52,993 nt of DNA, taken from assembly GCA_009777825.1 (NCBI GenBank), contig WRLA01000013.1, positions 1-52,993 of the forward strand. Reading direction: 5' to 3'. The notes below the pieces were generated by a model. The model was not told the origin of the DNA and made no database searches. It saw nothing but the letters and a program-made list of their open reading frames with translations. The position numbers and the translations under genes are program-made. Each line of letters starts with the position of its first letter. The stretch's first letter is position 1. This document shows, one piece after another, positions 1-52,993 of this stretch. This DNA comes from Bacteroidales bacterium. GTDB lineage: Bacteria; Bacteroidota; Bacteroidia; Bacteroidales; WRLA01.

Positions 1-1030
1 GCAATGCAAATCGGCCTTGCATCGCGTCAGATGATACGCAGCTGGTCGAGTTTTTAAAGGAGAAGGCGGCATACGATATTTCCAGGTCGTTTAAGAAGTT
101 GTAAGTATCCAAAAAGTCCGCCTCCGTCTCTTCGGGGAATCCGACGATGACGTCCACGGCGATGCAGGCAAAGGGAAGAATCTGTCGGATGGTTTCGATG
201 CGCTGCGCAAACAGAGCGCGGGAATAGCGACGGCGCATCAGTTTGAGAATCTTGTCGGAACCCGACTGCAACGGGATGTGAAAGTGCGGCATCAGATGTC
301 GGGAAGAAGCCACAAAACGGATAATCTCGTCACTCAGCAACTCCGGCTCGATGGACGACAGACGGATACGCCCGTCCCATTCGATAGCATCTAATGCTTG
401 CAGCAGTTCGAGGAACGTTTCTCCGTGTTGTTTTCCGAAGTCGCCCACGTTGACGCCGGCTAAGACAATCTCCATCGCTCCCGTATCTATGGCTTGCCGT
501 GCGAGGGCGACTGTTTCGGCGATGGTGTTGCTGCGGCTGTGTCCTCTGGCGTGAGGGACGGCGCAATAACTACAGAAATAGTCGCACCCGTCCTGTATCT
601 TCAAAAAGGTGCGGGTGCGGTCGCCCGATGAAAAAGTGGGGACAAAATTTGAGGTATCGCGTTGATTATGATGTTTTTCCGAAAAGTTGGCGAGCAGGTC
701 GGGGAGTGCGTATTTGTCGAATGTTCCCAAGACGAAGTCCACCTCCGGCATGGCTTCCAACTCGGCTTTTCTGAGTTCCGAGTAGCAACCGATGATGGCT
801 GTCTTAGAGTGCGGGGCGCGCTTTTTGATGCTGCGAATCAGCGTTCGGCACTTCTTCTCGGCGACCTCTGTTACGGTGCAACTATGTATCACGTAAAAGT
901 CGGCTTCCTTGCCGAAACCGACAATCCGAAACCCTTTTTCGGCGCACAGTCGCGATAGATACGAAGTTTCAGAAAAGTTTAACTTGCATCCGAGAGTGTG
1001 AAAAGCGATACTTTTTTCGTTTTTTAGCAT
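1..1030 (-). CDS. mtaB: tRNA t6A37 methylthiotransferase MtaB (3' part cut off)
   Basis: MtaB is a radical SAM enzyme that adds a methylthio group to N6-threonylcarbamoyladenosine at tRNA position 37. The N-terminal UPF0004 domain shows its three cluster cysteines in the contexts LGCKLN, SCTVT and GCYSE. The radical SAM triad is CDYFCSYC near residue 148, and the family segments HIPLQSGSDKILKLMRR and AVDVIVGFPEET follow. The ATG at 1028-1030 lies four bases after a TATCTTTG promoter box, so the transcript should have almost no leader. About 343 of the usual ~430-450 codons are in the window. After NDLEISY (about position 71) the family normally continues with an LHVF-x-YSER motif, but no frame shows it here, so the last ~70 bases look foreign or rearranged. 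Identification is firm; the state of the C-terminus is not. Confidence 0.9.
   Translation of the reverse strand, partial: MLKNEKSIAFHTLGCKLNFSETSYLSRLCAEKGFRIVGFGKEADFYVIHSCTVTEVAEKKCRTLIRSIKKRAPHSKTAIIGCYSELRKAELEAMPEVDFVLGTFDKYALPDLLANFSEKHHNQRDTSNFVPTFSSGDRTRTFLKIQDGCDYFCSYCAVPHARGHSRSNTIAETVALARQAIDTGAMEIVLAGVNVGDFGKQHGETFLELLQALDAIEWDGRIRLSSIEPELLSDEIIRFVASSRHLMPHFHIPLQSGSDKILKLMRRRYSRALFAQRIETIRQILPFACIAVDVIVGFPEETEADFLDTYNFLNDLEISYAAFSFKNSTSCVSSDAMQGRFAL
3..104 (+). other. Open reading frame tail of unknown origin antisense to mtaB
   Basis: This frame is open to the window edge and ends in TAA at 102-104, giving 33 residues that start NANRPCIASDD and end SRSFKKL. It overlaps the point where mtaB stops resembling its family (about position 70). 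It could be the tail of a gene joined to a truncated mtaB, or chance. I recognise no family. Confidence 0.2.
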
Positions 1031-1034
1031 GGTG

Positions 1035-1042
1035 CAAAGATA
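1035..1042 (-). promoter_or_regulatory. Promoter -7 box of mtaB
   Basis: The minus strand reads TATCTTTG, matching the Bacteroidota -7 consensus TAnnTTTG. Only CACC separates it from the ATG, which implies a leaderless or nearly leaderless message. Confidence 0.6.
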
Positions 1043-1068
1043 GGTTTTTTGAGTCAAATTGGTTAATA

Positions 1069-2271
1069 TCAGTATAAACAGCCAAACAGCCAAAGCGGAA
1101 TTTCGTTACGATAACCTGTTGTCAAACCGTCGAGGGCAAGGTAGGAGTTGGGTAGGTCTTTGATTTGCCGGGTGGTTTTGTTTTTGCCTCCGATTTCAAA
1201 ATAATATTTACCGTCAATGCAGAAATCCGTTTGGTCGTTGTATGTAACGGTGTGATTTTGTTGTAGTTGGTTGAAGAAAAAGGTTTCGCGCAAACTTCCA
1301 ACTTCGGGATTTTCTGCCGAAAGAGCGTAATTGTAATTGGTATTTTGCAGGTAAATTTTTTCGGGTTTAACCATTTGTCGTATGCCCGTCGTCTCTTTTT
1401 TCAGTAACAACACGGTGTGCGCTTTTTCGAGCAACAGCAGGTAATTGATTAAACTGCGGCGCGTTACGTCAACCATTTGACTGAGTTGCGCAATGTTTGG
1501 CGTAAAAGGAACCATTTCCGAAAGTATGTAAAACAACTTTTTTATGCGATTAATCGAATAAAAATCAATGCTTTCCACATTCGGCAAATCGCTTTCTAAT
1601 ATGGTGTTGAATGTTTGTAACACCCGCTCGCCGTAGCCATTTATATCTTCCTGATAATAAGGATAATACCCATATTGAAGATATTTTTGAAAAGCAGGTA
1701 AAGGCGTGATTTCCCTTAAAAGTTTTTGTGCGATAGCAACATGGTTTTCAAGAATTTCTTCGAGCGGGAATGGTTGCTGCGCCTTTGGGAGCAAACCCTC
1801 ATAAATTAAAAATTCGCGAAACGACATACCAAACAACTTAAAATGCCTCACTCGGCGGCTTAAATCTGCGTCTGCCTTAAAAATTTGCAACATAGACGAA
1901 CCGGTAAAAACCACTTTCAGTTTGGGAAAATCGTCGTAAACATTTTTTATTTCCTGCGCCCAAGTGGGATATTTGTGCACTTCATCAAGGTATAATTCCT
2001 TGCCGCCAAGTGAATAAAAATCGTCTGCTAATGAATATAAATTATTGGTACTGAAATAGATATTGTCCAAACTCACAAACAGTACATCTTGCGGATTGTG
2101 TCCATGCTGCTCCTTTATATGTTGCAGCAACATAGTGGTTTTACCTGTTCCACGTGCGCCGGTAATGGCTATCAGACGGTTATTCCACTCTATCTGCCCT
2201 TTCAGATAACGCTCAAAACGCATATCCGTCTCCTCTAATTTGCGATAAAACGCCAAAAATAATTGTTTCAT
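1069..2271 (-). CDS. AAA-family ATPase with winged-helix region (DUF4143-type)
   Basis: This 400-residue protein belongs to a large family of stand-alone prokaryotic AAA ATPases whose cellular role is mostly unknown. Walker A is GARGTGKTT near residue 39, and Walker B with its glutamate is KELYLDEVHK near residue 95. Next come TGSSMLQ (sensor-like) and the family segment RHFKLFGMSFREFL. A helix-turn-helix-like stretch (PNIAQLSQMVDVTRRSLINYL) sits near residue 260. The C-terminal third has the DUF4143-like nuclease-fold pattern DFCIDGKYYFEIGG. The gene is monocistronic and divergent from batD. Immediately upstream of its -7 box lies a perfect 27-bp inverted repeat, so it may be autoregulated. 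The family is confident; the function is not known. Confidence 0.8.
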   Translation of the reverse strand: MKQLFLAFYRKLEETDMRFERYLKGQIEWNNRLIAITGARGTGKTTMLLQHIKEQHGHNPQDVLFVSLDNIYFSTNNLYSLADDFYSLGGKELYLDEVHKYPTWAQEIKNVYDDFPKLKVVFTGSSMLQIFKADADLSRRVRHFKLFGMSFREFLIYEGLLPKAQQPFPLEEILENHVAIAQKLLREITPLPAFQKYLQYGYYPYYQEDINGYGERVLQTFNTILESDLPNVESIDFYSINRIKKLFYILSEMVPFTPNIAQLSQMVDVTRRSLINYLLLLEKAHTVLLLKKETTGIRQMVKPEKIYLQNTNYNYALSAENPEVGSLRETFFFNQLQQNHTVTYNDQTDFCIDGKYYFEIGGKNKTTRQIKDLPNSYLALDGLTTGYRNEIPLWLFGCLY

Positions 2272-2288
2272 ACCTTTGAAATTTTTTG

Positions 2289-2296
2289 CAAAGATA
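2289..2296 (-). promoter_or_regulatory. Promoter -7 box of the AAA ATPase gene
   Basis: The minus strand reads TATCTTTG, 17 bp before the ATG. It lies one base from the inner edge of the large palindrome at 2298-2356, which therefore covers the -33 region. Confidence 0.65.
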
Positions 2297-2297
2297 C

Positions 2298-2356
2298 AAA
2301 ATGTGTTTTACAAAGCACAAAAACTTGCTGTTTTTGTGCTTTGTAAAACACATTTT
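2298..2356. promoter_or_regulatory. Perfect 27-bp inverted repeat, candidate operator
   Basis: The arms 2298-2324 and 2330-2356 are exact reverse complements separated by a 5-base loop (TTGCT). The arm begins AAAATGTGTTTTACAAAGCA. It sits between the divergent ATPase and batD genes and covers the -33 region of the ATPase promoter. With no T-run and its position upstream of the start, an operator or cruciform fits better than a terminator. Confidence 0.8.
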
Positions 2357-2447
2357 TTCAATTTCAATGAGTTTTTTAATAAAAATGTTCATAATACAAT
2401 AAAATTTTATTCGATTTTTAGCGTTCTTTGTTTGATAAATTTTGAAG

Positions 2448-4322
2448 ATGAAGATTAAAAATAATATACTGTTGATTATCATCGTCTTATCCTCATTTTT
2501 GGGGATGGCGCAGGTTAATTTTTCTTTGCAAGGTCCGACGTCGGTGTCGCAGGGGGCTAATTTTACTATTGTATTCACGCTGCAAGCCGACGGTAACGGA
2601 AGCAACTTTGTCCCTCCGGCGTTCAACAACTTCAGCGTTCTTTCGGGACCAAGCACTTCGACGCAGACCAGCATCCAGATGTCGGGTAGCGGCGTGGTGA
2701 AAAGCACCGTTTCGTCCTACGGTTACACCTTGCGCGCTAACAGCACGGGCAATTTCACCATCGGGGCGGCGTCCATCAGCGTCGGCGGAAAGACTTACAA
2801 GTCCAACACTTTGAACATCAACGTTACCGCCGGACAGCCGCAACAGGGCGGACAAAACCCCACAACGCAGGGCGGCGGACAGTCAGGCGCATCCCAACAG
2901 CAGGAGGGACAAGCCGTCAGAACCGACAGCAAAGATATTTTTATCAAAACGACTGTCTCTCAGCGCAATCCGTATCAAGGCGAGCAGGTCATCGTTACCT
3001 ATAAATTCTACACGCGGGTAGGCATTACCAGCATTCAGCGGCGCACCGGAAGCACTTATCCTGGCTTTTGGATGCAGGATTTGGATGATCCGAACCAAAA
3101 ATCGCCACAGCGCGATGAGATCATCAACGGAGTCCGTTACCTCACGGCGGAAATCAAAAAAGTGGCGCTGTTCCCCGTCAGAGCGGGCGAGTTGACGATA
3201 GAACCATTAATTTTGGATGTCGGCGCACAATACACCAAGTCGCGACAGGGAACCACCGGCGACCCGTTCTTCGATCAGTTTTTCAACAGTATGTTTCAAA
3301 CCGTTGACAACGTGAAACTTGTGGTACAGTCGGAAGCGACGAAAATCAACGTCAAACCCTATCCCGAAGCGGGAAAGCCGGCTTCTTTCAAAGGCGCCAC
3401 CGGAAACTATACCTTTCAGCCTGAGGTGAGTACCACCAAGATAAAGACCAACGAAGCCATGACGTTGAAATTCACCATCGCAGGCACCGGAAACATCGAA
3501 TTGGTCGAACTTCCGGAGATAAAATTCCCCGTTGACTTTGAAGTCTATGACCCGAAAATCACCCACAACGTCAAAAGGAACGCCTCCGGCGTGTCGGGCT
3601 GGAAGACCTTCGAGTATCTCATCATTCCGCGTGCGGCGGGCAACTTCACCATTCCGGCGGTTCCGTTCAGTTATTTCGATCCCGCGCAAGGGAAATACAC
3701 CACGCACACCTCGCCTCCCTACACCATACAGGTTGAGAAGGGCGACGGCTCGGCTCACGACGTCTCCTATACCACTATCCATCAGGAAGATATCAAATAC
3801 ATCGGCAACGACGTGCGCTACATGAAAATGCCGCCCTATACACTGCAAAAAGCGGGGTATTCTTTTTATAAAAGTTGGAAGTTTTCGACGGTCATTGTCG
3901 TGCTTTTCGCCATCTTTTTCGTTACCACCATTGCGATGGCGAAAGCTCGCAAACAGCGTAGAAACGAGATGCTGATGCGCAACAGAAAAGCGACGAAAGT
4001 CGCCCGAAAACGGCTAAAGAAAGGATACGTTTTTATGAAAAACAACCAGCCCAACGAGTTTTTTGAAGAGAACACCAATGCCTTGTGGGGCTATCTGAGC
4101 GATAAATTCTCCATCCCCCGCGCCACCCTCTCGCGTGAAACGGCAACGGAACGTCTGAGCGAAAAAGGCGTCGGCGAAGAGACCATCAAAGAGATTGTCG
4201 GCATCATTGACGACTGCGAGTTTGCACGCTACGCGCCCGCTCAAGACAAACACGATAACATGGAATCCATTTACCGTAACTCCATCAGTATCATCAGTAA
4301 AATAGAACAAAATCTGCGTTGA
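2448..4322 (+). CDS. batD: BatD family membrane protein (aerotolerance cluster)
   Basis: BatD belongs to the Bacteroides aerotolerance (Bat) complex, where VWA-domain proteins (BatA/B) and BatC/D/E act in the cell envelope; the exact biochemical role is unsettled. The start is the ATG at 2448 (MKIKNNIL); a TTG six bases upstream is less likely. A signal peptide ends near LGMAQ. Tandem Ig-like BatD domains follow (FSLQGPTSVSQGANF, YTLRANSTGNFTIGAASI, then KDIFIKTTVSQRNPYQGEQV). A Gln/Gly linker lies near residues 130-155. One transmembrane helix (VIVVLFAIFFVTTIAMA) near residue 485 leads to a basic cytoplasmic tail. batE begins 16 bp downstream. The usual upstream batA/B/C genes are absent here. 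Confidence 0.88.
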   Translation: MKIKNNILLIIIVLSSFLGMAQVNFSLQGPTSVSQGANFTIVFTLQADGNGSNFVPPAFNNFSVLSGPSTSTQTSIQMSGSGVVKSTVSSYGYTLRANSTGNFTIGAASISVGGKTYKSNTLNINVTAGQPQQGGQNPTTQGGGQSGASQQQEGQAVRTDSKDIFIKTTVSQRNPYQGEQVIVTYKFYTRVGITSIQRRTGSTYPGFWMQDLDDPNQKSPQRDEIINGVRYLTAEIKKVALFPVRAGELTIEPLILDVGAQYTKSRQGTTGDPFFDQFFNSMFQTVDNVKLVVQSEATKINVKPYPEAGKPASFKGATGNYTFQPEVSTTKIKTNEAMTLKFTIAGTGNIELVELPEIKFPVDFEVYDPKITHNVKRNASGVSGWKTFEYLIIPRAAGNFTIPAVPFSYFDPAQGKYTTHTSPPYTIQVEKGDGSAHDVSYTTIHQEDIKYIGNDVRYMKMPPYTLQKAGYSFYKSWKFSTVIVVLFAIFFVTTIAMAKARKQRRNEMLMRNRKATKVARKRLKKGYVFMKNNQPNEFFEENTNALWGYLSDKFSIPRATLSRETATERLSEKGVGEETIKEIVGIIDDCEFARYAPAQDKHDNMESIYRNSISIISKIEQNLR

Positions 4323-4338
4323 TAAAAAGAAAACAGCA

Positions 4339-5172
4339 ATGAAACGAATCATATTTTTAATCATAACATTGGGATTCACCTACTTCGGACAGGCACAAGA
4401 CGCTGACCAACAAGACATTACTATCATCCAAGAGTTAGAAGAACAGCAAGAATCCGACCTCTTTGCCAATAAGAGCGCAACGGTGTTAATGGACTCCGCC
4501 CTGTCGGCATACTCCGCCGGAATGTACGGCATGGCGTTGGAATATTACCGCTACGTCATAGACAGCCTGAACGAAGAATCGGCAGCGCTCTACCACAACA
4601 TGGGGAACGCCTCTTTCAGACGCAACGACCTCGCCTCCGCCATCCTCTACTACGAAAAAGCGCTGAAACTGTCGCCCAACGACGACGACATCATCTTTAA
4701 CCTCGGATTAGCCAACAGCCGCATCCCCGACAGGATAGAACCGGTGCCGGAGATGCTCTTCGTGCGCTGGTATAAATCAATAACCCACCTCATCACACCC
4801 AACCAATGGGCATATCTGACGCTCGGAATACTTGCTATCGCATTGATATTTTTGGCGTTATACTTCGTGGCTTACAACATCATTATTCGCAAAATCGGGT
4901 TCTGGATGGGCGTCGTGTTGGCGTTATGTTTCATCTTTTCGTTGACGGTGTCGCACCAGACCGCCCGCGAACAGACGGCACGCGATACCGGCATCGTCTT
5001 CTCCGCCTCGCTCACCGTGAAAAGTTCGCCCGAAGAGAGCAGCGCCGACCTCTTCGTCCTCCACGAAGGCGCAAAAGTGTGGATTTTGGATAGCCTGAAC
5101 ACGTGGTATAAAATAAAAATCGCTAATGGTAGCGTGGGGTGGATTCCGGCTACCGAAATAGAGGTGATTTGA
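4339..5172 (+). CDS. batE: BatE family TPR protein with SH3-like tail
   Basis: BatE is the last member of the Bat cluster and probably acts at the inner membrane with BatD. A signal peptide (IIFLIITLGFTYFGQAQ) leads to tetratricopeptide repeats near residues 50-125, with AALYHNMGNASFRRNDLASA and ILYYEKALKLSPNDDDIIFN as clear TPR units. Two transmembrane helices lie near residues 155-180 and 183-205. The C-terminal ~65 residues resemble a bacterial SH3 domain (VKSSPEESSADLFVLHEG ... WYKIKIANGSVGWIP). It is surely co-transcribed with batD. Confidence 0.88.
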   Translation: MKRIIFLIITLGFTYFGQAQDADQQDITIIQELEEQQESDLFANKSATVLMDSALSAYSAGMYGMALEYYRYVIDSLNEESAALYHNMGNASFRRNDLASAILYYEKALKLSPNDDDIIFNLGLANSRIPDRIEPVPEMLFVRWYKSITHLITPNQWAYLTLGILAIALIFLALYFVAYNIIIRKIGFWMGVVLALCFIFSLTVSHQTAREQTARDTGIVFSASLTVKSSPEESSADLFVLHEGAKVWILDSLNTWYKIKIANGSVGWIPATEIEVI

Positions 5173-5378
5173 TTCTTATTGGATATGGAAAACTCAAGTT
5201 CGTTTTGCACAAGAACCAAACGCTGTGCAAACAAGCTTTCATATAGTAAAGCGTCGTGTCATAAGTTCTTTATCTTTATGCTGAAAAATCCATCATTTTT
5301 ACGGATGAGATTTCGGGTGTAAATGTACGCAATTTTTTTTTAAATACCAAACAAAAAAATTTTCCCGAAAGATTCGGA
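5173..5378. other. Convergent intergenic gap, nothing recognised
   Basis: This AT-rich gap separates the convergent batE and permease genes. No open frame of interest and no clear hairpin plus T-run terminator was seen by eye. Confidence 0.4.
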
Positions 5379-6629
5379 TCATTCATACCTCAACGCCTCT
5401 ATCGGCTTGATTTTCACCGCTTTTCGGGCGGGGAAATAGCCTGCTAAGACGCCGAAGATGATTAAGACGACGGTAGCGGACACAGCGATTCCCATGTCCA
5501 CGGTAGGATTTTTGAATATCACCATTCCGCTCTCTCCGCCGCCGTTTTGCAGCATGAAGTAGTTGATGGTCTCGGTAATGGCGACGCCGGCGACCAATCC
5601 GACGTAGCCGAATATCGTGGTTATCAGGAGCGACTCCATGACCACGAGCCGCAAGATGGAGAACGGCGTGGCGCCTACGGCTTTGCGGATGCCAAACTCT
5701 CGGGTGCGCTCTTTCACGGAAATCAGCATGATGTTGCTCACACCCACGATGCCAGCTATCAGCGTGCCGATGCCGATGATCCAGATGAACGTGTTGATGC
5801 TGCCGAAGAGGCTCATCGTTTCGATATAATTTTTCATGCGGTTTCTTATCCAGAGGGCGCGATTGTCTTTGGGGTCGAAGGAGTGTAATCTTGCGAAACG
5901 CGACCGCAGCAGGTCGTTGTATGCGATATTTTCTTCTAAGGTGTTCAGTCCTTTGGCTTCAAAGGTCAGTTCGGGATAGTCGGTGATGTTGAAGATGGTC
6001 TGCGCCGTTGAAAACGGAATAAAGGCTTCCACCCCCCACCATGGATTTTGCTGGTCATAAACGCCGATGACCTGAAAAGGAATATTGTTGGCGTTGACGT
6101 ATTTTCCGATGGGGTTTTCGTGTTTGAAAAGAATTTCGACGGTGGACTTTTCGAGTACGATGACTTTGCGTTTTTCCTGATGGTCTATTTCGTTGATGAA
6201 ACGTCCCTGATTTTTGTAGAGCGGTATGGATTGCAGCGTGTTATACTGCGGCATGACGCCTTCCAAAGAGTAGGTAACGTAGTCGTTTTTATAGGAGATG
6301 GTGGTATATTGCGAGATGACGGGAGATACTAAATCGGTGTTATCAAACTGATTTTCAAGCATGTAAACGTCCTGATCGTCGAACCGGATGCGGCGACCTT
6401 TTTGCAGTCCTTCGGTGGCGATGTTGGTTCGTCCGGGCCAAAGAGAGATGACATTTTTTGTCTCGGAGGAGAAATTTTCCATCACGCCGTGTTTCAGTCC
6501 GTTGCCCGAACCCAGCAGCAACATCAGCATAAAGATGCCCCACGCAATAGAGAAACCCGTCAGTATCGTCCGGAGTTTGTTTTTGCGGATGGTGTTGAAA
6601 ATCTCTTGCCAGGTGTTTACATCGAACAT
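5379..6629 (-). CDS. MacB/FtsX-type ABC transporter permease
   Basis: This 416-residue protein is the membrane subunit of a MacB-like ABC exporter; family members export lipoproteins, peptides or drugs, or transmit force across the envelope. An N-terminal helix (SIAWGIFMLMLLLGSG) is followed by a large periplasmic MacB_PCD domain, then three C-terminal helices. The FtsX signature is clear in GVSNIMLISVKERTREFGIRKAVGAT and in the tail AGYFPARKAVKIKPIEALRYE. No ATPase subunit is adjacent, so the partner must be encoded elsewhere. It is convergent with batE. Confidence 0.88.
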   Translation of the reverse strand: MFDVNTWQEIFNTIRKNKLRTILTGFSIAWGIFMLMLLLGSGNGLKHGVMENFSSETKNVISLWPGRTNIATEGLQKGRRIRFDDQDVYMLENQFDNTDLVSPVISQYTTISYKNDYVTYSLEGVMPQYNTLQSIPLYKNQGRFINEIDHQEKRKVIVLEKSTVEILFKHENPIGKYVNANNIPFQVIGVYDQQNPWWGVEAFIPFSTAQTIFNITDYPELTFEAKGLNTLEENIAYNDLLRSRFARLHSFDPKDNRALWIRNRMKNYIETMSLFGSINTFIWIIGIGTLIAGIVGVSNIMLISVKERTREFGIRKAVGATPFSILRLVVMESLLITTIFGYVGLVAGVAITETINYFMLQNGGGESGMVIFKNPTVDMGIAVSATVVLIIFGVLAGYFPARKAVKIKPIEALRYE

Positions 6630-6815
6630 ATCTATATATTATGACTGTAAGACGAAATAGGGGTAAATTGGTTACAGGGGGGGCAATTTAGAACACGGAT
6701 AACACAGAGAACACAGATTAAAAACGGATTTTATATTGTTGATAATCAAATAGATAGCAGGATTACAATTATTCATTATCTGTGAAAATCCGTGCCATCC
6801 GTGTCATCTGTGTTC
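6630..6815. repeat. Intergenic dispersed repeat, ACACAGA/ATCTGTGT type
   Basis: About 6691-6727 holds degenerate tandem ACACAGA/ACACGGA words, and about 6780-6818 the complementary words ATCCGTGCCATCCGTGTCA and ATCTGTGT. The two halves face each other. The same words occur in frame inside the fused nuoE-nuoF gene at 8201-8240, so this is a mobile or copied repeat rather than a local satellite. Confidence 0.7.
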
Positions 6816-9245
6816 TTATGAAACCGCCATTTTTTTAATCGCCCCAAATTCGCACTCCTCCACACACAATCCGCACTGCACACATTTTTCAATATCAATA
6901 GAATGCACTTCGTAAGGCGTGTATGGGATGGCGTCCACCGGACAGGCTTTGGCGCATTTGGTGCATCCGGTGCAGGCATCGTCAACGACATATTTCACCA
7001 TCGCCTTGCAGACGCCGGTGGGACAGACGCCCCGGATGTGTTCTTCGTACTCTTGCCGGAAATATTTGAGGGTGGTCAATACCGGATTGGGCGCCGTTTT
7101 GCCCAGACCGCACAATGCGGCTTTTTTGATGCTCACCGCCAACTGTTCAAGTTTTTCAATATCAGCCATTTCGGCTTTTCCCGATGTTATTTTGTCTAAG
7201 ATGTCGAGCATTCTCCTGATGCCGACGCGACAGAAGGTGCATTTTCCGCACGACTGCTCGCAGGAGAAGGTAAGAAAATAACGCGCCACGTCCACCATAC
7301 AATCTTTTTCGTTCAGCACGACCAATCCGCCGGAACCCATCATGGCGCCCATGCCGCTGAGCGCGTCGAAATCCACCGGGACATCGCACAGTTCAGCGGG
7401 GATACAGCCTCCCGACGGACCGCCCACCTGTACTGCTTTGAGTTTGGCGTCTCCCTCGACGCCGCCGCCGATTTTTTCGACGATGTGGTTGAGGGTCATG
7501 CCCATCGGCACCTCTATCAGTCCGCCGTACTTGACTTTTCCGGCAAGCGCGAATACCTTTGTCCCTTTGCTGCCCTGCGTTCCGATGGCGCGGTATTTCT
7601 CGTAACCGTTTTTGATGATAAACGGAATCTGGCTGAGCGTTTCCACATTGTTGACCAACGTCGGAAAGCCATGCAACCCTTTCTCTACGGGATAAGGCGG
7701 ACGCAGTTTTGGGAAACCGCGTTGTCCTTCGATGGAGGCGATGAGCGCTGTCTCTTCGCCGCAGACAAAAGCGCCGGCGCCTTCGTAAACCTCAATGTTG
7801 AACGAGAATCCGCTGTTGAGGATGTTGTCGCCGACGAGGTTGCGCTCTTTGCATATTTCGATGGCGGCGCGGATACGTGAGACCGCCAACGGGTATTCGG
7901 CGCGAATGTAAAAGATGCCGTTGGACGCTCCGGTGGCGTATCCGGCAATGGTCATCCCTTCGATGACGCGGAACGGGTACGACTCTAACAACATCCTATC
8001 CATGAACGCGCCCGGGTCGCCTTCGTCGCCGTTGCAGATGACGTATTTGACGGGACTTTCCGATTGCGCGATGATGTCCCATTTCCGTCCGGTCGGAAAG
8101 CCGCCGCCGCCTCTGCCGCGCAAGCCACTTTGGAGAATAGCCCCCCCAAGCCCCCCCGAAGGGGGGGATGTGCCTGTTCTCGCCGATTGCGAATTTTTAT
8201 CATCTGTGTAAATCTGTGCCATCTGTGTCATCTGTGTTCCCCTCTCATCTACTACTTTCCGTAGCGCGTCGAAACCGCCGTGTGCGCAGTATTCGTCTAT
8301 GTTGAGCGGGGTGAAGATGCCGTAGCCTTCGGTGGAGATGTGTAACTGGTTGGAAAGGAAACTGTTGATGATGTCGGTCCGCTCGTTTTCCGATTTCCAG
8401 ATGACGTTGTCCCACGTTGTGTCGGTGTGGAACGTGTCTAATTGCCCTAACAGGCTGTTTTTTAGCCGTTTGAGATACGATGCCGACTTGAAATGATGAT
8501 GCAGAATCTCTTTTATCTCGGCGGCTTTCACATTGGGATAGCGTACTACCGAGCCATCGGACTGAACAATGTCAATCAACGGTACTCTATTGCAGACGCC
8601 GACGCATCCCACCGGCTTGATGTGAACCTCAATCCCCAACTGACGTGAAGATTGCAACAACTCCTTATAGATGTCGCCCGACCCACTGGCAATACAACAG
8701 GAACCCATGCCCAGCCGGACTTCCCCGACAAGACGTTTCCGTTCGTTTTGCACATCGTCCTTGCTTTCTTCTTCGACCTGAGCGAGGAAGTCATCCACGA
8801 CGTCGCCGACTTTTCCGGGCTGGACGTGTCCGTAGATTTTCTCGTCAATCTGCACTACCGGCGCCAGCGTGCAGCAGCCGAGACAGGCGATTCTTTCGAT
8901 GGAGAAACGTTGGTCGGCGGTGGTGATGCTGTCATCTTCCATCTTCAGTTCGCGACGGAAGGCGTCGTAAACGTTTTCTGCGCCTTTGACGTGGCAGGCG
9001 GTGCCGGTGCAGACTTTTATCAGATGTTTCCCGTAAGGAATGTGCCGAAACTGGGAGTAAAACGTGGAGACGCTGATGAGTTGCGCACGGGTGATTTCCG
9101 TCGTTTCATAAACCCGCTCGATGGCGTCGTGCGGCAGATAACCGAAAGCGCTCTGCAAGGCTTGTAGCAAAGGGATGACGTCGCTTGGCTTGGAGCCGAT
9201 GCGTTGGATGATGGCGTCTGTTTGGGTTACGAAGTCGGTATTCAT
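6816..9245 (-). CDS. Fused NuoE-NuoF flavoprotein (HydC-HydB-like NADH/ferredoxin oxidoreductase)
   Basis: The product (809 residues from the ATG at 9245) fuses two diaphorase subunits that couple NAD(H) to ferredoxin, most often as part of an electron-bifurcating [FeFe] hydrogenase. Residues ~1-165 are a NuoE-type thioredoxin-like 2Fe-2S domain (CTGTACHV, CLGCC). Residues ~175-290 are a second 2Fe-2S domain (SCCIASGS, CVGVC). NuoF follows, with FMN loop GLRGRGGGGFPTG, GEETALIASIEG, and cluster cysteines SCGKCTFCRVG near residue 665. The end holds two 4Fe-4S motifs (CTGCTKCAKACP, CVQCGLCVEEC). The start is chosen because GGAGG lies five bases before it; a longer frame reaches 9320 only through the tail of the neighbouring transporter. 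Residues ~332-369 are repeat-derived. No hydrogenase catalytic subunit is in the window. Confidence 0.88.
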   Translation of the reverse strand: MNTDFVTQTDAIIQRIGSKPSDVIPLLQALQSAFGYLPHDAIERVYETTEITRAQLISVSTFYSQFRHIPYGKHLIKVCTGTACHVKGAENVYDAFRRELKMEDDSITTADQRFSIERIACLGCCTLAPVVQIDEKIYGHVQPGKVGDVVDDFLAQVEEESKDDVQNERKRLVGEVRLGMGSCCIASGSGDIYKELLQSSRQLGIEVHIKPVGCVGVCNRVPLIDIVQSDGSVVRYPNVKAAEIKEILHHHFKSASYLKRLKNSLLGQLDTFHTDTTWDNVIWKSENERTDIINSFLSNQLHISTEGYGIFTPLNIDEYCAHGGFDALRKVVDERGTQMTQMAQIYTDDKNSQSARTGTSPPSGGLGGAILQSGLRGRGGGGFPTGRKWDIIAQSESPVKYVICNGDEGDPGAFMDRMLLESYPFRVIEGMTIAGYATGASNGIFYIRAEYPLAVSRIRAAIEICKERNLVGDNILNSGFSFNIEVYEGAGAFVCGEETALIASIEGQRGFPKLRPPYPVEKGLHGFPTLVNNVETLSQIPFIIKNGYEKYRAIGTQGSKGTKVFALAGKVKYGGLIEVPMGMTLNHIVEKIGGGVEGDAKLKAVQVGGPSGGCIPAELCDVPVDFDALSGMGAMMGSGGLVVLNEKDCMVDVARYFLTFSCEQSCGKCTFCRVGIRRMLDILDKITSGKAEMADIEKLEQLAVSIKKAALCGLGKTAPNPVLTTLKYFRQEYEEHIRGVCPTGVCKAMVKYVVDDACTGCTKCAKACPVDAIPYTPYEVHSIDIEKCVQCGLCVEECEFGAIKKMAVS
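8138..8248 (-). repeat. In-frame repeat insertion inside the NuoF domain
   Basis: Two repeat families lie end to end. A GC-rich palindrome (8140-8170, C7-GAA-G7 core) encodes SPPSGGLGGA. An ACACAGAT-type repeat (8201-8240) encodes GTQMTQMAQIYTDD. Together they add about 25-30 residues just before GLRGRGGGGFP, where relatives have a short linker (established for NuoF/HydB). Frame is kept and no stop is created. Confidence 0.8.
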
Positions 9246-9288
9246 TTTTTCCTCCACAGTTGGTACGTATTCACGAAATTTTGCCACA
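9242..9288. repeat. 47-bp direct repeat, copy 1
   Basis: It matches 9641-9687 with one mismatch in 47. It duplicates the 3' end of the transporter gene (encoding NFVNTYQLWRKK-stop in that gene) and here supplies the GGAGG ribosome binding site and ATG context of the nuoE-nuoF gene. Confidence 0.9.
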
Positions 9289-9297
9289 AAAGTAATG

Positions 9298-9369
9298 CTA
9301 TTGTTTAAACAAATCGGCATGTGTGCCGGTGTTTGTAAAAAGCAGAACCAATTCCATTACGTGATACAT
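9298..9369 (-). pseudogene. Truncated YafQ/RelE-type toxin remnant
   Basis: The 23-codon frame reads MYHVMELVLLF then TNTGTHADLFKQ. Its end matches the C-terminus typical of YafQ/RelE-fold mRNA interferases (LxRTGSHxDLF pattern), while the ~65 preceding residues are missing. Its ATG overlaps the antitoxin stop as TGATG, the usual coupling in such modules. An internal deletion probably killed the toxin and kept the antitoxin. Confidence 0.6.
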
Positions 9370-9578
9370 CAGATAATCATTTTTTTAAAAAAATCTTCAA
9401 CATCATCATAATGATATACTTCCCCATTTCTTGCTTCTTGTCTGCTTTTTTCTATGGGATCTAACTCTTTTACCCTTTTTTTAGGCAAAATTACAAAAGA
9501 AACACCAAGCGTTTTTGTTAACATTTGGAATAAATTTATTTGCTCTTTTGTTTCTAAATTAATAAGTGCCGTTGTCAT
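9369..9578 (-). CDS. Antitoxin-like small protein of a decayed toxin-antitoxin pair
   Basis: This 69-residue protein begins MTTALINLETKEQINLF and ends DVEDFFKKMII. The N-terminus fits a short beta-strand plus helix DNA-binding region and the acidic tail (NGEVYHYDDVEDFF) is typical of antitoxins that wrap a RelE/YafQ toxin. It has its own promoter box at 9610-9617 and overlaps the toxin remnant. The module lies between the transporter and the nuoE-nuoF gene and is bounded by 47-bp direct repeats, so it inserted there. The assignment rests on size, context and the toxin tail. Confidence 0.65.
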   Translation of the reverse strand: MTTALINLETKEQINLFQMLTKTLGVSFVILPKKRVKELDPIEKSRQEARNGEVYHYDDVEDFFKKMII

Positions 9579-9609
9579 AATCAACAAAATTTCATCTCTA
9601 ATTATGGTG

Positions 9610-9617
9610 CAAAGATA
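9610..9617 (-). promoter_or_regulatory. Promoter -7 box of the antitoxin gene
   Basis: The minus strand reads TATCTTTG, about 31 bp before the ATG. It lies inside the segment bounded by the direct repeats, so the module carries its own promoter. Confidence 0.6.
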
Positions 9618-9640
9618 CGGATTTAATTGAAAACGAAAAA

Positions 9641-9687
9641 TCATTTCTTCCTCCACAGTTGGTACGTATTCACGAAATTTTGCCACA
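9641..9687. repeat. 47-bp direct repeat, copy 2 (original)
   Basis: This copy is the true 3' end of the transporter gene, stop codon included. Its twin at 9242-9288 differs at one base. The two copies are 399 bp apart start to start and enclose the toxin-antitoxin segment. Confidence 0.9.
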
Positions 9688-10522
9688 GGACGTAAGCCGC
9701 GGGCGCGATGGATGCAATCGGGTTGAGGAAAGTTTGCGCCATCCATATTGCTAAGATGGTGTTTTTCTGTCCCATGTATTGCGAGCAAGCCGAGGCGTCG
9801 TTAAACTGTTTGCCGTAGTAGTGTCCGAAGACAAATTGAAACAGACACAGAAACAGCGACGAAGCGATGAGCAAAATAATGGTCAGATAGTTGTTTGCGT
9901 CTTGCAACAGGATGAACTTCATGGTGTTACCCATGAGTATGGTCGCCGAGACAATCCAAAGGTAAAACGACAGACTGCTCATCTTTTTTAATCCGTTGCT
10001 GAGTTTTTTTGATAGTTTTTTGATGATGAACACCAAAAACATCGGAACCATCAGCAGTGGAAAAATCTTCAAAATGATGCTTTGAACGGATGTCCAAAAG
10101 GGTATGACGTCGGGTACATCCATGATTGAAAAATAGATTGGCGCAACGATGGAGATGACGAGATTTATCAGCAAACTGTACGATGTTACCGACGCCACAT
10201 TAGCGCCCAGCATCGCCGACATCACCACAGCGGCTACCGCCGTCGGAGCCAATACGCACAACATCACGCCCTGCGCCAAGATTTCGTCATACTGCCTTAC
10301 AAGCAGATAGACGCCCATGCTTACCGTAACTTGATATATTATTAACAGAATGTACTCCTTCCGGAATCGTATCTCTCTGAAATCAACCGAGCAAAATGTA
10401 AAAAAAAGCATCAAAAACAGAAACGTCGGCGTCAGACTGCTGAACTGCGCCACGAAGTCGTGAAAAGTGAAACCGACGATGGTAGCGATGATTAAGAGCA
10501 GGGTTTTAATATTCTGTTTCAT
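9641..10522 (-). CDS. BASS-type (bile acid:sodium symporter-like) membrane transporter
   Basis: This 293-residue, roughly nine-helix protein looks like the bile acid/sodium symporter superfamily. Such proteins take up organic anions with sodium; the substrate cannot be read from sequence. Visible features are alternating hydrophobic segments (IKTLLLIIATIVGFTFH, YILLIIYQVTVSMGVYLLV), the conserved-looking APTAVAAVVMSAMLGANVA, and a C-terminal QYMGQKNTILAIWMAQTFLNP block ending in YQLWRKK. Its TGA overlaps an ATG as ATGA, and the duplicated copy has the same ATGA at the nuoE-nuoF start, so the two genes were probably once translationally coupled. A promoter box lies at 10545-10552. Confidence 0.75.
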   Translation of the reverse strand: MKQNIKTLLLIIATIVGFTFHDFVAQFSSLTPTFLFLMLFFTFCSVDFREIRFRKEYILLIIYQVTVSMGVYLLVRQYDEILAQGVMLCVLAPTAVAAVVMSAMLGANVASVTSYSLLINLVISIVAPIYFSIMDVPDVIPFWTSVQSIILKIFPLLMVPMFLVFIIKKLSKKLSNGLKKMSSLSFYLWIVSATILMGNTMKFILLQDANNYLTIILLIASSLFLCLFQFVFGHYYGKQFNDASACSQYMGQKNTILAIWMAQTFLNPIASIAPAAYVLWQNFVNTYQLWRKK

Positions 10523-10544
10523 TTTAATGAAATTTTAACGCCGC

Positions 10545-10552
10545 AAAGATAC
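10545..10552 (-). promoter_or_regulatory. Promoter -7 box of the transporter gene
   Basis: The minus strand reads TATCTTTG about 22 bp before the ATG at 10522. Confidence 0.65.
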
Positions 10553-10578
10553 AGCTTTTTCAATTAAGAATTTCCAAA

Positions 10579-10791
10579 CTAATATGATTTTAACTTATGC
10601 CAATCAGGAATTGTATTTGTTATAATGCGAATTTCGCTTTCAAATTCACCTACATCTTTACCATGAGTGTCTAAAATAAACTTTAAAGTGTCGGCTTTGC
10701 CTGTGGGAATTTCGGCGTTTGTGTTCGTTAACGAAGTGCAATCACAATTAGGAATTATTTGGTTGAAAACGAGCATACTATCGCCCGTATT
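10579..10791 (-). pseudogene. DUF1573 protein remnant
   Basis: The frame reads NTGDSMLVFNQIIPNCDCTS from 10791 and continues to DWHKLKSY. This matches the middle and end of DUF1573 domains (F-x-NTG-x-x-PL ... P-x-CGCT ... F-D-T-x-G-K-x-G-x-F), which are periplasmic or surface Ig-like domains common in Bacteroidetes. The first half and signal peptide are missing: an in-frame TGA precedes NTGDS, and the upstream gene ends seven bases away. Either this is a deletion remnant or the ATG at 10776 makes a 65-residue peptide. Confidence 0.6.
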
Positions 10792-10797
10792 TCATTT

Positions 10798-12033
10798 TTA
10801 TTTTTTTATAAATTTGTCAATTTCTTTTAATAACTCGGTTGTAGATCTTCTTCCCGTTGTTTGCCAAACGACCTTTTTATCGGGCGAAATAAGAAAAATT
10901 GACGGGAAAACTTTAAATTGTTTCCGAAAGGTTGTTAAGTCCTCCGGATTTTTGAAAAAATAAAGGTCAGAAATATTGATTTTTTGCTTTTCACAAAATG
11001 CCTTTAAATATTCGCTCGGCTGTTCATAAGAATTTAACGAAACAATCGTAATGCCACGCTTTTTAAATTCCTGTTGATTTAAAGAAACCTCTTTCATCAT
11101 TTCAAAACAGGGGAAACAGGATTGGTACCAAATATCCAACAAAATCCAACCTGCTACATCATTCAGTTTTAAAAAATTATTTTCCAAACTAACTATTTCA
11201 CAATCAAGTATCTTTTTGTTTAAAGTGATTTTTGATTCTTCAAATTTTGCTTTTTGCTGTTCTTTTTTTGTGGAGTTTTTATTATTTTTTGCGGTATATG
11301 GATTGTCGTTTTTTACAATAAGAAAATCGGGATAAGTTCCTATGTTAAATATCGCTTTGTAAATAGAATTTGGTCGATTAAATTCCAAATAATTGATAAC
11401 TATTTCACGTTCTATTGCTCCCAAACTCAATTCGGCAATTGTATTATTTTGACGCTTTGTGGTTATTCTTTCCAATAAATAATTTTCTTTATTAACATAC
11501 ATTTTCACATCTTCATACATTTGAATATCATTGATATTCATGGAAGAATCAATACATTCAAATACAAAATAATCGCCAATATCCGAAATTTTATCAATTT
11601 TTTCAAAAAATTTAGGATAACCTATTATTGAAGTGTAAAAATGTGTCTCCCAGCGAATACTGACATCATTGAAATATTCACCCCAATACTCTTGCAAGGA
11701 GTTGATTGCTATAAATTTTCTTGCAAAGTTTATCGTTGTATTGGTATCATTTTCGGTGTAAGAAATGGAATTTTTGCTTTGCGCTCCAACAAATTTATTG
11801 TTTTCACAATAAATTAAAGTTGTGTCTTTCGTGTTATATATTGTATCAATTACACCTCTGTCTTTTGTATCTTTTCCTCGAATTGTTGAACTTGTAACAA
11901 TTTCTGCAAAATAATTATCGTATTTTTTGTAATTATCAATCACAAAATTTTGCCAAATGGTATCAAGATTAATCTGTGCAAAAGGCGTTTGTGCAAAAAT
12001 TAAAATTATTGAAAATAAACATACTTTTTTCAT
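10798..12033 (-). CDS. TlpA-like thioredoxin-fold secreted protein
   Basis: This 411-residue protein has a signal peptide (VCLFSIILIFAQTPFAQ), a long N-terminal region of unknown fold, and a C-terminal thioredoxin domain from about residue 285. The active site is WYQSCFPCFEM (CxxC), followed by EFKKRGITIVSLNSYE and VFPSIFLISPDKKVVW with the cis-proline. TlpA-type proteins reduce periplasmic disulfides or haem-binding cysteines. The gene starts 15 bp after the PQQ-propeller gene and is likely in that operon. It is much more AT-rich than its neighbours, which hints at separate origin. Confidence 0.8.
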   Translation of the reverse strand: MKKVCLFSIILIFAQTPFAQINLDTIWQNFVIDNYKKYDNYFAEIVTSSTIRGKDTKDRGVIDTIYNTKDTTLIYCENNKFVGAQSKNSISYTENDTNTTINFARKFIAINSLQEYWGEYFNDVSIRWETHFYTSIIGYPKFFEKIDKISDIGDYFVFECIDSSMNINDIQMYEDVKMYVNKENYLLERITTKRQNNTIAELSLGAIEREIVINYLEFNRPNSIYKAIFNIGTYPDFLIVKNDNPYTAKNNKNSTKKEQQKAKFEESKITLNKKILDCEIVSLENNFLKLNDVAGWILLDIWYQSCFPCFEMMKEVSLNQQEFKKRGITIVSLNSYEQPSEYLKAFCEKQKINISDLYFFKNPEDLTTFRKQFKVFPSIFLISPDKKVVWQTTGRRSTTELLKEIDKFIKK

Positions 12034-12048
12034 TTTTTTCGTTTTTTT

Positions 12049-13839
12049 TTAAAACACTCCCACGCAATAAATCCATGTATCCGTCTTAACCACAATTTTC
12101 CCATCCGTAAACGCCGGCGTGGCATACGTTTTTTCACTTGTTTCAAAGGCATTGATAAGGCTGAAATCGCTTTTTGCGGAGAAGATAAACATTTTCCCGT
12201 CGGTGTCGCTGAGATAGATTTTCCCTTCTGCGATGACGGGCGATGAGTAAAACTCGGTACCCAACTCCATTGTTTTCAGCAAGTCGCCGGTTTGGGCGTC
12301 GAAAGTCGCTACCACGCCGTATGAGGTTGCCACAAAGAGAAAATCTTTTGCCGCTACCGGACTGGAGACTTCGGGGAGGAGGTCGTTGTTTTTCCAGAGC
12401 GTGGAGCCGTCTGCCGCATTGATGGCTATCAGCGTGGCGTATTCGCTTCCGCCGTAAACAACGCCGTTGGCGGCGGCAGGACTTGAGCCGACTTCTCCCG
12501 TCATACACTCCACACGCCAATACTGTTCGCCGTTATTCGGGTTGTAAGAGGTGATGCTCGGCGTTCCCATCAATATCAGTTGCGGTTTGTTGTTGACGAT
12601 TGCGATGATGGGTGAACTCCATGAGATCTTGTCGGGACGCTCTTTCACCCAGCGTTGGTTGCCGGTTTCCAAGTCCAACGCCATAACTCTTGGCGCAGTG
12701 CGGTTGTCGTACTGTATAATCACCGAGTTGCCGAAGACGAGCGGCGAGGAGGCATATCCGTAGTGGTTGTCGGGGACGCCGATGTTTTTTGCCCACAGTT
12801 GTTTTCCCTCCATGTCGGCGCAGATGACATCGCCGGTAGCGAAGATGGCGCACACCTGTTTGCCGTTGGTTGCTACCGTTGAGGCTGCCAATCCGGTGTC
12901 GTCCGTTGTTTTCGGCATTTGGCTTGGCGAACCCGGAATGTTTTTAGCCGTCAGCCGCCATAACTCTTTCCCCGAACTTAGTTCGTAGCAGTATATCTCG
13001 CGGGCGTCGTCGTCGGCTCCGGAAAAGAAGACTCTGTTTCCGTTGATTACCGGCGAGTTATAGCCTTTACGCGGCGTCTTCACTTTCCACAGGATGTTTT
13101 TGCCCGATGACAAGTCCCACGAGGTCGGAACACTCTTTGCGCTGCTTATGCCAAGGGCGTTGTTGCCTCGGAAACCATTGTAAGCCCCCCCAAGCCCTCC
13201 TGAAGGGGGGGGTGTGGGGAGGGTATCGGTTTTTTCTTGTACAGATTGTAAAGCGGTGTTCGTCTCTGTGATTAGTTCGGATTGGTAATCTGTGCTGTCT
13301 TCTCGTACCGATTGTAAATCGGTGTGTGCGGAAATATCGGTGCGTGCGAGGTCTTCAACACCCCCCCCTTCGGGGGGGCTTGGGGGGGCTATATATGGCG
13401 AAGTCAACACGGCGAACACAATTCCGGCTGCTGCCAAAAAGCCTGCTGTCCAAACGACGTATTTTCTGGCTTTCGACTTAATCAGCCAGTCGTCCACGGG
13501 GTCAATATCCTTATCGGGAATCTCTTTGCTCTTGGAAAAATAAATCCGCAGGCTTATCACCAACACCGCAACCATAACCGCCAAAATGATGACGCCCACT
13601 CTTAATCTGTTGATACTGATGAAGTAGGCTTTCCGTGCCAGCAGGTCTAACTCACGGATTTGTTCCTGCAAGAACGGGTTGTCGCCGTATTCTTCGTTGG
13701 CTTGTTTGAGATTTTCGAGCGCTTCCGACCGGATGATGTCCGTGCCGCTCACCTGAAAATAATTGGTTATGAGCATGACGGAGAAAGCGACTGCGAAAAT
13801 CGCGGAGACGATGGCTATGTTTCTTACTGTGTGTTTCAT
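12049..13839 (-). CDS. Membrane-anchored PQQ-like beta-propeller protein
   Basis: The N-terminus has three transmembrane helices (residues ~7-27, 75-97, 125-145). From about residue 225 a PQQ-type propeller begins, with repeats such as GKNILWKVKTPRKGYNSPVI, GKELWRLTA, GKQLWAKNIG, GNQRWVKERP, GSTLWKNNDL and GDLLKTMELG. Such propellers serve as scaffolds or quinone-dependent enzymes; no catalytic cofactor ligands can be assigned here. Residues ~149-218, linking membrane part and propeller, consist almost wholly of dispersed-repeat sequence. The ATG overlaps the stop of the 4Fe-4S gene as ATGA, so the two are translationally coupled and probably form one complex. Confidence 0.85.
   Translation of the reverse strand: MKHTVRNIAIVSAIFAVAFSVMLITNYFQVSGTDIIRSEALENLKQANEEYGDNPFLQEQIRELDLLARKAYFISINRLRVGVIILAVMVAVLVISLRIYFSKSKEIPDKDIDPVDDWLIKSKARKYVVWTAGFLAAAGIVFAVLTSPYIAPPSPPEGGGVEDLARTDISAHTDLQSVREDSTDYQSELITETNTALQSVQEKTDTLPTPPPSGGLGGAYNGFRGNNALGISSAKSVPTSWDLSSGKNILWKVKTPRKGYNSPVINGNRVFFSGADDDAREIYCYELSSGKELWRLTAKNIPGSPSQMPKTTDDTGLAASTVATNGKQVCAIFATGDVICADMEGKQLWAKNIGVPDNHYGYASSPLVFGNSVIIQYDNRTAPRVMALDLETGNQRWVKERPDKISWSSPIIAIVNNKPQLILMGTPSITSYNPNNGEQYWRVECMTGEVGSSPAAANGVVYGGSEYATLIAINAADGSTLWKNNDLLPEVSSPVAAKDFLFVATSYGVVATFDAQTGDLLKTMELGTEFYSSPVIAEGKIYLSDTDGKMFIFSAKSDFSLINAFETSEKTYATPAFTDGKIVVKTDTWIYCVGVF
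13183..13392. repeat. Cluster of in-frame repeats inside the PQQ-propeller gene
   Basis: Two GC-rich palindromic copies in opposite orientation (about 13183-13216 and 13359-13391) flank a third family containing the perfect palindrome ACCGATTGTAAATCGGT at 13307-13323 and a degenerate copy near 13242. On the minus strand they encode PPSPPEGGG, TDLQSVRED, TALQSVQEK and PPPSGGLGGA. All keep the frame. Confidence 0.85.
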
Positions 13840-15071
13840 GTTCTATTATTCTGTGGGCAATAAGTAAAGCATCTCCCGCAAGCGACGCAGTGCGCCCCGT
13901 CAACCTCGTACTGTTGTCGGGTACGTTTGGTGGAGAGCGTTATCAGGGTCAGTCCGATGACCAATCCGATGAATGCTCCGACCGTTCCCGACCAGAGGCG
14001 AAACTCTTTTTTAATTGCGGCGACGTGTGTTTCGAGTTTTTCTGCTGTGCCTCCCTGTCCGTAGAAAGCCTGTAGTTCGAGCGATTGTGTCTCCTGCGGC
14101 TGGGTTTCGTTTTGGATGACCATGTCGTAGAGTTGGACATCGTTGTTCACTTTGCTGAAGTTGTCGCTTAGCATATACATCACCGTCGCTCCCACCGCCA
14201 TTGCAAGAGGCAGGATGACCATGTAGCGCAAAATCCGGTTCACGCCTGTCGGGCGGCTCTCTTTGACTTTGTTGTCGTATGGCGGATGTATCGCGTCCGC
14301 CGGACAGGCGTTGTGGCAGAGTTGGCAGTTGATACACTCCTTCTTGGTGATTTTCACCTGCCAAAACGAAATCTTGGCAAAAAGGCTCAGGATGGCGCCG
14401 TAAGGACAGAGAAAGCGGCAAAACGGTCGTCCGGTGAAGACCGAAAATATCAACAGCAGCACTCCAAAAAGTATCAGCGGCAGTTCGCCTCCCAAACGGA
14501 AAATCCCGACAAACGGGTCGAAACGGCAGATGATAAAGCGGCTGTTGGTTACCGCAAACAGCACGGCGAAGCCTAAGTAAATCCATGGGAAAATCCCCAG
14601 AACCCTCGTAACCGCTTTCGAAAGTTTGTAGTTTTTGACATTCACCAACTCCTGCAACGCGCCAAACGGACACACTCCGGCGCAAAACACCCTCCCGAAA
14701 AACAGCGCGAACACGATGGGCAGAAGAAACAGCAACACCACATACAACGGTATCGAATAGGCATCGCTCGTCAACGCCAGCGCCACGTTCTGCACGGCGC
14801 CGATGCTGCATACGCAGCCATTCCGGAAAAATCCGAAGTAAGCGACCGACGCCACCGACGTCAGAATGACCGGCAGCCGAACCTGCTTCCTAACCACCGC
14901 CCACGCCACAAACCCCATCAGAAGCGCCAGTACCGCAACATCTATGTACGACCACAACGCCTCGTTGGGCGTGATGTAATGCTGCTCCGGATACACGTAT
15001 CCCGACTCAAAATCGGGCTTGGGAAAGCGGTTTTGAGTGAGTATTGTTATTGTCCAAACGATGATATTCAT
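13836..15071 (-). CDS. Polytopic membrane 4Fe-4S protein, NapH/NosR-like
   Basis: This ~411-residue protein combines membrane helices with iron-sulfur sites, as in NapH/NosR/CcoG relatives that move electrons across or along the cytoplasmic membrane. Cysteine motifs are CVCSIG, CAGVCPFGALQELVN, CRFLCPYGAILSLFAK and two ferredoxin-type sites, CINCQLCHNACP near residue 285 and CVACGRCFTYCP at the extreme C-terminus. The start is the ATG at 15071 (MNIIVWTIT), because the longer frame begins inside the promoter box. It is translationally coupled to the PQQ-propeller gene. Quinol or ferredoxin oxidation linked to a periplasmic acceptor is my inference. Confidence 0.82.
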   Translation of the reverse strand: MNIIVWTITILTQNRFPKPDFESGYVYPEQHYITPNEALWSYIDVAVLALLMGFVAWAVVRKQVRLPVILTSVASVAYFGFFRNGCVCSIGAVQNVALALTSDAYSIPLYVVLLFLLPIVFALFFGRVFCAGVCPFGALQELVNVKNYKLSKAVTRVLGIFPWIYLGFAVLFAVTNSRFIICRFDPFVGIFRLGGELPLILFGVLLLIFSVFTGRPFCRFLCPYGAILSLFAKISFWQVKITKKECINCQLCHNACPADAIHPPYDNKVKESRPTGVNRILRYMVILPLAMAVGATVMYMLSDNFSKVNNDVQLYDMVIQNETQPQETQSLELQAFYGQGGTAEKLETHVAAIKKEFRLWSGTVGAFIGLVIGLTLITLSTKRTRQQYEVDGAHCVACGRCFTYCPQNNRT

Positions 15072-15098
15072 AAGATTTACACGATTGCATTTGCGCTG

Positions 15099-15106
15099 CA
15101 AAGATA
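15099..15106 (-). promoter_or_regulatory. Promoter -7 box of the 4Fe-4S/PQQ/TlpA operon
   Basis: The minus strand reads TATCTTTG about 27 bp before the ATG at 15071. Confidence 0.65.
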
Positions 15107-15119
15107 ACACCTTTTTTCC

Positions 15120-15250
15120 ATTGTCTGAACCATGATTTTAGAGTGATTGTAATAAGACCATGATAGATGATCAATACAAAGGCACACAAAGTTTTCTCTG
15201 GATTGCTTCGGGCTTCGCCCTCGCAATGACGGGATACAATCGCATATCGC
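15120..15250. repeat. Intergenic dispersed repeats (GTCTGAACCATG and CGTCATTGCGAGG types)
   Basis: Positions 15120-15138 are the exact reverse complement of 22986-23004 (19 bp, ATTGTCTGAACCATGATTT). About 15200-15236 carries GATTGCTTCGGGC-TTC-GCCCTCGCAATG, related to the copy at 16336-16376. The rest of the gap holds nothing recognised. Confidence 0.75.
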
Positions 15251-15255
15251 AAATC

Positions 15256-16263
15256 TCACATCCCACTAACACTGTAATTCAATCTTTTATGCTCTTCGGC
15301 GTTGGGTTTGGTTTTTTTGAAGATGTTGTTGAACAGGGTTTTTGTGCGTTTTGTGCGTTTTGAGTAGGATTCGTAGGAGTCCGTGTTCAGGTCAAAATCT
15401 TCGTACCACGTGTATCGGGGCGCGATGTAGCAGTAGGTCGCTTCGACAACCGATTCATCGGCGACGACGCTTCGAAGGTCTATCTTTTCGGGCGCGATGC
15501 ACACGACGCCATGTTGAATGCTTTCGTCCCGCACCTTTTTAATCACTTCATCATAAGAACGATAGAGTGCGTCCCATGAGAAGGTATCATACTCGCTCTT
15601 TCCGATTTTCTGTATGGGGCGAATCTGAAGGATGTCTATGGCATAGTTCCCAAAAATGTCAAAAAATCCCGTCAACTCGTTCATATTGTCCTGATTAACA
15701 GTATAGTTAACACGCACTTTAAAGCGAGGGTGTTTCTTTTTTATTTCGGTCAAAGTTGCCATTGCCTTGCAAAAAGCGTCGAAGGAGGCGCCCGTCATAA
15801 AATACTCGTAACTCTTGCGGGTAACGCCGTGAAGCGAAAGCGTGATTTCGTCTAATCCGGCTGCCACGAAATTCCATAAGTCTTTGTTGGTAAATAGATT
15901 AGCGTTGGTTGTCATGGAGATATACGGCACTTTGTGCTGTTTCGCCATGCGGATTAACGCGGTGTTGTGCGGGGAGAGCGAAGGCTCGGCACCGCAGCCG
16001 ATTTGCAGTTTCAGCGTGCGGTGAAAAAAGGCGTTGGCGATCTTCGTAAGGTCGTCGGGCTGCAAGATACCTTTCACCCTTTTCCGGTAGTCGGGGTCGC
16101 TGAAATAACACATTTTGCAACGAAGATTGCATCCCAAAACCGGATCCAGAAACACCGCCAAATAGCGCCTCCCAAGCAGATGTAAGAGGAAAATACCAAA
16201 ACTCTTCAGCCTGCGGCTCCGGACATAACGATTCAGTTTTAATAAACGATAGACGGTGTTCAT
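15256..16263 (-). CDS. Radical SAM/SPASM-like protein
   Basis: The product (335 residues from the ATG at 16263, MNTVYRLLKLNRYV) is a radical SAM enzyme of the SPASM/twitch type, a group that modifies peptides, cofactors or carbohydrates. The cluster motif is CNLRCKMC near residue 45, in DPVLGCNLRCKMCYFSD, followed by GCGAEPSLSP (the GGEP position), SMTTNANLF and DEITLSLHGVTRKSYEY. C-terminal cysteines (VVCIAPEK, ATYCYIAP) could ligate an auxiliary cluster, but the motif is incomplete. The frame extends to 16347, but the internal ATG follows a TACTTTTG promoter box. The substrate is unknown and no precursor peptide gene was seen nearby. Confidence 0.85.
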   Translation of the reverse strand: MNTVYRLLKLNRYVRSRRLKSFGIFLLHLLGRRYLAVFLDPVLGCNLRCKMCYFSDPDYRKRVKGILQPDDLTKIANAFFHRTLKLQIGCGAEPSLSPHNTALIRMAKQHKVPYISMTTNANLFTNKDLWNFVAAGLDEITLSLHGVTRKSYEYFMTGASFDAFCKAMATLTEIKKKHPRFKVRVNYTVNQDNMNELTGFFDIFGNYAIDILQIRPIQKIGKSEYDTFSWDALYRSYDEVIKKVRDESIQHGVVCIAPEKIDLRSVVADESVVEATYCYIAPRYTWYEDFDLNTDSYESYSKRTKRTKTLFNNIFKKTKPNAEEHKRLNYSVSGM

Positions 16264-16283
16264 TGACGATTGCAACTTTTTTG

Positions 16284-16291
16284 CAAAAGTA
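16284..16291 (-). promoter_or_regulatory. Promoter -7 box of the radical SAM gene
   Basis: The minus strand reads TACTTTTG, matching TAnnTTTG, about 20 bp before the ATG at 16263. It decides the shorter start. Confidence 0.6.
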
Positions 16292-16333
16292 CAACTTTTT
16301 TGAGATGTGAGGCTTTGCGATGTGTGATTGAAA

Positions 16334-16482
16334 GAACGTCCCGTCATTGCGAGGAGGAACGACGAAGCAATCCAGAGTTACGAGTTACTTTTTCAGCACA
16401 GAGGCGCAGAGAACACTGAGTTTCACAGAGTTACCTCTTTGCGCCCTTTGCGCTTTCTTTGCGTCTTTGCGGTAAAAAACAA
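16334..16482. repeat. Intergenic dispersed repeats
   Basis: Two families adjoin. The CGTCCCGTCATTGCGAGG...CGAAGCAATCC type lies at 16336-16376. The CACAGAGGCGCAGAGAAC/TTTGCGTCTTTGCGG type lies at about 16395-16476 and can fold on itself because its halves are complementary in style. Related copies occur at 22799, 25076, 41753 and 48487. Confidence 0.8.
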
Positions 16483-16512
16483 TTTCACAATCTCCTATCT
16501 CACAAAAAATCG

Positions 16513-16520
16513 TACCTTTG
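16513..16520 (+). promoter_or_regulatory. Promoter -7 box of the FadL-like porin gene
   Basis: TACCTTTG, 25 bp before the ATG at 16546, directly after the repeat block. Confidence 0.65.
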
Positions 16521-16545
16521 CCCCCTAATTTTTAAAATTTTTACG

Positions 16546-17925
16546 ATGAAAAAAGTATTAGTAACAGTTATTGCATTAAGCACGTTTATGAGTGCGTATG
16601 CAGGTGGTCTGTTGACCAACACGAATCAGAGCGTACATTTCCTACGCAACCCCGCAAGAGACGCTTCAATGGAAATTGACGCGGTGTACACCAATCCGGC
16701 AGGTTTGGCTTTTATGAACGGAGAAGGCTATTTCTTTTCCTTGAACAATCAGAGCGCTTTTCAGAAACGTACTATTACCTCTGAATTTGCTCCGTTTGCA
16801 GGTTACGGTGGAGATGCCGAGAAAAAATTTGAAGGGGAAACCAAGGCATGGGTTATCCCAAATCTACAATTTGCCTACAAGAAAGGCGATTGGGTAGTTT
16901 CAGCAAATATTGGCGCTGTAGGAGGAGGTGGAACGGTAGATTTCAGTAAAGGGCTACCTTCTTTTGAATCAACAGTTTCTGTTATTCCGCTTCTTTTAAA
17001 CGGACTAACACAAAGTACTAATTTTGGCGGTTATGCTTTGGAAAGCCAATTAAAGGGCTCATCTATCATTTATGGTGCGCAAGTTGGCGCAAGTTATGCG
17101 GCAAATGAACACTTTTCCGTTTATGGAGGACTTCGCTACAATTACGTGAACAATGGCTATGAAGGATATTTAAGGAATATTCAGATTGGCATGGGCGGTA
17201 ATTTAGTTCCGGCTGCTGTACTTTTGGAAAATCCGAACATGGCACCGTTAACACCTTTATTGTCGGAAAAACAATTAGATTGTAAGCAAACCGGTTCGGG
17301 AATAGCCCCGATTGTCGGTTGGGATTTTAATTGGAAAAATCTAAACGTCGGCGTGAAATACGAATTTAAAACACGTATAGAATTGAAAAATAAAACCGAC
17401 ATTGATGAAACCGGACTATTTCCCGATGGAGAAAAAACGGATTACGATATCCCCGCTCTGTTAGCCGTAGGCGCTCAATATGCAATCATTCCGAGCGTAA
17501 AAGTATCAGCAGGGTATCATCACTTCTTTGATTCCGATGCGAAAATGGCAAACGGCAAACAAGAATACATCAACGGCGGTATCAATGAATACCTGCTGGG
17601 CGCCGAATGGCAAATCAACAAAATGTTTTTGGTAAGCGCCGGTGGACAGATTACAAGAACAGGCGTAAAGGATGAGTATCAATCGGATATGAGTTTTTCA
17701 TTGCATTCCTATTCTGTCGGTTTGGGCGGAGCAATCAATGTTACGAAAAACATCCGTGTTAACTTAGCGTATTTCTTTACTAATTACAGTGATTGGACTA
17801 AAAAATCAGCCGACTACGGAAATGTCAATGCCCTTACCCAAGGACTCTTTCCGGCAACAGCAGGAACAGATACCTTTTCACGTACCAATAATGTGTTCGG
17901 GATTGGTTTAGATTTCCGGTTCTAA
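16546..17925 (+). CDS. FadL/OmpP1/TodX-family outer membrane protein
   Basis: This ~459-residue beta-barrel transports hydrophobic compounds across the outer membrane in the FadL family; the substrate here is unknown. A signal peptide ends at FMSAYAG. The family hallmark at the mature N-terminus is present (GGLLTNTNQSVHFLRNPARDA, then EIDAVYTNPAGLAFM). Alternating strands follow, and the chain ends with an aromatic residue, GIGLDFRF, as outer membrane barrels require for BamA recognition. The start is the ATG after the promoter box, not the upstream frame extension that crosses repeat DNA. It is convergent with the Fic gene. Confidence 0.9.
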   Translation: MKKVLVTVIALSTFMSAYAGGLLTNTNQSVHFLRNPARDASMEIDAVYTNPAGLAFMNGEGYFFSLNNQSAFQKRTITSEFAPFAGYGGDAEKKFEGETKAWVIPNLQFAYKKGDWVVSANIGAVGGGGTVDFSKGLPSFESTVSVIPLLLNGLTQSTNFGGYALESQLKGSSIIYGAQVGASYAANEHFSVYGGLRYNYVNNGYEGYLRNIQIGMGGNLVPAAVLLENPNMAPLTPLLSEKQLDCKQTGSGIAPIVGWDFNWKNLNVGVKYEFKTRIELKNKTDIDETGLFPDGEKTDYDIPALLAVGAQYAIIPSVKVSAGYHHFFDSDAKMANGKQEYINGGINEYLLGAEWQINKMFLVSAGGQITRTGVKDEYQSDMSFSLHSYSVGLGGAINVTKNIRVNLAYFFTNYSDWTKKSADYGNVNALTQGLFPATAGTDTFSRTNNVFGIGLDFRF

Positions 17926-17938
17926 ATCAATTGGCAAA

Positions 17939-17961
17939 TATCAGTTGACATTCAACTGATA
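17939..17961. repeat. Inverted repeat between convergent genes
   Basis: The perfect 10-bp arms TATCAGTTGA and TCAACTGATA are separated by CAT and overlap the end of the Fic gene. The position suits a bidirectional terminator, but there is no clear T-run. Confidence 0.4.
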
Positions 17962-19041
17962 GTGTATATTTCTACCGCCACCCTGTTGTAGCAAAATTTG
18001 CGTTTCTGTCAAGTGTTGCAAATCACGGGTGGCGGTAGCTTTTGAGGTTTGGTTGATTCTCATATATTTTTTTGCGGTCATGCCGCCTTCAAACCCTTCT
18101 ATGCCGGCATCAAACATTTTTTGTATGGCTTTCAGTTCTCTTTCGTTCAGTTGCTCTTGGAAACGGTCGAAAAATTTAGTTTTTTGCAATGAAAACCGCA
18201 CGATTTCGACTGCCTCTATCTGAGCCTGTCGTATTACGTTGGAAAAATAAACAATCCAATCAGTGATTTCCAGCGACGTTTGCGCATCTTTTAAGGCGGC
18301 GTAGTATTGTTTTTTATTTTTTTCGATGATGCTCGAAAGGCTCAAAAGAACCGGTTTGCCTAACGACTGCGCCAAGCATTTTTCGGCAATAGCCCGTCCG
18401 ATACGTCCGTTGCCGTCTTCAAAAGGATGTATGCTTTCAAAATACAAATGGGCAATAGCGGTTTTCACCAAAGCGTCGGCAGTGTTTTCATTGGTTTTGA
18501 ACGCATTATACCATTTCACAAATTGTTTCATCTCCGCAGGCACGCGATAGGAAGGCGGAGCCTCGTAATGCACAACCTCTTTGCCGATAGCGCCCGACAC
18601 CACTTGCATCGGCTCTTCACTGCTACGCCATTTGCCTGCATGGATCGTTTTGGAAGTTTCAAATAACAACTTGTGCCACTGTTTTATCCCCGTTTCGGTA
18701 ACTTTTTCATGGTACGAATTGCGCACGGCAACAAGTAAATTCGATATTGCTACAGCCCTTTTGTCCTTTACCCTTTCGGGCTGTGCGTTCAGTCCCAACT
18801 TATTTTTGATAGACGACATAAGGTCTTGACGACTAATAAATTCACCTTCAATTTCTGACGTCTTCATCGCTTCCGAAATCATAAATCGGACAAGTTTTTC
18901 TTGCTGTTCTGCCGAATTTAGACCGTGCAAGATGCCCTCCATTTCGTCGGATTTCTCTAAAAATTCAGGAACAATAGCGCTTATTGCCAGCCTGTTGTAA
19001 CTGAAGTTTGCCCACTCCTTATGTTGCCAGTTATATATCAT
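17941..19041 (-). CDS. Fic family protein with C-terminal winged helix (AMPylator, class II)
   Basis: Fic enzymes transfer AMP or other nucleotide parts from NTPs to target hydroxyls. The catalytic motif HPFEDGNGRIGR is intact near residues 205-216. An N-terminal inhibitory motif of the class II form [S/T]xxxE[G/N] is seen as TSEIEG near residue 62, in the Fic_N domain, and would block ATP until released. The C-terminal ~80 residues form a winged helix (AKKYMRINQTSKATATRDLQHL) suited to DNA binding. Two palindromes flank the promoter box just upstream, so autoregulation is likely (inference). Relatives are widespread, often without a known target. Confidence 0.9.
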   Translation of the reverse strand: MIYNWQHKEWANFSYNRLAISAIVPEFLEKSDEMEGILHGLNSAEQQEKLVRFMISEAMKTSEIEGEFISRQDLMSSIKNKLGLNAQPERVKDKRAVAISNLLVAVRNSYHEKVTETGIKQWHKLLFETSKTIHAGKWRSSEEPMQVVSGAIGKEVVHYEAPPSYRVPAEMKQFVKWYNAFKTNENTADALVKTAIAHLYFESIHPFEDGNGRIGRAIAEKCLAQSLGKPVLLSLSSIIEKNKKQYYAALKDAQTSLEITDWIVYFSNVIRQAQIEAVEIVRFSLQKTKFFDRFQEQLNERELKAIQKMFDAGIEGFEGGMTAKKYMRINQTSKATATRDLQHLTETQILLQQGGGRNIHYQLNVN

Positions 19042-19045
19042 GTCT

Positions 19046-19113
19046 GAGCCGATTAATCAAAATATTCGGTGCAAAGATACAAAAATGAGCCGAATAATCA
19101 ATCTATTCGGCTC
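19046..19113 (-). promoter_or_regulatory. Twin palindromic operators around the Fic promoter
   Basis: Site 2 (19087-19113) is perfect: GAGCCGAATA, 7 bases, TATTCGGCTC. Site 1 (19046-19069) repeats GAGCCGATTA, 7 bases, TATTCGG with one mismatch in the arm. Their starts are 41 bp apart. The -7 box TATCTTTG (minus strand, 19072-19079) lies exactly between them. The layout is that of a repressor site pair blocking the promoter. Confidence 0.75.
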
Positions 19114-19120
19114 AATAACA

Positions 19121-21799
19121 TCAATAATAGACCACCTCGCACTCCGGCTGTTTTGCTTTAAAGTCTTTGACGGTGCGTTCCGAGATTTTGGTACGGAAGA
19201 TGCGCAGTTTTTTCAGGTTGGGGAGGTTTTCTAAGGGTTTCAGGGCGGAGACGCCGGTGTTGTTGCACGACAGGTCTTCGAGATGGGTGAGGGAGGAAAG
19301 TGGTTTAAGGTCTTTGATTTGCGTTCCGGAGACGTCTAACAGTTTGAGGTTTTTCAGTTGACCGACGGTTTCGTATTTTTTCAGTTGGGTGTTTTCCATG
19401 CGGAGGGTATCCATGTTGGATAAGGATGCGATTTCGTCAATGCTGACGATGGGCGTGTTGGAGATGTCTAAGAATGTCAGTGTCTTGATGTGTGCGACGT
19501 CTTTCAGATTACCGACGAAAGTGCCGCGTATGACCAACTTTGTCAGGTAGTTGAATTGGAGCAGGGGCGACAGTTCGCGGATGTCTCTGTTTTCGCCGAC
19601 GTCTATGGTGGTGGTGTTGAGGATTTGTTGGAGTTGGTATTTATCGGGCGTATTTTCGCTTCCGTAGAGTACTTTTTTCCATGTTGGGGAGACGTCTGCC
19701 CACCATTGATTATTTTGTCCCGTATTAAAAATAACCGTGCAATCCGGATTGGCTGTCCGCAGCACGACCACGTCATCGGTAACGACGCCTGTATTATCGC
19801 ACTCTATCAGTCGCAAAGCGGGCGCATCTTTCAGCACAGAGACGGTTTTTATCTTGGTATTATTCGCCAGCAATGTATCCAAACGCGGCAGTTTTTGTAA
19901 CGGCGAAACGTCGTTGATTTCGGTATAGTTGATGATTACCTTTTGCAGGTAGGGAAGATCGGCGAGCGAGACCAACGAAGTTATCCCGCTCATGGAGGCG
20001 TCGAGTTGACGCAGCATCCATATTTTATTAAAGCAGTTGATGTCGGTAACGGTTTTACGGGAGGAGATGTCAATACGGTTGATGGCGGTGATGGCGGCGA
20101 GGTCGGTTTCCGTGGGCGTTCCGTAGAAGCCGATGCGTCCCGAAAAATACTCTTGCCAGTAGGGAGTCAGCAGACTCCACCATGTCTCCATTTCGTCGGT
20201 GTTGAAGATGGTTAGGGTGTTCGGGTTTTGCTGGATAAATTCCAGGATGTTCGTTTGCGGAACAGATGTTTTTTTGCAATAGACGGTTTTCAGTTCGGGC
20301 AGTTGGCTGATGGGCGTGATGTCGGATACCGGCGTTTGGTTGAACGACGCCTCGGCGAGTTTTTTACAGTTCGACAAAGGCGCCAGAGAGGTAACTTTCG
20401 ATTGGTCGAATTTAATAACAGTCAATGCCGACAGATCTTTTATGGGCGTAAGGTCTTGTATTTGAGTGTTGTTCAGTGTGAGAATTTGCAATGATGTTGC
20501 TTTTGAGAGCGGTTTCAGGTCGGGGACGGGCGTTCCGTCTATGCGCAATTCGACGAGCGATGGCAACGATGCCAAGGGCGTAATATCCTGAATGCGGGTA
20601 TTGCTGATATTGACGATGTTCAGTCCCAGATTGTCGGACAGGGATGAAATATCGGTTACGGCGGATTCGCTCAAATCAATCTCTTTCAAGTTGATAAGGA
20701 AACTGATGGGCGACAAGTCGGTGATTTTCGTTTGAGAGATTTTCAACGCTTCCAACTTGTTGAGGTTTCGGATGGGCGTTAAATCCGTTACGTCGTTATT
20801 GCTGAGGCTGATTCGGGTCAGTCCGGTCATCTTTGTCAGTGGGGAGAGGTCGTCCACGTCTTTAATATTTTCAAAGACAAATTCGGTTTGTTTGATGAGT
20901 TTTGAGATCAGCGGCTGTAGCAGTTTTCCCGGATATACGATGTTTATCAAAGTATCGGACACTACCGGTTCCGGTGGCGGCGGCGTTTTTCCTTTGGGAG
21001 TAGTCGTCTTTTTCGGCGGGACGTACAGTTGATAGGCGATGGAATCGGCTCCTTCGGCGTTTTTGTAGAATATTTGACCGGCTTGGATTTTGTCTAAAAA
21101 GTCTTGATTCATTGAAAACGAGATGGTTGTCTCGGTAAAAGTAACGATGTCTGACATTTTTATTCCGCCGTCCAGCACTGTTTCTTTTGCGAAGAAAGAG
21201 CGCCAGAAGGGGGACATGCTCAGCCACCAGTTTGCCAGATCTTCGCTCTCTTCCAAGAGGGTGGTGTAGATGCTTACGATTTTCAGGTCTTCGCGGTCGG
21301 CGTTATATTCGATTTCGAAATAGCGCACCATGTTGTCCTCGTACGTTTCGCCTTTGATGTTGGAACCTTGCAAAAAGCGGTTGGCGGTAACTTTGAAGCA
21401 GAGCGACCCTTTGGCATTGTAAAAAGGCTCAACGGTTTGCACGCGATAGGCGAAGGTAACCTGTTTGTAGAAGAAGTTGACGTCGCGCAGGTAGGCTTGC
21501 ACCGGCTTGTAGAAAACTGTGATGCGGTCGCTGATGAGGTCGTCTTCAATCTGTACTTCGTTGTCGCGGAAGATTTTTTGATAAGAGTCGTTGATGACGA
21601 TTTGTCGCTCTTTTGGTAGCGTTTCCGGGTCGCCGAGGAAGTTCAGCGTCTCTTCATAATATTTTACCAACGACTCGCATTGATAGCGGTATGACTCCAT
21701 CTTTGCCTTGTCCATCTTCTCTTCGCCCCGCTGAGCAAAGGAGACAAAAAAACTGCACGACAAGACACATAAAACCAAAAAACGTGATTTTTTATTCAT
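19121..21799 (-). CDS. Secreted leucine-rich repeat protein with three LRR blocks
   Basis: This ~892-residue exported protein has a signal peptide (FLVLCVLSCSFFVSFA) and an N-terminal region of unknown fold to about residue 320. LRRs of the internalin type follow (LTRISLSNNDVTDLTPI, LEALKISQTKITDLSPI, LKEIDLSESAVTDISSL). The LRRs come in three blocks, each preceded by a WWxxx[ST]PxW motif: WWLSMSPFW, WWSLLTPYW and WWADVSPTW. It probably mediates protein binding in the periplasm or at the surface; I see no sorting domain or anchor. Its ATG at 21799 lies inside the end of the upstream gene (8-bp overlap), so the two are coupled. I do not recognise the N-terminal domain. Confidence 0.8.
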   Translation of the reverse strand: MNKKSRFLVLCVLSCSFFVSFAQRGEEKMDKAKMESYRYQCESLVKYYEETLNFLGDPETLPKERQIVINDSYQKIFRDNEVQIEDDLISDRITVFYKPVQAYLRDVNFFYKQVTFAYRVQTVEPFYNAKGSLCFKVTANRFLQGSNIKGETYEDNMVRYFEIEYNADREDLKIVSIYTTLLEESEDLANWWLSMSPFWRSFFAKETVLDGGIKMSDIVTFTETTISFSMNQDFLDKIQAGQIFYKNAEGADSIAYQLYVPPKKTTTPKGKTPPPPEPVVSDTLINIVYPGKLLQPLISKLIKQTEFVFENIKDVDDLSPLTKMTGLTRISLSNNDVTDLTPIRNLNKLEALKISQTKITDLSPISFLINLKEIDLSESAVTDISSLSDNLGLNIVNISNTRIQDITPLASLPSLVELRIDGTPVPDLKPLSKATSLQILTLNNTQIQDLTPIKDLSALTVIKFDQSKVTSLAPLSNCKKLAEASFNQTPVSDITPISQLPELKTVYCKKTSVPQTNILEFIQQNPNTLTIFNTDEMETWWSLLTPYWQEYFSGRIGFYGTPTETDLAAITAINRIDISSRKTVTDINCFNKIWMLRQLDASMSGITSLVSLADLPYLQKVIINYTEINDVSPLQKLPRLDTLLANNTKIKTVSVLKDAPALRLIECDNTGVVTDDVVVLRTANPDCTVIFNTGQNNQWWADVSPTWKKVLYGSENTPDKYQLQQILNTTTIDVGENRDIRELSPLLQFNYLTKLVIRGTFVGNLKDVAHIKTLTFLDISNTPIVSIDEIASLSNMDTLRMENTQLKKYETVGQLKNLKLLDVSGTQIKDLKPLSSLTHLEDLSCNNTGVSALKPLENLPNLKKLRIFRTKISERTVKDFKAKQPECEVVYY

Positions 21800-22718
21800 A
21801 ATCAAATGCCCTTTTAAGTGAAATATAATCTTTGTTACTAATCTTCAACATATTGGTAATGAGCCATCCGGAGTTCACGTCGCTACGGTTGAGGTAGTTG
21901 ATTTCGAACCACCAGCCGTCAAGTTGCAGGAAGTGAAACTTCACGTGGTTGACGCTGACAAACGAGATATTTTGTTTGCGCATCGCGTCAATGAACAGGG
22001 ATAAATGGTTGGGTTTGAAGTTTGTACCGATGTAACACCCAATTTTATCCACATCCTGAAATGCGTTGCTGACGTTCATGAAGTCAATCTCGTGGCTCAT
22101 CGGGTGCAGAAATATCCCGATACGCTCCTCCTCGTTTACTTCGCGGTATAGTTTATCGAACTCCGGCACCTCGACATTGCTGATAACCCATTTATATCCT
22201 TGATGCTCGCTTTCAATTTTCAGATATAATAATATGGTGCGTTGTTCGCCATTCCAGAGGAAGGTAGTGGTGAGTTCGGCATACCATCTGTCGCCGAAAA
22301 AGTCCAAATACAAAGGTTTTTTGTCGTTGGTAACCTCTTTTAAGAAAGCGTCTCTCGTCTCAGTAGGGATGGAAAAACCCTGACGGTCGAACAGCGAGAC
22401 TAAAAAAGGCTTGCGCAGTTCGTTGTTGCGAAATTCGGGCGCCTTGTCGGCGTAACGCACGCCCATCGCGTTCTCCTCATTGTTAAACCTCCGGAAAAAC
22501 TGATTGACCTGCTTCACCTCAGCGTAAAACAACGACTCGTCATAGACCACCTGCCCAATCTGCTGGTTCTTCTGCGCAACGGCAACAGGTAACAGTAACA
22601 ACATCGTAATAATGAACGTCATTGCGGGCTTGACCCGCAATCCCCCCGTCGGCAGAAGATGCTGAATCAAGTTCAGCATGACGCTTTCGGTCCTTTTATA
22701 AGTTTTAATATGTGTCAT
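21792..22718 (-). CDS. Exported protein of unknown function, partner of the LRR protein
   Basis: This protein of 276 or 308 residues has a signal peptide MTFIITMLLLLPVAVAQ. The ATG at 22622 begins exactly there and is probably the ancestral start; the 32 codons before it (MLNLIQHLLPTGGLRVKPAM region) are dispersed-repeat sequence. The mature part begins KNQQIGQVVYDESLFYAEVKQ and contains GDRWYAELTTTFLWNGEQRTILLYLKIES, which looks like a beta-rich domain. No family is recognised. A promoter box at 22775-22782 and the overlap with the LRR gene indicate a two-gene operon. Confidence 0.7.
   Translation of the reverse strand: MTHIKTYKRTESVMLNLIQHLLPTGGLRVKPAMTFIITMLLLLPVAVAQKNQQIGQVVYDESLFYAEVKQVNQFFRRFNNEENAMGVRYADKAPEFRNNELRKPFLVSLFDRQGFSIPTETRDAFLKEVTNDKKPLYLDFFGDRWYAELTTTFLWNGEQRTILLYLKIESEHQGYKWVISNVEVPEFDKLYREVNEEERIGIFLHPMSHEIDFMNVSNAFQDVDKIGCYIGTNFKPNHLSLFIDAMRKQNISFVSVNHVKFHFLQLDGWWFEINYLNRSDVNSGWLITNMLKISNKDYISLKRAFDYE
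22612..22690. repeat. Dispersed repeat covering the N-terminal codons of the LRR partner
   Basis: It contains CGTCATTGCGGGCTTGACCC, whose ends pair (ATTGCGGG/CCCGCAAT), and GCTGAATCAAGTTCAGCATGA, whose ends also pair. On the minus strand it encodes VMLNLIQHLL and GLRVKPAMT, peptides familiar to me as translated repeat DNA in many draft bacterial proteomes. Confidence 0.75.
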
Positions 22719-22774
22719 AAAAATGTGTTATACAGTTTGTTAGAAAAAAAACGATATGGTGCGATAAATTATTG

Positions 22775-22782
22775 CAAATGTA
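22775..22782 (-). promoter_or_regulatory. Promoter -7 box of the LRR operon
   Basis: The minus strand reads TACATTTG, 57 bp before the upstream ATG at 22718. Confidence 0.5.
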
Positions 22783-22798
22783 CGAAAAAAGTTGGGTA

Positions 22799-23004
22799 GA
22801 TTTGCCACTAATGCACGAATGTTCTCTTTTTAGCCACGAATGACACGAACTTACACGAATTTTTATTACACGAAAGCGCCCTTTGCGTAAAAAACCTTTG
22901 CGTCTCTGCGTTTGAATTTTTAACGCAAGGGCGCAAAGGTTTTACGCAAGGGGCGCAACCAATTCTGCTAATCTTTAAATCATGTAAATCATGGTTCAGA
23001 CAAT
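22799..23004. repeat. Compound dispersed repeat block downstream of dnaK
   Basis: Three families lie in series. The AGCCACGAATGACACGAA type is at about 22830-22870. A TTTGCGTAAAAAACC / GGTTTTACGCAA pair of complementary halves is at about 22885-22955. The AATCATGTAAATCATGGTTC type is at about 22976-23004, matching 15120-15138 in reverse. No gene is present. Confidence 0.8.
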
Positions 23005-23006
23005 TT

Positions 23007-24977
23007 CTACTTCACCTCTTCGAACTCCGCATCTTCCACGCCGCCGTCTTTGTTGGGCGGGGTGTTGTCGTTGGGTTTTGCTCCGCCGAAGGGATTGGCT
23101 CCGTCGAAAGGATTGGCTCCGCCGAAAGGACCGCCGTCTGGTGCGTTAGCGAAGGGGTCAGGTGCGCCGTTGGCGCCGGCGTTTTGGTACATCTGTTGGC
23201 TTGCCTGTTGCCATATCTCGTTCATCTTTGCCATGGCGGCGTCGATGCCTGCGATATCTTTGGCGGCGTGCGCCGTTTTCAGTTGCGCGAGCGCTGATTC
23301 TATCTCTTGTTTTTTGTCGGCGGGGAGTTTGTCGCCGTACTCTTTCATCTGTTTTTCTGTTTGAAAGATCATGGAGTCGGCGTGATTCAGTTTGTCTATC
23401 TCTTCTTTTTGTTTGCGGTCGCTTTCGGCGTTGGCTTCGGCTTCGGCTTTCATTCGTTTAATCTCTTCTTCCGACAATCCGGAGGAGGCTTCGATGCGGA
23501 TTTGCTGTGTTTTTCCGGTGGCTTTATCTTTTGCCGAGACGTTCAGGATGCCGTTGGCGTCAATGTCGAAGGTAACTTCGATTTGCGGGATGCCGCGTGG
23601 TGAGGGTGGGATGCCGTCTAAGTGGAAACGTCCTAAACTCTTGTTCTGACTTGCCATGGGACGTTCGCCTTGCAGGATGTGTATCTCGACGGAGGGCTGA
23701 TTGTCGGCTGCCGTGGAGAAGACTTCCGATTTCTTGGTCGGGATGGTGGTGTTGGATTCTATCAGTTTGGTCATCACGCTGCCCAGCGTTTCTATTCCTA
23801 ACGACAGCGGCGTTACGTCTAACAACAGCACGTCTTTCACTTCGCCCGTCAGGACGCCGCCTTGTATGGCTGCGCCAACGGCTACCACTTCGTCGGGATT
23901 GACCCCTTTGGAGGGATCTTTTCCGAAGAACTCTTTCACCACTTTTTGCACGGCGGGGATTCTGGTCGAGCCGCCCACCAAGATTACTTCCTGGATGTCG
24001 TTTGCCGTCAATCCGGCGTCTTTCAACGCTTTGCGGCACGGTTCAACGGTGGCTTGGATGAGGCTGTCGCAGAGTTGTTCAAATTTGGCGCGGCTCAGTT
24101 TGCGGACTAAGTGCTTTGGAATACCGTTGACCGGCATGATGTAGGGCAGGTTTATTTCTGTTTCCATCGAACTGGAGAGTTCTATTTTGGCTTTTTCGGC
24201 TGCCTCTTTCAGACGTTGGAACGCCATCGGGTCTTCGCGCAGGTCGAGCCCTTCGTCTTTTTTAAACTCTTCGGCTAACCAGTCTATCACTTTGTGGTCG
24301 AAGTCGTCGCCGCCGAGATGGGTGTCGCCGTTGGTGGATTTCACTTCAAAGACGCCGTCGCCGAGTTCGAGGATGGAGATGTCGAAGGTTCCGCCGCCGA
24401 GGTCATACACCGCGATTTTCATATCTTTGTGCGCCTTGTCCAAGCCGTACGCCAGCGCTGCGGCTGTCGGCTCGTTGATGATGCGGCGCACTTTCAAACC
24501 TGCTATCTCGCCGGCTTCTTTGGTGGCTTGACGTTGAGAATCGCTGAAATACGCCGGCACCGTGATGACGGCTTCCGTAACTTCGCGACCCAGAAAGTCT
24601 TCCGCCGTCTTTTTCATCTTTTGGAGAACCATGGCGGAGATTTCCTGTGGCGTGTAGTTGCGGTCGTCAATTTTTATCTTGGGAACGTTGTTGTCGCCCC
24701 GCGCAACCTGATACGGGACGCGGTCAATCTCTTTTTTCAACTGGTCGTATGTTTCGCCCATAAACCGTTTAATGGAAAAAATGGTTTTCTTGGGATTGGT
24801 TATTGCCTGACGTTTAGCGGGTTCACCCACTTTGCGCTCGTTGTTATCGGTAAAGCCGACGATGGAGGGCGTTGTTCTGTGTCCTTCGCTGTTTTGAATT
24901 ACAACCGGTTCGTTGCCTTCCATTACGGAAACGCAAGAGTTGGTTGTGCCTAAGTCTATTCCAATTATTTTGCTCAT
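23007..24977 (-). CDS. dnaK: Chaperone DnaK (Hsp70)
   Basis: DnaK folds and protects proteins with DnaJ and GrpE, neither of which is nearby. At 656 residues it is a little longer than the usual ~638. The ATPase signatures are intact: [14 protein letters not shown] at the N-terminus, [16 protein letters not shown] near residue 195, and [14 protein letters not shown] near residue 340. The substrate domain carries [16 protein letters not shown]. The C-terminal tail has degenerate GANPF repeats ([17 protein letters not shown]) and ends DAEFEEVK, close to the EEVD-like ends of the family. It is monocistronic. A weak promoter-like TCACTTTG lies at 25039-25046. Confidence 0.97.
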
Positions 24978-25276
24978 AACTATATATTTTTGCTGTTAAA
25001 TTTTCGATTTTCTGCGTTCAAATAGGCAATCTGCGTGCCAAAGTGATGAGGAAGGATTTTTTTAAGTTAAAATTCTTTACCACAAAGGTTCACAAAGGTT
25101 TTTCACAAAGGACACAAAAAGCGCAAAATGTTGAGAATAAGTTATTTATTCTTTGCGCCCTTTGCGTTTTTCTTTGCGCCTTTGCGTTAAAAAGGCTTTT
25201 AAAACAGGCGTCAAAAAAAATGGCAGTCCTGTGAAAAAACTGCCAAAAAGTCATATACTACAATGATTTATTACAT
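24978..25276. repeat. dnaK upstream region with dispersed repeat
   Basis: About 25076-25195 is a dispersed repeat with complementary-style halves (CCACAAAGGTTCACAAAGG ... CTTTGCGCCCTTTGCG, CTTTGCGCCTTTGCG). A promoter-like TCACTTTG for dnaK (minus strand) is at 25039-25046. I see no CIRCE element (TTAGCACTC-type inverted repeat). Confidence 0.65.
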
Positions 25277-26380
25277 TTAATAAATGGGGACGGGAATAAA
25301 TTGACGATCGAGTTCGGGTAAGTATTTTTGAGTCATATCCGATGACATGTGGATGTAGCGATATTGTACAATACGGGAAGTGAAAATTCCAAATGCCTCA
25401 TTTTCAACATCTTGATAATCGCCACTATCTTCAGAATATACTTTGGTTTTCATATTGGTGTATTCGGGACGTTCCTGCGCCACTCCTTGCGAGGGGTCGT
25501 TGATGTTATGATAATAGTACAGCACTTCGCTCCCACACCAGAGAGCAACTTCTACCGAATCGTAAGGACGCCGAAACACACTCGTGTTATAAGGAATGTC
25601 TTTCAGTATTTGAGCGTAGAAAGCGCCCGGATTGAATTGAAAATTCTCGATTTGATAACTTTCGTCGCCGGTTTTTGAAGCAGAATGTGAGCCTACGTGC
25701 CAAAGCAACGACTTTGTCTCGTACTTATTAACAGAAGAATCTGCAATACGTCCTTCTCCATAATACATGGTGTAATAGATGTCGTAGATCCTTCCGTTTT
25801 TAGCATTGCTCCATATAAATTTTGCTGAGGACTTAGTTGGGTCAAGGTTAAGCGGTATTCCTGTCATTGGACTTTGAACATTAAAGCTATTCACCAAAGG
25901 CGTCTCGGCATAGACTATTTTTTTGGTTTTGAGATGTTCTATTTCTATTTTTATGACATCTTTGGGCTCATAATAATCTACTCCTTGCTTTATCTGTTTC
26001 TCGAATATCTTTTCAAAGTAATAAACCCGTTGTTTCTGAGAGAAGTATCCTTCTTCTTTGTTCTCAATTTCGGTGGTTTTTACCTCAAGTTGGGTACTCT
26101 TTCCGTCTGGCGTAATGTCATAAATTCTAACGTCAATGTCTTCAACGGGATAGGTTGACGAATCGGGATTTTGCGCCATGACGATGATGTTTTCGGGACC
26201 TAAAAACGCCTTGTGGATCCGAATATAATGAACGGAATCAGCAGGATTGACCAATCCGTAAACGACGGTAATCGCCTTATACTTGTCGCGCGGGTTAAAT
26301 TCTTTCTCGCACGAGGGCAACAGGCTGAGCAGGAGTGCGCAAATGCCTGTAAAACACAAAATTAAATAGTTTTTTTTCAT
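25277..26380 (-). CDS. DUF4249-like surface lipoprotein
   Basis: This 367-residue protein has a lipoprotein signal peptide ending LLPSCEKEF. The opening after the signal (AITVVYGLVNPADSVHYIRI) and the late motif ENEAFGIFTSRI fit DUF4249-like lipoproteins of Bacteroidetes, whose function is unknown. It starts 14 bp after mmdB and is probably read from the methylmalonyl-CoA decarboxylase operon, though it need not share that role. The family call is moderate. Confidence 0.65.
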   Translation of the reverse strand: MKKNYLILCFTGICALLLSLLPSCEKEFNPRDKYKAITVVYGLVNPADSVHYIRIHKAFLGPENIIVMAQNPDSSTYPVEDIDVRIYDITPDGKSTQLEVKTTEIENKEEGYFSQKQRVYYFEKIFEKQIKQGVDYYEPKDVIKIEIEHLKTKKIVYAETPLVNSFNVQSPMTGIPLNLDPTKSSAKFIWSNAKNGRIYDIYYTMYYGEGRIADSSVNKYETKSLLWHVGSHSASKTGDESYQIENFQFNPGAFYAQILKDIPYNTSVFRRPYDSVEVALWCGSEVLYYYHNINDPSQGVAQERPEYTNMKTKVYSEDSGDYQDVENEAFGIFTSRIVQYRYIHMSSDMTQKYLPELDRQFIPVPIY

Positions 26381-26394
26381 CTCTTTTTATTTTT

Positions 26395-27540
26395 TTAATA
26401 CAGAAAACTCAATAACACCCCCGCCGCGACCGCCGAGCCGATGACGCCGGCGACGTTAGGTCCCATGGCGTGCATTAGCAGGAAGTTGGTCTTGTCGTAT
26501 TCTTGTCCTACCTGATGGGATACGCGGGCGCTGTCGGGGACGGCGGAGACGCCGGAATTGCCGATGAGCGGGTTGATCTTGTTTTTCAGGAACAGGTTCA
26601 TAAACTTAACGAACAGTACGCCGGTAATGGTTGCGATGGAAAATGCCACAGCGCCCAAAAAGAATATCTTGATGGATTTTGGCGTCAGAAACGTGGTTGC
26701 CTGTGTAGAAACGCCTACGGTTAAGCCGATGAGGATGGTAACGATGTCAATCATCGGACCGGAGGCGGTTACGGCTAAGCGTTTGGTTACGCCGCTCTCT
26801 TTGAGGAGGTTGCCGAAGAACAACATTCCCAGTAGCGGTAATCCGCTCGGTACGATAAAGCAGGTGAGCAGAATCCCGATGAGGGGGAAGATGATTTTTT
26901 CGGTTTTGGAGACTTGGCGCGGTGGTTTCATCCGGATGACGCGTTCTTTTTTGGTGGTCAGCAGGCGCATAAAGGGCGGTTGAATCACCGGCACTAACGC
27001 CATGTAGGAGTACGCCGAGATGGCGATGGCGCCTAAGAGTTCGGGTGCGAGTTTTGATGCGATGAAGATGGCGGTGGGACCGTCGGCTCCGCCGATGATG
27101 CCGATGGCGCCGGCTTCGGCAGGGGCGAAGCCCAACTGCAACGCGGCGGCGTATGCGCCAAAGATGCCGAACTGGGCGGCGGCGCCGATAAGTATCAGTT
27201 TCGGATTGGAAATCAACGCCGAAAAGTCGGTCATCGCGCCGATGCCCAAGAAGATGAGCGGCGGGTACCAGCCGTATCTTACGCCGTGATAAAGAATATT
27301 TAAAACGCTGTTATCTTCATAAATCCCTATTTGCAAGCCCGGATAAAACGGAATGTTACCGATGATGATGCCAAATCCGATGGGAATCAGAAGCAATGGC
27401 TCATACTCTTTTTTAATCGCCAAAAAGATAAAACCCAATCCTATCAAAAGCATAGCGATATGCCCTCCGGTGAAGTTAGCAAAGGCAGTGTAATTAAAAA
27501 ATGTTCCTATCTGCTCTCCGACATAATTTAAAAAGTTCAT
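26395..27540 (-). CDS. mmdB: Sodium-pumping decarboxylase beta subunit (MmdB/OadB)
   Basis: This 381-residue polytopic protein decarboxylates carboxybiotin and couples it to sodium export. Family motifs are plain: GIGAMTDFSALISNPKL, GAIGIIGGADGPTAIF, GLPLLGMLFFGNLLKESGV, INPLIGNSGVSAVPDSARV and NFLLMHAMGPNVAGVIGSA. The conserved aspartate that binds sodium in OadB lies in GGADGPT. It is the fifth gene of the operon, four bases after the biotin carrier gene. The neighbouring epimerase and MmdA support methylmalonyl-CoA over oxaloacetate as substrate. Confidence 0.95.
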   Translation of the reverse strand: MNFLNYVGEQIGTFFNYTAFANFTGGHIAMLLIGLGFIFLAIKKEYEPLLLIPIGFGIIIGNIPFYPGLQIGIYEDNSVLNILYHGVRYGWYPPLIFLGIGAMTDFSALISNPKLILIGAAAQFGIFGAYAAALQLGFAPAEAGAIGIIGGADGPTAIFIASKLAPELLGAIAISAYSYMALVPVIQPPFMRLLTTKKERVIRMKPPRQVSKTEKIIFPLIGILLTCFIVPSGLPLLGMLFFGNLLKESGVTKRLAVTASGPMIDIVTILIGLTVGVSTQATTFLTPKSIKIFFLGAVAFSIATITGVLFVKFMNLFLKNKINPLIGNSGVSAVPDSARVSHQVGQEYDKTNFLLMHAMGPNVAGVIGSAVAAGVLLSFLY

Positions 27541-27544
27541 ACGC

Positions 27545-27973
27545 TTATTCTCCCATAATTATTAAAACATCGCCTTCCATCACCGAATCGCCTTGGCGGG
27601 CTTTTACTTCAGCTACAACGCCTTCTTTGTCCGATTCGATATTATTTTCCATTTTCATGGCTTCCAGCAGAATTACTTTTTGTCCTACGGTGATTTTGTC
27701 GCCGGGTTTCACAAAGACGTCCAATATCACGCCCGGCAGGGGTGAGTGGATGCTACCGCCTTTTTTAGCGGTTTTGGCTTCCTGTTTGCCGACATCGGTC
27801 GAGGGAACGGCTTGTGTGCGCACTAATTTCGGCGTTTTTGTCTGTTTCACCTCTTTATCTAAGGTAACGGTGTAGGGTGTGCCGTTGACTTCCAACTCTA
27901 TCGTTTGACCTTCGGCGTTATTGATTTCCACCGCGTAGGTCGTCCCGTTTATGGTAAATTTATATTTTTTCAT
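27545..27973 (-). CDS. mmdC: Biotin carboxyl carrier subunit of the decarboxylase
   Basis: This 142-residue protein carries biotin between the carboxyltransferase and the membrane subunit. The C-terminal biotinyl domain shows the EAMKMEN motif with the acceptor lysine near residue 108, within GDKITVGQKVILLEAMKME. An N-terminal ~70-residue domain (YKFTINGTTYAVEI) precedes a short linker rather than the long Ala/Pro linker of some relatives. The gene lies between the OadG-type subunit and mmdB. Confidence 0.93.
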   Translation of the reverse strand: MKKYKFTINGTTYAVEINNAEGQTIELEVNGTPYTVTLDKEVKQTKTPKLVRTQAVPSTDVGKQEAKTAKKGGSIHSPLPGVILDVFVKPGDKITVGQKVILLEAMKMENNIESDKEGVVAEVKARQGDSVMEGDVLIIMGE

Positions 27974-28006
27974 CTCTACAATATTTTACTTGTTAAAACG
28001 ACTTTT

Positions 28007-29008
28007 TTACTTGTTTTTTTTCATAAGATTATTGTTCATGCCATAATATTTCGCATTCCATGGCGTCCAGGAGCGTGTAGTTTTTGCGATGGTCAAGATG
28101 GTATTTTCCGTGTCATGGAGTTCGCTGTTATACATATAGACGGCTGCGGCAACGGCAGCAAATTCCTCTCCGCTGGCGTCGAATGCTTTGGCAACTACGG
28201 CTTTCTGTGCAAAGTCCGCCCCAAAAGTTTTCCGGAACGAGATTTTTTTAGATGCTTTCAACACTTTTTCAGTATTGGCAAAGATAAGGACTAACAGCAA
28301 AAGCGCCAAAAACACCATGCTCATGGCTATTGCCGCCATCCCGATGCCTACCGGATCCATTTTTTCAATGATTGCATCTTTTTTAGGTTTCTGGTAATGA
28401 AGCGAAGGGGCATCTTCCGACATGTTGGCGATGCCGTTTTCGGTGGAGAGAATAATCAGGTCGTATCCTAACGAATTTTGCCCTGCGATGTACATCTGTT
28501 GTGTCTCTTTGTTGTAACTGAAAGCGGTGGCATTGCCTTTGTAGTAAAAACGACCGACCTCATTACCTTCCAAATCCAAAACCGACAGATAGCAACTGTC
28601 TTGCTGTGAGGCTAAAAAGACCAAATATTTGTCGTAAATCGCAATTCCTTGAGGGCGATAGATGTTGCGCACATCGTGCCTGCCTTCATACTTATCAACC
28701 AATATTTGCCTTACTGTTTTCAGTGTATCGTCTTCTAATTTGATGATGTCAATACTGTTTTCAATCGTATTGATGGCGCCAAAGACGTTGTGCGCCTTGT
28801 CGAAAACGAATGATTGCGGCGTCAGCGGGTCGTAGGCTTCGTCCGGAACTCTGTTAAGCAGTCCTTGCAGGATGGAGTCCCATTGGGTGTTCATCTCCTG
28901 CAAAGCGGTTTCCCATTTGGCACCTTTGTTTTGGGCAAAGCCGCAAAAGGAAACCACCGCAACCAAAGCAGCAAGTAAGATAATCCGTTTTATTATTTTA
29001 TTCGTCAT
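28007..29008 (-). CDS. OadG-type small subunit with long N-terminal periplasmic extension
   Basis: This 333-residue protein holds the OadG/MmdD anchor in its C-terminal third: one helix (IAMSMVFLALLLLVLIFA) near residue 222 and a cytoplasmic tail ending RSWTPWNAKYYGMNNN, as in Bacteroidetes subunits. OadG assembles the decarboxylase complex. The N-terminal ~210 residues follow a signal peptide (VSFCGFAQ) and contain propeller-like strands (PLTPQSFVFDKAHNVFGAI, QGIAIYDKYLVFLASQQDS, LDLEGNEVGRFYYKGNA). These would lie outside the membrane. It sits between mmdA and the biotin carrier. Confidence 0.82.
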   Translation of the reverse strand: MTNKIIKRIILLAALVAVVSFCGFAQNKGAKWETALQEMNTQWDSILQGLLNRVPDEAYDPLTPQSFVFDKAHNVFGAINTIENSIDIIKLEDDTLKTVRQILVDKYEGRHDVRNIYRPQGIAIYDKYLVFLASQQDSCYLSVLDLEGNEVGRFYYKGNATAFSYNKETQQMYIAGQNSLGYDLIILSTENGIANMSEDAPSLHYQKPKKDAIIEKMDPVGIGMAAIAMSMVFLALLLLVLIFANTEKVLKASKKISFRKTFGADFAQKAVVAKAFDASGEEFAAVAAAVYMYNSELHDTENTILTIAKTTRSWTPWNAKYYGMNNNLMKKNK

Positions 29009-29038
29009 TTCTATTCTTATTAATTCATGGACAATGTG

Positions 29039-30598
29039 TTACAACGGAATATTCGTATGCTTTTTGGGCGGATTGCTATCTTTCTTCGACGCCAGCGCAT
29101 GGAGGGCGCGAATGATGCGGAAACGGGTGTTGCGCGGTTCGATGATGTCGTCAATGATGCCGTATTTGGCGGCGTTGTAGGGGTTGGCGAAGGTTTCGTT
29201 GTACTCTTTTTCTTTTTCGGCGACGAACTTGGCTCGTTCTTCGGGGTCGGCAATCTCTTTCAGTTGCCGTCCGTACAGCACTTCGATGGCTCCGCTGGCG
29301 CCCATCACGGCGATTTCGGCTGAGGGCCACGCATAGTTGATGTCGCCGCGCAGTTGCTTGCAACTCATCACATCGTGCGCCCCGCCATACGACTTGCGCA
29401 GCGTAACCGTAACTTTCGGAACGGTGGCTTCGCCATAAGCAAACAAAAACTTCGCGCCGTGGATGATGATGCCGCCATATTCCTGAGCCGTGCCGGGTAA
29501 AAAGCCGGGAACGTCAACCAGCGTAACCAACGGGATGTTGAAAGCGTCGCAAAAACGAACAAAGCGCGCTCCTTTGCGGGAGGCGTTGATGTCGAGGACG
29601 CCGGCGATGTAGTTGGGCTGGTTGGCGACGATGCCGACGGAAGAACCGTTGAAACGGGCAAATCCCACTACTAAGTTCGGCGCAAAGTTGCGGTGTACTT
29701 CAAAAAACTCGTTGTCGTCCACGATGGCGTGGATGACGTCTTTCACGTCGTAGGGTTTGTTGGGATTGTCGGGGATGATGCTGTTCAGAGAGTCTTCCAA
29801 GCGGTCAATCGGGTCGCCGGTCGGGAGGTACGGTGGGTCTTCAAAGTTGTTGGACGGCAGGTAACTCATCAGTTTGCGGATGAGCATGAGCCCTTCCTGT
29901 TCGCTGTCCACCATGAAGTGGGTAACGCCCGACTTGGAGGCGTGTACCATGGCGCCACCGAGTTTGTCGTCGGTAACGTCTTCGCCGGTAACGGTCTTCA
30001 CCACTTTCGGTCCGGTAACGAACATGTAACTGTTCTCTTTCGACATCATGATGAAGTCGGTCAAAGCGGGCGAATAGACCGCTCCGCCGGCGCAGGGTCC
30101 GAAGATAGCCGAGATCTGCGGAATGACGCCCGACGCCATGATGTTGCGCTGGAAAATGTCAGCGTAGCCCGCCAGACTCTGAACGCCCTCCTGTATGCGC
30201 GCGCCGCCCGAATCGTTGATGCCGATGACCGGAGCGCCTACCTTCATCGCCTGATCCATCACTTTGCAGATTTTCTTGGCAAAGGTCTCCGACAGCGAAC
30301 CGCCGAAGACGGTGAAATCCTGCGAAAAGACGTAAACCAACCTGCCGTCTATCGTGCCGTAGCCGGTGATGACGCCGTCGGAGAGGTAGGTCTGTTTCTG
30401 CATGTCGAAGTCGGTGCAGCGGTGGGTAACGAACATGTCGAATTCCTCGAAAGAGCCTTCATCTAACAGTAGGTCAATGCGTTCACGCGCCGTCAGTTTC
30501 CCCTTGGCGTGCTGTGCATCTATTCTCTTTTGTCCGCCGCCCAGTTTCGCCTCAACGCGCTTGTTGAGCAGCATTTGTATTTTTTCTTCAAAAGCCAT
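29039..30598 (-). CDS. mmdA: Methylmalonyl-CoA decarboxylase alpha subunit (carboxyltransferase)
   Basis: This 519-residue protein transfers the carboxyl group of methylmalonyl-CoA to biotin. It has the two-domain crotonase-like carboxyltransferase fold. Visible blocks are [47 protein letters not shown] with the oxyanion-hole glycines, [15 protein letters not shown], and in the second half [19 protein letters not shown] and [15 protein letters not shown]. PccB-like sequences are similar, but the neighbouring biotin carrier, OadG and OadB identify the sodium-pumping decarboxylase. It is the second gene, after the epimerase. Confidence 0.94.
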
Positions 30599-30640
30599 TA
30601 TGTTTGTATTTAAAGATTTAACGATTTAAAAATTTAAAGA

Positions 30641-31042
30641 TTATTTGCTGCAAAATTCGGTCAGTACGCCCATTGTGGACTTCGGATGGAGAAATCCGAT
30701 GTTCATCTTTTCGGCGCCCTTGCGCGACTTTTGGTCTATCAGCAGCACGCCCTTTTCAGCGACTTCGACCAACGCCGTATCGGCATTCTCGACGGCAAAG
30801 GCAATGTGATGCACGCCGGCGCCCTTTTTCTCAATGAATTTCCCGATAGGTCCTTCCGGGTCGGTGGACTCCAAAAGTTCGATTTTCACCTCGCCGACTT
30901 TGAAAAAAGCGGTCTTCACTTTCTGGTCAACAACCTCTTCAACGGCGTAACATGTCAACCCCATGACCTCTTCCCAGTATTTTATGGCTTCGTCAAGGTT
31001 GGCTACCGCAATTCCAATGTGTTCAATATGAGTGGGTTTCAT
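30641..31042 (-). CDS. mce: Methylmalonyl-CoA epimerase
   Basis: This 133-residue glyoxalase-fold enzyme interconverts R- and S-methylmalonyl-CoA in the succinate-propionate pathway. The sequence opens THIEHIGIAVANLDEAIKYW with the metal-binding histidine, and later shows KIELLESTDPEGPIGKFIEKKGAGVHHIAF with a second metal ligand and GFLHPKSTMGVLTE at the end. The ATG at 31042 (MKPTHIEH) is preferred to the longer frame to 31123, which runs through the promoter. It leads the operon. Confidence 0.94.
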   Translation of the reverse strand: MKPTHIEHIGIAVANLDEAIKYWEEVMGLTCYAVEEVVDQKVKTAFFKVGEVKIELLESTDPEGPIGKFIEKKGAGVHHIAFAVENADTALVEVAEKGVLLIDQKSRKGAEKMNIGFLHPKSTMGVLTEFCSK

Positions 31043-31070
31043 AATTATGAATGATATTTTTTTATTTCGG

Positions 31071-31078
31071 CGAAGATA
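31071..31078 (-). promoter_or_regulatory. Promoter -7-like box of the mce-mmd operon
   Basis: The minus strand reads TATCTTCG, one mismatch from TAnnTTTG, about 28 bp before the epimerase ATG. Confidence 0.45.
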
Positions 31079-31360
31079 CGTTTTTTTTTTGATTTGGGAT
31101 AGAGATATACAGGGCAAACGCATTAAAATTTCTCATCGCATAATTTTTAATCTGCCCTCCCTCTATAAGCCATTAGAAAAAGTATTAGACGATCTAAAAA
31201 AATGCCGCCAAAACACTCCCTACTACGCAAATCGGAAAAATCCTTAAAAGACATAATACACTATTATGAAAACAATATTGAAAGTATCATATTAAAACGG
31301 TTTGTTTGTCGTTAGAAGATATGTAAAAGGTAAATCACATTGTTTATGAATTTGTAAAAA
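31079..31360. other. Divergent intergenic region with a 22-bp repeated junction sequence
   Basis: It contains CAGGGCAAACGCATTAAAAT at 31110-31129 (22-bp match continuing to 31131), shared with 35021-35042 (inverted) and 41814-41835. A small open frame at 31202-31315 (MPPKHSLLRKSEKS to LKRFVCR) is unrecognised and may be noise. No promoter box for the next gene was clear. Confidence 0.5.
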
Positions 31361-31972
31361 ATGAAAAAGGCAACAGTATTTTTTAATATTTTAGGCATTG
31401 CAGGCATTCTCTTATTGCATGGTTGTATCACTATAGACGGGTTAACCAGCGGTTATTCACGACTATCCGAAGAAGACAAAAACCAAATAGTGTTCTCGGA
31501 CACGCAAGATAATATATGCGAACTGAGTAAAAACGGGAAAATATACGCTATCACAGGCGATCAACTTTATAAATGTATTGAAACACAAGAGAATGTCATG
31601 GTTTACAAGTGGGTGCCGCATTGTACCGGTTCTCATTGTTATCTGTTATCTTACGTTCAATCGTATTGCGACTCGCATGGATTTACCTTATATGTCATAG
31701 CCGACTATTATGACAGTACAAGAATGTTTAGAGAGCAAGAAAATATTTCACTGCCTCTTTTTAGTGCAAACGAAAAATATTATAAAACAAAGTATCGTAA
31801 CAGATACACAAAGTTATTTGTGAAAGATTTAATAAAAGATGAAAAATTGGCTAAGGAGATTTGGTATAAAAATATGCTTATTTTTAGTTATGGGAAATTG
31901 ACGACATATTCATTGAAGTTGGAAGATGATGATGCGAACGGGTCGGGAATATTAAAACCATGGAACGAATGA
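31361..31972 (+). CDS. Small lipoprotein of unknown function
   Basis: This 203-residue protein has a lipoprotein signal peptide (ILGIAGILLLHGC). The mature part begins ITIDGLTSGYSRLSEEDKN and includes GKIYAITGDQLYKCI, PHCTGSHCYLL and GFTLYVIADYYDS. The last resembles segments of short Bacteroidetes proteins that look thioredoxin-like, but no catalytic CxxC is present and I do not assign a fold. It is AT-rich compared with asd downstream and lies just inside the 22-bp inverted repeat that bounds 31110-35042. Confidence 0.65.
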   Translation: MKKATVFFNILGIAGILLLHGCITIDGLTSGYSRLSEEDKNQIVFSDTQDNICELSKNGKIYAITGDQLYKCIETQENVMVYKWVPHCTGSHCYLLSYVQSYCDSHGFTLYVIADYYDSTRMFREQENISLPLFSANEKYYKTKYRNRYTKLFVKDLIKDEKLAKEIWYKNMLIFSYGKLTTYSLKLEDDDANGSGILKPWNE

Positions 31973-32008
31973 TTAAAAAATCATCTTGCGTATTCGATAA
32001 AAACGTCG

Positions 32009-32016
32009 TACTTTTG
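32009..32016 (+). promoter_or_regulatory. Promoter -7 box of asd, flanked by direct repeats
   Basis: TACTTTTG lies 35 bp before the ATG at 32051. ATTCGATAAAA occurs on both sides (31992-32002 and 32025-32035), 33 bp apart, and might be a regulator site pair. Confidence 0.5.
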
Positions 32017-32050
32017 TCGTCCATATTCGATAAAATTGGGAATGGTTGTT

Positions 32051-33061
32051 ATGAAGATATGTAAAAAGATAGCCATCATAGGCGCCACCGGATTGGTGGG
32101 ACGAGAAGTTTTGAAAGTACTGCCGGAGTTTTTTGATATTGACGGCATCGAAGTCATTGTAGCGGCATCGCCGCAGTCGGCGGGAAAAGTGATTGATTTT
32201 CACGGAAAATCGTTGACAACGTGTTTGCCCGAAGAGGTCATCCGGCAGAAACCCGATATTGCTATTTTTGCGGTGGGCGCTGCCGTTTCACGACAATACG
32301 CGCCGCTTTTTGTTGACGCCGGCATCACCGTTGTGGACAACTCTTCCGCGTGGCGCATGGAGGCGTCGGCGCCGCTCGTCGTCCCCGAAATCAACGCTTT
32401 CGGCTTAAAAAAGTCCGACAAACTTATCGCCAACCCAAACTGTTCGACTATACAGTTGGTGATGGTCTTAGCGCCATTACATCAAAGATACGGTATCAAA
32501 CGGGTGGTCATTTCGACGTATCAATCCGTCAGTGGAAGCGGTTTAAAGGGCGTTTCGCAACTTATGAGCGAGCGAAGTTTCACGTCCCGTCATTGCGAAA
32601 AGATATACCCACATCCCATTGACCTCAATATCCTGCCTCTCGCCGGAAATTTTTCAGAAAACGGCTATACCGTCGAAGAGATAAAATTGGTGAACGAAAC
32701 ACGAAAAATCTTGGCTGCGCCCTCTCTTGCCGTAACGGCGACAGTTGTCCGTGTTCCCGTGCTGGTGGGACATTCGGAATCGGTGAATATTGAGTTTTTA
32801 GAAGAGTTTGATGTAGAGGAAGTTAGAACTGTTTTACGGCAAATGCCGGGCGTTGTGGTGCAGGATGATCCGCAAAACAATCTCTATCCGATGCCTCTGT
32901 TTGCGGAGGGGAGCAATGAGGTTTTTGTGGGACGTATCCGTCGGGACGAATCTCAACCCAAGTCGTTGAACTTGTGGATTGTGTCGGACAACCTGCGCAA
33001 AGGCGCCGCCACAAACGCCGTGCAAATCGCCAAATATCTTATTGACAATCAACTGATTTAA
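32051..33061 (+). CDS. asd: Aspartate-semialdehyde dehydrogenase
   Basis: Asd reduces aspartyl phosphate to the semialdehyde on the path to lysine, threonine, methionine and diaminopimelate. The N-terminal NADP site is IAIIGATGLVGREVL. The catalytic cysteine lies in NPNCSTIQLV near residue 130, and the next hallmark is STYQSVSGSGLKG. The end shows VGRIRRDESQPKSLNLWIVSDNLRKGAATNAVQIA. Start codons at 32042 and 32051 are both possible. Between ERSF and IYPHPIDLNILP, where relatives have a short variable loop, the DNA ACGTCCCGTCATTGCGA matches the repeat at 16336 exactly. ribF follows after 26 bp. Confidence 0.94.
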   Translation: MKICKKIAIIGATGLVGREVLKVLPEFFDIDGIEVIVAASPQSAGKVIDFHGKSLTTCLPEEVIRQKPDIAIFAVGAAVSRQYAPLFVDAGITVVDNSSAWRMEASAPLVVPEINAFGLKKSDKLIANPNCSTIQLVMVLAPLHQRYGIKRVVISTYQSVSGSGLKGVSQLMSERSFTSRHCEKIYPHPIDLNILPLAGNFSENGYTVEEIKLVNETRKILAAPSLAVTATVVRVPVLVGHSESVNIEFLEEFDVEEVRTVLRQMPGVVVQDDPQNNLYPMPLFAEGSNEVFVGRIRRDESQPKSLNLWIVSDNLRKGAATNAVQIAKYLIDNQLI

Positions 33062-33087
33062 ACAATTCACAAGTAACAGATTTCCCC

Positions 33088-34038
33088 ATGCAAGTAATCT
33101 ATGACATCGAACAAATCCCATCGCTCACGAAGCCCATTGTAACGGTTGGCATTTTCGACGGCGTACATTGCGGTCATCAGGAGATTTTCCGGCAGATGAA
33201 AGCCTTAGCCACGGAACCGAACCAAAAAACCGTCGCCATCACCTTCGAACCGCATCCGCGCATCGTGTTGAACAACAATCAGAACGACATCAGATTCATC
33301 AACATCCTTGAGAAAAAAATAGAACGTATCGCCCTGAGTGGCATTGATTATCTGCTCATTATAAATTTCACTCCCGCATTTGCCACTTTGTCGCCGGAAG
33401 ATTTTATCAGGGAATATTTGGTCAACAAACTGCGTATCGGTACTTTGGTCATCGGCTACGACCATCACTTCGGGAAGTCGCGCAGCGGGGATTACCACGA
33501 AATAGAACGGTTGGGCGTTGAATATGGTTTCGCGGTTGTCGAAGTCGGAGAGGTCTGTTGTGATGGCGATGTTGTCAGTTCAACAAGAATACGCGAGGCG
33601 CTGAAAAAGGGTGAGATAGAGAGCGCCAACAAATATTTGGGCTACCGTTACAGCATCACGGGAACGGTCGTTCACGGCAACATGCTGGGACGAAAGATGG
33701 GCTTCCCCACAGCCAACATCGCCCTGTCCGACCGCTACAAACTCATCACCGCCAACGGCGTGTACGCCTGTTACGTCTTAGTGGACGGAAAATGGTACGA
33801 GGGGATGGGAAATATCGGTTTCCGTCCGACCATCGAAAAAAGTTCGTTAACCGTTGAAGTCCACATCTTTAACTTCGACGAAGATATCTACGGAAAAACC
33901 ATTACCGCCGCCTTCGTCAAACGAATACGCGACGAAATAAAATTTCCCGACACCGAACACCTTAAACAACAGTTGGCGCAGGATAAAATCATGGTACAAG
34001 GGTGTATAAATGGCATCAAAAAACAACAAATAGCATAA
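33088..34038 (+). CDS. ribF: Bifunctional riboflavin kinase / FAD synthetase
   Basis: RibF phosphorylates riboflavin to FMN and adenylates it to FAD. The N-terminal nucleotidyltransferase motif is GIFDGVHCGHQEIF, with VITFEPHPR-like TFEPHPRIVL, YDHHFGKSRSGD and SSTRIREALKKG. The C-terminal kinase motif is GRKMGFPTANI, with GNIGFRPTI and VHIFNFDEDIYGK. Length (316) is normal. It lies in a short co-directional run with asd and the M28 peptidase gene. Confidence 0.96.
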   Translation: MQVIYDIEQIPSLTKPIVTVGIFDGVHCGHQEIFRQMKALATEPNQKTVAITFEPHPRIVLNNNQNDIRFINILEKKIERIALSGIDYLLIINFTPAFATLSPEDFIREYLVNKLRIGTLVIGYDHHFGKSRSGDYHEIERLGVEYGFAVVEVGEVCCDGDVVSSTRIREALKKGEIESANKYLGYRYSITGTVVHGNMLGRKMGFPTANIALSDRYKLITANGVYACYVLVDGKWYEGMGNIGFRPTIEKSSLTVEVHIFNFDEDIYGKTITAAFVKRIRDEIKFPDTEHLKQQLAQDKIMVQGCINGIKKQQIA

Positions 34039-34045
34039 TACGATT

Positions 34046-35011
34046 ATGAAGAAAATAATAATTCCATTAATTTTCATACTGACAACAATGACCGCTTGTG
34101 CTCAAAATCAAGCGAATTCATATATGCTTGCCTCACCTGATAATGATGTTGTTCAATCAGATAGTTTACGAATTGTTCAACATTTGAAAACGATTACAAA
34201 AACGGACGGTTATCGCAATTACCAAAATATTTCTTTGCTCAATCAGACCGCGGAATATATTTTTTCCGTCTTCCAACAATATGCGGATACCGTTTTTTAT
34301 CAACCCTATCCGGTAGAAGGGGTAACATATAAAAATGTGGTTTGTCGTCTGGGAAATACTAACCACAAACCACTTGTTGTGGTTGGTGCTCATTACGATG
34401 TTTGTGGAAATCAAGAAGGTGCGGACGATAATGCCAGTGGCGTAGTTGGTTTATTGGAATTAGTTCGCCTGCTCTCAAAAGAAAAATTGAATTATCCTAT
34501 TGAAATCGTAGCATATAGCCTCGAAGAACCTCCATTTTTCCGAACAGAATATATGGGAAGTTACATACACGCAAAATCTCTAAACGATGCGGGGACATCT
34601 GTTTACGGTATGATTGCTTTGGAAATGATTGGGTATTTCGATGATAAAGCCAAATCACAATCCTACCCGGTAAAAGTGATGAAAGTTGCTTACGGAAGAA
34701 CAGGAAACTTTATATTGCTTGTCCGGAAAACAGGAACAGGAAAATTTGCAAAAAATCTCTCTGATAGTTTCAAAGATTTAGCGACAATTGACACGCACAA
34801 TCTCAAAGCACCATCGAAAATACAAGGGATTGATTTTTCCGACCACTTGAATTATTGGAAATTCGATTACGATGCACTAATGATTACCAATACAGCATTT
34901 TATCGCAATTACAATTATCATCAAAAAACCGACATAATGGAAACATTAGATATTTCCAAAATGATGCAAGTGATTGATGCCACCGCTTTGGCAATAATTA
35001 ATCTAAAATGA
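34046..35011 (+). CDS. M28-family metallopeptidase, secreted
   Basis: This 321-residue aminopeptidase-like enzyme binds two zinc ions. A lipoprotein-type signal peptide ends LTTMTACAQ. The zinc ligands are visible in order: GAHYDV (His), GADDNASGVV (Asp), AYSLEEPPF (Glu pair), ALEMIGYFD region, and the late NYHQKTD (His). It likely trims peptides in the periplasm or outside. It begins seven bases after ribF. Base composition is more AT-rich than ribF, so it may be a later addition. Its stop lies ten bases before the inverted 22-bp repeat. Confidence 0.88.
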   Translation: MKKIIIPLIFILTTMTACAQNQANSYMLASPDNDVVQSDSLRIVQHLKTITKTDGYRNYQNISLLNQTAEYIFSVFQQYADTVFYQPYPVEGVTYKNVVCRLGNTNHKPLVVVGAHYDVCGNQEGADDNASGVVGLLELVRLLSKEKLNYPIEIVAYSLEEPPFFRTEYMGSYIHAKSLNDAGTSVYGMIALEMIGYFDDKAKSQSYPVKVMKVAYGRTGNFILLVRKTGTGKFAKNLSDSFKDLATIDTHNLKAPSKIQGIDFSDHLNYWKFDYDALMITNTAFYRNYNYHQKTDIMETLDISKMMQVIDATALAIINLK

Positions 35012-35020
35012 TAGAAAAGA

Positions 35021-35042
35021 AAATTTTAATGCGTTTGCCCTG
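35021..35042 (-). repeat. 22-bp junction sequence, inverted copy
   Basis: It is the exact reverse complement of 31110-31131 and of 41814-41835. Copies 1 and 2 therefore form inverted ends around a 3.9-kb segment holding a lipoprotein gene, asd, ribF and the peptidase gene. Confidence 0.85.
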
Positions 35043-35073
35043 TGCGACGTTCATGTGCATCGAATAAAATCAC

Positions 35074-35081
35074 TATCTTTG
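35074..35081 (+). promoter_or_regulatory. Promoter -7 box of the restriction-modification genes
   Basis: TATCTTTG, 29 bp before the ATG at 35111. Confidence 0.65.
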
Positions 35082-35110
35082 CAAAGATTTATTTTTAATC
35101 ATCGGCATAC

Positions 35111-37531
35111 ATGAAATACAGCAATATTCGAGAGGAAGAGTTGAAAAACAAAGTGGAACAGGATTTTTTCGGCAAGTTCGACTGCACCGAAATTATCAAG
35201 AATATTGATTTTGCGGTGAAAGATGGGGAGACGTATTTATTATGGGCAGAGGCAAAAAGAAACCGTGATGACATCCTTGCCATGCTCGCCCAACTTGTGC
35301 TGACCATCGGCAAAGCCCGCACTTTCGACGAAATATTGCCGCCGCCGTTTCTCGGCTGTTACGACAACGAAAAAATCGCTTTCGTGCCATACTCCGAAGT
35401 TCAGGATATTTTCTACCAAAACGACTTCAACTGGAAAGTTGCCCCCTCCGACCACGAAACACGCGAGTTTAAACAAATTTACGCACAGATAGAAAACGTT
35501 ATCCAAGCCGCTCCTTGGCAGACATATATCTTTGATTTTGAGAGAGATGAGAAGGAACTGAAACGGTTTATCCGTGAAAATTTCGTGGTGGGGAAAACGG
35601 AGACTTCCAAAATCCGTATAGACAAGAATAACTTTATTACCATCTATAACAAATGGATTGACGCGGTGAAACCGACAATAGTCGCTGATTGGGATTTGGC
35701 AAAGAAAGCCGGAATTATTGACGGGGATTTTTATCTCGCCGACCTGCTTTCCATAGAAAATGAAACCATCGGCGAGAAACTGCACGTACTCTTGAAGACT
35801 AAATATTACGAATTCGACAAAAAAAGATTAGAGACGGGTTTTTTCACAATTGACCGGGCTGACTTCAACGATAATCAAAAAGCACACACCCAATTTTGGA
35901 ACAAATATGACCGACCTCCCAAAGAAGAATACTGGAACTATATTGTTGATAGAAGGGATTTGATTGTGCCTCAAGATATACGCGAGCGTAAAGGAAGTTT
36001 TTATACGCCGGGCATCTGGGTGGAACTCTCGCAGAAATATCTTGCCGACGTGCTGGGTGAGGATTGGCAAGACGAATACCACGTATGGGATTGTGCCGCC
36101 GGAACAGGTAATTTGCTGGTAGGACTGACCAACAAATACAACATTTGGGCTTCAACGCTTGACAAGCAAGATGTGGACGTGATGAAATACCGCATACAGA
36201 ATGGCGCAAACCTCTTGGAAAGCCATGTATTCCAATTCGACTTCCTGAACGATGATTTTTCCAAACTTCCGCAAGGGTTGCAGGATATTATCAATGACCC
36301 GAAAAGGCGTGAAAAGTTGATTATCTATATAAATCCGCCGTATGCGGAGGCTGATAACAGAAAAGGTGAAAGAAGAATAGGGGTTGCTGAATCGCAAATA
36401 CACAAAAAATATTCCGAATTAATGGGATACACAAAAAGAGAACTTTATATTCAATTTTTAACAAGGATTTATAAGGAAATCCCAAATTGTAAAATTGGAG
36501 AATTCTCTAAATTAAAAGCATTGCAAGCGCCACGATTTTATGAGTTCAGAAATTTTTTCAAAGCAAAACTGAAAAGATGTTTTATTGTTCCTGCCGACAG
36601 TTTTGACAATGTAAAAGGACAGTTTCCTATCGGTTTTAAAGTTTGGGACACAGACATTAAGGCTGATTTTAAACATATAAAAGCGGAAGCTTTTAATTTG
36701 GAAAGAATGTTTATCGGATACAAAGAAATATGGAATTATGATAATCAAAAATTGATCAACGATTGGGTAAAAACATTCCGAAAATCAGATTTAGGCTCTA
36801 TTGCGACAATAATCGGAGTAGGCAGCGATTTTCAAAATCAAAGATTAGTGCGATTCGGAGAGCCAAACATGAAAGTCCCAGCCGATAATCATCACTGGCA
36901 AATCACAGCAAATAATTTAATAGAAACTTGTATTTACTTCACCGTTCGTAAAATCATCCCCGCCACTTGGCTCAACGACCGCGACCAATTCCTCTACCCC
37001 AACAACGGGTGGGAAACCGACAATGAATTTCAAAACGATTGTCTCGCTTACACATTGTTCAACAATAACATATCCTCAAAACACGGCGCAAACCACTGGA
37101 TCCCATTCACCGAAAACGAAGTAAACGCCTGCGATAAATTCGACAGCCATTTTATGATAGGTTTTCTCAGCGGAAAAATCATCCAAAACGGATATTCCAA
37201 CCTGTTTGAACAGGAAGAAGACAAATTCTGCATCAAACGCGAATTTTCAAAAGAAGCAACATCCGTTTTCGACGCAGGACGGGAATTGTGGCGATACTAT
37301 CACACCGCCATCTCCTCCCCCTTTGGGGGAGGTCGGGAGGGGGGGGCAGTAAACGCTTCACTATACGACATCCGCGAATACTTCCAAGGACGCAGCGACA
37401 AAGGCACAATGAACAACAAATCCGACGATGAAACCTATAACGAACTTATTGAAAATCTGCGCATTGCGCTGAAAACATTGGCTAATAAAATCGAACCGAA
37501 AGTGTATGAATATGGTTTTTTGAAAGAGTAG
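35111..37531 (+). CDS. Type IIG-like restriction-modification enzyme, copy 1
   Basis: This 806-residue protein combines nuclease and adenine methylase. Near residues 40-50 a PD-(D/E)xK-like core appears as YLLWAEAKRNRDD (ExK). The N6-adenine methylase domain has motif I WDCAAGTGNLLVG near residue 330, preceded by RKGSFYTPGIWVELS, and motif IV IYINPPYAE near residue 415. Residues ~420-640 are the variable, probably target-recognising part. The end (VNASLYDIREYFQGR) is conserved with copy 2. Residues ~734-746 (SSPFGGGREGG) come from a GC-rich palindromic repeat. No separate methylase or restriction subunit is adjacent. The alternative, an orphan methylase-like antiphage protein, is possible. 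Confidence 0.82.
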   Translation: MKYSNIREEELKNKVEQDFFGKFDCTEIIKNIDFAVKDGETYLLWAEAKRNRDDILAMLAQLVLTIGKARTFDEILPPPFLGCYDNEKIAFVPYSEVQDIFYQNDFNWKVAPSDHETREFKQIYAQIENVIQAAPWQTYIFDFERDEKELKRFIRENFVVGKTETSKIRIDKNNFITIYNKWIDAVKPTIVADWDLAKKAGIIDGDFYLADLLSIENETIGEKLHVLLKTKYYEFDKKRLETGFFTIDRADFNDNQKAHTQFWNKYDRPPKEEYWNYIVDRRDLIVPQDIRERKGSFYTPGIWVELSQKYLADVLGEDWQDEYHVWDCAAGTGNLLVGLTNKYNIWASTLDKQDVDVMKYRIQNGANLLESHVFQFDFLNDDFSKLPQGLQDIINDPKRREKLIIYINPPYAEADNRKGERRIGVAESQIHKKYSELMGYTKRELYIQFLTRIYKEIPNCKIGEFSKLKALQAPRFYEFRNFFKAKLKRCFIVPADSFDNVKGQFPIGFKVWDTDIKADFKHIKAEAFNLERMFIGYKEIWNYDNQKLINDWVKTFRKSDLGSIATIIGVGSDFQNQRLVRFGEPNMKVPADNHHWQITANNLIETCIYFTVRKIIPATWLNDRDQFLYPNNGWETDNEFQNDCLAYTLFNNNISSKHGANHWIPFTENEVNACDKFDSHFMIGFLSGKIIQNGYSNLFEQEEDKFCIKREFSKEATSVFDAGRELWRYYHTAISSPFGGGREGGAVNASLYDIREYFQGRSDKGTMNNKSDDETYNELIENLRIALKTLANKIEPKVYEYGFLKE
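37312..37347 (+). repeat. In-frame GC-rich palindrome in restriction-modification copy 1
   Basis: CTCCTCCCCCTTTGGGGGAG is a near-perfect palindrome, followed by GTCGGGAGGGGGGGGC. It encodes SSPFGGGREGGA just before VNASLYDIREYF, and copy 2 has a different version of the element at the same site. Confidence 0.85.
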
Positions 37532-37546
37532 AAAATAAAGGGATAT

Positions 37547-40057
37547 ATGAAATACGGCAATATTAGAGAGGAAGAGTTGAAAAACAGCGTTGCGCAAGAT
37601 TTTTTCGGGAAATTTGACTGCACAAAAATCATCAAAAATATTGATTTTGCAGTGAAAAATGGGGAGACGTATTTATTATGGGCAGAGGCAAAAAGAAACC
37701 GTGATGACATCCTTGCCATGCTCGCCCAACTTGTGCTGACCATCGGCAAAGCCCGCACCTTTGACGAAATATTGCCGCCACCGTTCCTCGGCTGTTACGA
37801 CGACGAAAAAATCGCTTTTGTGCCATACTCCGAAGTTCAGGATATTTTCTACCAAAACGACTTCAACTGGAAAGTCGCCCCCTCCGACCACGAAACCCGC
37901 GAATTTAAACAGATTTACGCTCAGATAGAAAAAACCATCAACACCACCCCTTGGCAAACATACATCTTTGATTTTGAGAAAGATGAAAAGGAATTGAAAC
38001 GGTTTATCCGTGAAAATTTCGTGGTGGGGAAGATGGAGACTTCCAAAATCCGTATTGACAAGAATAACTTTATCACCGTTTACGGAAAATGGCTCGAAAC
38101 GGTGAAGCCGACCATAATTGCTGACTGGGCTTTGGCAAAGAAAGCCGGAATTATTGACGGTGATTTTTATTTGGCAGATTTGCTGTCTGAGGCACAAAAT
38201 GATGGCTATTTCACCATCAAAGATAAATTGTCGGTTCTTTTGAAAGCCCGTTTTTATGAAACCAGCCGACATGTTAATGAAGCGGGAATGTTCACTACAT
38301 CGCGTGTAGAATTTTCCGACAATCAAAAAGCACACACGCAGTTTTGGGCAAAGTACGAACGTCCACCTTTGGAAGAATATTGGGATTATATCGTGGACCG
38401 CCGTGATTTGATTGTACCACAGGATGTAAGAGAGCGCAAGGGTAGTTTTTATACACCGAAAATCTGGGTAGAACTCTCGCAAAAATATTTATCAGAGGTG
38501 TTTGGAGAGAATTGGCAAGACACATATTACGTGTGGGATTGCGCTGCCGGAACGGGAAATCTACTCGCGGGATTGACCAACAAAAATAATATCTGGGCGT
38601 CAACTCTTGATAAACAAGATGTTGACGTGATGAAAGATCGAATTGAAAACGGCGCCAACCTTTGGGAACAACAGGTTTTCCAGTTTGATTTCTTGAACGA
38701 CGACTTTTTACCAATCTCAAAAGGCGGAAAATTGCCCGATGAACTTTTTGATATTATCTCCGATGAAAATAAACGTAAAAGATTGATTATCTATATTAAT
38801 CCGCCGTATGCGGAACATGGAAACAGAACTACTTTTGCAGGCAAGGGAGAACATAAAGCAAAAGTATCTACAACAAGTAAAGTTTATCGTGATTTTCAAA
38901 ATATTGTAGGGACTGCCACACGAGAACTTTATGCCCAATTCTTTTTGAAAATTTATAAAGAAATACCCGATGCTAAATTGGCTTCTTTCAGCACTCCGAA
39001 ATTTATTAACGCCCAAAACTTTTTAAAATTCCGAAATTACTTTAAAGCAAGTTTCTTAAAAGGATTCATTTGTCAGGCAAATACCTTTGATAATGTCAAT
39101 GGTCATTTTCCAATAGGCTTTTTAATTTGGAACTTAGAAGAAAGAAAAAATATCTCCAAAATAGACACAGATATTATTTTTTCTAATGCTGATTTAAAAC
39201 ATTGTTGGCAAACAGGAAAAAAATCGTTTTACGCAGTAAATGAAAAAATATTTATAAGTGATTGGCTAAGAGTGTTTTATGACAAGAAAAATGAAAAAAT
39301 CGGTTATTTGATCCTCCCTGGAGTTGATATGCAACAGCAAAATGGAGTATATATTACTTCGCAACCGACAAAAAGTGATGTTTTACAACACAAAACAACA
39401 GGTATTACCATATATAATATAATGGAAATATCCATTTATTTGGCAGTACGACAATGTATCGCTCCGAATTGGTTAAATAACCGCGACCAATTTCTCTATC
39501 CCAACGATGGATGGGAAACGGATGAAGAATTTCAAAACAATTGCCTTACCTACGCCCTATTTAATAACAACATCTCATCAAAACACGGCGTAAACCATTG
39601 GATACCATTCACCGAAGGCGAAGTCGGATCGAAAAGCAAATTTACAAGTCACTTTATGGCAAGTTTTCTCAGCGGAAAAATCATCCAAAACGGATATTCC
39701 AACCTGTTTGAACAGGAAGAAGACAAATTCTGCATCAAACGCGAATTTTCAAAAGAAGCGACATCCGTTTTCGACGCAGGACGGGAATTGTGGAAATACT
39801 ACCATGCCGCGCTTGGAACTTTTCCATCTTCGGGAGTTCTCTCCCCCTTTGGGGAAGCCGGAGGGGGTGGGGCAGTAAACGCTTCACTATACGACATCCG
39901 CGAATACTTCCAAGGACGCAACGACAAAGGCACAATGAACAACAAATCCGACGATGAAACCTATAACGAACTTATTGAAAATCTGCGCATTGCGTTGAAA
40001 ATATTGGCAAAGAAAATCGAACCGAAAGTGTATGAATATGGATTTTTGAAAAAATAG
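37547..40057 (+). CDS. Type IIG-like restriction-modification enzyme, copy 2
   Basis: This 836-residue paralogue starts 15 bp after copy 1. The nuclease part (YLLWAEAKRNRDD), motif I (WDCAAGTGNLLAG) and motif IV (IYINPPYAE) are all kept. DNA identity with copy 1 is extreme at the ends: 37659-37758 equals 35223-35322 for 100 bases. The central region after the NPPY motif, about residues 425-650, is quite different and contains its own blocks such as FKASFLKGFICQANTFDNVNG. This fits two enzymes with different DNA targets. Residues ~759-775 (FPSSGVLSPFGEAGGGGA) derive from a palindromic repeat. Both genes share one promoter. Confidence 0.82.
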   Translation: MKYGNIREEELKNSVAQDFFGKFDCTKIIKNIDFAVKNGETYLLWAEAKRNRDDILAMLAQLVLTIGKARTFDEILPPPFLGCYDDEKIAFVPYSEVQDIFYQNDFNWKVAPSDHETREFKQIYAQIEKTINTTPWQTYIFDFEKDEKELKRFIRENFVVGKMETSKIRIDKNNFITVYGKWLETVKPTIIADWALAKKAGIIDGDFYLADLLSEAQNDGYFTIKDKLSVLLKARFYETSRHVNEAGMFTTSRVEFSDNQKAHTQFWAKYERPPLEEYWDYIVDRRDLIVPQDVRERKGSFYTPKIWVELSQKYLSEVFGENWQDTYYVWDCAAGTGNLLAGLTNKNNIWASTLDKQDVDVMKDRIENGANLWEQQVFQFDFLNDDFLPISKGGKLPDELFDIISDENKRKRLIIYINPPYAEHGNRTTFAGKGEHKAKVSTTSKVYRDFQNIVGTATRELYAQFFLKIYKEIPDAKLASFSTPKFINAQNFLKFRNYFKASFLKGFICQANTFDNVNGHFPIGFLIWNLEERKNISKIDTDIIFSNADLKHCWQTGKKSFYAVNEKIFISDWLRVFYDKKNEKIGYLILPGVDMQQQNGVYITSQPTKSDVLQHKTTGITIYNIMEISIYLAVRQCIAPNWLNNRDQFLYPNDGWETDEEFQNNCLTYALFNNNISSKHGVNHWIPFTEGEVGSKSKFTSHFMASFLSGKIIQNGYSNLFEQEEDKFCIKREFSKEATSVFDAGRELWKYYHAALGTFPSSGVLSPFGEAGGGGAVNASLYDIREYFQGRNDKGTMNNKSDDETYNELIENLRIALKILAKKIEPKVYEYGFLKK
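39838..39872 (+). repeat. In-frame GC-rich palindrome in restriction-modification copy 2
   Basis: TCTCCCCCTTTGGGGAAGCC followed by GGAGGGGGTGGGGC encodes LSPFGEAGGGGA at the same place as the copy 1 insertion. The flanking coding sequence is nearly identical, but the element itself and its left flank differ. Confidence 0.85.
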
Positions 40058-40061
40058 CAAT

Positions 40062-41066
40062 GTGAGCCGGCACTATAACATCCCTATTTTCATCCCCGAG
40101 GCGGCATGTCCGCATCGCTGTATCTTTTGCCATCAGCAGAATATCACGGAACAGCGAAAACAGCCATCCATCGGCGATGTCATCACCATCGTAGAGCGTC
40201 ATTTGGCGACCATTCCGGAGGGCAGCGTGACGGAAATCGCATTCTTCGGCGGCAATTTCACCGGACTTTCCATTCCGCAACAGACAGCCTATCTGCAGTC
40301 AGTGCAACATTTTCTTCGTGAAGGGAAAGTCGCCGCTATACGTTGCTCTACACGACCGGATTATATTGACAATCAGATTGTTGAGTTGCTGCTCTCTTTT
40401 GGCGTGAAAATGGTAGAACTCGGAGCGCAATCATTTGATGATGAGGTGTTAAAAGCATCCGGACGGGGACATTCGGCGGATGACATTTATCGCGCCGTCA
40501 GCATCTTAAACAAATACCGGATGCCGTTCGGATTGCAAATGATGACCGGTTTGCCCTCCGACACGCCCGAAAAAGCACGGCAAACGGCGCAAGAAATCGT
40601 CCGTCTGCACGCCGAAAATACCCGCATTTATCCCTGTTTGGTCATTCGGAATACTGTGTTGGAACAGTTGTATCACAATCAGTTATACCAACCTCAAACG
40701 ATGGAAGAAGCCGTTGCGCTCTGTGCCGAGTTGGTCGCTTTTTTTGAGCAACACCGGATAAAGATTCTACGTGTCGGCTTACACCGCTCGGAGGGGTTTG
40801 ACAGTGGCGAAACTTTGGTGGCAGGTCCTTATCACCCGTCATTCAACGAATTGGTGGAGAGTTGTTTATGGAAGAACGAATTGGAAAAACATATCCGTTT
40901 CGGAATTTCGGAGAACATCCGCATACAAGTTCCCAAAGGCGCCTCCGGTCTTGCTTCGGGACACAGGCGATGCAACAGAAAATGGTTGGAACAGCACTTT
41001 AAAACCGTCCGTTTCATCGAAAACGAATCTTTAACAGAGAGAACTTGCCATGTTGATTATTGCTGA
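40062..41066 (+). CDS. Elp3-like radical SAM protein
   Basis: This 334-residue protein starts at GTG 40062, five bases after restriction-modification copy 2. The cluster motif CPHRCIFC lies at residues ~16-23, followed by EIAFFGGNFTGL, RCSTRPDYID, GVKMVELGAQSFDDEVL and FGLQMMTGLPSDTPEKA. This set matches the radical SAM half of the Elp3/YhcC-like family, several members of which modify tRNA; the acetyltransferase half is absent. The C-terminus (RTCHVDYC) is unassigned. It overlaps the next gene by 17 bp, so the two are coupled and may work together. Confidence 0.85.
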   Translation: MSRHYNIPIFIPEAACPHRCIFCHQQNITEQRKQPSIGDVITIVERHLATIPEGSVTEIAFFGGNFTGLSIPQQTAYLQSVQHFLREGKVAAIRCSTRPDYIDNQIVELLLSFGVKMVELGAQSFDDEVLKASGRGHSADDIYRAVSILNKYRMPFGLQMMTGLPSDTPEKARQTAQEIVRLHAENTRIYPCLVIRNTVLEQLYHNQLYQPQTMEEAVALCAELVAFFEQHRIKILRVGLHRSEGFDSGETLVAGPYHPSFNELVESCLWKNELEKHIRFGISENIRIQVPKGASGLASGHRRCNRKWLEQHFKTVRFIENESLTERTCHVDYC

Positions 41067-41736
41067 CAGCCGTATGCCCGCGCCGGCACGCCGACGTCTT
41101 GAAACGCTGGGAGAGGTGTTGTGGATGCCGCCACAAAAGCGTGTCTATCAAAGTATTGCTGCCCATCCCGATATTTTCTTCTGTCAGACGCCGGAAGGTT
41201 TTATCGTCGCTCCCAATGCGCCCGTCGAAATAACCGCAAAACTGATTCAATCCGGTGCAACCATCGTCGTCGGAGAGAAAAATGTAGGGGAAAAACATCC
41301 CGACACCGTTCCTTATAACGCCGTCTTCACCGCCTCGCTCTTCATCCACAACACCAAACTGAGCGACGAAACATTACTTCGACACGCCATCGGAAAAAAA
41401 CGCATCCACACCACGCAAGGCTATACGCGATGTAACCTGTTACCGCTCTCCGACACGGCTTTCCTCTGTTCAGACCGGAATATTGAACAAAACCTTGTAC
41501 GACACGGCGCAGACGTCTTGTTTGTCCGTCCCGAAGAGATTTTGCTTCCGGGCGTCCGCCATGGATTTATCGGAGGCTGTTGCGGCGTTTTCGGGAAAAC
41601 GGTTGTGGTCGTCGGCGCGCTTTCCAAACATTCGCAAGGAGGTGAGATAGAAAAGTTTTTGGAAAAATATGGAATGGAGATTATTGAGTTATACGATGGC
41701 GAGATGTGGGATGGAGGAGGGATGCTGTTCGCATAA
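41050..41736 (+). CDS. Conserved protein of unknown function, probably GME-fold (DUF6873-like)
   Basis: This 228-residue protein opens LIIADSRMPAPARRRLETLG, and has DIFFCQTPEGFIVAPNAP, HTTQGYTRCNLLPLSDTAFLCSD, GFIGGCCGVFG and GALSKHSQG. The repeated short beta-turn segments and the GGCCG motif suggest the amidinotransferase-like (GME) fold of DUF6873 proteins, often found next to Elp3-like radical SAM genes. No activity is known. It is coupled to the preceding gene by overlap. Confidence 0.6.
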   Translation: MLIIADSRMPAPARRRLETLGEVLWMPPQKRVYQSIAAHPDIFFCQTPEGFIVAPNAPVEITAKLIQSGATIVVGEKNVGEKHPDTVPYNAVFTASLFIHNTKLSDETLLRHAIGKKRIHTTQGYTRCNLLPLSDTAFLCSDRNIEQNLVRHGADVLFVRPEEILLPGVRHGFIGGCCGVFGKTVVVVGALSKHSQGGEIEKFLEKYGMEIIELYDGEMWDGGGMLFA

Positions 41737-41737
41737 A

Positions 41738-41810
41738 GGCTGTCTCATAAGTCGAAATTCTTTACCACAAAGGGCACACCCCTCCTTTGGTTCCCCCGAG
41801 GGGGTTTGTG
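41738..41810. repeat. Stacked dispersed repeats and possible IS end
   Basis: AAAGGCTGTCTCATAAGTCG (41740-41758 region) resembles terminal repeats of IS1182/IS5-like elements from memory. It is followed by the CTTTACCACAAAGGG repeat type and by the GC-rich palindrome CCTTTGGTTCCCCCGAGGGG (about 41784-41804). Confidence 0.55.
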
Positions 41811-41813
41811 CTC

Positions 41814-41836
41814 CAGGGCAAACGCATTAAAATTTT
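41814..41836 (+). repeat. 22-bp junction sequence, third copy
   Basis: CAGGGCAAACGCATTAAAAT continues with TTT and is shared with 31110-31131 and, inverted, 35021-35042. It lies exactly where the IS110 transposase fragment begins. Confidence 0.8.
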
Positions 41837-42284
41837 AGTAACTATATACGACAATCCGGTTATTGACTCCGAAGAAAAACTTAGCCAACAATACAAGTTG
41901 ATACTCTCTATTCCGGGTATTGGCATGCAAACGGCTATTTATCTCATCATGGCAACCAAGGGATTTGATGATTTTGATAATTGGAGGCAATTAGCCTGTT
42001 ATGCAGGGGTAGCGCCTTTTCCATATCAGTCTGGAACAAGCATACGGGGACGAAACAAAGTGCATCCATTAGCCGACAAAAAGTTGAAAAGCCTGCTCAA
42101 TATGTGTGCGATCGTCGCTATTAGGCACGATAAAGAACTCAAAACCTATTACACGCGAAAAGTCGAAGAAGGAAAAGCTAAATTGCTCGTAATAAACAAT
42201 GTCAGAGGAAAATTGTTGGCTCGGGCTTTTGCTGTAATTAATCGAAATTCGCCCTTTATAAATACATGTAAATTCGCATCTTAA
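41833..42284 (+). pseudogene. IS110-family transposase, C-terminal fragment
   Basis: About 150 residues of the C-terminal Transposase_20 domain remain. The family pattern is plain: LILSIPGIGMQTAIYLI, FDDFDNWRQLACYAGVAPF, YQSGTSIRGRNKVHPLADKK, LLNMCAIVAIRHDKELKTYY and KLLVINNVRGKLLARAFAVI. The N-terminal DEDD catalytic domain is absent, cut off at the 22-bp repeat. The open frame runs back to 41787 only through repeat sequence. IS110 elements use a bridge RNA encoded in their ends; with the left end missing, this copy should be inactive. Confidence 0.85.
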
Positions 42285-42375
42285 TTTTTGTTAATAACTT
42301 TTATCCAAAATGGTTGGTTTGAATCATAGAATGCGGGAGAGGCATTCCCTTATTTTTTCGAATCTCAACTCTCAA

Positions 42376-45300
42376 CTAATTAATAATCACTACCTTCCCC
42401 TGTTTCCCATCAGCCCGTATCAGGTATGAGCCCGGTTGCACATTGTCGAGCGTGATTGTAACGGGATTTTGAGTAGCGATGACGCTGCGCACACAGATGC
42501 CGTACTGATTGTAAACCAGCACACTACATCCTTCTGAGGCGCCTTCGACGGTGAACGAGTTGCCCGATATTACCGGGTTTGGATAGATGAACAACTTCTC
42601 GTCTGTGCCGGGCGGCGAAGTGTAGCCGGTGAGCGTTTTGTGGGTGGAGCAGAGGTCTCCGCGGTTTGAGGTGATCAACCGGAACATGTACCATGTCGGC
42701 GCCGGTTCTAAGAGGTCGGTGATGGCGGGACCTGCGGAGTAACTGAACTCGTTGATGGTGCGCGTTTCTTCCTCTTCGTCGCCGTTTTTGTACCACTGAC
42801 AGCCGGTTACGGCGTAGCCTTCGGTTTCTAATCTACGGAGGTTGAGCATGAAGGTGTTGTTCCACAGGGTGGGCGCGTAGGTGTCGAAGTCTAAGACATT
42901 GAAGTTGGCGGTTACGGTTACGTCGTCCGTAACTTCAAACTCGTAGATTTTGCTTTTGGAGACCTCTTTGTCTTCTATCGTCCAGTTGGAAAAGCGGTAG
43001 CAGTCGTCCACAAAGACCTCGACGCGGGCGGTGTCGCCTGCGGCGTACATGCCGGAGCCGGTGGTATAACCGTAATTTCCATCGCTAATTTCGGCGATGA
43101 CGTTGTATAATAGTATGTCGAAATTCGCTACCAAAGTACGGGATTCCGTTACGGTGAACGAATACTCGGCATCATTGGAAACCGGTGCATCATCTTCCGT
43201 CCAGTTGATAAATTTGTAGGTTGGTTCGGGGATTGCTTTCACAGTTACGAAGTCGTCTAAGTGGTACATGCCATCGCCGGTGGTTGTGCCGCCTTCTGTC
43301 GGATTGGCGATGGTGATGATTTGGTAGGCTTCGAGTGCAAAGTTCGCGACTAAGATGCGGGGCGACATGATGATAAAGGTAAACTCATCATCGGTAGAGA
43401 TTTCGTCGCCGTATTCCGTCCAATTGATGAATACATATCCGGATTCGGGGATTGCTTTTGCCGTAACTTCTTCTCCGCAGGGATGGTCGCCGCTGCCGAT
43501 GACTGTGCCGCCATCCGGCGGATTGGCGTAGAGGGCGAGGTTGCGGGTTTGTTGTTCGAAATTGGCTGTCAAAGTGCGCGATTCCATGACGGTGAAGGTG
43601 TAGGAGGAGGTGGTGGCGACCTCTTCGTCGTCTTCTGTCCAGTTGAGGAAAGTGTAGCAGTCGTTGACGGGTTCTGCTGTTACGGTGATGGCGTCTCCGC
43701 AGAGATGGTCGCCGTCGCCGGAGAGTATGCCACTGTTTAACGGATTGGATAACAGTTTGATAGTTAGGGTTTCTAATTCAAAGTTGGCGACCAAGTTGTG
43801 GGAGTCTAATACGGTAAATTCGTATTCGGCGTCGTCGGAGACCCATTCGCCGTCTTCCGTCCAGTTGACGAAGATGTAACATTCTGCCGGTGTTGCCGTT
43901 ACGATGATGTCCGTGTTACAAGTGATGCCGTTAGCGCCGCCGGAGACGGAGCCGCCAATACCCGGATTCGCTGATAAAACGACGTTACAGATTTTCACTT
44001 TGAAGTTCGCCACCAAATCGCGGTCTTTGGTCAGTTCAAAGATATAGGGATTTTCGTCGGAGACGAACTTGCCGTTTTCCGTCCAGTTGACAAATTCGTA
44101 ACATTCGTAGGCTGTGGCTGTTACGGTGATTTCTTCGCCGCAGGGGAGGTTCTCGTCGCCGCCGGAGACTTCGCCATATTCTTCCGGTTTTGCCGAGACA
44201 ACGACGTTGTAATATCTTTGTTCAAAGTTGGCAACTAATGTGCGCGGTTCGGTTACAACAAACGAAAACACAGGATTTACCCCGACCTCGTTGCCGTCTT
44301 CCGTCCAGTTGACAAAGTCGTAACAGGGGTTGGCGGTTGCTTTGAGGGTTGCCGTCTCACATTCGTTATAGATGCCGCCGCCGGTAACGGTACCGCCCTC
44401 TTCCGGATCTACTAAAGCGATGATGTCGTGGGTTATACGGACGAAATTCGCTACCAAATGACGGGATTTTGTTACCGTAAAATCGTAATCAGCATCGTCG
44501 GAAGCCCAAACACCGTCTTCCGTCCAGTCAACAAATTCCCAGCATCCGTTGGCGATGGCGCTTACGGTGGCGGGGTCGTCGTAGGCGTATGTTCCGTTGC
44601 CGAGGACGTTACCACCTTCCGGCGGGTTTGCCTCGACGGTGATTTTGTAAAATTCCTGCTCGAAATTCGCAACCATAGTACACGATTCTGTTACTTCGAA
44701 CTGATAAAAAGCGGCGTAAGATTGATGAACGTTGTCTTTCGTCCAGTTGATGAAGTGGTAGCCGTTGTTGGCGTATGCTTTCACGATGGCGGTTTCGCCA
44801 CAGTCAAAGATGCCGTCGGCGCTGTTGATGGTAACGGTGCCGCCGTTCGGGTCAGGATTGGGCAAAACTTCGACTTCAAACGTTTTCAACGCGAAGTTGG
44901 CGTACAAAACGTGATGTCCGGTTACTATCAAGTCGTAGTACGGGTCGGTACTCAGCGATACGCCGTTTTCCGTCCAATCCACAAAGTCGTAACAGTCGTT
45001 AGGAACTGCCCAGATGGGTATCGTGTCGCCGCACAGATGGCTGCCGCCGCCGCCGACAGTTCCGCCGCCCGTCGGACTTGGCAAAACGACGACATCGTAA
45101 CTGAACCTGTCAAAGTTGGCAACCAAAATGCGGTCTTTGGTCACGGTGAAAGTATAATCTGCGTTCTTGGAGACTTCCACGTTGTCTTCCGTCCAGTTGA
45201 CGAAGAAGTAACACGGCTCGGCAACCGCCGAAACGGTGATGTTTTCGCCGTAAGGATAACTTCCCGCGCCGAAAACGTCGCCGGCAACTAACGGTAACGG

Positions 45301-47601
45301 CGGATTTACAAGCAGTTCGATATCATAGATTTTCGGTTCGAAGTGTGCCGTCAATAGGCGGTGTTCGGCTGCGATAAAGGTGTAATCGGGGGTGTTAGCG
45401 ACTTCGTCGTCGTCTTCCGTCCAATTCACGAAGTCGTAACCATACGCCGGCACTGCTGTTACGGTTACATCCGTTCCGCAGTCGTGGTTGCCGCCGCCGT
45501 AGGTCTCGCCGCCTTCGTCGGGGTCTTCCTCCGTGAGGATGACGTATTGCTTCGGGATGAAGTTCGCTATCAACGTACACGGCTCAACCGCAATAAAGAG
45601 ATAGATCGGATTGTTGGAGACTACCTCGCCGTCTTTCGTCCAGTTGACGAAGATGTAACAGGTGTCGGCTATCGCCGTTACGATGACGGGCGTGCCGTGC
45701 GGATAGGAGCCGCCGCCGGTAGCGTCATTGTCGCCGACCGCCGGAGAGGGGATGACGATGATGTCGTAGAGTGGCGTAAAATTTGCTACCAAAGTACGAG
45801 ACTTGGTTGCGGTAAAGGAGTAGGTGGTGTTGGTTTCTACCGGCGTGCCGTTTTCCGTCCAGTTGGAAAAGGCATAGCCGGGGTTGGGTGTGGCGGTTAG
45901 ATTAACTGTTTCGTCTGCTTTATAACAGTCGGATCCCGTTACAACACCGCCAAGAGGGGGCAAAGGGGTAGCGGAAATATCAGCGCCGATGTGTAAGTCG
46001 CCTTCAATAATTGTCGGCGCTCCGCCGTCATCGGGATAAACTTCCAATGTTATCAAATAGTTCCCGACGGCGAATGTCTTACTCCATGTCTCCTGATTTT
46101 GCGCCGGAAGATACTCCGTTCCGTCAATATACCAGTGTAAACTCTCTATTTCTACGCCCAGCGCATCTATTTCGGCACGAAAATCAACCTCCGGTTCACA
46201 AAAAACTTCTCCGTCCAAACTCTGACAGTGGATGTCGTTGGCGTAAAATCCTGCTGTTAAATTGCGCATGGCGGAATAGGCGGGGTAATAATAGGAGGAT
46301 GCATAGCCAATTCCATAGCAATAAGTGATAAGCCCTTCCTGATTGGTAAAGTGGTATGATGCAGTAGCATCGGTTAACGGCATAATATAGAACGACATAC
46401 CCGCTTCGATATTATCAACCCAACTGCCGCCACTTAGATCGGTGGGCGGCGCCCCGCCAATAGAAACTTTCGTATTCTCTTTCGTGGCTGCTGGAGTAAC
46501 CACAATAACACAATGGTCATTCAATTGTATCCATCCTTCGGGTATAAAAGGGGCTATCAGTGCGCTACCAACCGATTGTTCTATTGCAGGTATCCAACAT
46601 TGTGCGGGAGCGGATATATACCCCATTCCATAATATGTGCCATTTGTCAGATAAGAACAAACCCCAACGGGCTTATCGGCTTGAATATGACAACCATTAT
46701 CATCTAAGGCAATATCCAACTCAACAAACTCACCGGCTTGTAAACCGGTAAGCGTCGTTTGCGCATCCGGTACGCCGGTTCGAATAACGCCACCGGTTTG
46801 TGTAATATCGGTATTATTTTGTGAGGCAACGATACGTACAATATCATGAGCACAATGTGAAACCGGCACAAAAAAGTTCTTGCCCCAAGTATTGACCGGA
46901 GCCAATTGTTGCATTAAGCAACTAGCATATGATGGTTCAGTCAAAGGTATTGAAAGTATTGGATTAACCGCAAACAAAGCAACAGGATTATCGGCAGTAA
47001 TCTGTGATCCGGTCATATCCATATTTGGACTGGCATTTCGGTAATACACCTGCCCCGCATCAAGTGTTGTTTCCAGAAGCCCATTATGATACAGTCCTGT
47101 ATTATTTTGAGTAGCCACAACAGCATACGCATCGTGATAAATAGGATTCATTTGAGGTGGCGCGTATGATATTTGGTAATACTCTGTACTTAGCGCTGTT
47201 ACCGGCAAAATATTAGTGGCATCAACCGAAGCGATAACTTGATTCAGTGCATAAACCGTAACAGGCTCGGCGCTGGTGATATGTATGCTGTAATCAGTTA
47301 CGGTTGTCTCATAATAAAAATTATTATACACTGCTTGTCTCTGTTCATTGTTAAGGCTATAAGTATAAACCTCTTGTGCATTAATCTCAAAATCTTTATA
47401 TGTTCCTAAATTAGTAAAGTAGATGGTTCCGGTAGTTGGCAAATTTCCGCTTACGATACGAATTTGCAAGTCAAGATCAGAGGATGGTTGCCCTCCGTTG
47501 CTGCCAAAAGTCAACCAAAAATCCTGTCCCTCGGTGGTCTGCGCCTGCATGGTGGAAATGCCCGACAAGAGGGCTATTAGTAAATAAAGTACTTTTTTCA
47601 T
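42376..47601 (-). CDS. Giant T9SS-secreted surface protein with 14 divergent InlB repeats
   Basis: This 1,741-residue protein begins with a signal peptide (LYLLIALLSGISTMQA) and an IgGFc-binding-like region (GQDFWLTFGSN ... VTDYSIHITSAEPVTVYALNQ; later FVPVSHCAHDIVRIVASQNNT). A PKD-like stretch lies near residues 480-540. Residues ~547-1,570 hold 14 divergent InlB B-repeats of ~70 residues, each with an F-[VILS]-[ND]-WT-[EKI]-[DENY] core and a VANF-like end. The last ~75 residues are a type A T9SS sorting domain (KLFIYPNPVISGNSF ... PGSYLIRADGKQGKVVIIN). The T9SS exports such proteins and anchors many at the surface. An adhesin role is plausible. A TAACTTTG box lies upstream. Confidence 0.9.
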   Translation of the reverse strand: MKKVLYLLIALLSGISTMQAQTTEGQDFWLTFGSNGGQPSSDLDLQIRIVSGNLPTTGTIYFTNLGTYKDFEINAQEVYTYSLNNEQRQAVYNNFYYETTVTDYSIHITSAEPVTVYALNQVIASVDATNILPVTALSTEYYQISYAPPQMNPIYHDAYAVVATQNNTGLYHNGLLETTLDAGQVYYRNASPNMDMTGSQITADNPVALFAVNPILSIPLTEPSYASCLMQQLAPVNTWGKNFFVPVSHCAHDIVRIVASQNNTDITQTGGVIRTGVPDAQTTLTGLQAGEFVELDIALDDNGCHIQADKPVGVCSYLTNGTYYGMGYISAPAQCWIPAIEQSVGSALIAPFIPEGWIQLNDHCVIVVTPAATKENTKVSIGGAPPTDLSGGSWVDNIEAGMSFYIMPLTDATASYHFTNQEGLITYCYGIGYASSYYYPAYSAMRNLTAGFYANDIHCQSLDGEVFCEPEVDFRAEIDALGVEIESLHWYIDGTEYLPAQNQETWSKTFAVGNYLITLEVYPDDGGAPTIIEGDLHIGADISATPLPPLGGVVTGSDCYKADETVNLTATPNPGYAFSNWTENGTPVETNTTYSFTATKSRTLVANFTPLYDIIVIPSPAVGDNDATGGGSYPHGTPVIVTAIADTCYIFVNWTKDGEVVSNNPIYLFIAVEPCTLIANFIPKQYVILTEEDPDEGGETYGGGNHDCGTDVTVTAVPAYGYDFVNWTEDDDEVANTPDYTFIAAEHRLLTAHFEPKIYDIELLVNPPLPLVAGDVFGAGSYPYGENITVSAVAEPCYFFVNWTEDNVEVSKNADYTFTVTKDRILVANFDRFSYDVVVLPSPTGGGTVGGGGSHLCGDTIPIWAVPNDCYDFVDWTENGVSLSTDPYYDLIVTGHHVLYANFALKTFEVEVLPNPDPNGGTVTINSADGIFDCGETAIVKAYANNGYHFINWTKDNVHQSYAAFYQFEVTESCTMVANFEQEFYKITVEANPPEGGNVLGNGTYAYDDPATVSAIANGCWEFVDWTEDGVWASDDADYDFTVTKSRHLVANFVRITHDIIALVDPEEGGTVTGGGIYNECETATLKATANPCYDFVNWTEDGNEVGVNPVFSFVVTEPRTLVANFEQRYYNVVVSAKPEEYGEVSGGDENLPCGEEITVTATAYECYEFVNWTENGKFVSDENPYIFELTKDRDLVANFKVKICNVVLSANPGIGGSVSGGANGITCNTDIIVTATPAECYIFVNWTEDGEWVSDDAEYEFTVLDSHNLVANFELETLTIKLLSNPLNSGILSGDGDHLCGDAITVTAEPVNDCYTFLNWTEDDEEVATTSSYTFTVMESRTLTANFEQQTRNLALYANPPDGGTVIGSGDHPCGEEVTAKAIPESGYVFINWTEYGDEISTDDEFTFIIMSPRILVANFALEAYQIITIANPTEGGTTTGDGMYHLDDFVTVKAIPEPTYKFINWTEDDAPVSNDAEYSFTVTESRTLVANFDILLYNVIAEISDGNYGYTTGSGMYAAGDTARVEVFVDDCYRFSNWTIEDKEVSKSKIYEFEVTDDVTVTANFNVLDFDTYAPTLWNNTFMLNLRRLETEGYAVTGCQWYKNGDEEEETRTINEFSYSAGPAITDLLEPAPTWYMFRLITSNRGDLCSTHKTLTGYTSPPGTDEKLFIYPNPVISGNSFTVEGASEGCSVLVYNQYGICVRSVIATQNPVTITLDNVQPGSYLIRADGKQGKVVIIN

Positions 47602-47633
47602 AAATCCAAATCTATAGTTACAATTATTTTTTG

Positions 47634-47641
47634 CAAAGTTA
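47634..47641 (-). promoter_or_regulatory. Promoter -7 box of the giant surface protein gene
   Basis: The minus strand reads TAACTTTG, 33 bp before the ATG at 47601. Confidence 0.6.
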
Positions 47642-47711
47642 TAAACTTTTTTGTTATGTGAGAAAAAAAAATCTTTTATCTTTTTTTCTCACACCAATTC
47701 AAAAAAAGATG

Positions 47712-47719
47712 TACCCTTG
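47712..47719 (+). promoter_or_regulatory. Promoter -7-like box of the frameshifted secreted-protein gene
   Basis: TACCCTTG, one mismatch from TAnnTTTG, 31 bp before the ATG at 47750. Confidence 0.5.
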
Positions 47720-47749
47720 CCGAAGTTATTAATATAAACATTTAGACTT

Positions 47750-48420
47750 ATGAAGAAATTATTATTTTCAGTTTTCATTATGAGTATCTTATTCACTGCG
47801 CAAGCAGGTTATGTAATTAACGGGATCAGTGTAAATAATGCTGATTTCGGTAATTTGATGAATTATACGCTTTTATTTGATGGAAGCGGTAATCCCATTG
47901 CCGCCGGAACAATGAATGTTGCACCCGGTAGTGGAAGAAACAACATTGCAATTTTACGAATATCCCGATGCCGATATATTTTATTCCATCTGGGCGGATA
48001 ATATTCCCAACCCAGGTGCCCCGGCGCTTCCTTATTATGTTTGCGGCTCAAAAGGTAATAACGGAGTTATTGCTTCTATAAATCCATCTACTTTGCAGAT
48101 CATAAATATGTTAAAAACAGATATAGGTTGGGAATATCATAAAATTATTGCAACATCCACCGGAGGAACACCTCTTTTCTCTTTTCGTTGTTTCCGGAAG
48201 AGATCCTGCTTATACTCAGATAGGATTTACTGTGGTTAACTGGTCATTGACCACGTCTAATACTTACTATTGTCCGCAATTCACAGAACCCGATTCCCAT
48301 TGTGTGGTGAGCGATTATATTGGAGTGACCAATACCGTAATATTAGCCTCTTCCTATCAAAATACCGTAACCTTGAATCCTGTTACCTTTCCGATTTCTT
48401 CTCCGCAAATAAATGCATAA
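47750..48420 (+). pseudogene. Secreted protein of unknown function, two frameshifts
   Basis: Joined across frames the product would be ~222 residues: a signal peptide (LLFSVFIMSILFTAQAG), then INGISVNNADFGNLMNYTLLF in the first frame, QFYEYPDADIFYSIWADNIP in the second from about 47945, and VVSGRDPAYTQIGFTVVNWS in the third from about 48180. Each frame reads as convincing protein where the previous one loses sense, so two frameshifts are likely. The second lies in a T-rich run (CTCTTTTCTCTTTT). They may be mutations, sequencing errors or slippage. It is divergent from the giant T9SS gene. Confidence 0.65.
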
Positions 48421-48654
48421 CCGATATCAAAAATGTCGTAATGTGTCTTACTCCGCACAAAAGCTAATGGACATTTTGGGATAATTCAACACAGAGGCGC
48501 AGACCCCCTTTGGTTCCCCCGAAGGGGGAAGAGAACAGAGTTACACAGAGAAATTCGTGGCATAAAAATTCGTGAACATTAGTGTAATTAGTGGCTAAAA
48601 ACAAAAATTAGTGCAAAAAAAAATTTTGACATGTTGTTATGTTATTTTTTTATG
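48421..48654. repeat. Intergenic block of nested dispersed repeats
   Basis: CACAGAGGCGCAGA (48490-48503) and GAACAGAGTTACACAGAG (about 48531-48549) are the two halves of the repeat seen intact at 16395. Between them sits the GC-rich palindrome CCCCCTTTGGTTCCCCCGAA-GGGGG (48504-48528). The tail (AAATTCGTGGC, TAATTAGTGGC) is of the ACACGAATT type. No gene is present. Confidence 0.8.
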
Positions 48655-48662
48655 TATCTTTG
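48655..48662 (+). promoter_or_regulatory. Promoter -7 box of the small acidic lipoprotein gene
   Basis: TATCTTTG, 41 bp before the ATG at 48703, with TTTTGAC about 24 bp upstream that may serve as the -33 element. Confidence 0.65.
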
Positions 48663-48702
48663 CACCCTGAAAATTTTTTAATTAATTAAAAGAAAAAGTA
48701 CA

Positions 48703-48897
48703 ATGAAAAAAGTATTCGCAATTTTGTTAACGGCTGGTTTCCTGTTTGGAATGTCGGCTTGTGGCGGTAGCACTCCTGCTCCGGCTCCTGAACCGGAACC
48801 GCAAGTAGAAGAAGTAACCCCTTGTCATGAACAAGAAGTAGGTGGCGACGAAGACGCTGCCGAAGATGTACAGATGGAAGAACAAGTACAAGAGTAA
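48703..48897 (+). CDS. Small acidic lipoprotein
   Basis: This 64-residue protein has a full lipoprotein signal (VFAILLTAGFLFGMSAC). The mature part is only ~45 residues, a Pro/Ala/Glu stretch (GGSTPAPAPEPEPQVEEV) and then an acidic tail (CHEQEVGGDEDAAEDVQMEE) with almost no basic residues. Similar short acidic lipoproteins occur in Bacteroidetes without known function. A clear own promoter and a strong terminator at 48914-48949 make this a discrete, probably well-expressed unit. Confidence 0.85.
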   Translation: MKKVFAILLTAGFLFGMSACGGSTPAPAPEPEPQVEEVTPCHEQEVGGDEDAAEDVQMEEQVQE

Positions 48898-48913
48898 TCT
48901 TGGCGTTCTTGTG

Positions 48914-48949
48914 AAAAAAAGCCGGAAATCAATTTTTTCGGCTTTTTTT
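48914..48949 (+). terminator. Rho-independent terminator
   Basis: AAAAAAGCCG and CGGCTTTTTT pair around the loop GAAATCAATTTTTT, giving a short GC stem extended by A/T and ending in a T-run. Confidence 0.8.
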
Positions 48950-48960
48950 AATTTGATGAT

Positions 48961-49037
48961 AAAAGTAAAATAGCGGCACCTCTTATTTTACTTTTCATAC
49001 GCAAAAGTAAAATAACGGCAATTCTTATTTTCCTTTT
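48961..49037 (+). promoter_or_regulatory. Twin palindromic operators upstream of the second Fic gene
   Basis: Site 1 (48961-48995) is perfect: AAAAGTAAAATA, 11 bases, TATTTTACTTTT. Site 2 (49003-49037) repeats it with one mismatch in the right arm. The starts are 42 bp apart, four helical turns. Site 2 ends 13 bp before the -7 box, so it covers the -33 region. Confidence 0.8.
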
Positions 49038-49050
49038 TAGAAAAAAGTTG

Positions 49051-49058
49051 TATCTTTG
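49051..49058 (+). promoter_or_regulatory. Promoter -7 box of the second Fic gene
   Basis: TATCTTTG, 20 bp before the ATG at 49079. Confidence 0.65.
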
Positions 49059-49078
49059 CCAACAAATATTTTGGGGAA

Positions 49079-50197
49079 ATGAAGAATTTCAGTGCAGGAA
49101 AAACGGTCAATCAGGGTTATTATAAGGCATTTATTCCCAACATGATAAACAAAAATTGGGAAATCAATGACATGGATATGCTATGTTTGCTCAGTCGCGC
49201 TGACCATTTGCTTGGCAAAATGGACACCTATTCGGAATATGTTGATATTGAGTTGTATCTCGAAATGCACATTGCCAAAGAGGCAACGCAATCGTCGCGC
49301 ATTGAAGGTACGCAAACACATTTCGAGGAGGCATTTATGAAAAAGGAAGATATTGCACAGGAGCGGCGCGACGACTGGGATGAACTGCAAAACTACATCG
49401 CAGCGATGAATTTTGCCGTCGAAGCGTTGCAAAACCTGCCATTTTCTTCGCGACTGATCAGGCAAGCGCATAACATTTTACTACAAGGTGTGCGCGGTGA
49501 ACACAAACTGCCGGGCGAATTTCGCCGTTCGCAAAACTGGATCGGCGGCGCAACCATCAACGACGCACGCTTCATACCGCCACCACATACCGAAGTACCC
49601 GAACTGATAAGCGACTTGGAAAAATTTGCCAACAACGAAACAAACCGCCTGCCCGACCTACTAAAAATTGCCCTCATCCATTATCAGTTTGAAACCATAC
49701 ACCCTTTTCTCGATGGTAATGGTCGTATTGGACGATTGCTGATAACGCTCTTTTTGGTCAATAAAAAACTGCTGAAACATCCGATTTTGTACCTATCCGA
49801 CTTTTTTGAAAGACATAGAACGCTCTATTACGACAATCTAACTGTAGTACGAACACAAAACGATATAAATCAATGGTTTAAATTCTTCCTGACCGGCGTT
49901 ATCGAAATTTCGGAAAAGGGAATTGCCACTTTCGAAAGTATCTTCAAACTGCAAAAAACGTTAAATGAACGTATTGCCACATTAGGCGTGCGTGCCGCAG
50001 ACGCCAATAAAGTTTTAAATCGTTTGTATAAAAAACCTGTCATTGATGCTGTGGACGTAGGAAAAACTTGTGGAAAATCACCAAAAAGCGCCTACAAACT
50101 CATTGCCGATATGGAAAAAATCGGCATCCTCAACGAAATTACAGGCGGACAACGTGGACGATTGTATGTTTTTAAGGAATATGTGGAATTGTTTTGA
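49079..50197 (+). CDS. Fic family protein with C-terminal winged helix, second copy
   Basis: This 372-residue Fic enzyme has an intact motif HPFLDGNGRIGR near residues 207-218. Its N-terminal class II inhibitory motif appears as SSRIEG near residue 72, within EATQSSRIEGTQTHFEEAF. The substrate flap region (GGATINDARFIPPPHTEVPELI) is typical of this group. The C-terminal winged helix (VIDAVDVGKTCGKSPKSAYKL then LIADMEKIGIL) resembles that of structurally known Fic-wHTH proteins. It is only distantly similar to the Fic protein at 17941-19041 but has the same layout and the same kind of twin upstream palindromes. It lies 18 bp before the two-component genes. Confidence 0.9.
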   Translation: MKNFSAGKTVNQGYYKAFIPNMINKNWEINDMDMLCLLSRADHLLGKMDTYSEYVDIELYLEMHIAKEATQSSRIEGTQTHFEEAFMKKEDIAQERRDDWDELQNYIAAMNFAVEALQNLPFSSRLIRQAHNILLQGVRGEHKLPGEFRRSQNWIGGATINDARFIPPPHTEVPELISDLEKFANNETNRLPDLLKIALIHYQFETIHPFLDGNGRIGRLLITLFLVNKKLLKHPILYLSDFFERHRTLYYDNLTVVRTQNDINQWFKFFLTGVIEISEKGIATFESIFKLQKTLNERIATLGVRAADANKVLNRLYKKPVIDAVDVGKTCGKSPKSAYKLIADMEKIGILNEITGGQRGRLYVFKEYVELF

Positions 50198-50215
50198 AAA
50201 ATACAACTTAATAAT

Positions 50216-51577
50216 ATGACAAATAACATCCTCCACCGCTCCAACATCCTCATCGTTGACGACGACAAAGACGTCCTAACCGCAGTCCGTCTGTTGTTGA
50301 AACCCGAAGTGAATCAGGTCGTTACCGAGTCGAATCCGGAGAATCTGCTGCATTTGCTGGAGCAGGGCGCTTTCGATATTGTGATGTTGGACATGAACTT
50401 TTCGGCGGCGATAAATACCGGCAATGAAGGAATTTTTTGGTTGCGGAAGATCGTGGAAAAGCATCCGAAACTGCCGGTGGTCATGATTACGGCTTATGCG
50501 GATATTGACCTGGCGGTGCGTTGCTTGAAAGAGGGCGCTACCGACTTTATCGTGAAACCGTGGCGTAATGACCTCTTATTGAAAGCATTGGACGAAATCC
50601 TGCAACAAAAAGACCAACCCAAGACCGCTCTTTCAAAACGCTCCGAAAGCGTCGAAGACAACATCGTCGGCGCATCCGACAAGATGAAAGAACTGTTTCA
50701 GAAACTGCATAAAATAGCGCCTACCGATGCCAACATCCTGATTCTGGGCGAAAACGGAACCGGCAAAGATATGATTGCGCAGGCGATTCACCAACTGTCG
50801 CAACGCAAAGAGAAGCCTTTTGTAACGGTTGACGTGGGCGCTTTGACCGACACGCTGTTCGAGAGCGAACTCTTCGGACATAAAAAGGGCGCCTTCACCG
50901 ACGCCAAAGACGACCGCATCGGATTAATAGAAGCGGCTAACGGCGGCACTCTGTTTCTGAACGAAATCGGCAATATCTCGCTGCGGCAACAGGCAAAGTT
51001 GCTGACGGCATTGCAAAACAGGGAAATCGTGCGATTGGGAAGCAACGTCGCCATTCCGGTGGACATCCGGCTGATTACCGCTACCAACCTTCCCTTGGCA
51101 GAGTTGTCAAACGAACAAAATTTCCGTAAAGACTTGATTTACAGGATCAACACGGTAAGTCTTCACATTCCGCCCTTGCGGGAACGGGGGCAAGACGTGG
51201 CGTTGCTGGCGCAGCATTTTCTCCGTTTCTACGAGAAGAAATATATGAAACCGACGATGGACTTTTCCGAAAAAGCGCTCCAGAAACTTGCCGAGCATCC
51301 ATATCCCGGCAACGTGCGGGAGTTACAATATGTGATCGAGCGGGCTGTCATCATGGCTGACGACCGTTTGTTAGATACGCACGACATTGTCTTCTCGCCC
51401 ATCGAAACAGCAACGGATGAGAAAAATACCGACGACAGTTTTAACCTCGAACAGATGGAAAAAACCGCCATCATCAACGTCATCGAAAAACACGACGGCA
51501 ATATATCGAAAGCGGCGAAAGAACTCGGCTTGACACGCGCCGCCCTCTACCGAAGAATGAGCAAATATGAAATATAG
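50216..51577 (+). CDS. NtrC-family sigma-54 response regulator
   Basis: This 453-residue regulator has a receiver domain (ILIVDDDKDV; phospho-acceptor Asp59 in VMLDMNFS; ITAYADIDLAV; FIVKPW), an AAA+ sigma-54 activator domain and a Fis-type helix-turn-helix (NISKAAKELGLTRAALYRRM). Walker A is GENGTGKD near residue 179. The sigma-54 contact loop reads GAFTDA rather than GAFTGA, which I recall as common in Bacteroidetes. Walker B reads GGTLFLNEIG, with Asn where Asp is usual, so ATP hydrolysis may be altered. It overlaps the kinase gene by 11 bp. Confidence 0.92.
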   Translation: MTNNILHRSNILIVDDDKDVLTAVRLLLKPEVNQVVTESNPENLLHLLEQGAFDIVMLDMNFSAAINTGNEGIFWLRKIVEKHPKLPVVMITAYADIDLAVRCLKEGATDFIVKPWRNDLLLKALDEILQQKDQPKTALSKRSESVEDNIVGASDKMKELFQKLHKIAPTDANILILGENGTGKDMIAQAIHQLSQRKEKPFVTVDVGALTDTLFESELFGHKKGAFTDAKDDRIGLIEAANGGTLFLNEIGNISLRQQAKLLTALQNREIVRLGSNVAIPVDIRLITATNLPLAELSNEQNFRKDLIYRINTVSLHIPPLRERGQDVALLAQHFLRFYEKKYMKPTMDFSEKALQKLAEHPYPGNVRELQYVIERAVIMADDRLLDTHDIVFSPIETATDEKNTDDSFNLEQMEKTAIINVIEKHDGNISKAAKELGLTRAALYRRMSKYEI

Positions 51578-52892
51578 ATGGCAAATTATCTCGGTTTTGG
51601 CGCTGATTTTGTTGTTCGGCGTATGCAGCGTTGCAGTAACTTTATTGCTTTTGAAACAAGAGTACATCCCCGCTATCCTGGCGATGGCGGGCGGGATAGC
51701 AACGTTTGTCTCGGCGTGGCGGCGCGTCAGAAAGCCGTATCACGACCTGTTAGACTTCGCCGAAGCCATCAGCGTACATGATTTCACCCGCAGTTATTTC
51801 AAAGACAACGAACTCCCGTTCAGAAAAATACGGTTGGCGTTCTTGGACTTAAACGCTCAAAAAGAACTTCAACAGCAGTATCTCAGGAAAATATTAGAAC
51901 TGATTGACATCGGCATCATGGTCTATGAAGTTGACCGGCACAGCATCTTCCTCTCCAACGACGCCTTTCGCAAAATGACCTACATGCCCCTCGTGAACAA
52001 CATCAACTGGCTGAAAACCCGCAACATAGCCTTTTACAACGACCTGCTGAACCTGCAAGCCGGCGACAACAAAACCATCACCTTGAACATCAAAAACCAA
52101 ATTATCAACGTCCTTGTCAACGTCGCCACATTTCAGACCGAGGACGGAAATTTCAAACTCATCGCCTTCCAAAACGTAAACGCAACGCTCGAAGAGGTAG
52201 AAGCGACGGCATGGAAACGCCTGCTGAGCGTGATGACCCACGAAATCATGAACTCCATCACACCCGTACTCTCCCTGTCGGAAACGCTGAAAAACAGAAT
52301 TGACAGCATAAAAAGCGACGGACGATCGTTTAAAAAAAGCGACGTCGCCGATATTATCACCGGCATCGAAACCATCAAACACCGAAGCGACGGCTTGCTG
52401 CAATTCGCCGAAACGTACCGCAACCTCAACAGAACCATCACTTTACACATCGCTCCAACCCACATCGGACATCTCTTTGAAAATATCTACCGACTGATGA
52501 ATCCGTCGCTGAAACAACAGGGCATTGACTTCCGCATCGTCCCACAAGGACATTTTCCAACTCTGAACATTGACCCGACTTTGATGGAGCAGGTTCTTAT
52601 CAATTTGATTGTCAACGCCTCCGATGCTGTCCGGAACCAGAAATATCCCCGCATCTCACTCTCTTGCGACCAGGCAATAGATGGAAAAGTCTCGCTTTCC
52701 GTTACCGACAACGGCATAGGAATAGCGCCCGACATGATTGACAAGATTTTCGTCCCTTTCTTCAGCACCAAAAAGAAAGGAAGCGGCATCGGACTCAGCC
52801 TCTCGCGCCAAATCGTCCAACAGCACAACGGCTCGCTCATCCTGCAAACACAACCGGGCGACGGGGCGGTGTTTACTGTTGTGCTTTCCTGA
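51567..52892 (+). CDS. Sensor histidine kinase
   Basis: This 441-residue kinase begins with two close transmembrane helices (ISVLALILLFGVCSVAVTLLL and IPAILAMAGGIATFVSAW) with almost no periplasmic loop, so it probably senses a signal in the membrane or cytoplasm. A PAS-like segment follows (LRKILELIDIGIMVYEVD). The phosphorylated histidine lies in LLSVMTHEIMNSITPVLSLS near residue 224, a variant H-box found in NtrB/NtrY-like kinases. The ATP-binding boxes are VLINLIVNASDAV (N), VTDNGIGI (G1), FFSTKKKGSGIGLSLS (F and G2). It pairs with the overlapping NtrC-type regulator. Confidence 0.92.
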   Translation: MKYRWQIISVLALILLFGVCSVAVTLLLLKQEYIPAILAMAGGIATFVSAWRRVRKPYHDLLDFAEAISVHDFTRSYFKDNELPFRKIRLAFLDLNAQKELQQQYLRKILELIDIGIMVYEVDRHSIFLSNDAFRKMTYMPLVNNINWLKTRNIAFYNDLLNLQAGDNKTITLNIKNQIINVLVNVATFQTEDGNFKLIAFQNVNATLEEVEATAWKRLLSVMTHEIMNSITPVLSLSETLKNRIDSIKSDGRSFKKSDVADIITGIETIKHRSDGLLQFAETYRNLNRTITLHIAPTHIGHLFENIYRLMNPSLKQQGIDFRIVPQGHFPTLNIDPTLMEQVLINLIVNASDAVRNQKYPRISLSCDQAIDGKVSLSVTDNGIGIAPDMIDKIFVPFFSTKKKGSGIGLSLSRQIVQQHNGSLILQTQPGDGAVFTVVLS

Positions 52893-52993
52893 CTTCGACA
52901 CTTTTATTTCTGTATTCTTGAAATACCATGTATATCAATGTAATACAAAATTAAGAACGCCGATTTGGGTGTCTCGGCATTGAAATCGGAACA
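52893..52993. other. Downstream tail of the window
   Basis: No gene, promoter box or terminator was recognised in the last 101 bases. Confidence 0.4.

Follow-up and report, generated by a model that had tools for sequence, protein, structure and literature searches.

The common view is that a homing endonuclease depends on an intron or an intein, which spares the host gene from damage. Short palindromes that lie in frame in genes of conserved proteins, and are translated through, have been described as the palindromic elements of Rickettsia and Wolbachia (RPE) and as intragenic GTAG/CGTC REPs, and their hosts include tRNA synthetases (PMC2229807, PMC3733652). The accessible parts of these two papers mention no nuclease inside the element. 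The ShiLan domain of phage methylases is an in-frame, stop-free, non-splicing insert whose endonuclease acts as a homing enzyme; the HNH nuclease is encoded in a different frame, and the host is a phage (PMC11855218). The DUF559 domain is assigned to the EDxHD homing family in the accessible part of a genome paper (PMC9403480).

The locus studied here comes from a Bacteroidales metagenome-assembled genome (2.48 Mb, 69% complete; GCA_009777825.1). The whole stretch of DNA analyzed, 52,993 nt of contig WRLA01000013.1, is called the window. The insert under study is the linker that joins the second membrane segment of the host protein to its PQQ_2 propeller (Table 1).

Table 1. Host gene, linker insert and repeat copies in the window (window coordinates)
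Feature	Position	Strand	Reading or basis
Host gene	12049..13839	-	596-aa membrane protein with C-terminal PQQ_2 beta-propeller; Pfam, orthologue alignment
Whole insert, 210 nt = 70 codons	13183..13392	-	Six-frame reading: one frame open
P palindrome copy 1, AGCCCCCCCAAGCCCTCCTGAAGGGGGGGGTGTGGGG	13183..13219	+	Reads TPPPSGGLGGA in the gene; consensus of 38 copies
P palindrome copy 2, inverted, AGCCCCCCCAAGCCCCCCCGAAGGGGGGGGTGTTGAA	13354..13390	-	Reads APPSPPEGGGV in the gene
Inverted arms, 33 nt	13183..13215 and 13358..13390		Complementarity 94%
Filler repeat Q copy 1	13234..13259	+	NTALQSVQEK in the gene
Filler repeat Q copy 2	13300..13325	+	7-bp-stem hairpin ACCGATT-GTA-AATCGGT; HTDLQSVRED in the gene
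Third P copy of the window	8139..8175	+	Lies within ORF 6819-9356 (minus), a NuoE/NuoF-type fusion gene, and keeps its frame

Repeat composition of the linker

The length of the insert is divisible by 3, and the insert is made up of two kinds of repeat, P and Q. P is a 37-nt GC-rich palindrome with the consensus AGCCCCCCCAAGCCCCCCCGAAGGGGGGGRTGTGMG (38 copies), present in the insert as two inverted arms. Q is a direct repeat of 26 nt, the two copies of which match at 88%. The original prediction described the linker as built almost entirely from three repeat copies. The composition from repeats was confirmed, but four copies were counted, two P arms and two 26-nt copies. The peptides listed at that time, TDLQSV/ALQSVQ and PPSPPEGGG against PPPSGGLGGA, agreed with the translation. 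The sequence ACCGATTGTAAATCGGT, which had been taken for a perfect palindrome, is instead a hairpin with 7-bp arms and a GTA loop, and its reverse complement differs from it at 3 positions. The DNA folding z-score of this Q hairpin was -3.9. One exact copy of it was present in the genome along with weak relatives, several of them in T9SS tail genes. Matches similar to CCCCCCAAGCCCCCC numbered 10 in the window, with 0.76 expected. P alone was open in 6/6 frames, and the full 210-nt insert was open in 1/6, which is the frame used.

Orthologues had been selected beforehand as the comparison for the linker. Ten orthologues from other families have linkers of 62 to 102 aa in the same alignment columns, compared with 79 aa here, and lack these repeats. 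The linker of the nearest orthologue (61% identical) is Thr/Glu-rich and unrelated. This indicates that the linker is old, while its content is new. A homologous linker in other genera, which had been named in advance as speaking against the prediction, was not found.

Distribution of P in the genome

The P core has more than 30 exact or near matches in the genome, with balanced strands, and 38 copies with at most 4 mismatches were examined. ORFs of at least 200 aa contained 32 of the 38 copies in frame, 15 in the forward and 17 in the reverse orientation, in agreement with the earlier expectation that both orientations are open genome-wide. An APPSPPEGGDV-like peptide is read from 14 of the 15 forward coding copies and a TSPPSGGLGGA-like peptide from 10 of the 17 reverse ones; the remaining copies use other phases, and all three phases are used by the reverse copies. 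The host genes include valS and, by Pfam, those of MurE, MurC, RuvC, the NuoE/NuoF fusion, a ketoacyl synthase, a C39/ABC exporter, HlyD proteins, a PD-(D/E)XK ATPase and an alpha/beta hydrolase. The third P copy of the window stands in the context ...SARTG-TSPPSGGLGGA-ILQSGLRGRGGGGFPTGRKW and is missing from four orthologues. An enrichment of P in genes beyond chance was rejected, since 84% of the copies were in ORFs of at least 200 aa compared with 88% of random window positions. At this rate, P neither seeks nor avoids genes, in contrast to typical REPs, which avoid them.

All six of the nearest P pairs that are less than 320 nt apart are arranged plus-then-minus. This fixed orientation is like that of the two ends of one unit. 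Many P copies are single and have no partner.

Nine T9SS sorting domains (G000 C1, C12, C16, C20, C33, C41, C43, C44) have an APPSPPEGGDV-like P peptide at their start, just ahead of VYPNPTSG. The T9SS tail cassette and P seem to travel together.

Empty sites in relatives

The inserts in valS (around 190 aa), murE (57 aa), murC, ruvC, nuoF, the fabF-like gene and the exporter were missing in relatives, and the flanking sequences aligned. This comparison covered two congeners and four other Bacteroidales (including G001, G002 and G025) wherever an orthologue was recovered. The strict P pattern was found only in the source genome, with no match in 148 relatives or in 394 other Bacteroidota genomes, around 540 in total. 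These results indicate that the P inserts are recent and in frame. Mobile palindromes that were inserted in frame very probably gave rise to the content of the window linker. The P inserts showed no target-site duplication.

The 57-aa insert of MurE (L021, G000 C9) is a composite of several repeat families, P among them, within one loop, which has about 5 residues in all five orthologues. Two HlyD paralogues (L156 and L165) share 92 to 95% identical DNA. At one site, P is present in one paralogue only and a TCTTACGGTCTTACGG-type repeat is present in the other, suggesting turnover of repeats within the same loop. At another site, the two paralogues differ by a different repeat. The junctions of the HlyD paralogues are not clean.

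The same copies were considered as domesticated linker modules, selected for the Pro/Gly-rich hinges that they encode, and not as selfish DNA. The dominant phase of the coding copies, 14/15 forward and 10/17 reverse, is in line with such selection, as is the peptide shared by the nine T9SS sorting domains. However, reverse copies use all three phases, the inserts occur in unrelated essential enzymes at sites that are empty even in congeners, and the T9SS copies appear to stem from the shuffling of a single cassette rather than from independent events. Domestication is very unlikely.

DUF559 between P copies in valS

The single DUF559 found in the source genome is located in frame inside valS, between P copies. 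A scan of a species-level genome collection for exact P returned four records, three of which were valS genes with P beside an in-frame domain at the same place. The authors of these three records placed them in Dysgonamonadaceae, Prevotellaceae and Paludibacter. The in-frame domain is DUF559 by Pfam, as tested on L100. With the source genome included, there are four genomes in which valS carries DUF559 between P copies. A 36-nt identical P was also observed at L103 (2746-2781), on a contig labelled Bacteroidales that looks GC-rich and unlike the other loci; misbinning or transfer is possible for this contig.

The DUF559 domain has kept its conserved motifs. The AlphaFold model of the L100 copy (pLDDT 74) matched 3hrl (Z 14.0), 3r3p, which is I-Bth0305I (Z 13.0, 26% identity), and 1cw0, which is Vsr (Z 10.9). 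The DUF559 partner of P is thus predicted by the model to have the Vsr/I-Bth0305I fold.

The association in valS could have arisen in another way, if P were an ordinary REP/MITE-like palindrome, comparable to the Rickettsia palindromic elements, that is spread by a transposase (e.g., Y1/RAYT) or by repair or gene conversion, with DUF559 as a passenger in a repeat-rich loop. Intragenic REPs and Rickettsia palindromic elements are already known, the P pairs look like inverted REP pairs, the same loops hold several unrelated repeat families, and the source genome has two Y1_Tnp genes. Moreover, a single DUF559 would have to serve 38 P copies. This ratio weighs against movement of P by DUF559, and P may accordingly spread by other means. 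On the other hand, the GTAG/CGTC tag is missing in 35 of the 38 P copies; such a tetranucleotide occurs in the other 3 and is conserved in none. One of the Y1 genes (L074) has no P in its 3.3-kb locus but has other palindromes, and a P lies about 1 kb from the second (L073), within a different gene. A Y1 transposase as the partner of P was rejected, as 0/2 Y1_Tnp genes were bracketed by P in this 69%-complete genome. The passenger explanation is considered possible but rather unlikely, also in view of the flanks of DUF559 in other genomes described below.

The gene at L074 (1380-2180) encodes a RAYT-like Y1 tyrosine transposase and is surrounded by AGGGCAACGCCCTA/CGCCCTGAAAGGGCG palindromes, which belong to a different repeat family of the source genome.

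DUF559 across Bacteroidota

DUF559 was present in 104 of 247 Bacteroidales genomes and in 222 of 395 Bacteroidota genomes. Many of the matches were in stop-free ORFs of about 1,000 to 1,480 aa, some of them in single-contig genomes. The proteins that contain DUF559 in frame are LeuRS, IleRS, ValRS, MetH, HsdR, HsdM, other methylases, DegT and PurL. In the synthetases, in MetH and in most HsdR proteins the insertion point recurs, and it is usually located directly ahead of a conserved motif: TTRPDT in LeuRS and ValRS, ADFIAEGVDQTRGW in IleRS, ATVKGDVHDIGKN in MetH and HTQGSGKS in most HsdR. In the synthetases and MetH (L135-L155, L205-L234), an upstream motif like [YW]xTANPxxYGLL was often observed between the palindrome linker and the domain.

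Conserved motifs of essential genes are the usual sites of inteins and group I introns. The position of the inserts next to such motifs in essential genes would suit cryptic introns or inteins that are removed before or after translation. However, the frame is open in every insert, which removal would not require. Neither the window insert nor any of eight DUF559-bearing loci gave an Rfam match, and a group I or group II intron is not supported at these sites. The Pfam scan of the hosts detected no intein (Hint) domain and revealed only host domains, DUF559 and the nuclease relative MTES_1575. Removal by splicing is very improbable.

Inverted repeats flanking DUF559 were compared with windows of the same geometry at other offsets in the same loci. 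This same-locus null replaced a cross-paired null, which was too strict because the loci share a palindrome family. The Mann-Whitney test gave P values of 2e-8 for 21 embedded domains, 3e-8 for 21 free-standing domains and 1e-8 for a second sample of 16 embedded domains. For the flanking palindromes, 4 of the 21 embedded domains were at the null level (P > 0.3). The palindromes that flank DUF559 are lineage-specific in sequence and share a common plan, consisting of a C-rich box, a short spacer and a C-stem/NAA-loop/G-stem. Such flanking by lineage-specific palindromes throughout the phylum is not expected of a domain carried along by chance. In the 247 genomes, the general palindrome pattern and DUF559 co-occurred (27/36 versus 77/211; P = 1.7e-5), a moderate association that is uncorrected for kinship and genome size.

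In a tree of 62 DUF559 domains, the domains embedded in synthetases, MetH and other hosts formed one supported group (100/91), with subgroups according to insertion site (97/93 for MetH, 95/87 for ValRS). The R-M-embedded and HsdR groups were separate. This pattern looks like that expected of homing lineages, and some of the insertions may have been inherited vertically.

Proposed origin of the linker

The repeats had originally been viewed as a property of this linker. They represent instead one member of a family of in-frame inserts that occurs throughout the genome and is tied to an endonuclease-bearing element. The explanation favored here, with modest confidence, is that the linker derives, as a short form lacking the nuclease, from a palindrome-bounded, in-frame, non-splicing element resembling a homing endonuclease. 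The outer inverted P pair would be the ends of a short mobile element, the full form of which carries a putative DUF559 endonuclease of the Vsr/EDxHD type, the valS insert being the only full form found in the source genome. The window linker would have kept the P ends without the nuclease, its middle being filled by the hairpin repeat Q. Having no stops in the frame used, the element would be read through as an extra, probably disordered, peptide (APPSPPEGG...GGLGGA) and would persist where a surface loop or a linker tolerates the insert. As for its movement, DUF559 may nick or cut a conserved target, and repair may copy in the palindrome-bounded DNA, as in homing. That P forms the ends of the DUF559 element and is moved by it is somewhat likely.

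The more general proposal is evenly balanced between acceptance and doubt. It holds that Bacteroidota harbor phylum-wide selfish elements in which DUF559 (EDxHD) has inverted GC-rich palindromes as its boundaries and homes into conserved genes (LeuRS, IleRS, ValRS, MetH, HsdR and others) in the host frame and without splicing; the palindromes would double as peptide linkers and would spawn nuclease-less copies like that of the window. The DUF559 nuclease appears to reside within essential enzymes and to share their reading frame, its palindromic ends serving as protein linkers. If confirmed, this would account for many odd inserts in Bacteroidota proteins and would provide a function for DUF559, a domain named as unknown in Pfam. 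It would also connect protein-coding palindromes with an enzyme that may be their partner, a question that dates from the description of the Rickettsia elements.

Comparison with known systems

Like RPE and intragenic REPs, P is a short palindrome that occurs in unrelated conserved genes, keeps their frame and is missing at the same sites in close relatives. It differs from them in the lack of the GTAG/CGTC tag, in sequence and taxon, and in its physical tie to DUF559. P is an RPE-like protein-coding palindromic repeat in kind only.

In the P family, as in REP/RAYT systems and REPINs, hairpin repeats form inverted pairs, there is a partner enzyme, and many copies lack that enzyme. The partner, however, appears to be DUF559 and not a Y1 tyrosine transposase, and the copies are mostly intragenic.

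EDxHD (Vsr-like) homing endonucleases of the I-Bth0305I type resemble DUF559 in fold, in the small nuclease domain, in sites at conserved motifs of essential genes and in site-specific lineages. Unlike them, DUF559 is neither borne by an intron or intein nor free-standing but is embedded in the host frame between palindrome-encoded linkers, as judged here from sequence and model. The ShiLan insert differs in that DUF559 is read in the host's own frame, and palindromic ends are not mentioned in the accessible main text on ShiLan (PMC11855218). Among publications mentioning DUF559 or synthetase inserts, represented mostly by titles and the openings of abstracts, no description of the palindrome-DUF559 arrangement was found. 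The window feature by itself belongs to a known kind, and the palindrome-bounded, in-frame DUF559 element is a new form.

What the first reader, a model, noticed from the sequence alone, without database searches (positions are those of the whole stretch)
35111..40057. Tandem restriction-modification genes with identical ends and divergent specificity regions
Stretches of up to 100 bases are identical between the copies (35223-35322 and 37659-37758; similar runs near the 3' ends), while the part after the NPPY motif differs strongly. This suggests ongoing gene conversion at the ends and diversified DNA recognition. Recombination between copies could swap or delete specificities, giving a switchable defence or epigenome.
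Basis: partly seen in the sequence, partly recalled or inferred. Interest (0 to 1): 0.65.

Follow-up and report, generated by a model that had tools for sequence, protein, structure and literature searches.

The report
Two tandem DNA-cutting defence genes
Two neighbouring bacterial genes each appear to encode a one-piece enzyme that marks the cell's own DNA and cuts foreign DNA; they share nearly identical ends but carry unrelated "address-reading" middles, a sign that this enzyme family exchanges parts by recombination to change its targets.

Summary
Two intact tandem ORFs (806 and 836 aa, 15 bp apart) share 100-, 97- and 73-bp exact runs at their ends and diverge after NPPY. Each looks like a single-chain Type IIG/IIL restriction-modification enzyme: N-terminal PD-(D/E)XK nuclease, gamma-class adenine methylase, C-terminal target recognition domain (TRD). 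No Pfam model matches either copy convincingly; the identification rests on predicted folds and invariant catalytic residues. The ends are alike at DNA level: silent differences are 28/165 (N) and 9/108 (C) against 61/132 in the methylase core. Trees group the copies at both ends but reject this for the TRD (p-AU 3.4e-49); each TRD's nearest relative lies in another genome. Across 75 sequences in 40 genomes, the nearest relative is in the same genome for 28 of 38 C-ends but 3 of 39 TRDs. So recombination that decouples TRDs from ends looks family-wide. "Switchable" is not supported: no inverted repeats, no adjacent site-specific recombinase found, both frames open, probably one operon. A genus-mate has the empty site. 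TRD exchange in Type IIG backbones is known in Helicobacter; the tandem, multi-copy version is a variant.

The parts
35111..37531 (+). copy 1 (P1), putative Type IIG/IIL R-M enzyme, 806 aa
   Evidence: ORF; family alignment; fold of its paralogue
37547..40057 (+). copy 2 (P2), putative Type IIG/IIL R-M enzyme, 836 aa
   Evidence: ORF; model and fold match
35111..35605 (+). P1 N-terminal PD-(D/E)XK nuclease domain (about aa 1-165); predicted catalytic D33, E47, K49
   Evidence: invariant D33/E47/K49; N-domain fold of P2 and 29 relatives
37547..38041 (+). P2 N-terminal PD-(D/E)XK nuclease domain (about aa 1-165)
36083..36118 (+). P1 methylase motif I (VWDCAAGTGNLL)
   Evidence: sequence; family motif
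36332..36343 (+). P1 methylase motif IV NPPY
   Evidence: sequence
38798..38809 (+). P2 methylase motif IV NPPY
   Evidence: sequence; family motif
36356..36964 (+). P1 divergent block after NPPY including the variable part of the TRD (limits approximate)
   Evidence: identity profile; tree
38822..39466 (+). P2 divergent block after NPPY including the variable part of the TRD (aa 426-640, limits approximate)
35223..35322 (+). 100-bp exact run, partner 37659-37758
37659..37758 (+). 100-bp exact run, partner 35223-35322
37161..37257 (+). 97-bp exact run, partner 39663-39759; start of the homogenised 3' end
39663..39759 (+). 97-bp exact run, partner 37161-37257
37311..37346 (+). in-frame insert (…SPFGGGREGG…) from a repeat found elsewhere in the genome; ends in an 8-G tract (37339-37346)
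39817..39872 (+). in-frame insert of the same repeat kind at the same codon position in P2 (limits approximate)
35074..35081 (+). TANNTTTG box, like the Bacteroidetes -7 promoter element (recalled consensus), 30 bp before the P1 start
34039..40061 (+). interval (M28 peptidase + P1 + P2) that has no counterpart between ribF and the radical-SAM gene in a genus-mate

Best explanation
Two tandem, probably co-transcribed, single-chain Type IIG (IIL-like) restriction-modification enzymes with different target recognition domains. Each chain would recognise its own asymmetric site, methylate one adenine there with its gamma-class methylase and, if the site is unmodified, cut at a distance with its N-terminal PD-(D/E)XK domain. 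Having both gives two specificities at once. The copies share a frame (nuclease end and C-terminal end) that homologous recombination keeps alike or that recombination used to replace the central methylase-TRD block (about codons 205-706); the TRDs belong to old lineages found in other genera. Shown: intact frames, catalytic residues, predicted folds, mosaic history. Inferred: activity, two motifs, co-expression, RecA-type homologous recombination.
For: Fold: whole model nearest DrdV (Z 18.5, 439 residues aligned but rmsd 18.1, i.e. domains displaced), LlaGI Z 16.9 (5.0 A, 337), M.TaqI Z 15.4, BpuSI Z 14.8, MmeI Z 14.7; N-domain alone nearest BpuSI Z 8.2 (3.3 A, 131), DrdV 7.4, EcoR124I HsdR 6.8, BsaXI 6.8. 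D33 in 57 of 57, E47 and K49 in 58 of 58, NPP in 64 of 64 and Y in 63 of 64 family sequences that cover the position. Mosaic: P1-P2 identity 91.7% in the N segment (rank 1 of 1035 pairs), 31.6% in the TRD segment (rank 970 of 1035); silent-site contrast; trees: sister at N (98) and C (98), rejected in TRD p-AU 3.4e-49. Family: nearest relative in same genome N 19/33, M 15/36, T 3/39, C 28/38; without the window 17/31, 15/34, 3/37, 26/36. Empty site in genus-mate G002.
Against: No Pfam, NCBIfam or PADLOC model matches either copy above its threshold; best are a PADLOC MTase_II at E 0.007 and unrelated weak hits, and only 1 of 27 relatives reaches PF02384 at E 0.009. The N-domain has no significant Foldseek hit by itself (best E 0.14), and Z 7-8 is close to what models without clear matches reach. 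The methylase segment does not reject a P1-P2 clade (p-AU 0.47), so the left limit of the exchanged block rests on silent sites. Trees were of the quick kind. Activity and motifs were not measured.
Confidence: 0.83

Rival explanations
1. Plain duplication, then fast divergence of the TRD by point mutation under selection; no recombination needed.
For: Ends are near-identical and the copies are adjacent; duplicates of equal specificity would be redundant.
Against: Each TRD is far closer to one in another genome (P1 68% to L003, P2 76% to the third copy in L016) than to its neighbour (32%); P1-P2 clade rejected for the TRD; silent sites in the methylase core are as different as between genera.
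Confidence: 0.05
2. Switchable (phase-variable) R-M locus: recombination or slippage turns specificities on and off within a population.
For: Direct repeats up to 100 bp could recombine; an 8-G tract sits in copy 1 and a slip of one base would end the chain at 746 or 773 aa.
Against: No inverted repeats in 34000-41500; no recombinase among the seven flanking genes scanned, apart from an IS110-type transposase fragment; both frames open; direct-repeat recombination only deletes or amplifies. The 8-G tract comes with a dispersed repeat and two other 8-base G/C tracts occur in the window.
Confidence: 0.12
3. The two genes arrived separately and their ends were homogenised afterwards by gene conversion (order reversed from TRD replacement in a duplicate).
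For: Silent divergence differs between the two ends (28/165 N, 9/108 C; Fisher P 0.047) and is patchy, as with several conversion tracts.
Against: Borderline statistics; the shared repeat insert at one codon position in both copies and in no other of the family sequences compared fits duplication as well as conversion.
Confidence: 0.4
4. Inactive relics or non-R-M methylases (for example BREX PglX-like).
For: Brx/PglX structures are among the matches (8zek Z 14.1, 9ewz Z 14.1).
Against: Predicted nuclease domain with invariant residues, intact motifs; no BREX genes among the flanking genes scanned; varied housekeeping neighbours in relatives.
Confidence: 0.05

Closest known systems
DrdV and MmeI (Type IIL single-chain R-M enzymes)
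   Same: Nuclease, methylase and TRD in one chain in the same order; best structural match of the whole model (DrdV) and MmeI also matched.
   Different: No sequence match to any solved structure in the single-sequence search; 806-836 aa against about 1010 modelled residues in DrdV; tandem paralogues.
BpuSI (Type IIG)
   Same: Best match of the isolated N-terminal nuclease domain (Z 8.2) and a match of the methylase part (Z 14.8).
   Different: Sequence relationship not detectable.
Type IIG methylase backbones with exchangeable TRDs in Helicobacter pylori (PMC10423294, passages seen)
   Different: There the exchange is between alleles of strains; here it is seen between tandem and dispersed paralogues inside one genome.
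[quoted passage not shown] pylori (PMC3077401, passages seen)
   Same: Repeats flank TRDs and allow them to move.
   Different: Concerns separate S subunits with two TRDs, not whole R-M-S chains in tandem.
Unannotated homologue on H. pylori plasmid pUM157
   Same: 44.5% identity over 95% of P2.
   Different: Found in three pieces with no listed gene under the match, possibly broken; single copy.

Membership tests
Type IIG/IIL restriction-modification enzyme | nuclease, methylase and TRD in one polypeptide in that order | tested here: met
   models and fold matches, (predicted structures only)
Type IIG/IIL restriction-modification enzyme | PD-(D/E)XK catalytic residues | tested here: met
   D33 57/57, E47 58/58, K49 58/58 of sequences covering the position
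Type IIG/IIL restriction-modification enzyme | gamma-class adenine methylase motifs X, I, IV in order before the TRD | tested here: met
   GS(F/Y)(F/Y)TP, DC(A/C)AGTGN, NPPY; motif names recalled
Type IIG/IIL restriction-modification enzyme | one-strand methylation of an asymmetric site and cleavage at a fixed distance | not testable with these tools
   needs methylome and cleavage assay
Invertible phase-variable R-M locus | inverted repeats joining expressed and silent parts | tested here: not met
   0 inverted pairs in 34000-41500
Invertible phase-variable R-M locus | adjacent site-specific recombinase | tested here: not met
   7 flanking genes scanned with Pfam, only an IS110-type transposase fragment
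Slippage phase-variable R-M gene | mutable simple repeat in the frame with variable length among cells | tested here: inconclusive
   8-G tract in P1 present; length variation not observable without reads
TRD exchange between R-M backbones | like flanks with unrelated TRDs whose nearest kin lie on other backbones | tested here: met
BREX (PglX) | companion brx genes | tested here: not met
   none among the flanking genes scanned

The most novel reading that the evidence does not exclude
In Bacteroidales of insect guts this otherwise unmodelled Type IIG family is kept in several copies per genome, tandem and dispersed, as a recombining repertoire: shared ends act as exchange points, truncated neighbours (for example the nuclease-less copy in L030) act as TRD donors, and populations carry many specificity combinations, so the locus works as a slow diversity generator for defence and epigenome.
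Probability: 0.15. Interest if true: 0.65.

Novelty: new variant of a known kind. Interest (0 to 1): 0.42.

Why it matters
It gives a clean natural case of decoupled evolution inside one R-M polypeptide: ends that follow the genome, TRDs that do not. If the TRD block can be exchanged at the mapped limits, the family is a ready source of paired enzymes with known frame and different targets, useful for reading TRD-to-motif rules and for testing how phage pressure maintains several specificities in one cell. The family is also almost invisible to Pfam, NCBIfam and PADLOC, so defence surveys built on those libraries are likely to miss it.

Tried and rejected
Pfam, NCBIfam, PADLOC on both copies and Pfam on 27 members gave no convincing family. 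A profile search of solved structures returned only weak Rab/Ras hits at E 0.004 or worse over the TRD; taken as chance because the fold and motifs are of a methylase. phmmer of P2 found no chain. Phage records held no relative. Site-specific inversion was looked for and not found. A conserved partner gene was looked for in 72 of 114 listed neighbouring ORFs of relatives: no Pfam family in more than 2 of 72 (25 of 143 families shown). A long target duplication at the insertion was not seen in the repeat search. BREX membership rejected for lack of companions. Contig breaks inside relatives (15 of 40 loci end in the gene) suggest shared sequence but were not used as evidence.

The within/between-genome comparison used 69 of the loci fetched by then, chosen by me for coverage of multi-copy genomes, 77 sequences, 75 after removing identical ones; loci of viral contigs and several fragments were not entered.

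Full report
What is there. The window is contig C13 of a 2.48-Mb, 90-contig assembly, 69% complete. Its relatives in this gene family are mostly insect-gut (judging by recalled isolate naming) Bacteroidales assemblies, so I take the host to be of that group; the genome itself is unnamed. ORFs 35111-37531 (P1) and 37547-40057 (P2) lie head to tail, 15 bp apart. The reported 100-bp identity is exact; eight further exact runs of 29-97 bp lie in the outer parts of the genes. No further copy was found in this incomplete genome.

What the proteins are. No curated family fits. A model of P2 from 27 aligned relatives (mean pLDDT 77, pTM 0.58) matches R-M enzymes and adenine methylases: DrdV, LlaGI, M.TaqI, BpuSI, MmeI. 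The DrdV match spans nuclease and methylase but with an rmsd of 18 A, so the domains agree and their placement does not. The N-terminal 203 residues modelled alone (pLDDT 83) match the nuclease domains of BpuSI, DrdV, EcoR124I HsdR and BsaXI (Z 8.2 to 6.8), although Foldseek alone gave nothing significant. The predicted catalytic D33, E47, K49 are invariant in all sequences that cover them (57, 58, 58), and motifs X, I and IV are kept. The order nuclease-methylase-TRD in one chain is that of Type IIG/IIL enzymes.

How the two copies differ. In four segments P1 and P2 are 91.7, 77.2, 31.6 and 75.4% identical (N, methylase, TRD, C), ranking 1, 480, 970 and 6 among 1035 pairs of 46 sequences. Silent sites show that the ends are alike as DNA and the centre is not. 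The switch is sharp at codon 706-707 and less so near codon 205. Quick maximum-likelihood trees put P1 and P2 together for both ends (98 each), cannot decide for the methylase segment (p-AU 0.47), and reject it for the TRD (p-AU 3.4e-49). P1's TRD goes with L003 (68%), P2's with the third copy of a three-gene array, L016 (76%). Those TRD kinships are old: silent sites between them are saturated (0.45 and 0.41).

Is it general? In 24 genomes that gave loci, 14 hold two or more matches, fragments counted apart. Tandem arrays occur elsewhere: three full copies in L016, a full copy followed by a nuclease-less methylase-TRD copy in L030, a full copy followed by one lacking residues 38-361 in L006. 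Over 75 sequences from 40 genomes (19 with more than one), the mean within-genome identity exceeds all 500 label shuffles for N, methylase and C segments, but not for the TRD (76 of 500 shuffles reach it). The nearest relative is in the same genome for 19/33 N, 15/36 M, 28/38 C and 3/39 T segments, and this holds without the window. So ends evolve with the genome and TRDs do not. Selection against redundant TRDs and recombination both fit; the tree conflict within single genes requires recombination.

How it got there. Genus-mate G002 has asd, ribF, radical-SAM gene and DUF6873 gene in the same order with about 57 bp between ribF and the radical-SAM gene; in the window an M28 peptidase gene, P1 and P2 fill that place. 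Neither genus-mate has the family or the peptidase. Gain here or loss there cannot be told apart with three genomes. In relatives the genes sit beside varied housekeeping genes with no shared partner.

How it probably works. One promoter-like box precedes P1 and 15 bp separate the genes, so I infer one transcript and two enzymes of different specificity acting together. Methylation would be on one strand of asymmetric sites and cutting downstream, by analogy with Type IIL enzymes (recalled). The recombination would be ordinary homologous recombination between direct repeats: conversion keeps the ends alike, unequal exchange deletes or adds copies, and incoming or paralogous DNA can replace the centre. 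This diversifies over generations; it is not a reversible switch.

Against the literature. Papers seen: passages of PMC3077401, PMC3983042, PMC10423294, PMC7379913, PMC12707154, PMC5903667, PMC10333322. TRD movement in Type I, III and IIG systems is established, including within Type IIG fusion backbones in H. pylori (PMC10423294). In the listings of my searches I saw no title or abstract start describing tandem whole Type IIG genes with homogenised ends; the library lacks most subscription papers, so this is no proof of absence.

Noticed in passing
37311-37346 and 39817-39872: Both copies carry an in-frame insert of a dispersed GC-rich repeat (core found at 9 places in the genome with up to 1 mismatch) between the conserved YYHA and VNASLYDIR; other genomes have different inserts at the same loop (NFAKV..NFGKV type in G012, G037, G171; NFPSF.NLESL type in G401). 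The loop looks like a tolerant site for repeat insertion.
   Followed up: partly
37339-37346: 8-G tract in the P1 frame; loss or gain of one G would end the protein at 746 or 773 aa. Two more 8-base G/C tracts at 13205-13212 and 13361-13368.
   Followed up: partly
L030:10405-11958: Second tandem copy without the nuclease part but with methylase and TRD open, starting at the end of the full copy; possibly a methylase-only enzyme or TRD donor.
   Followed up: partly
41787-42284: Fragment of an IS116/IS110/IS902-type transposase (Transposase_20) downstream of the locus.
   Followed up: no
34046-35011: M28 peptidase gene that is part of the interval absent from genus-mate G002.
   Followed up: partly
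42376-47601 (- strand): 1741-aa protein made of many diverged repeats ending in a C-terminal sorting-like domain (seen in the ORF list).
   Followed up: no
L175:4001-6900 (H. pylori plasmid pUM157): Relative of the family in three pieces where PLSDB lists no gene; possibly a broken R-M gene.
   Followed up: partly
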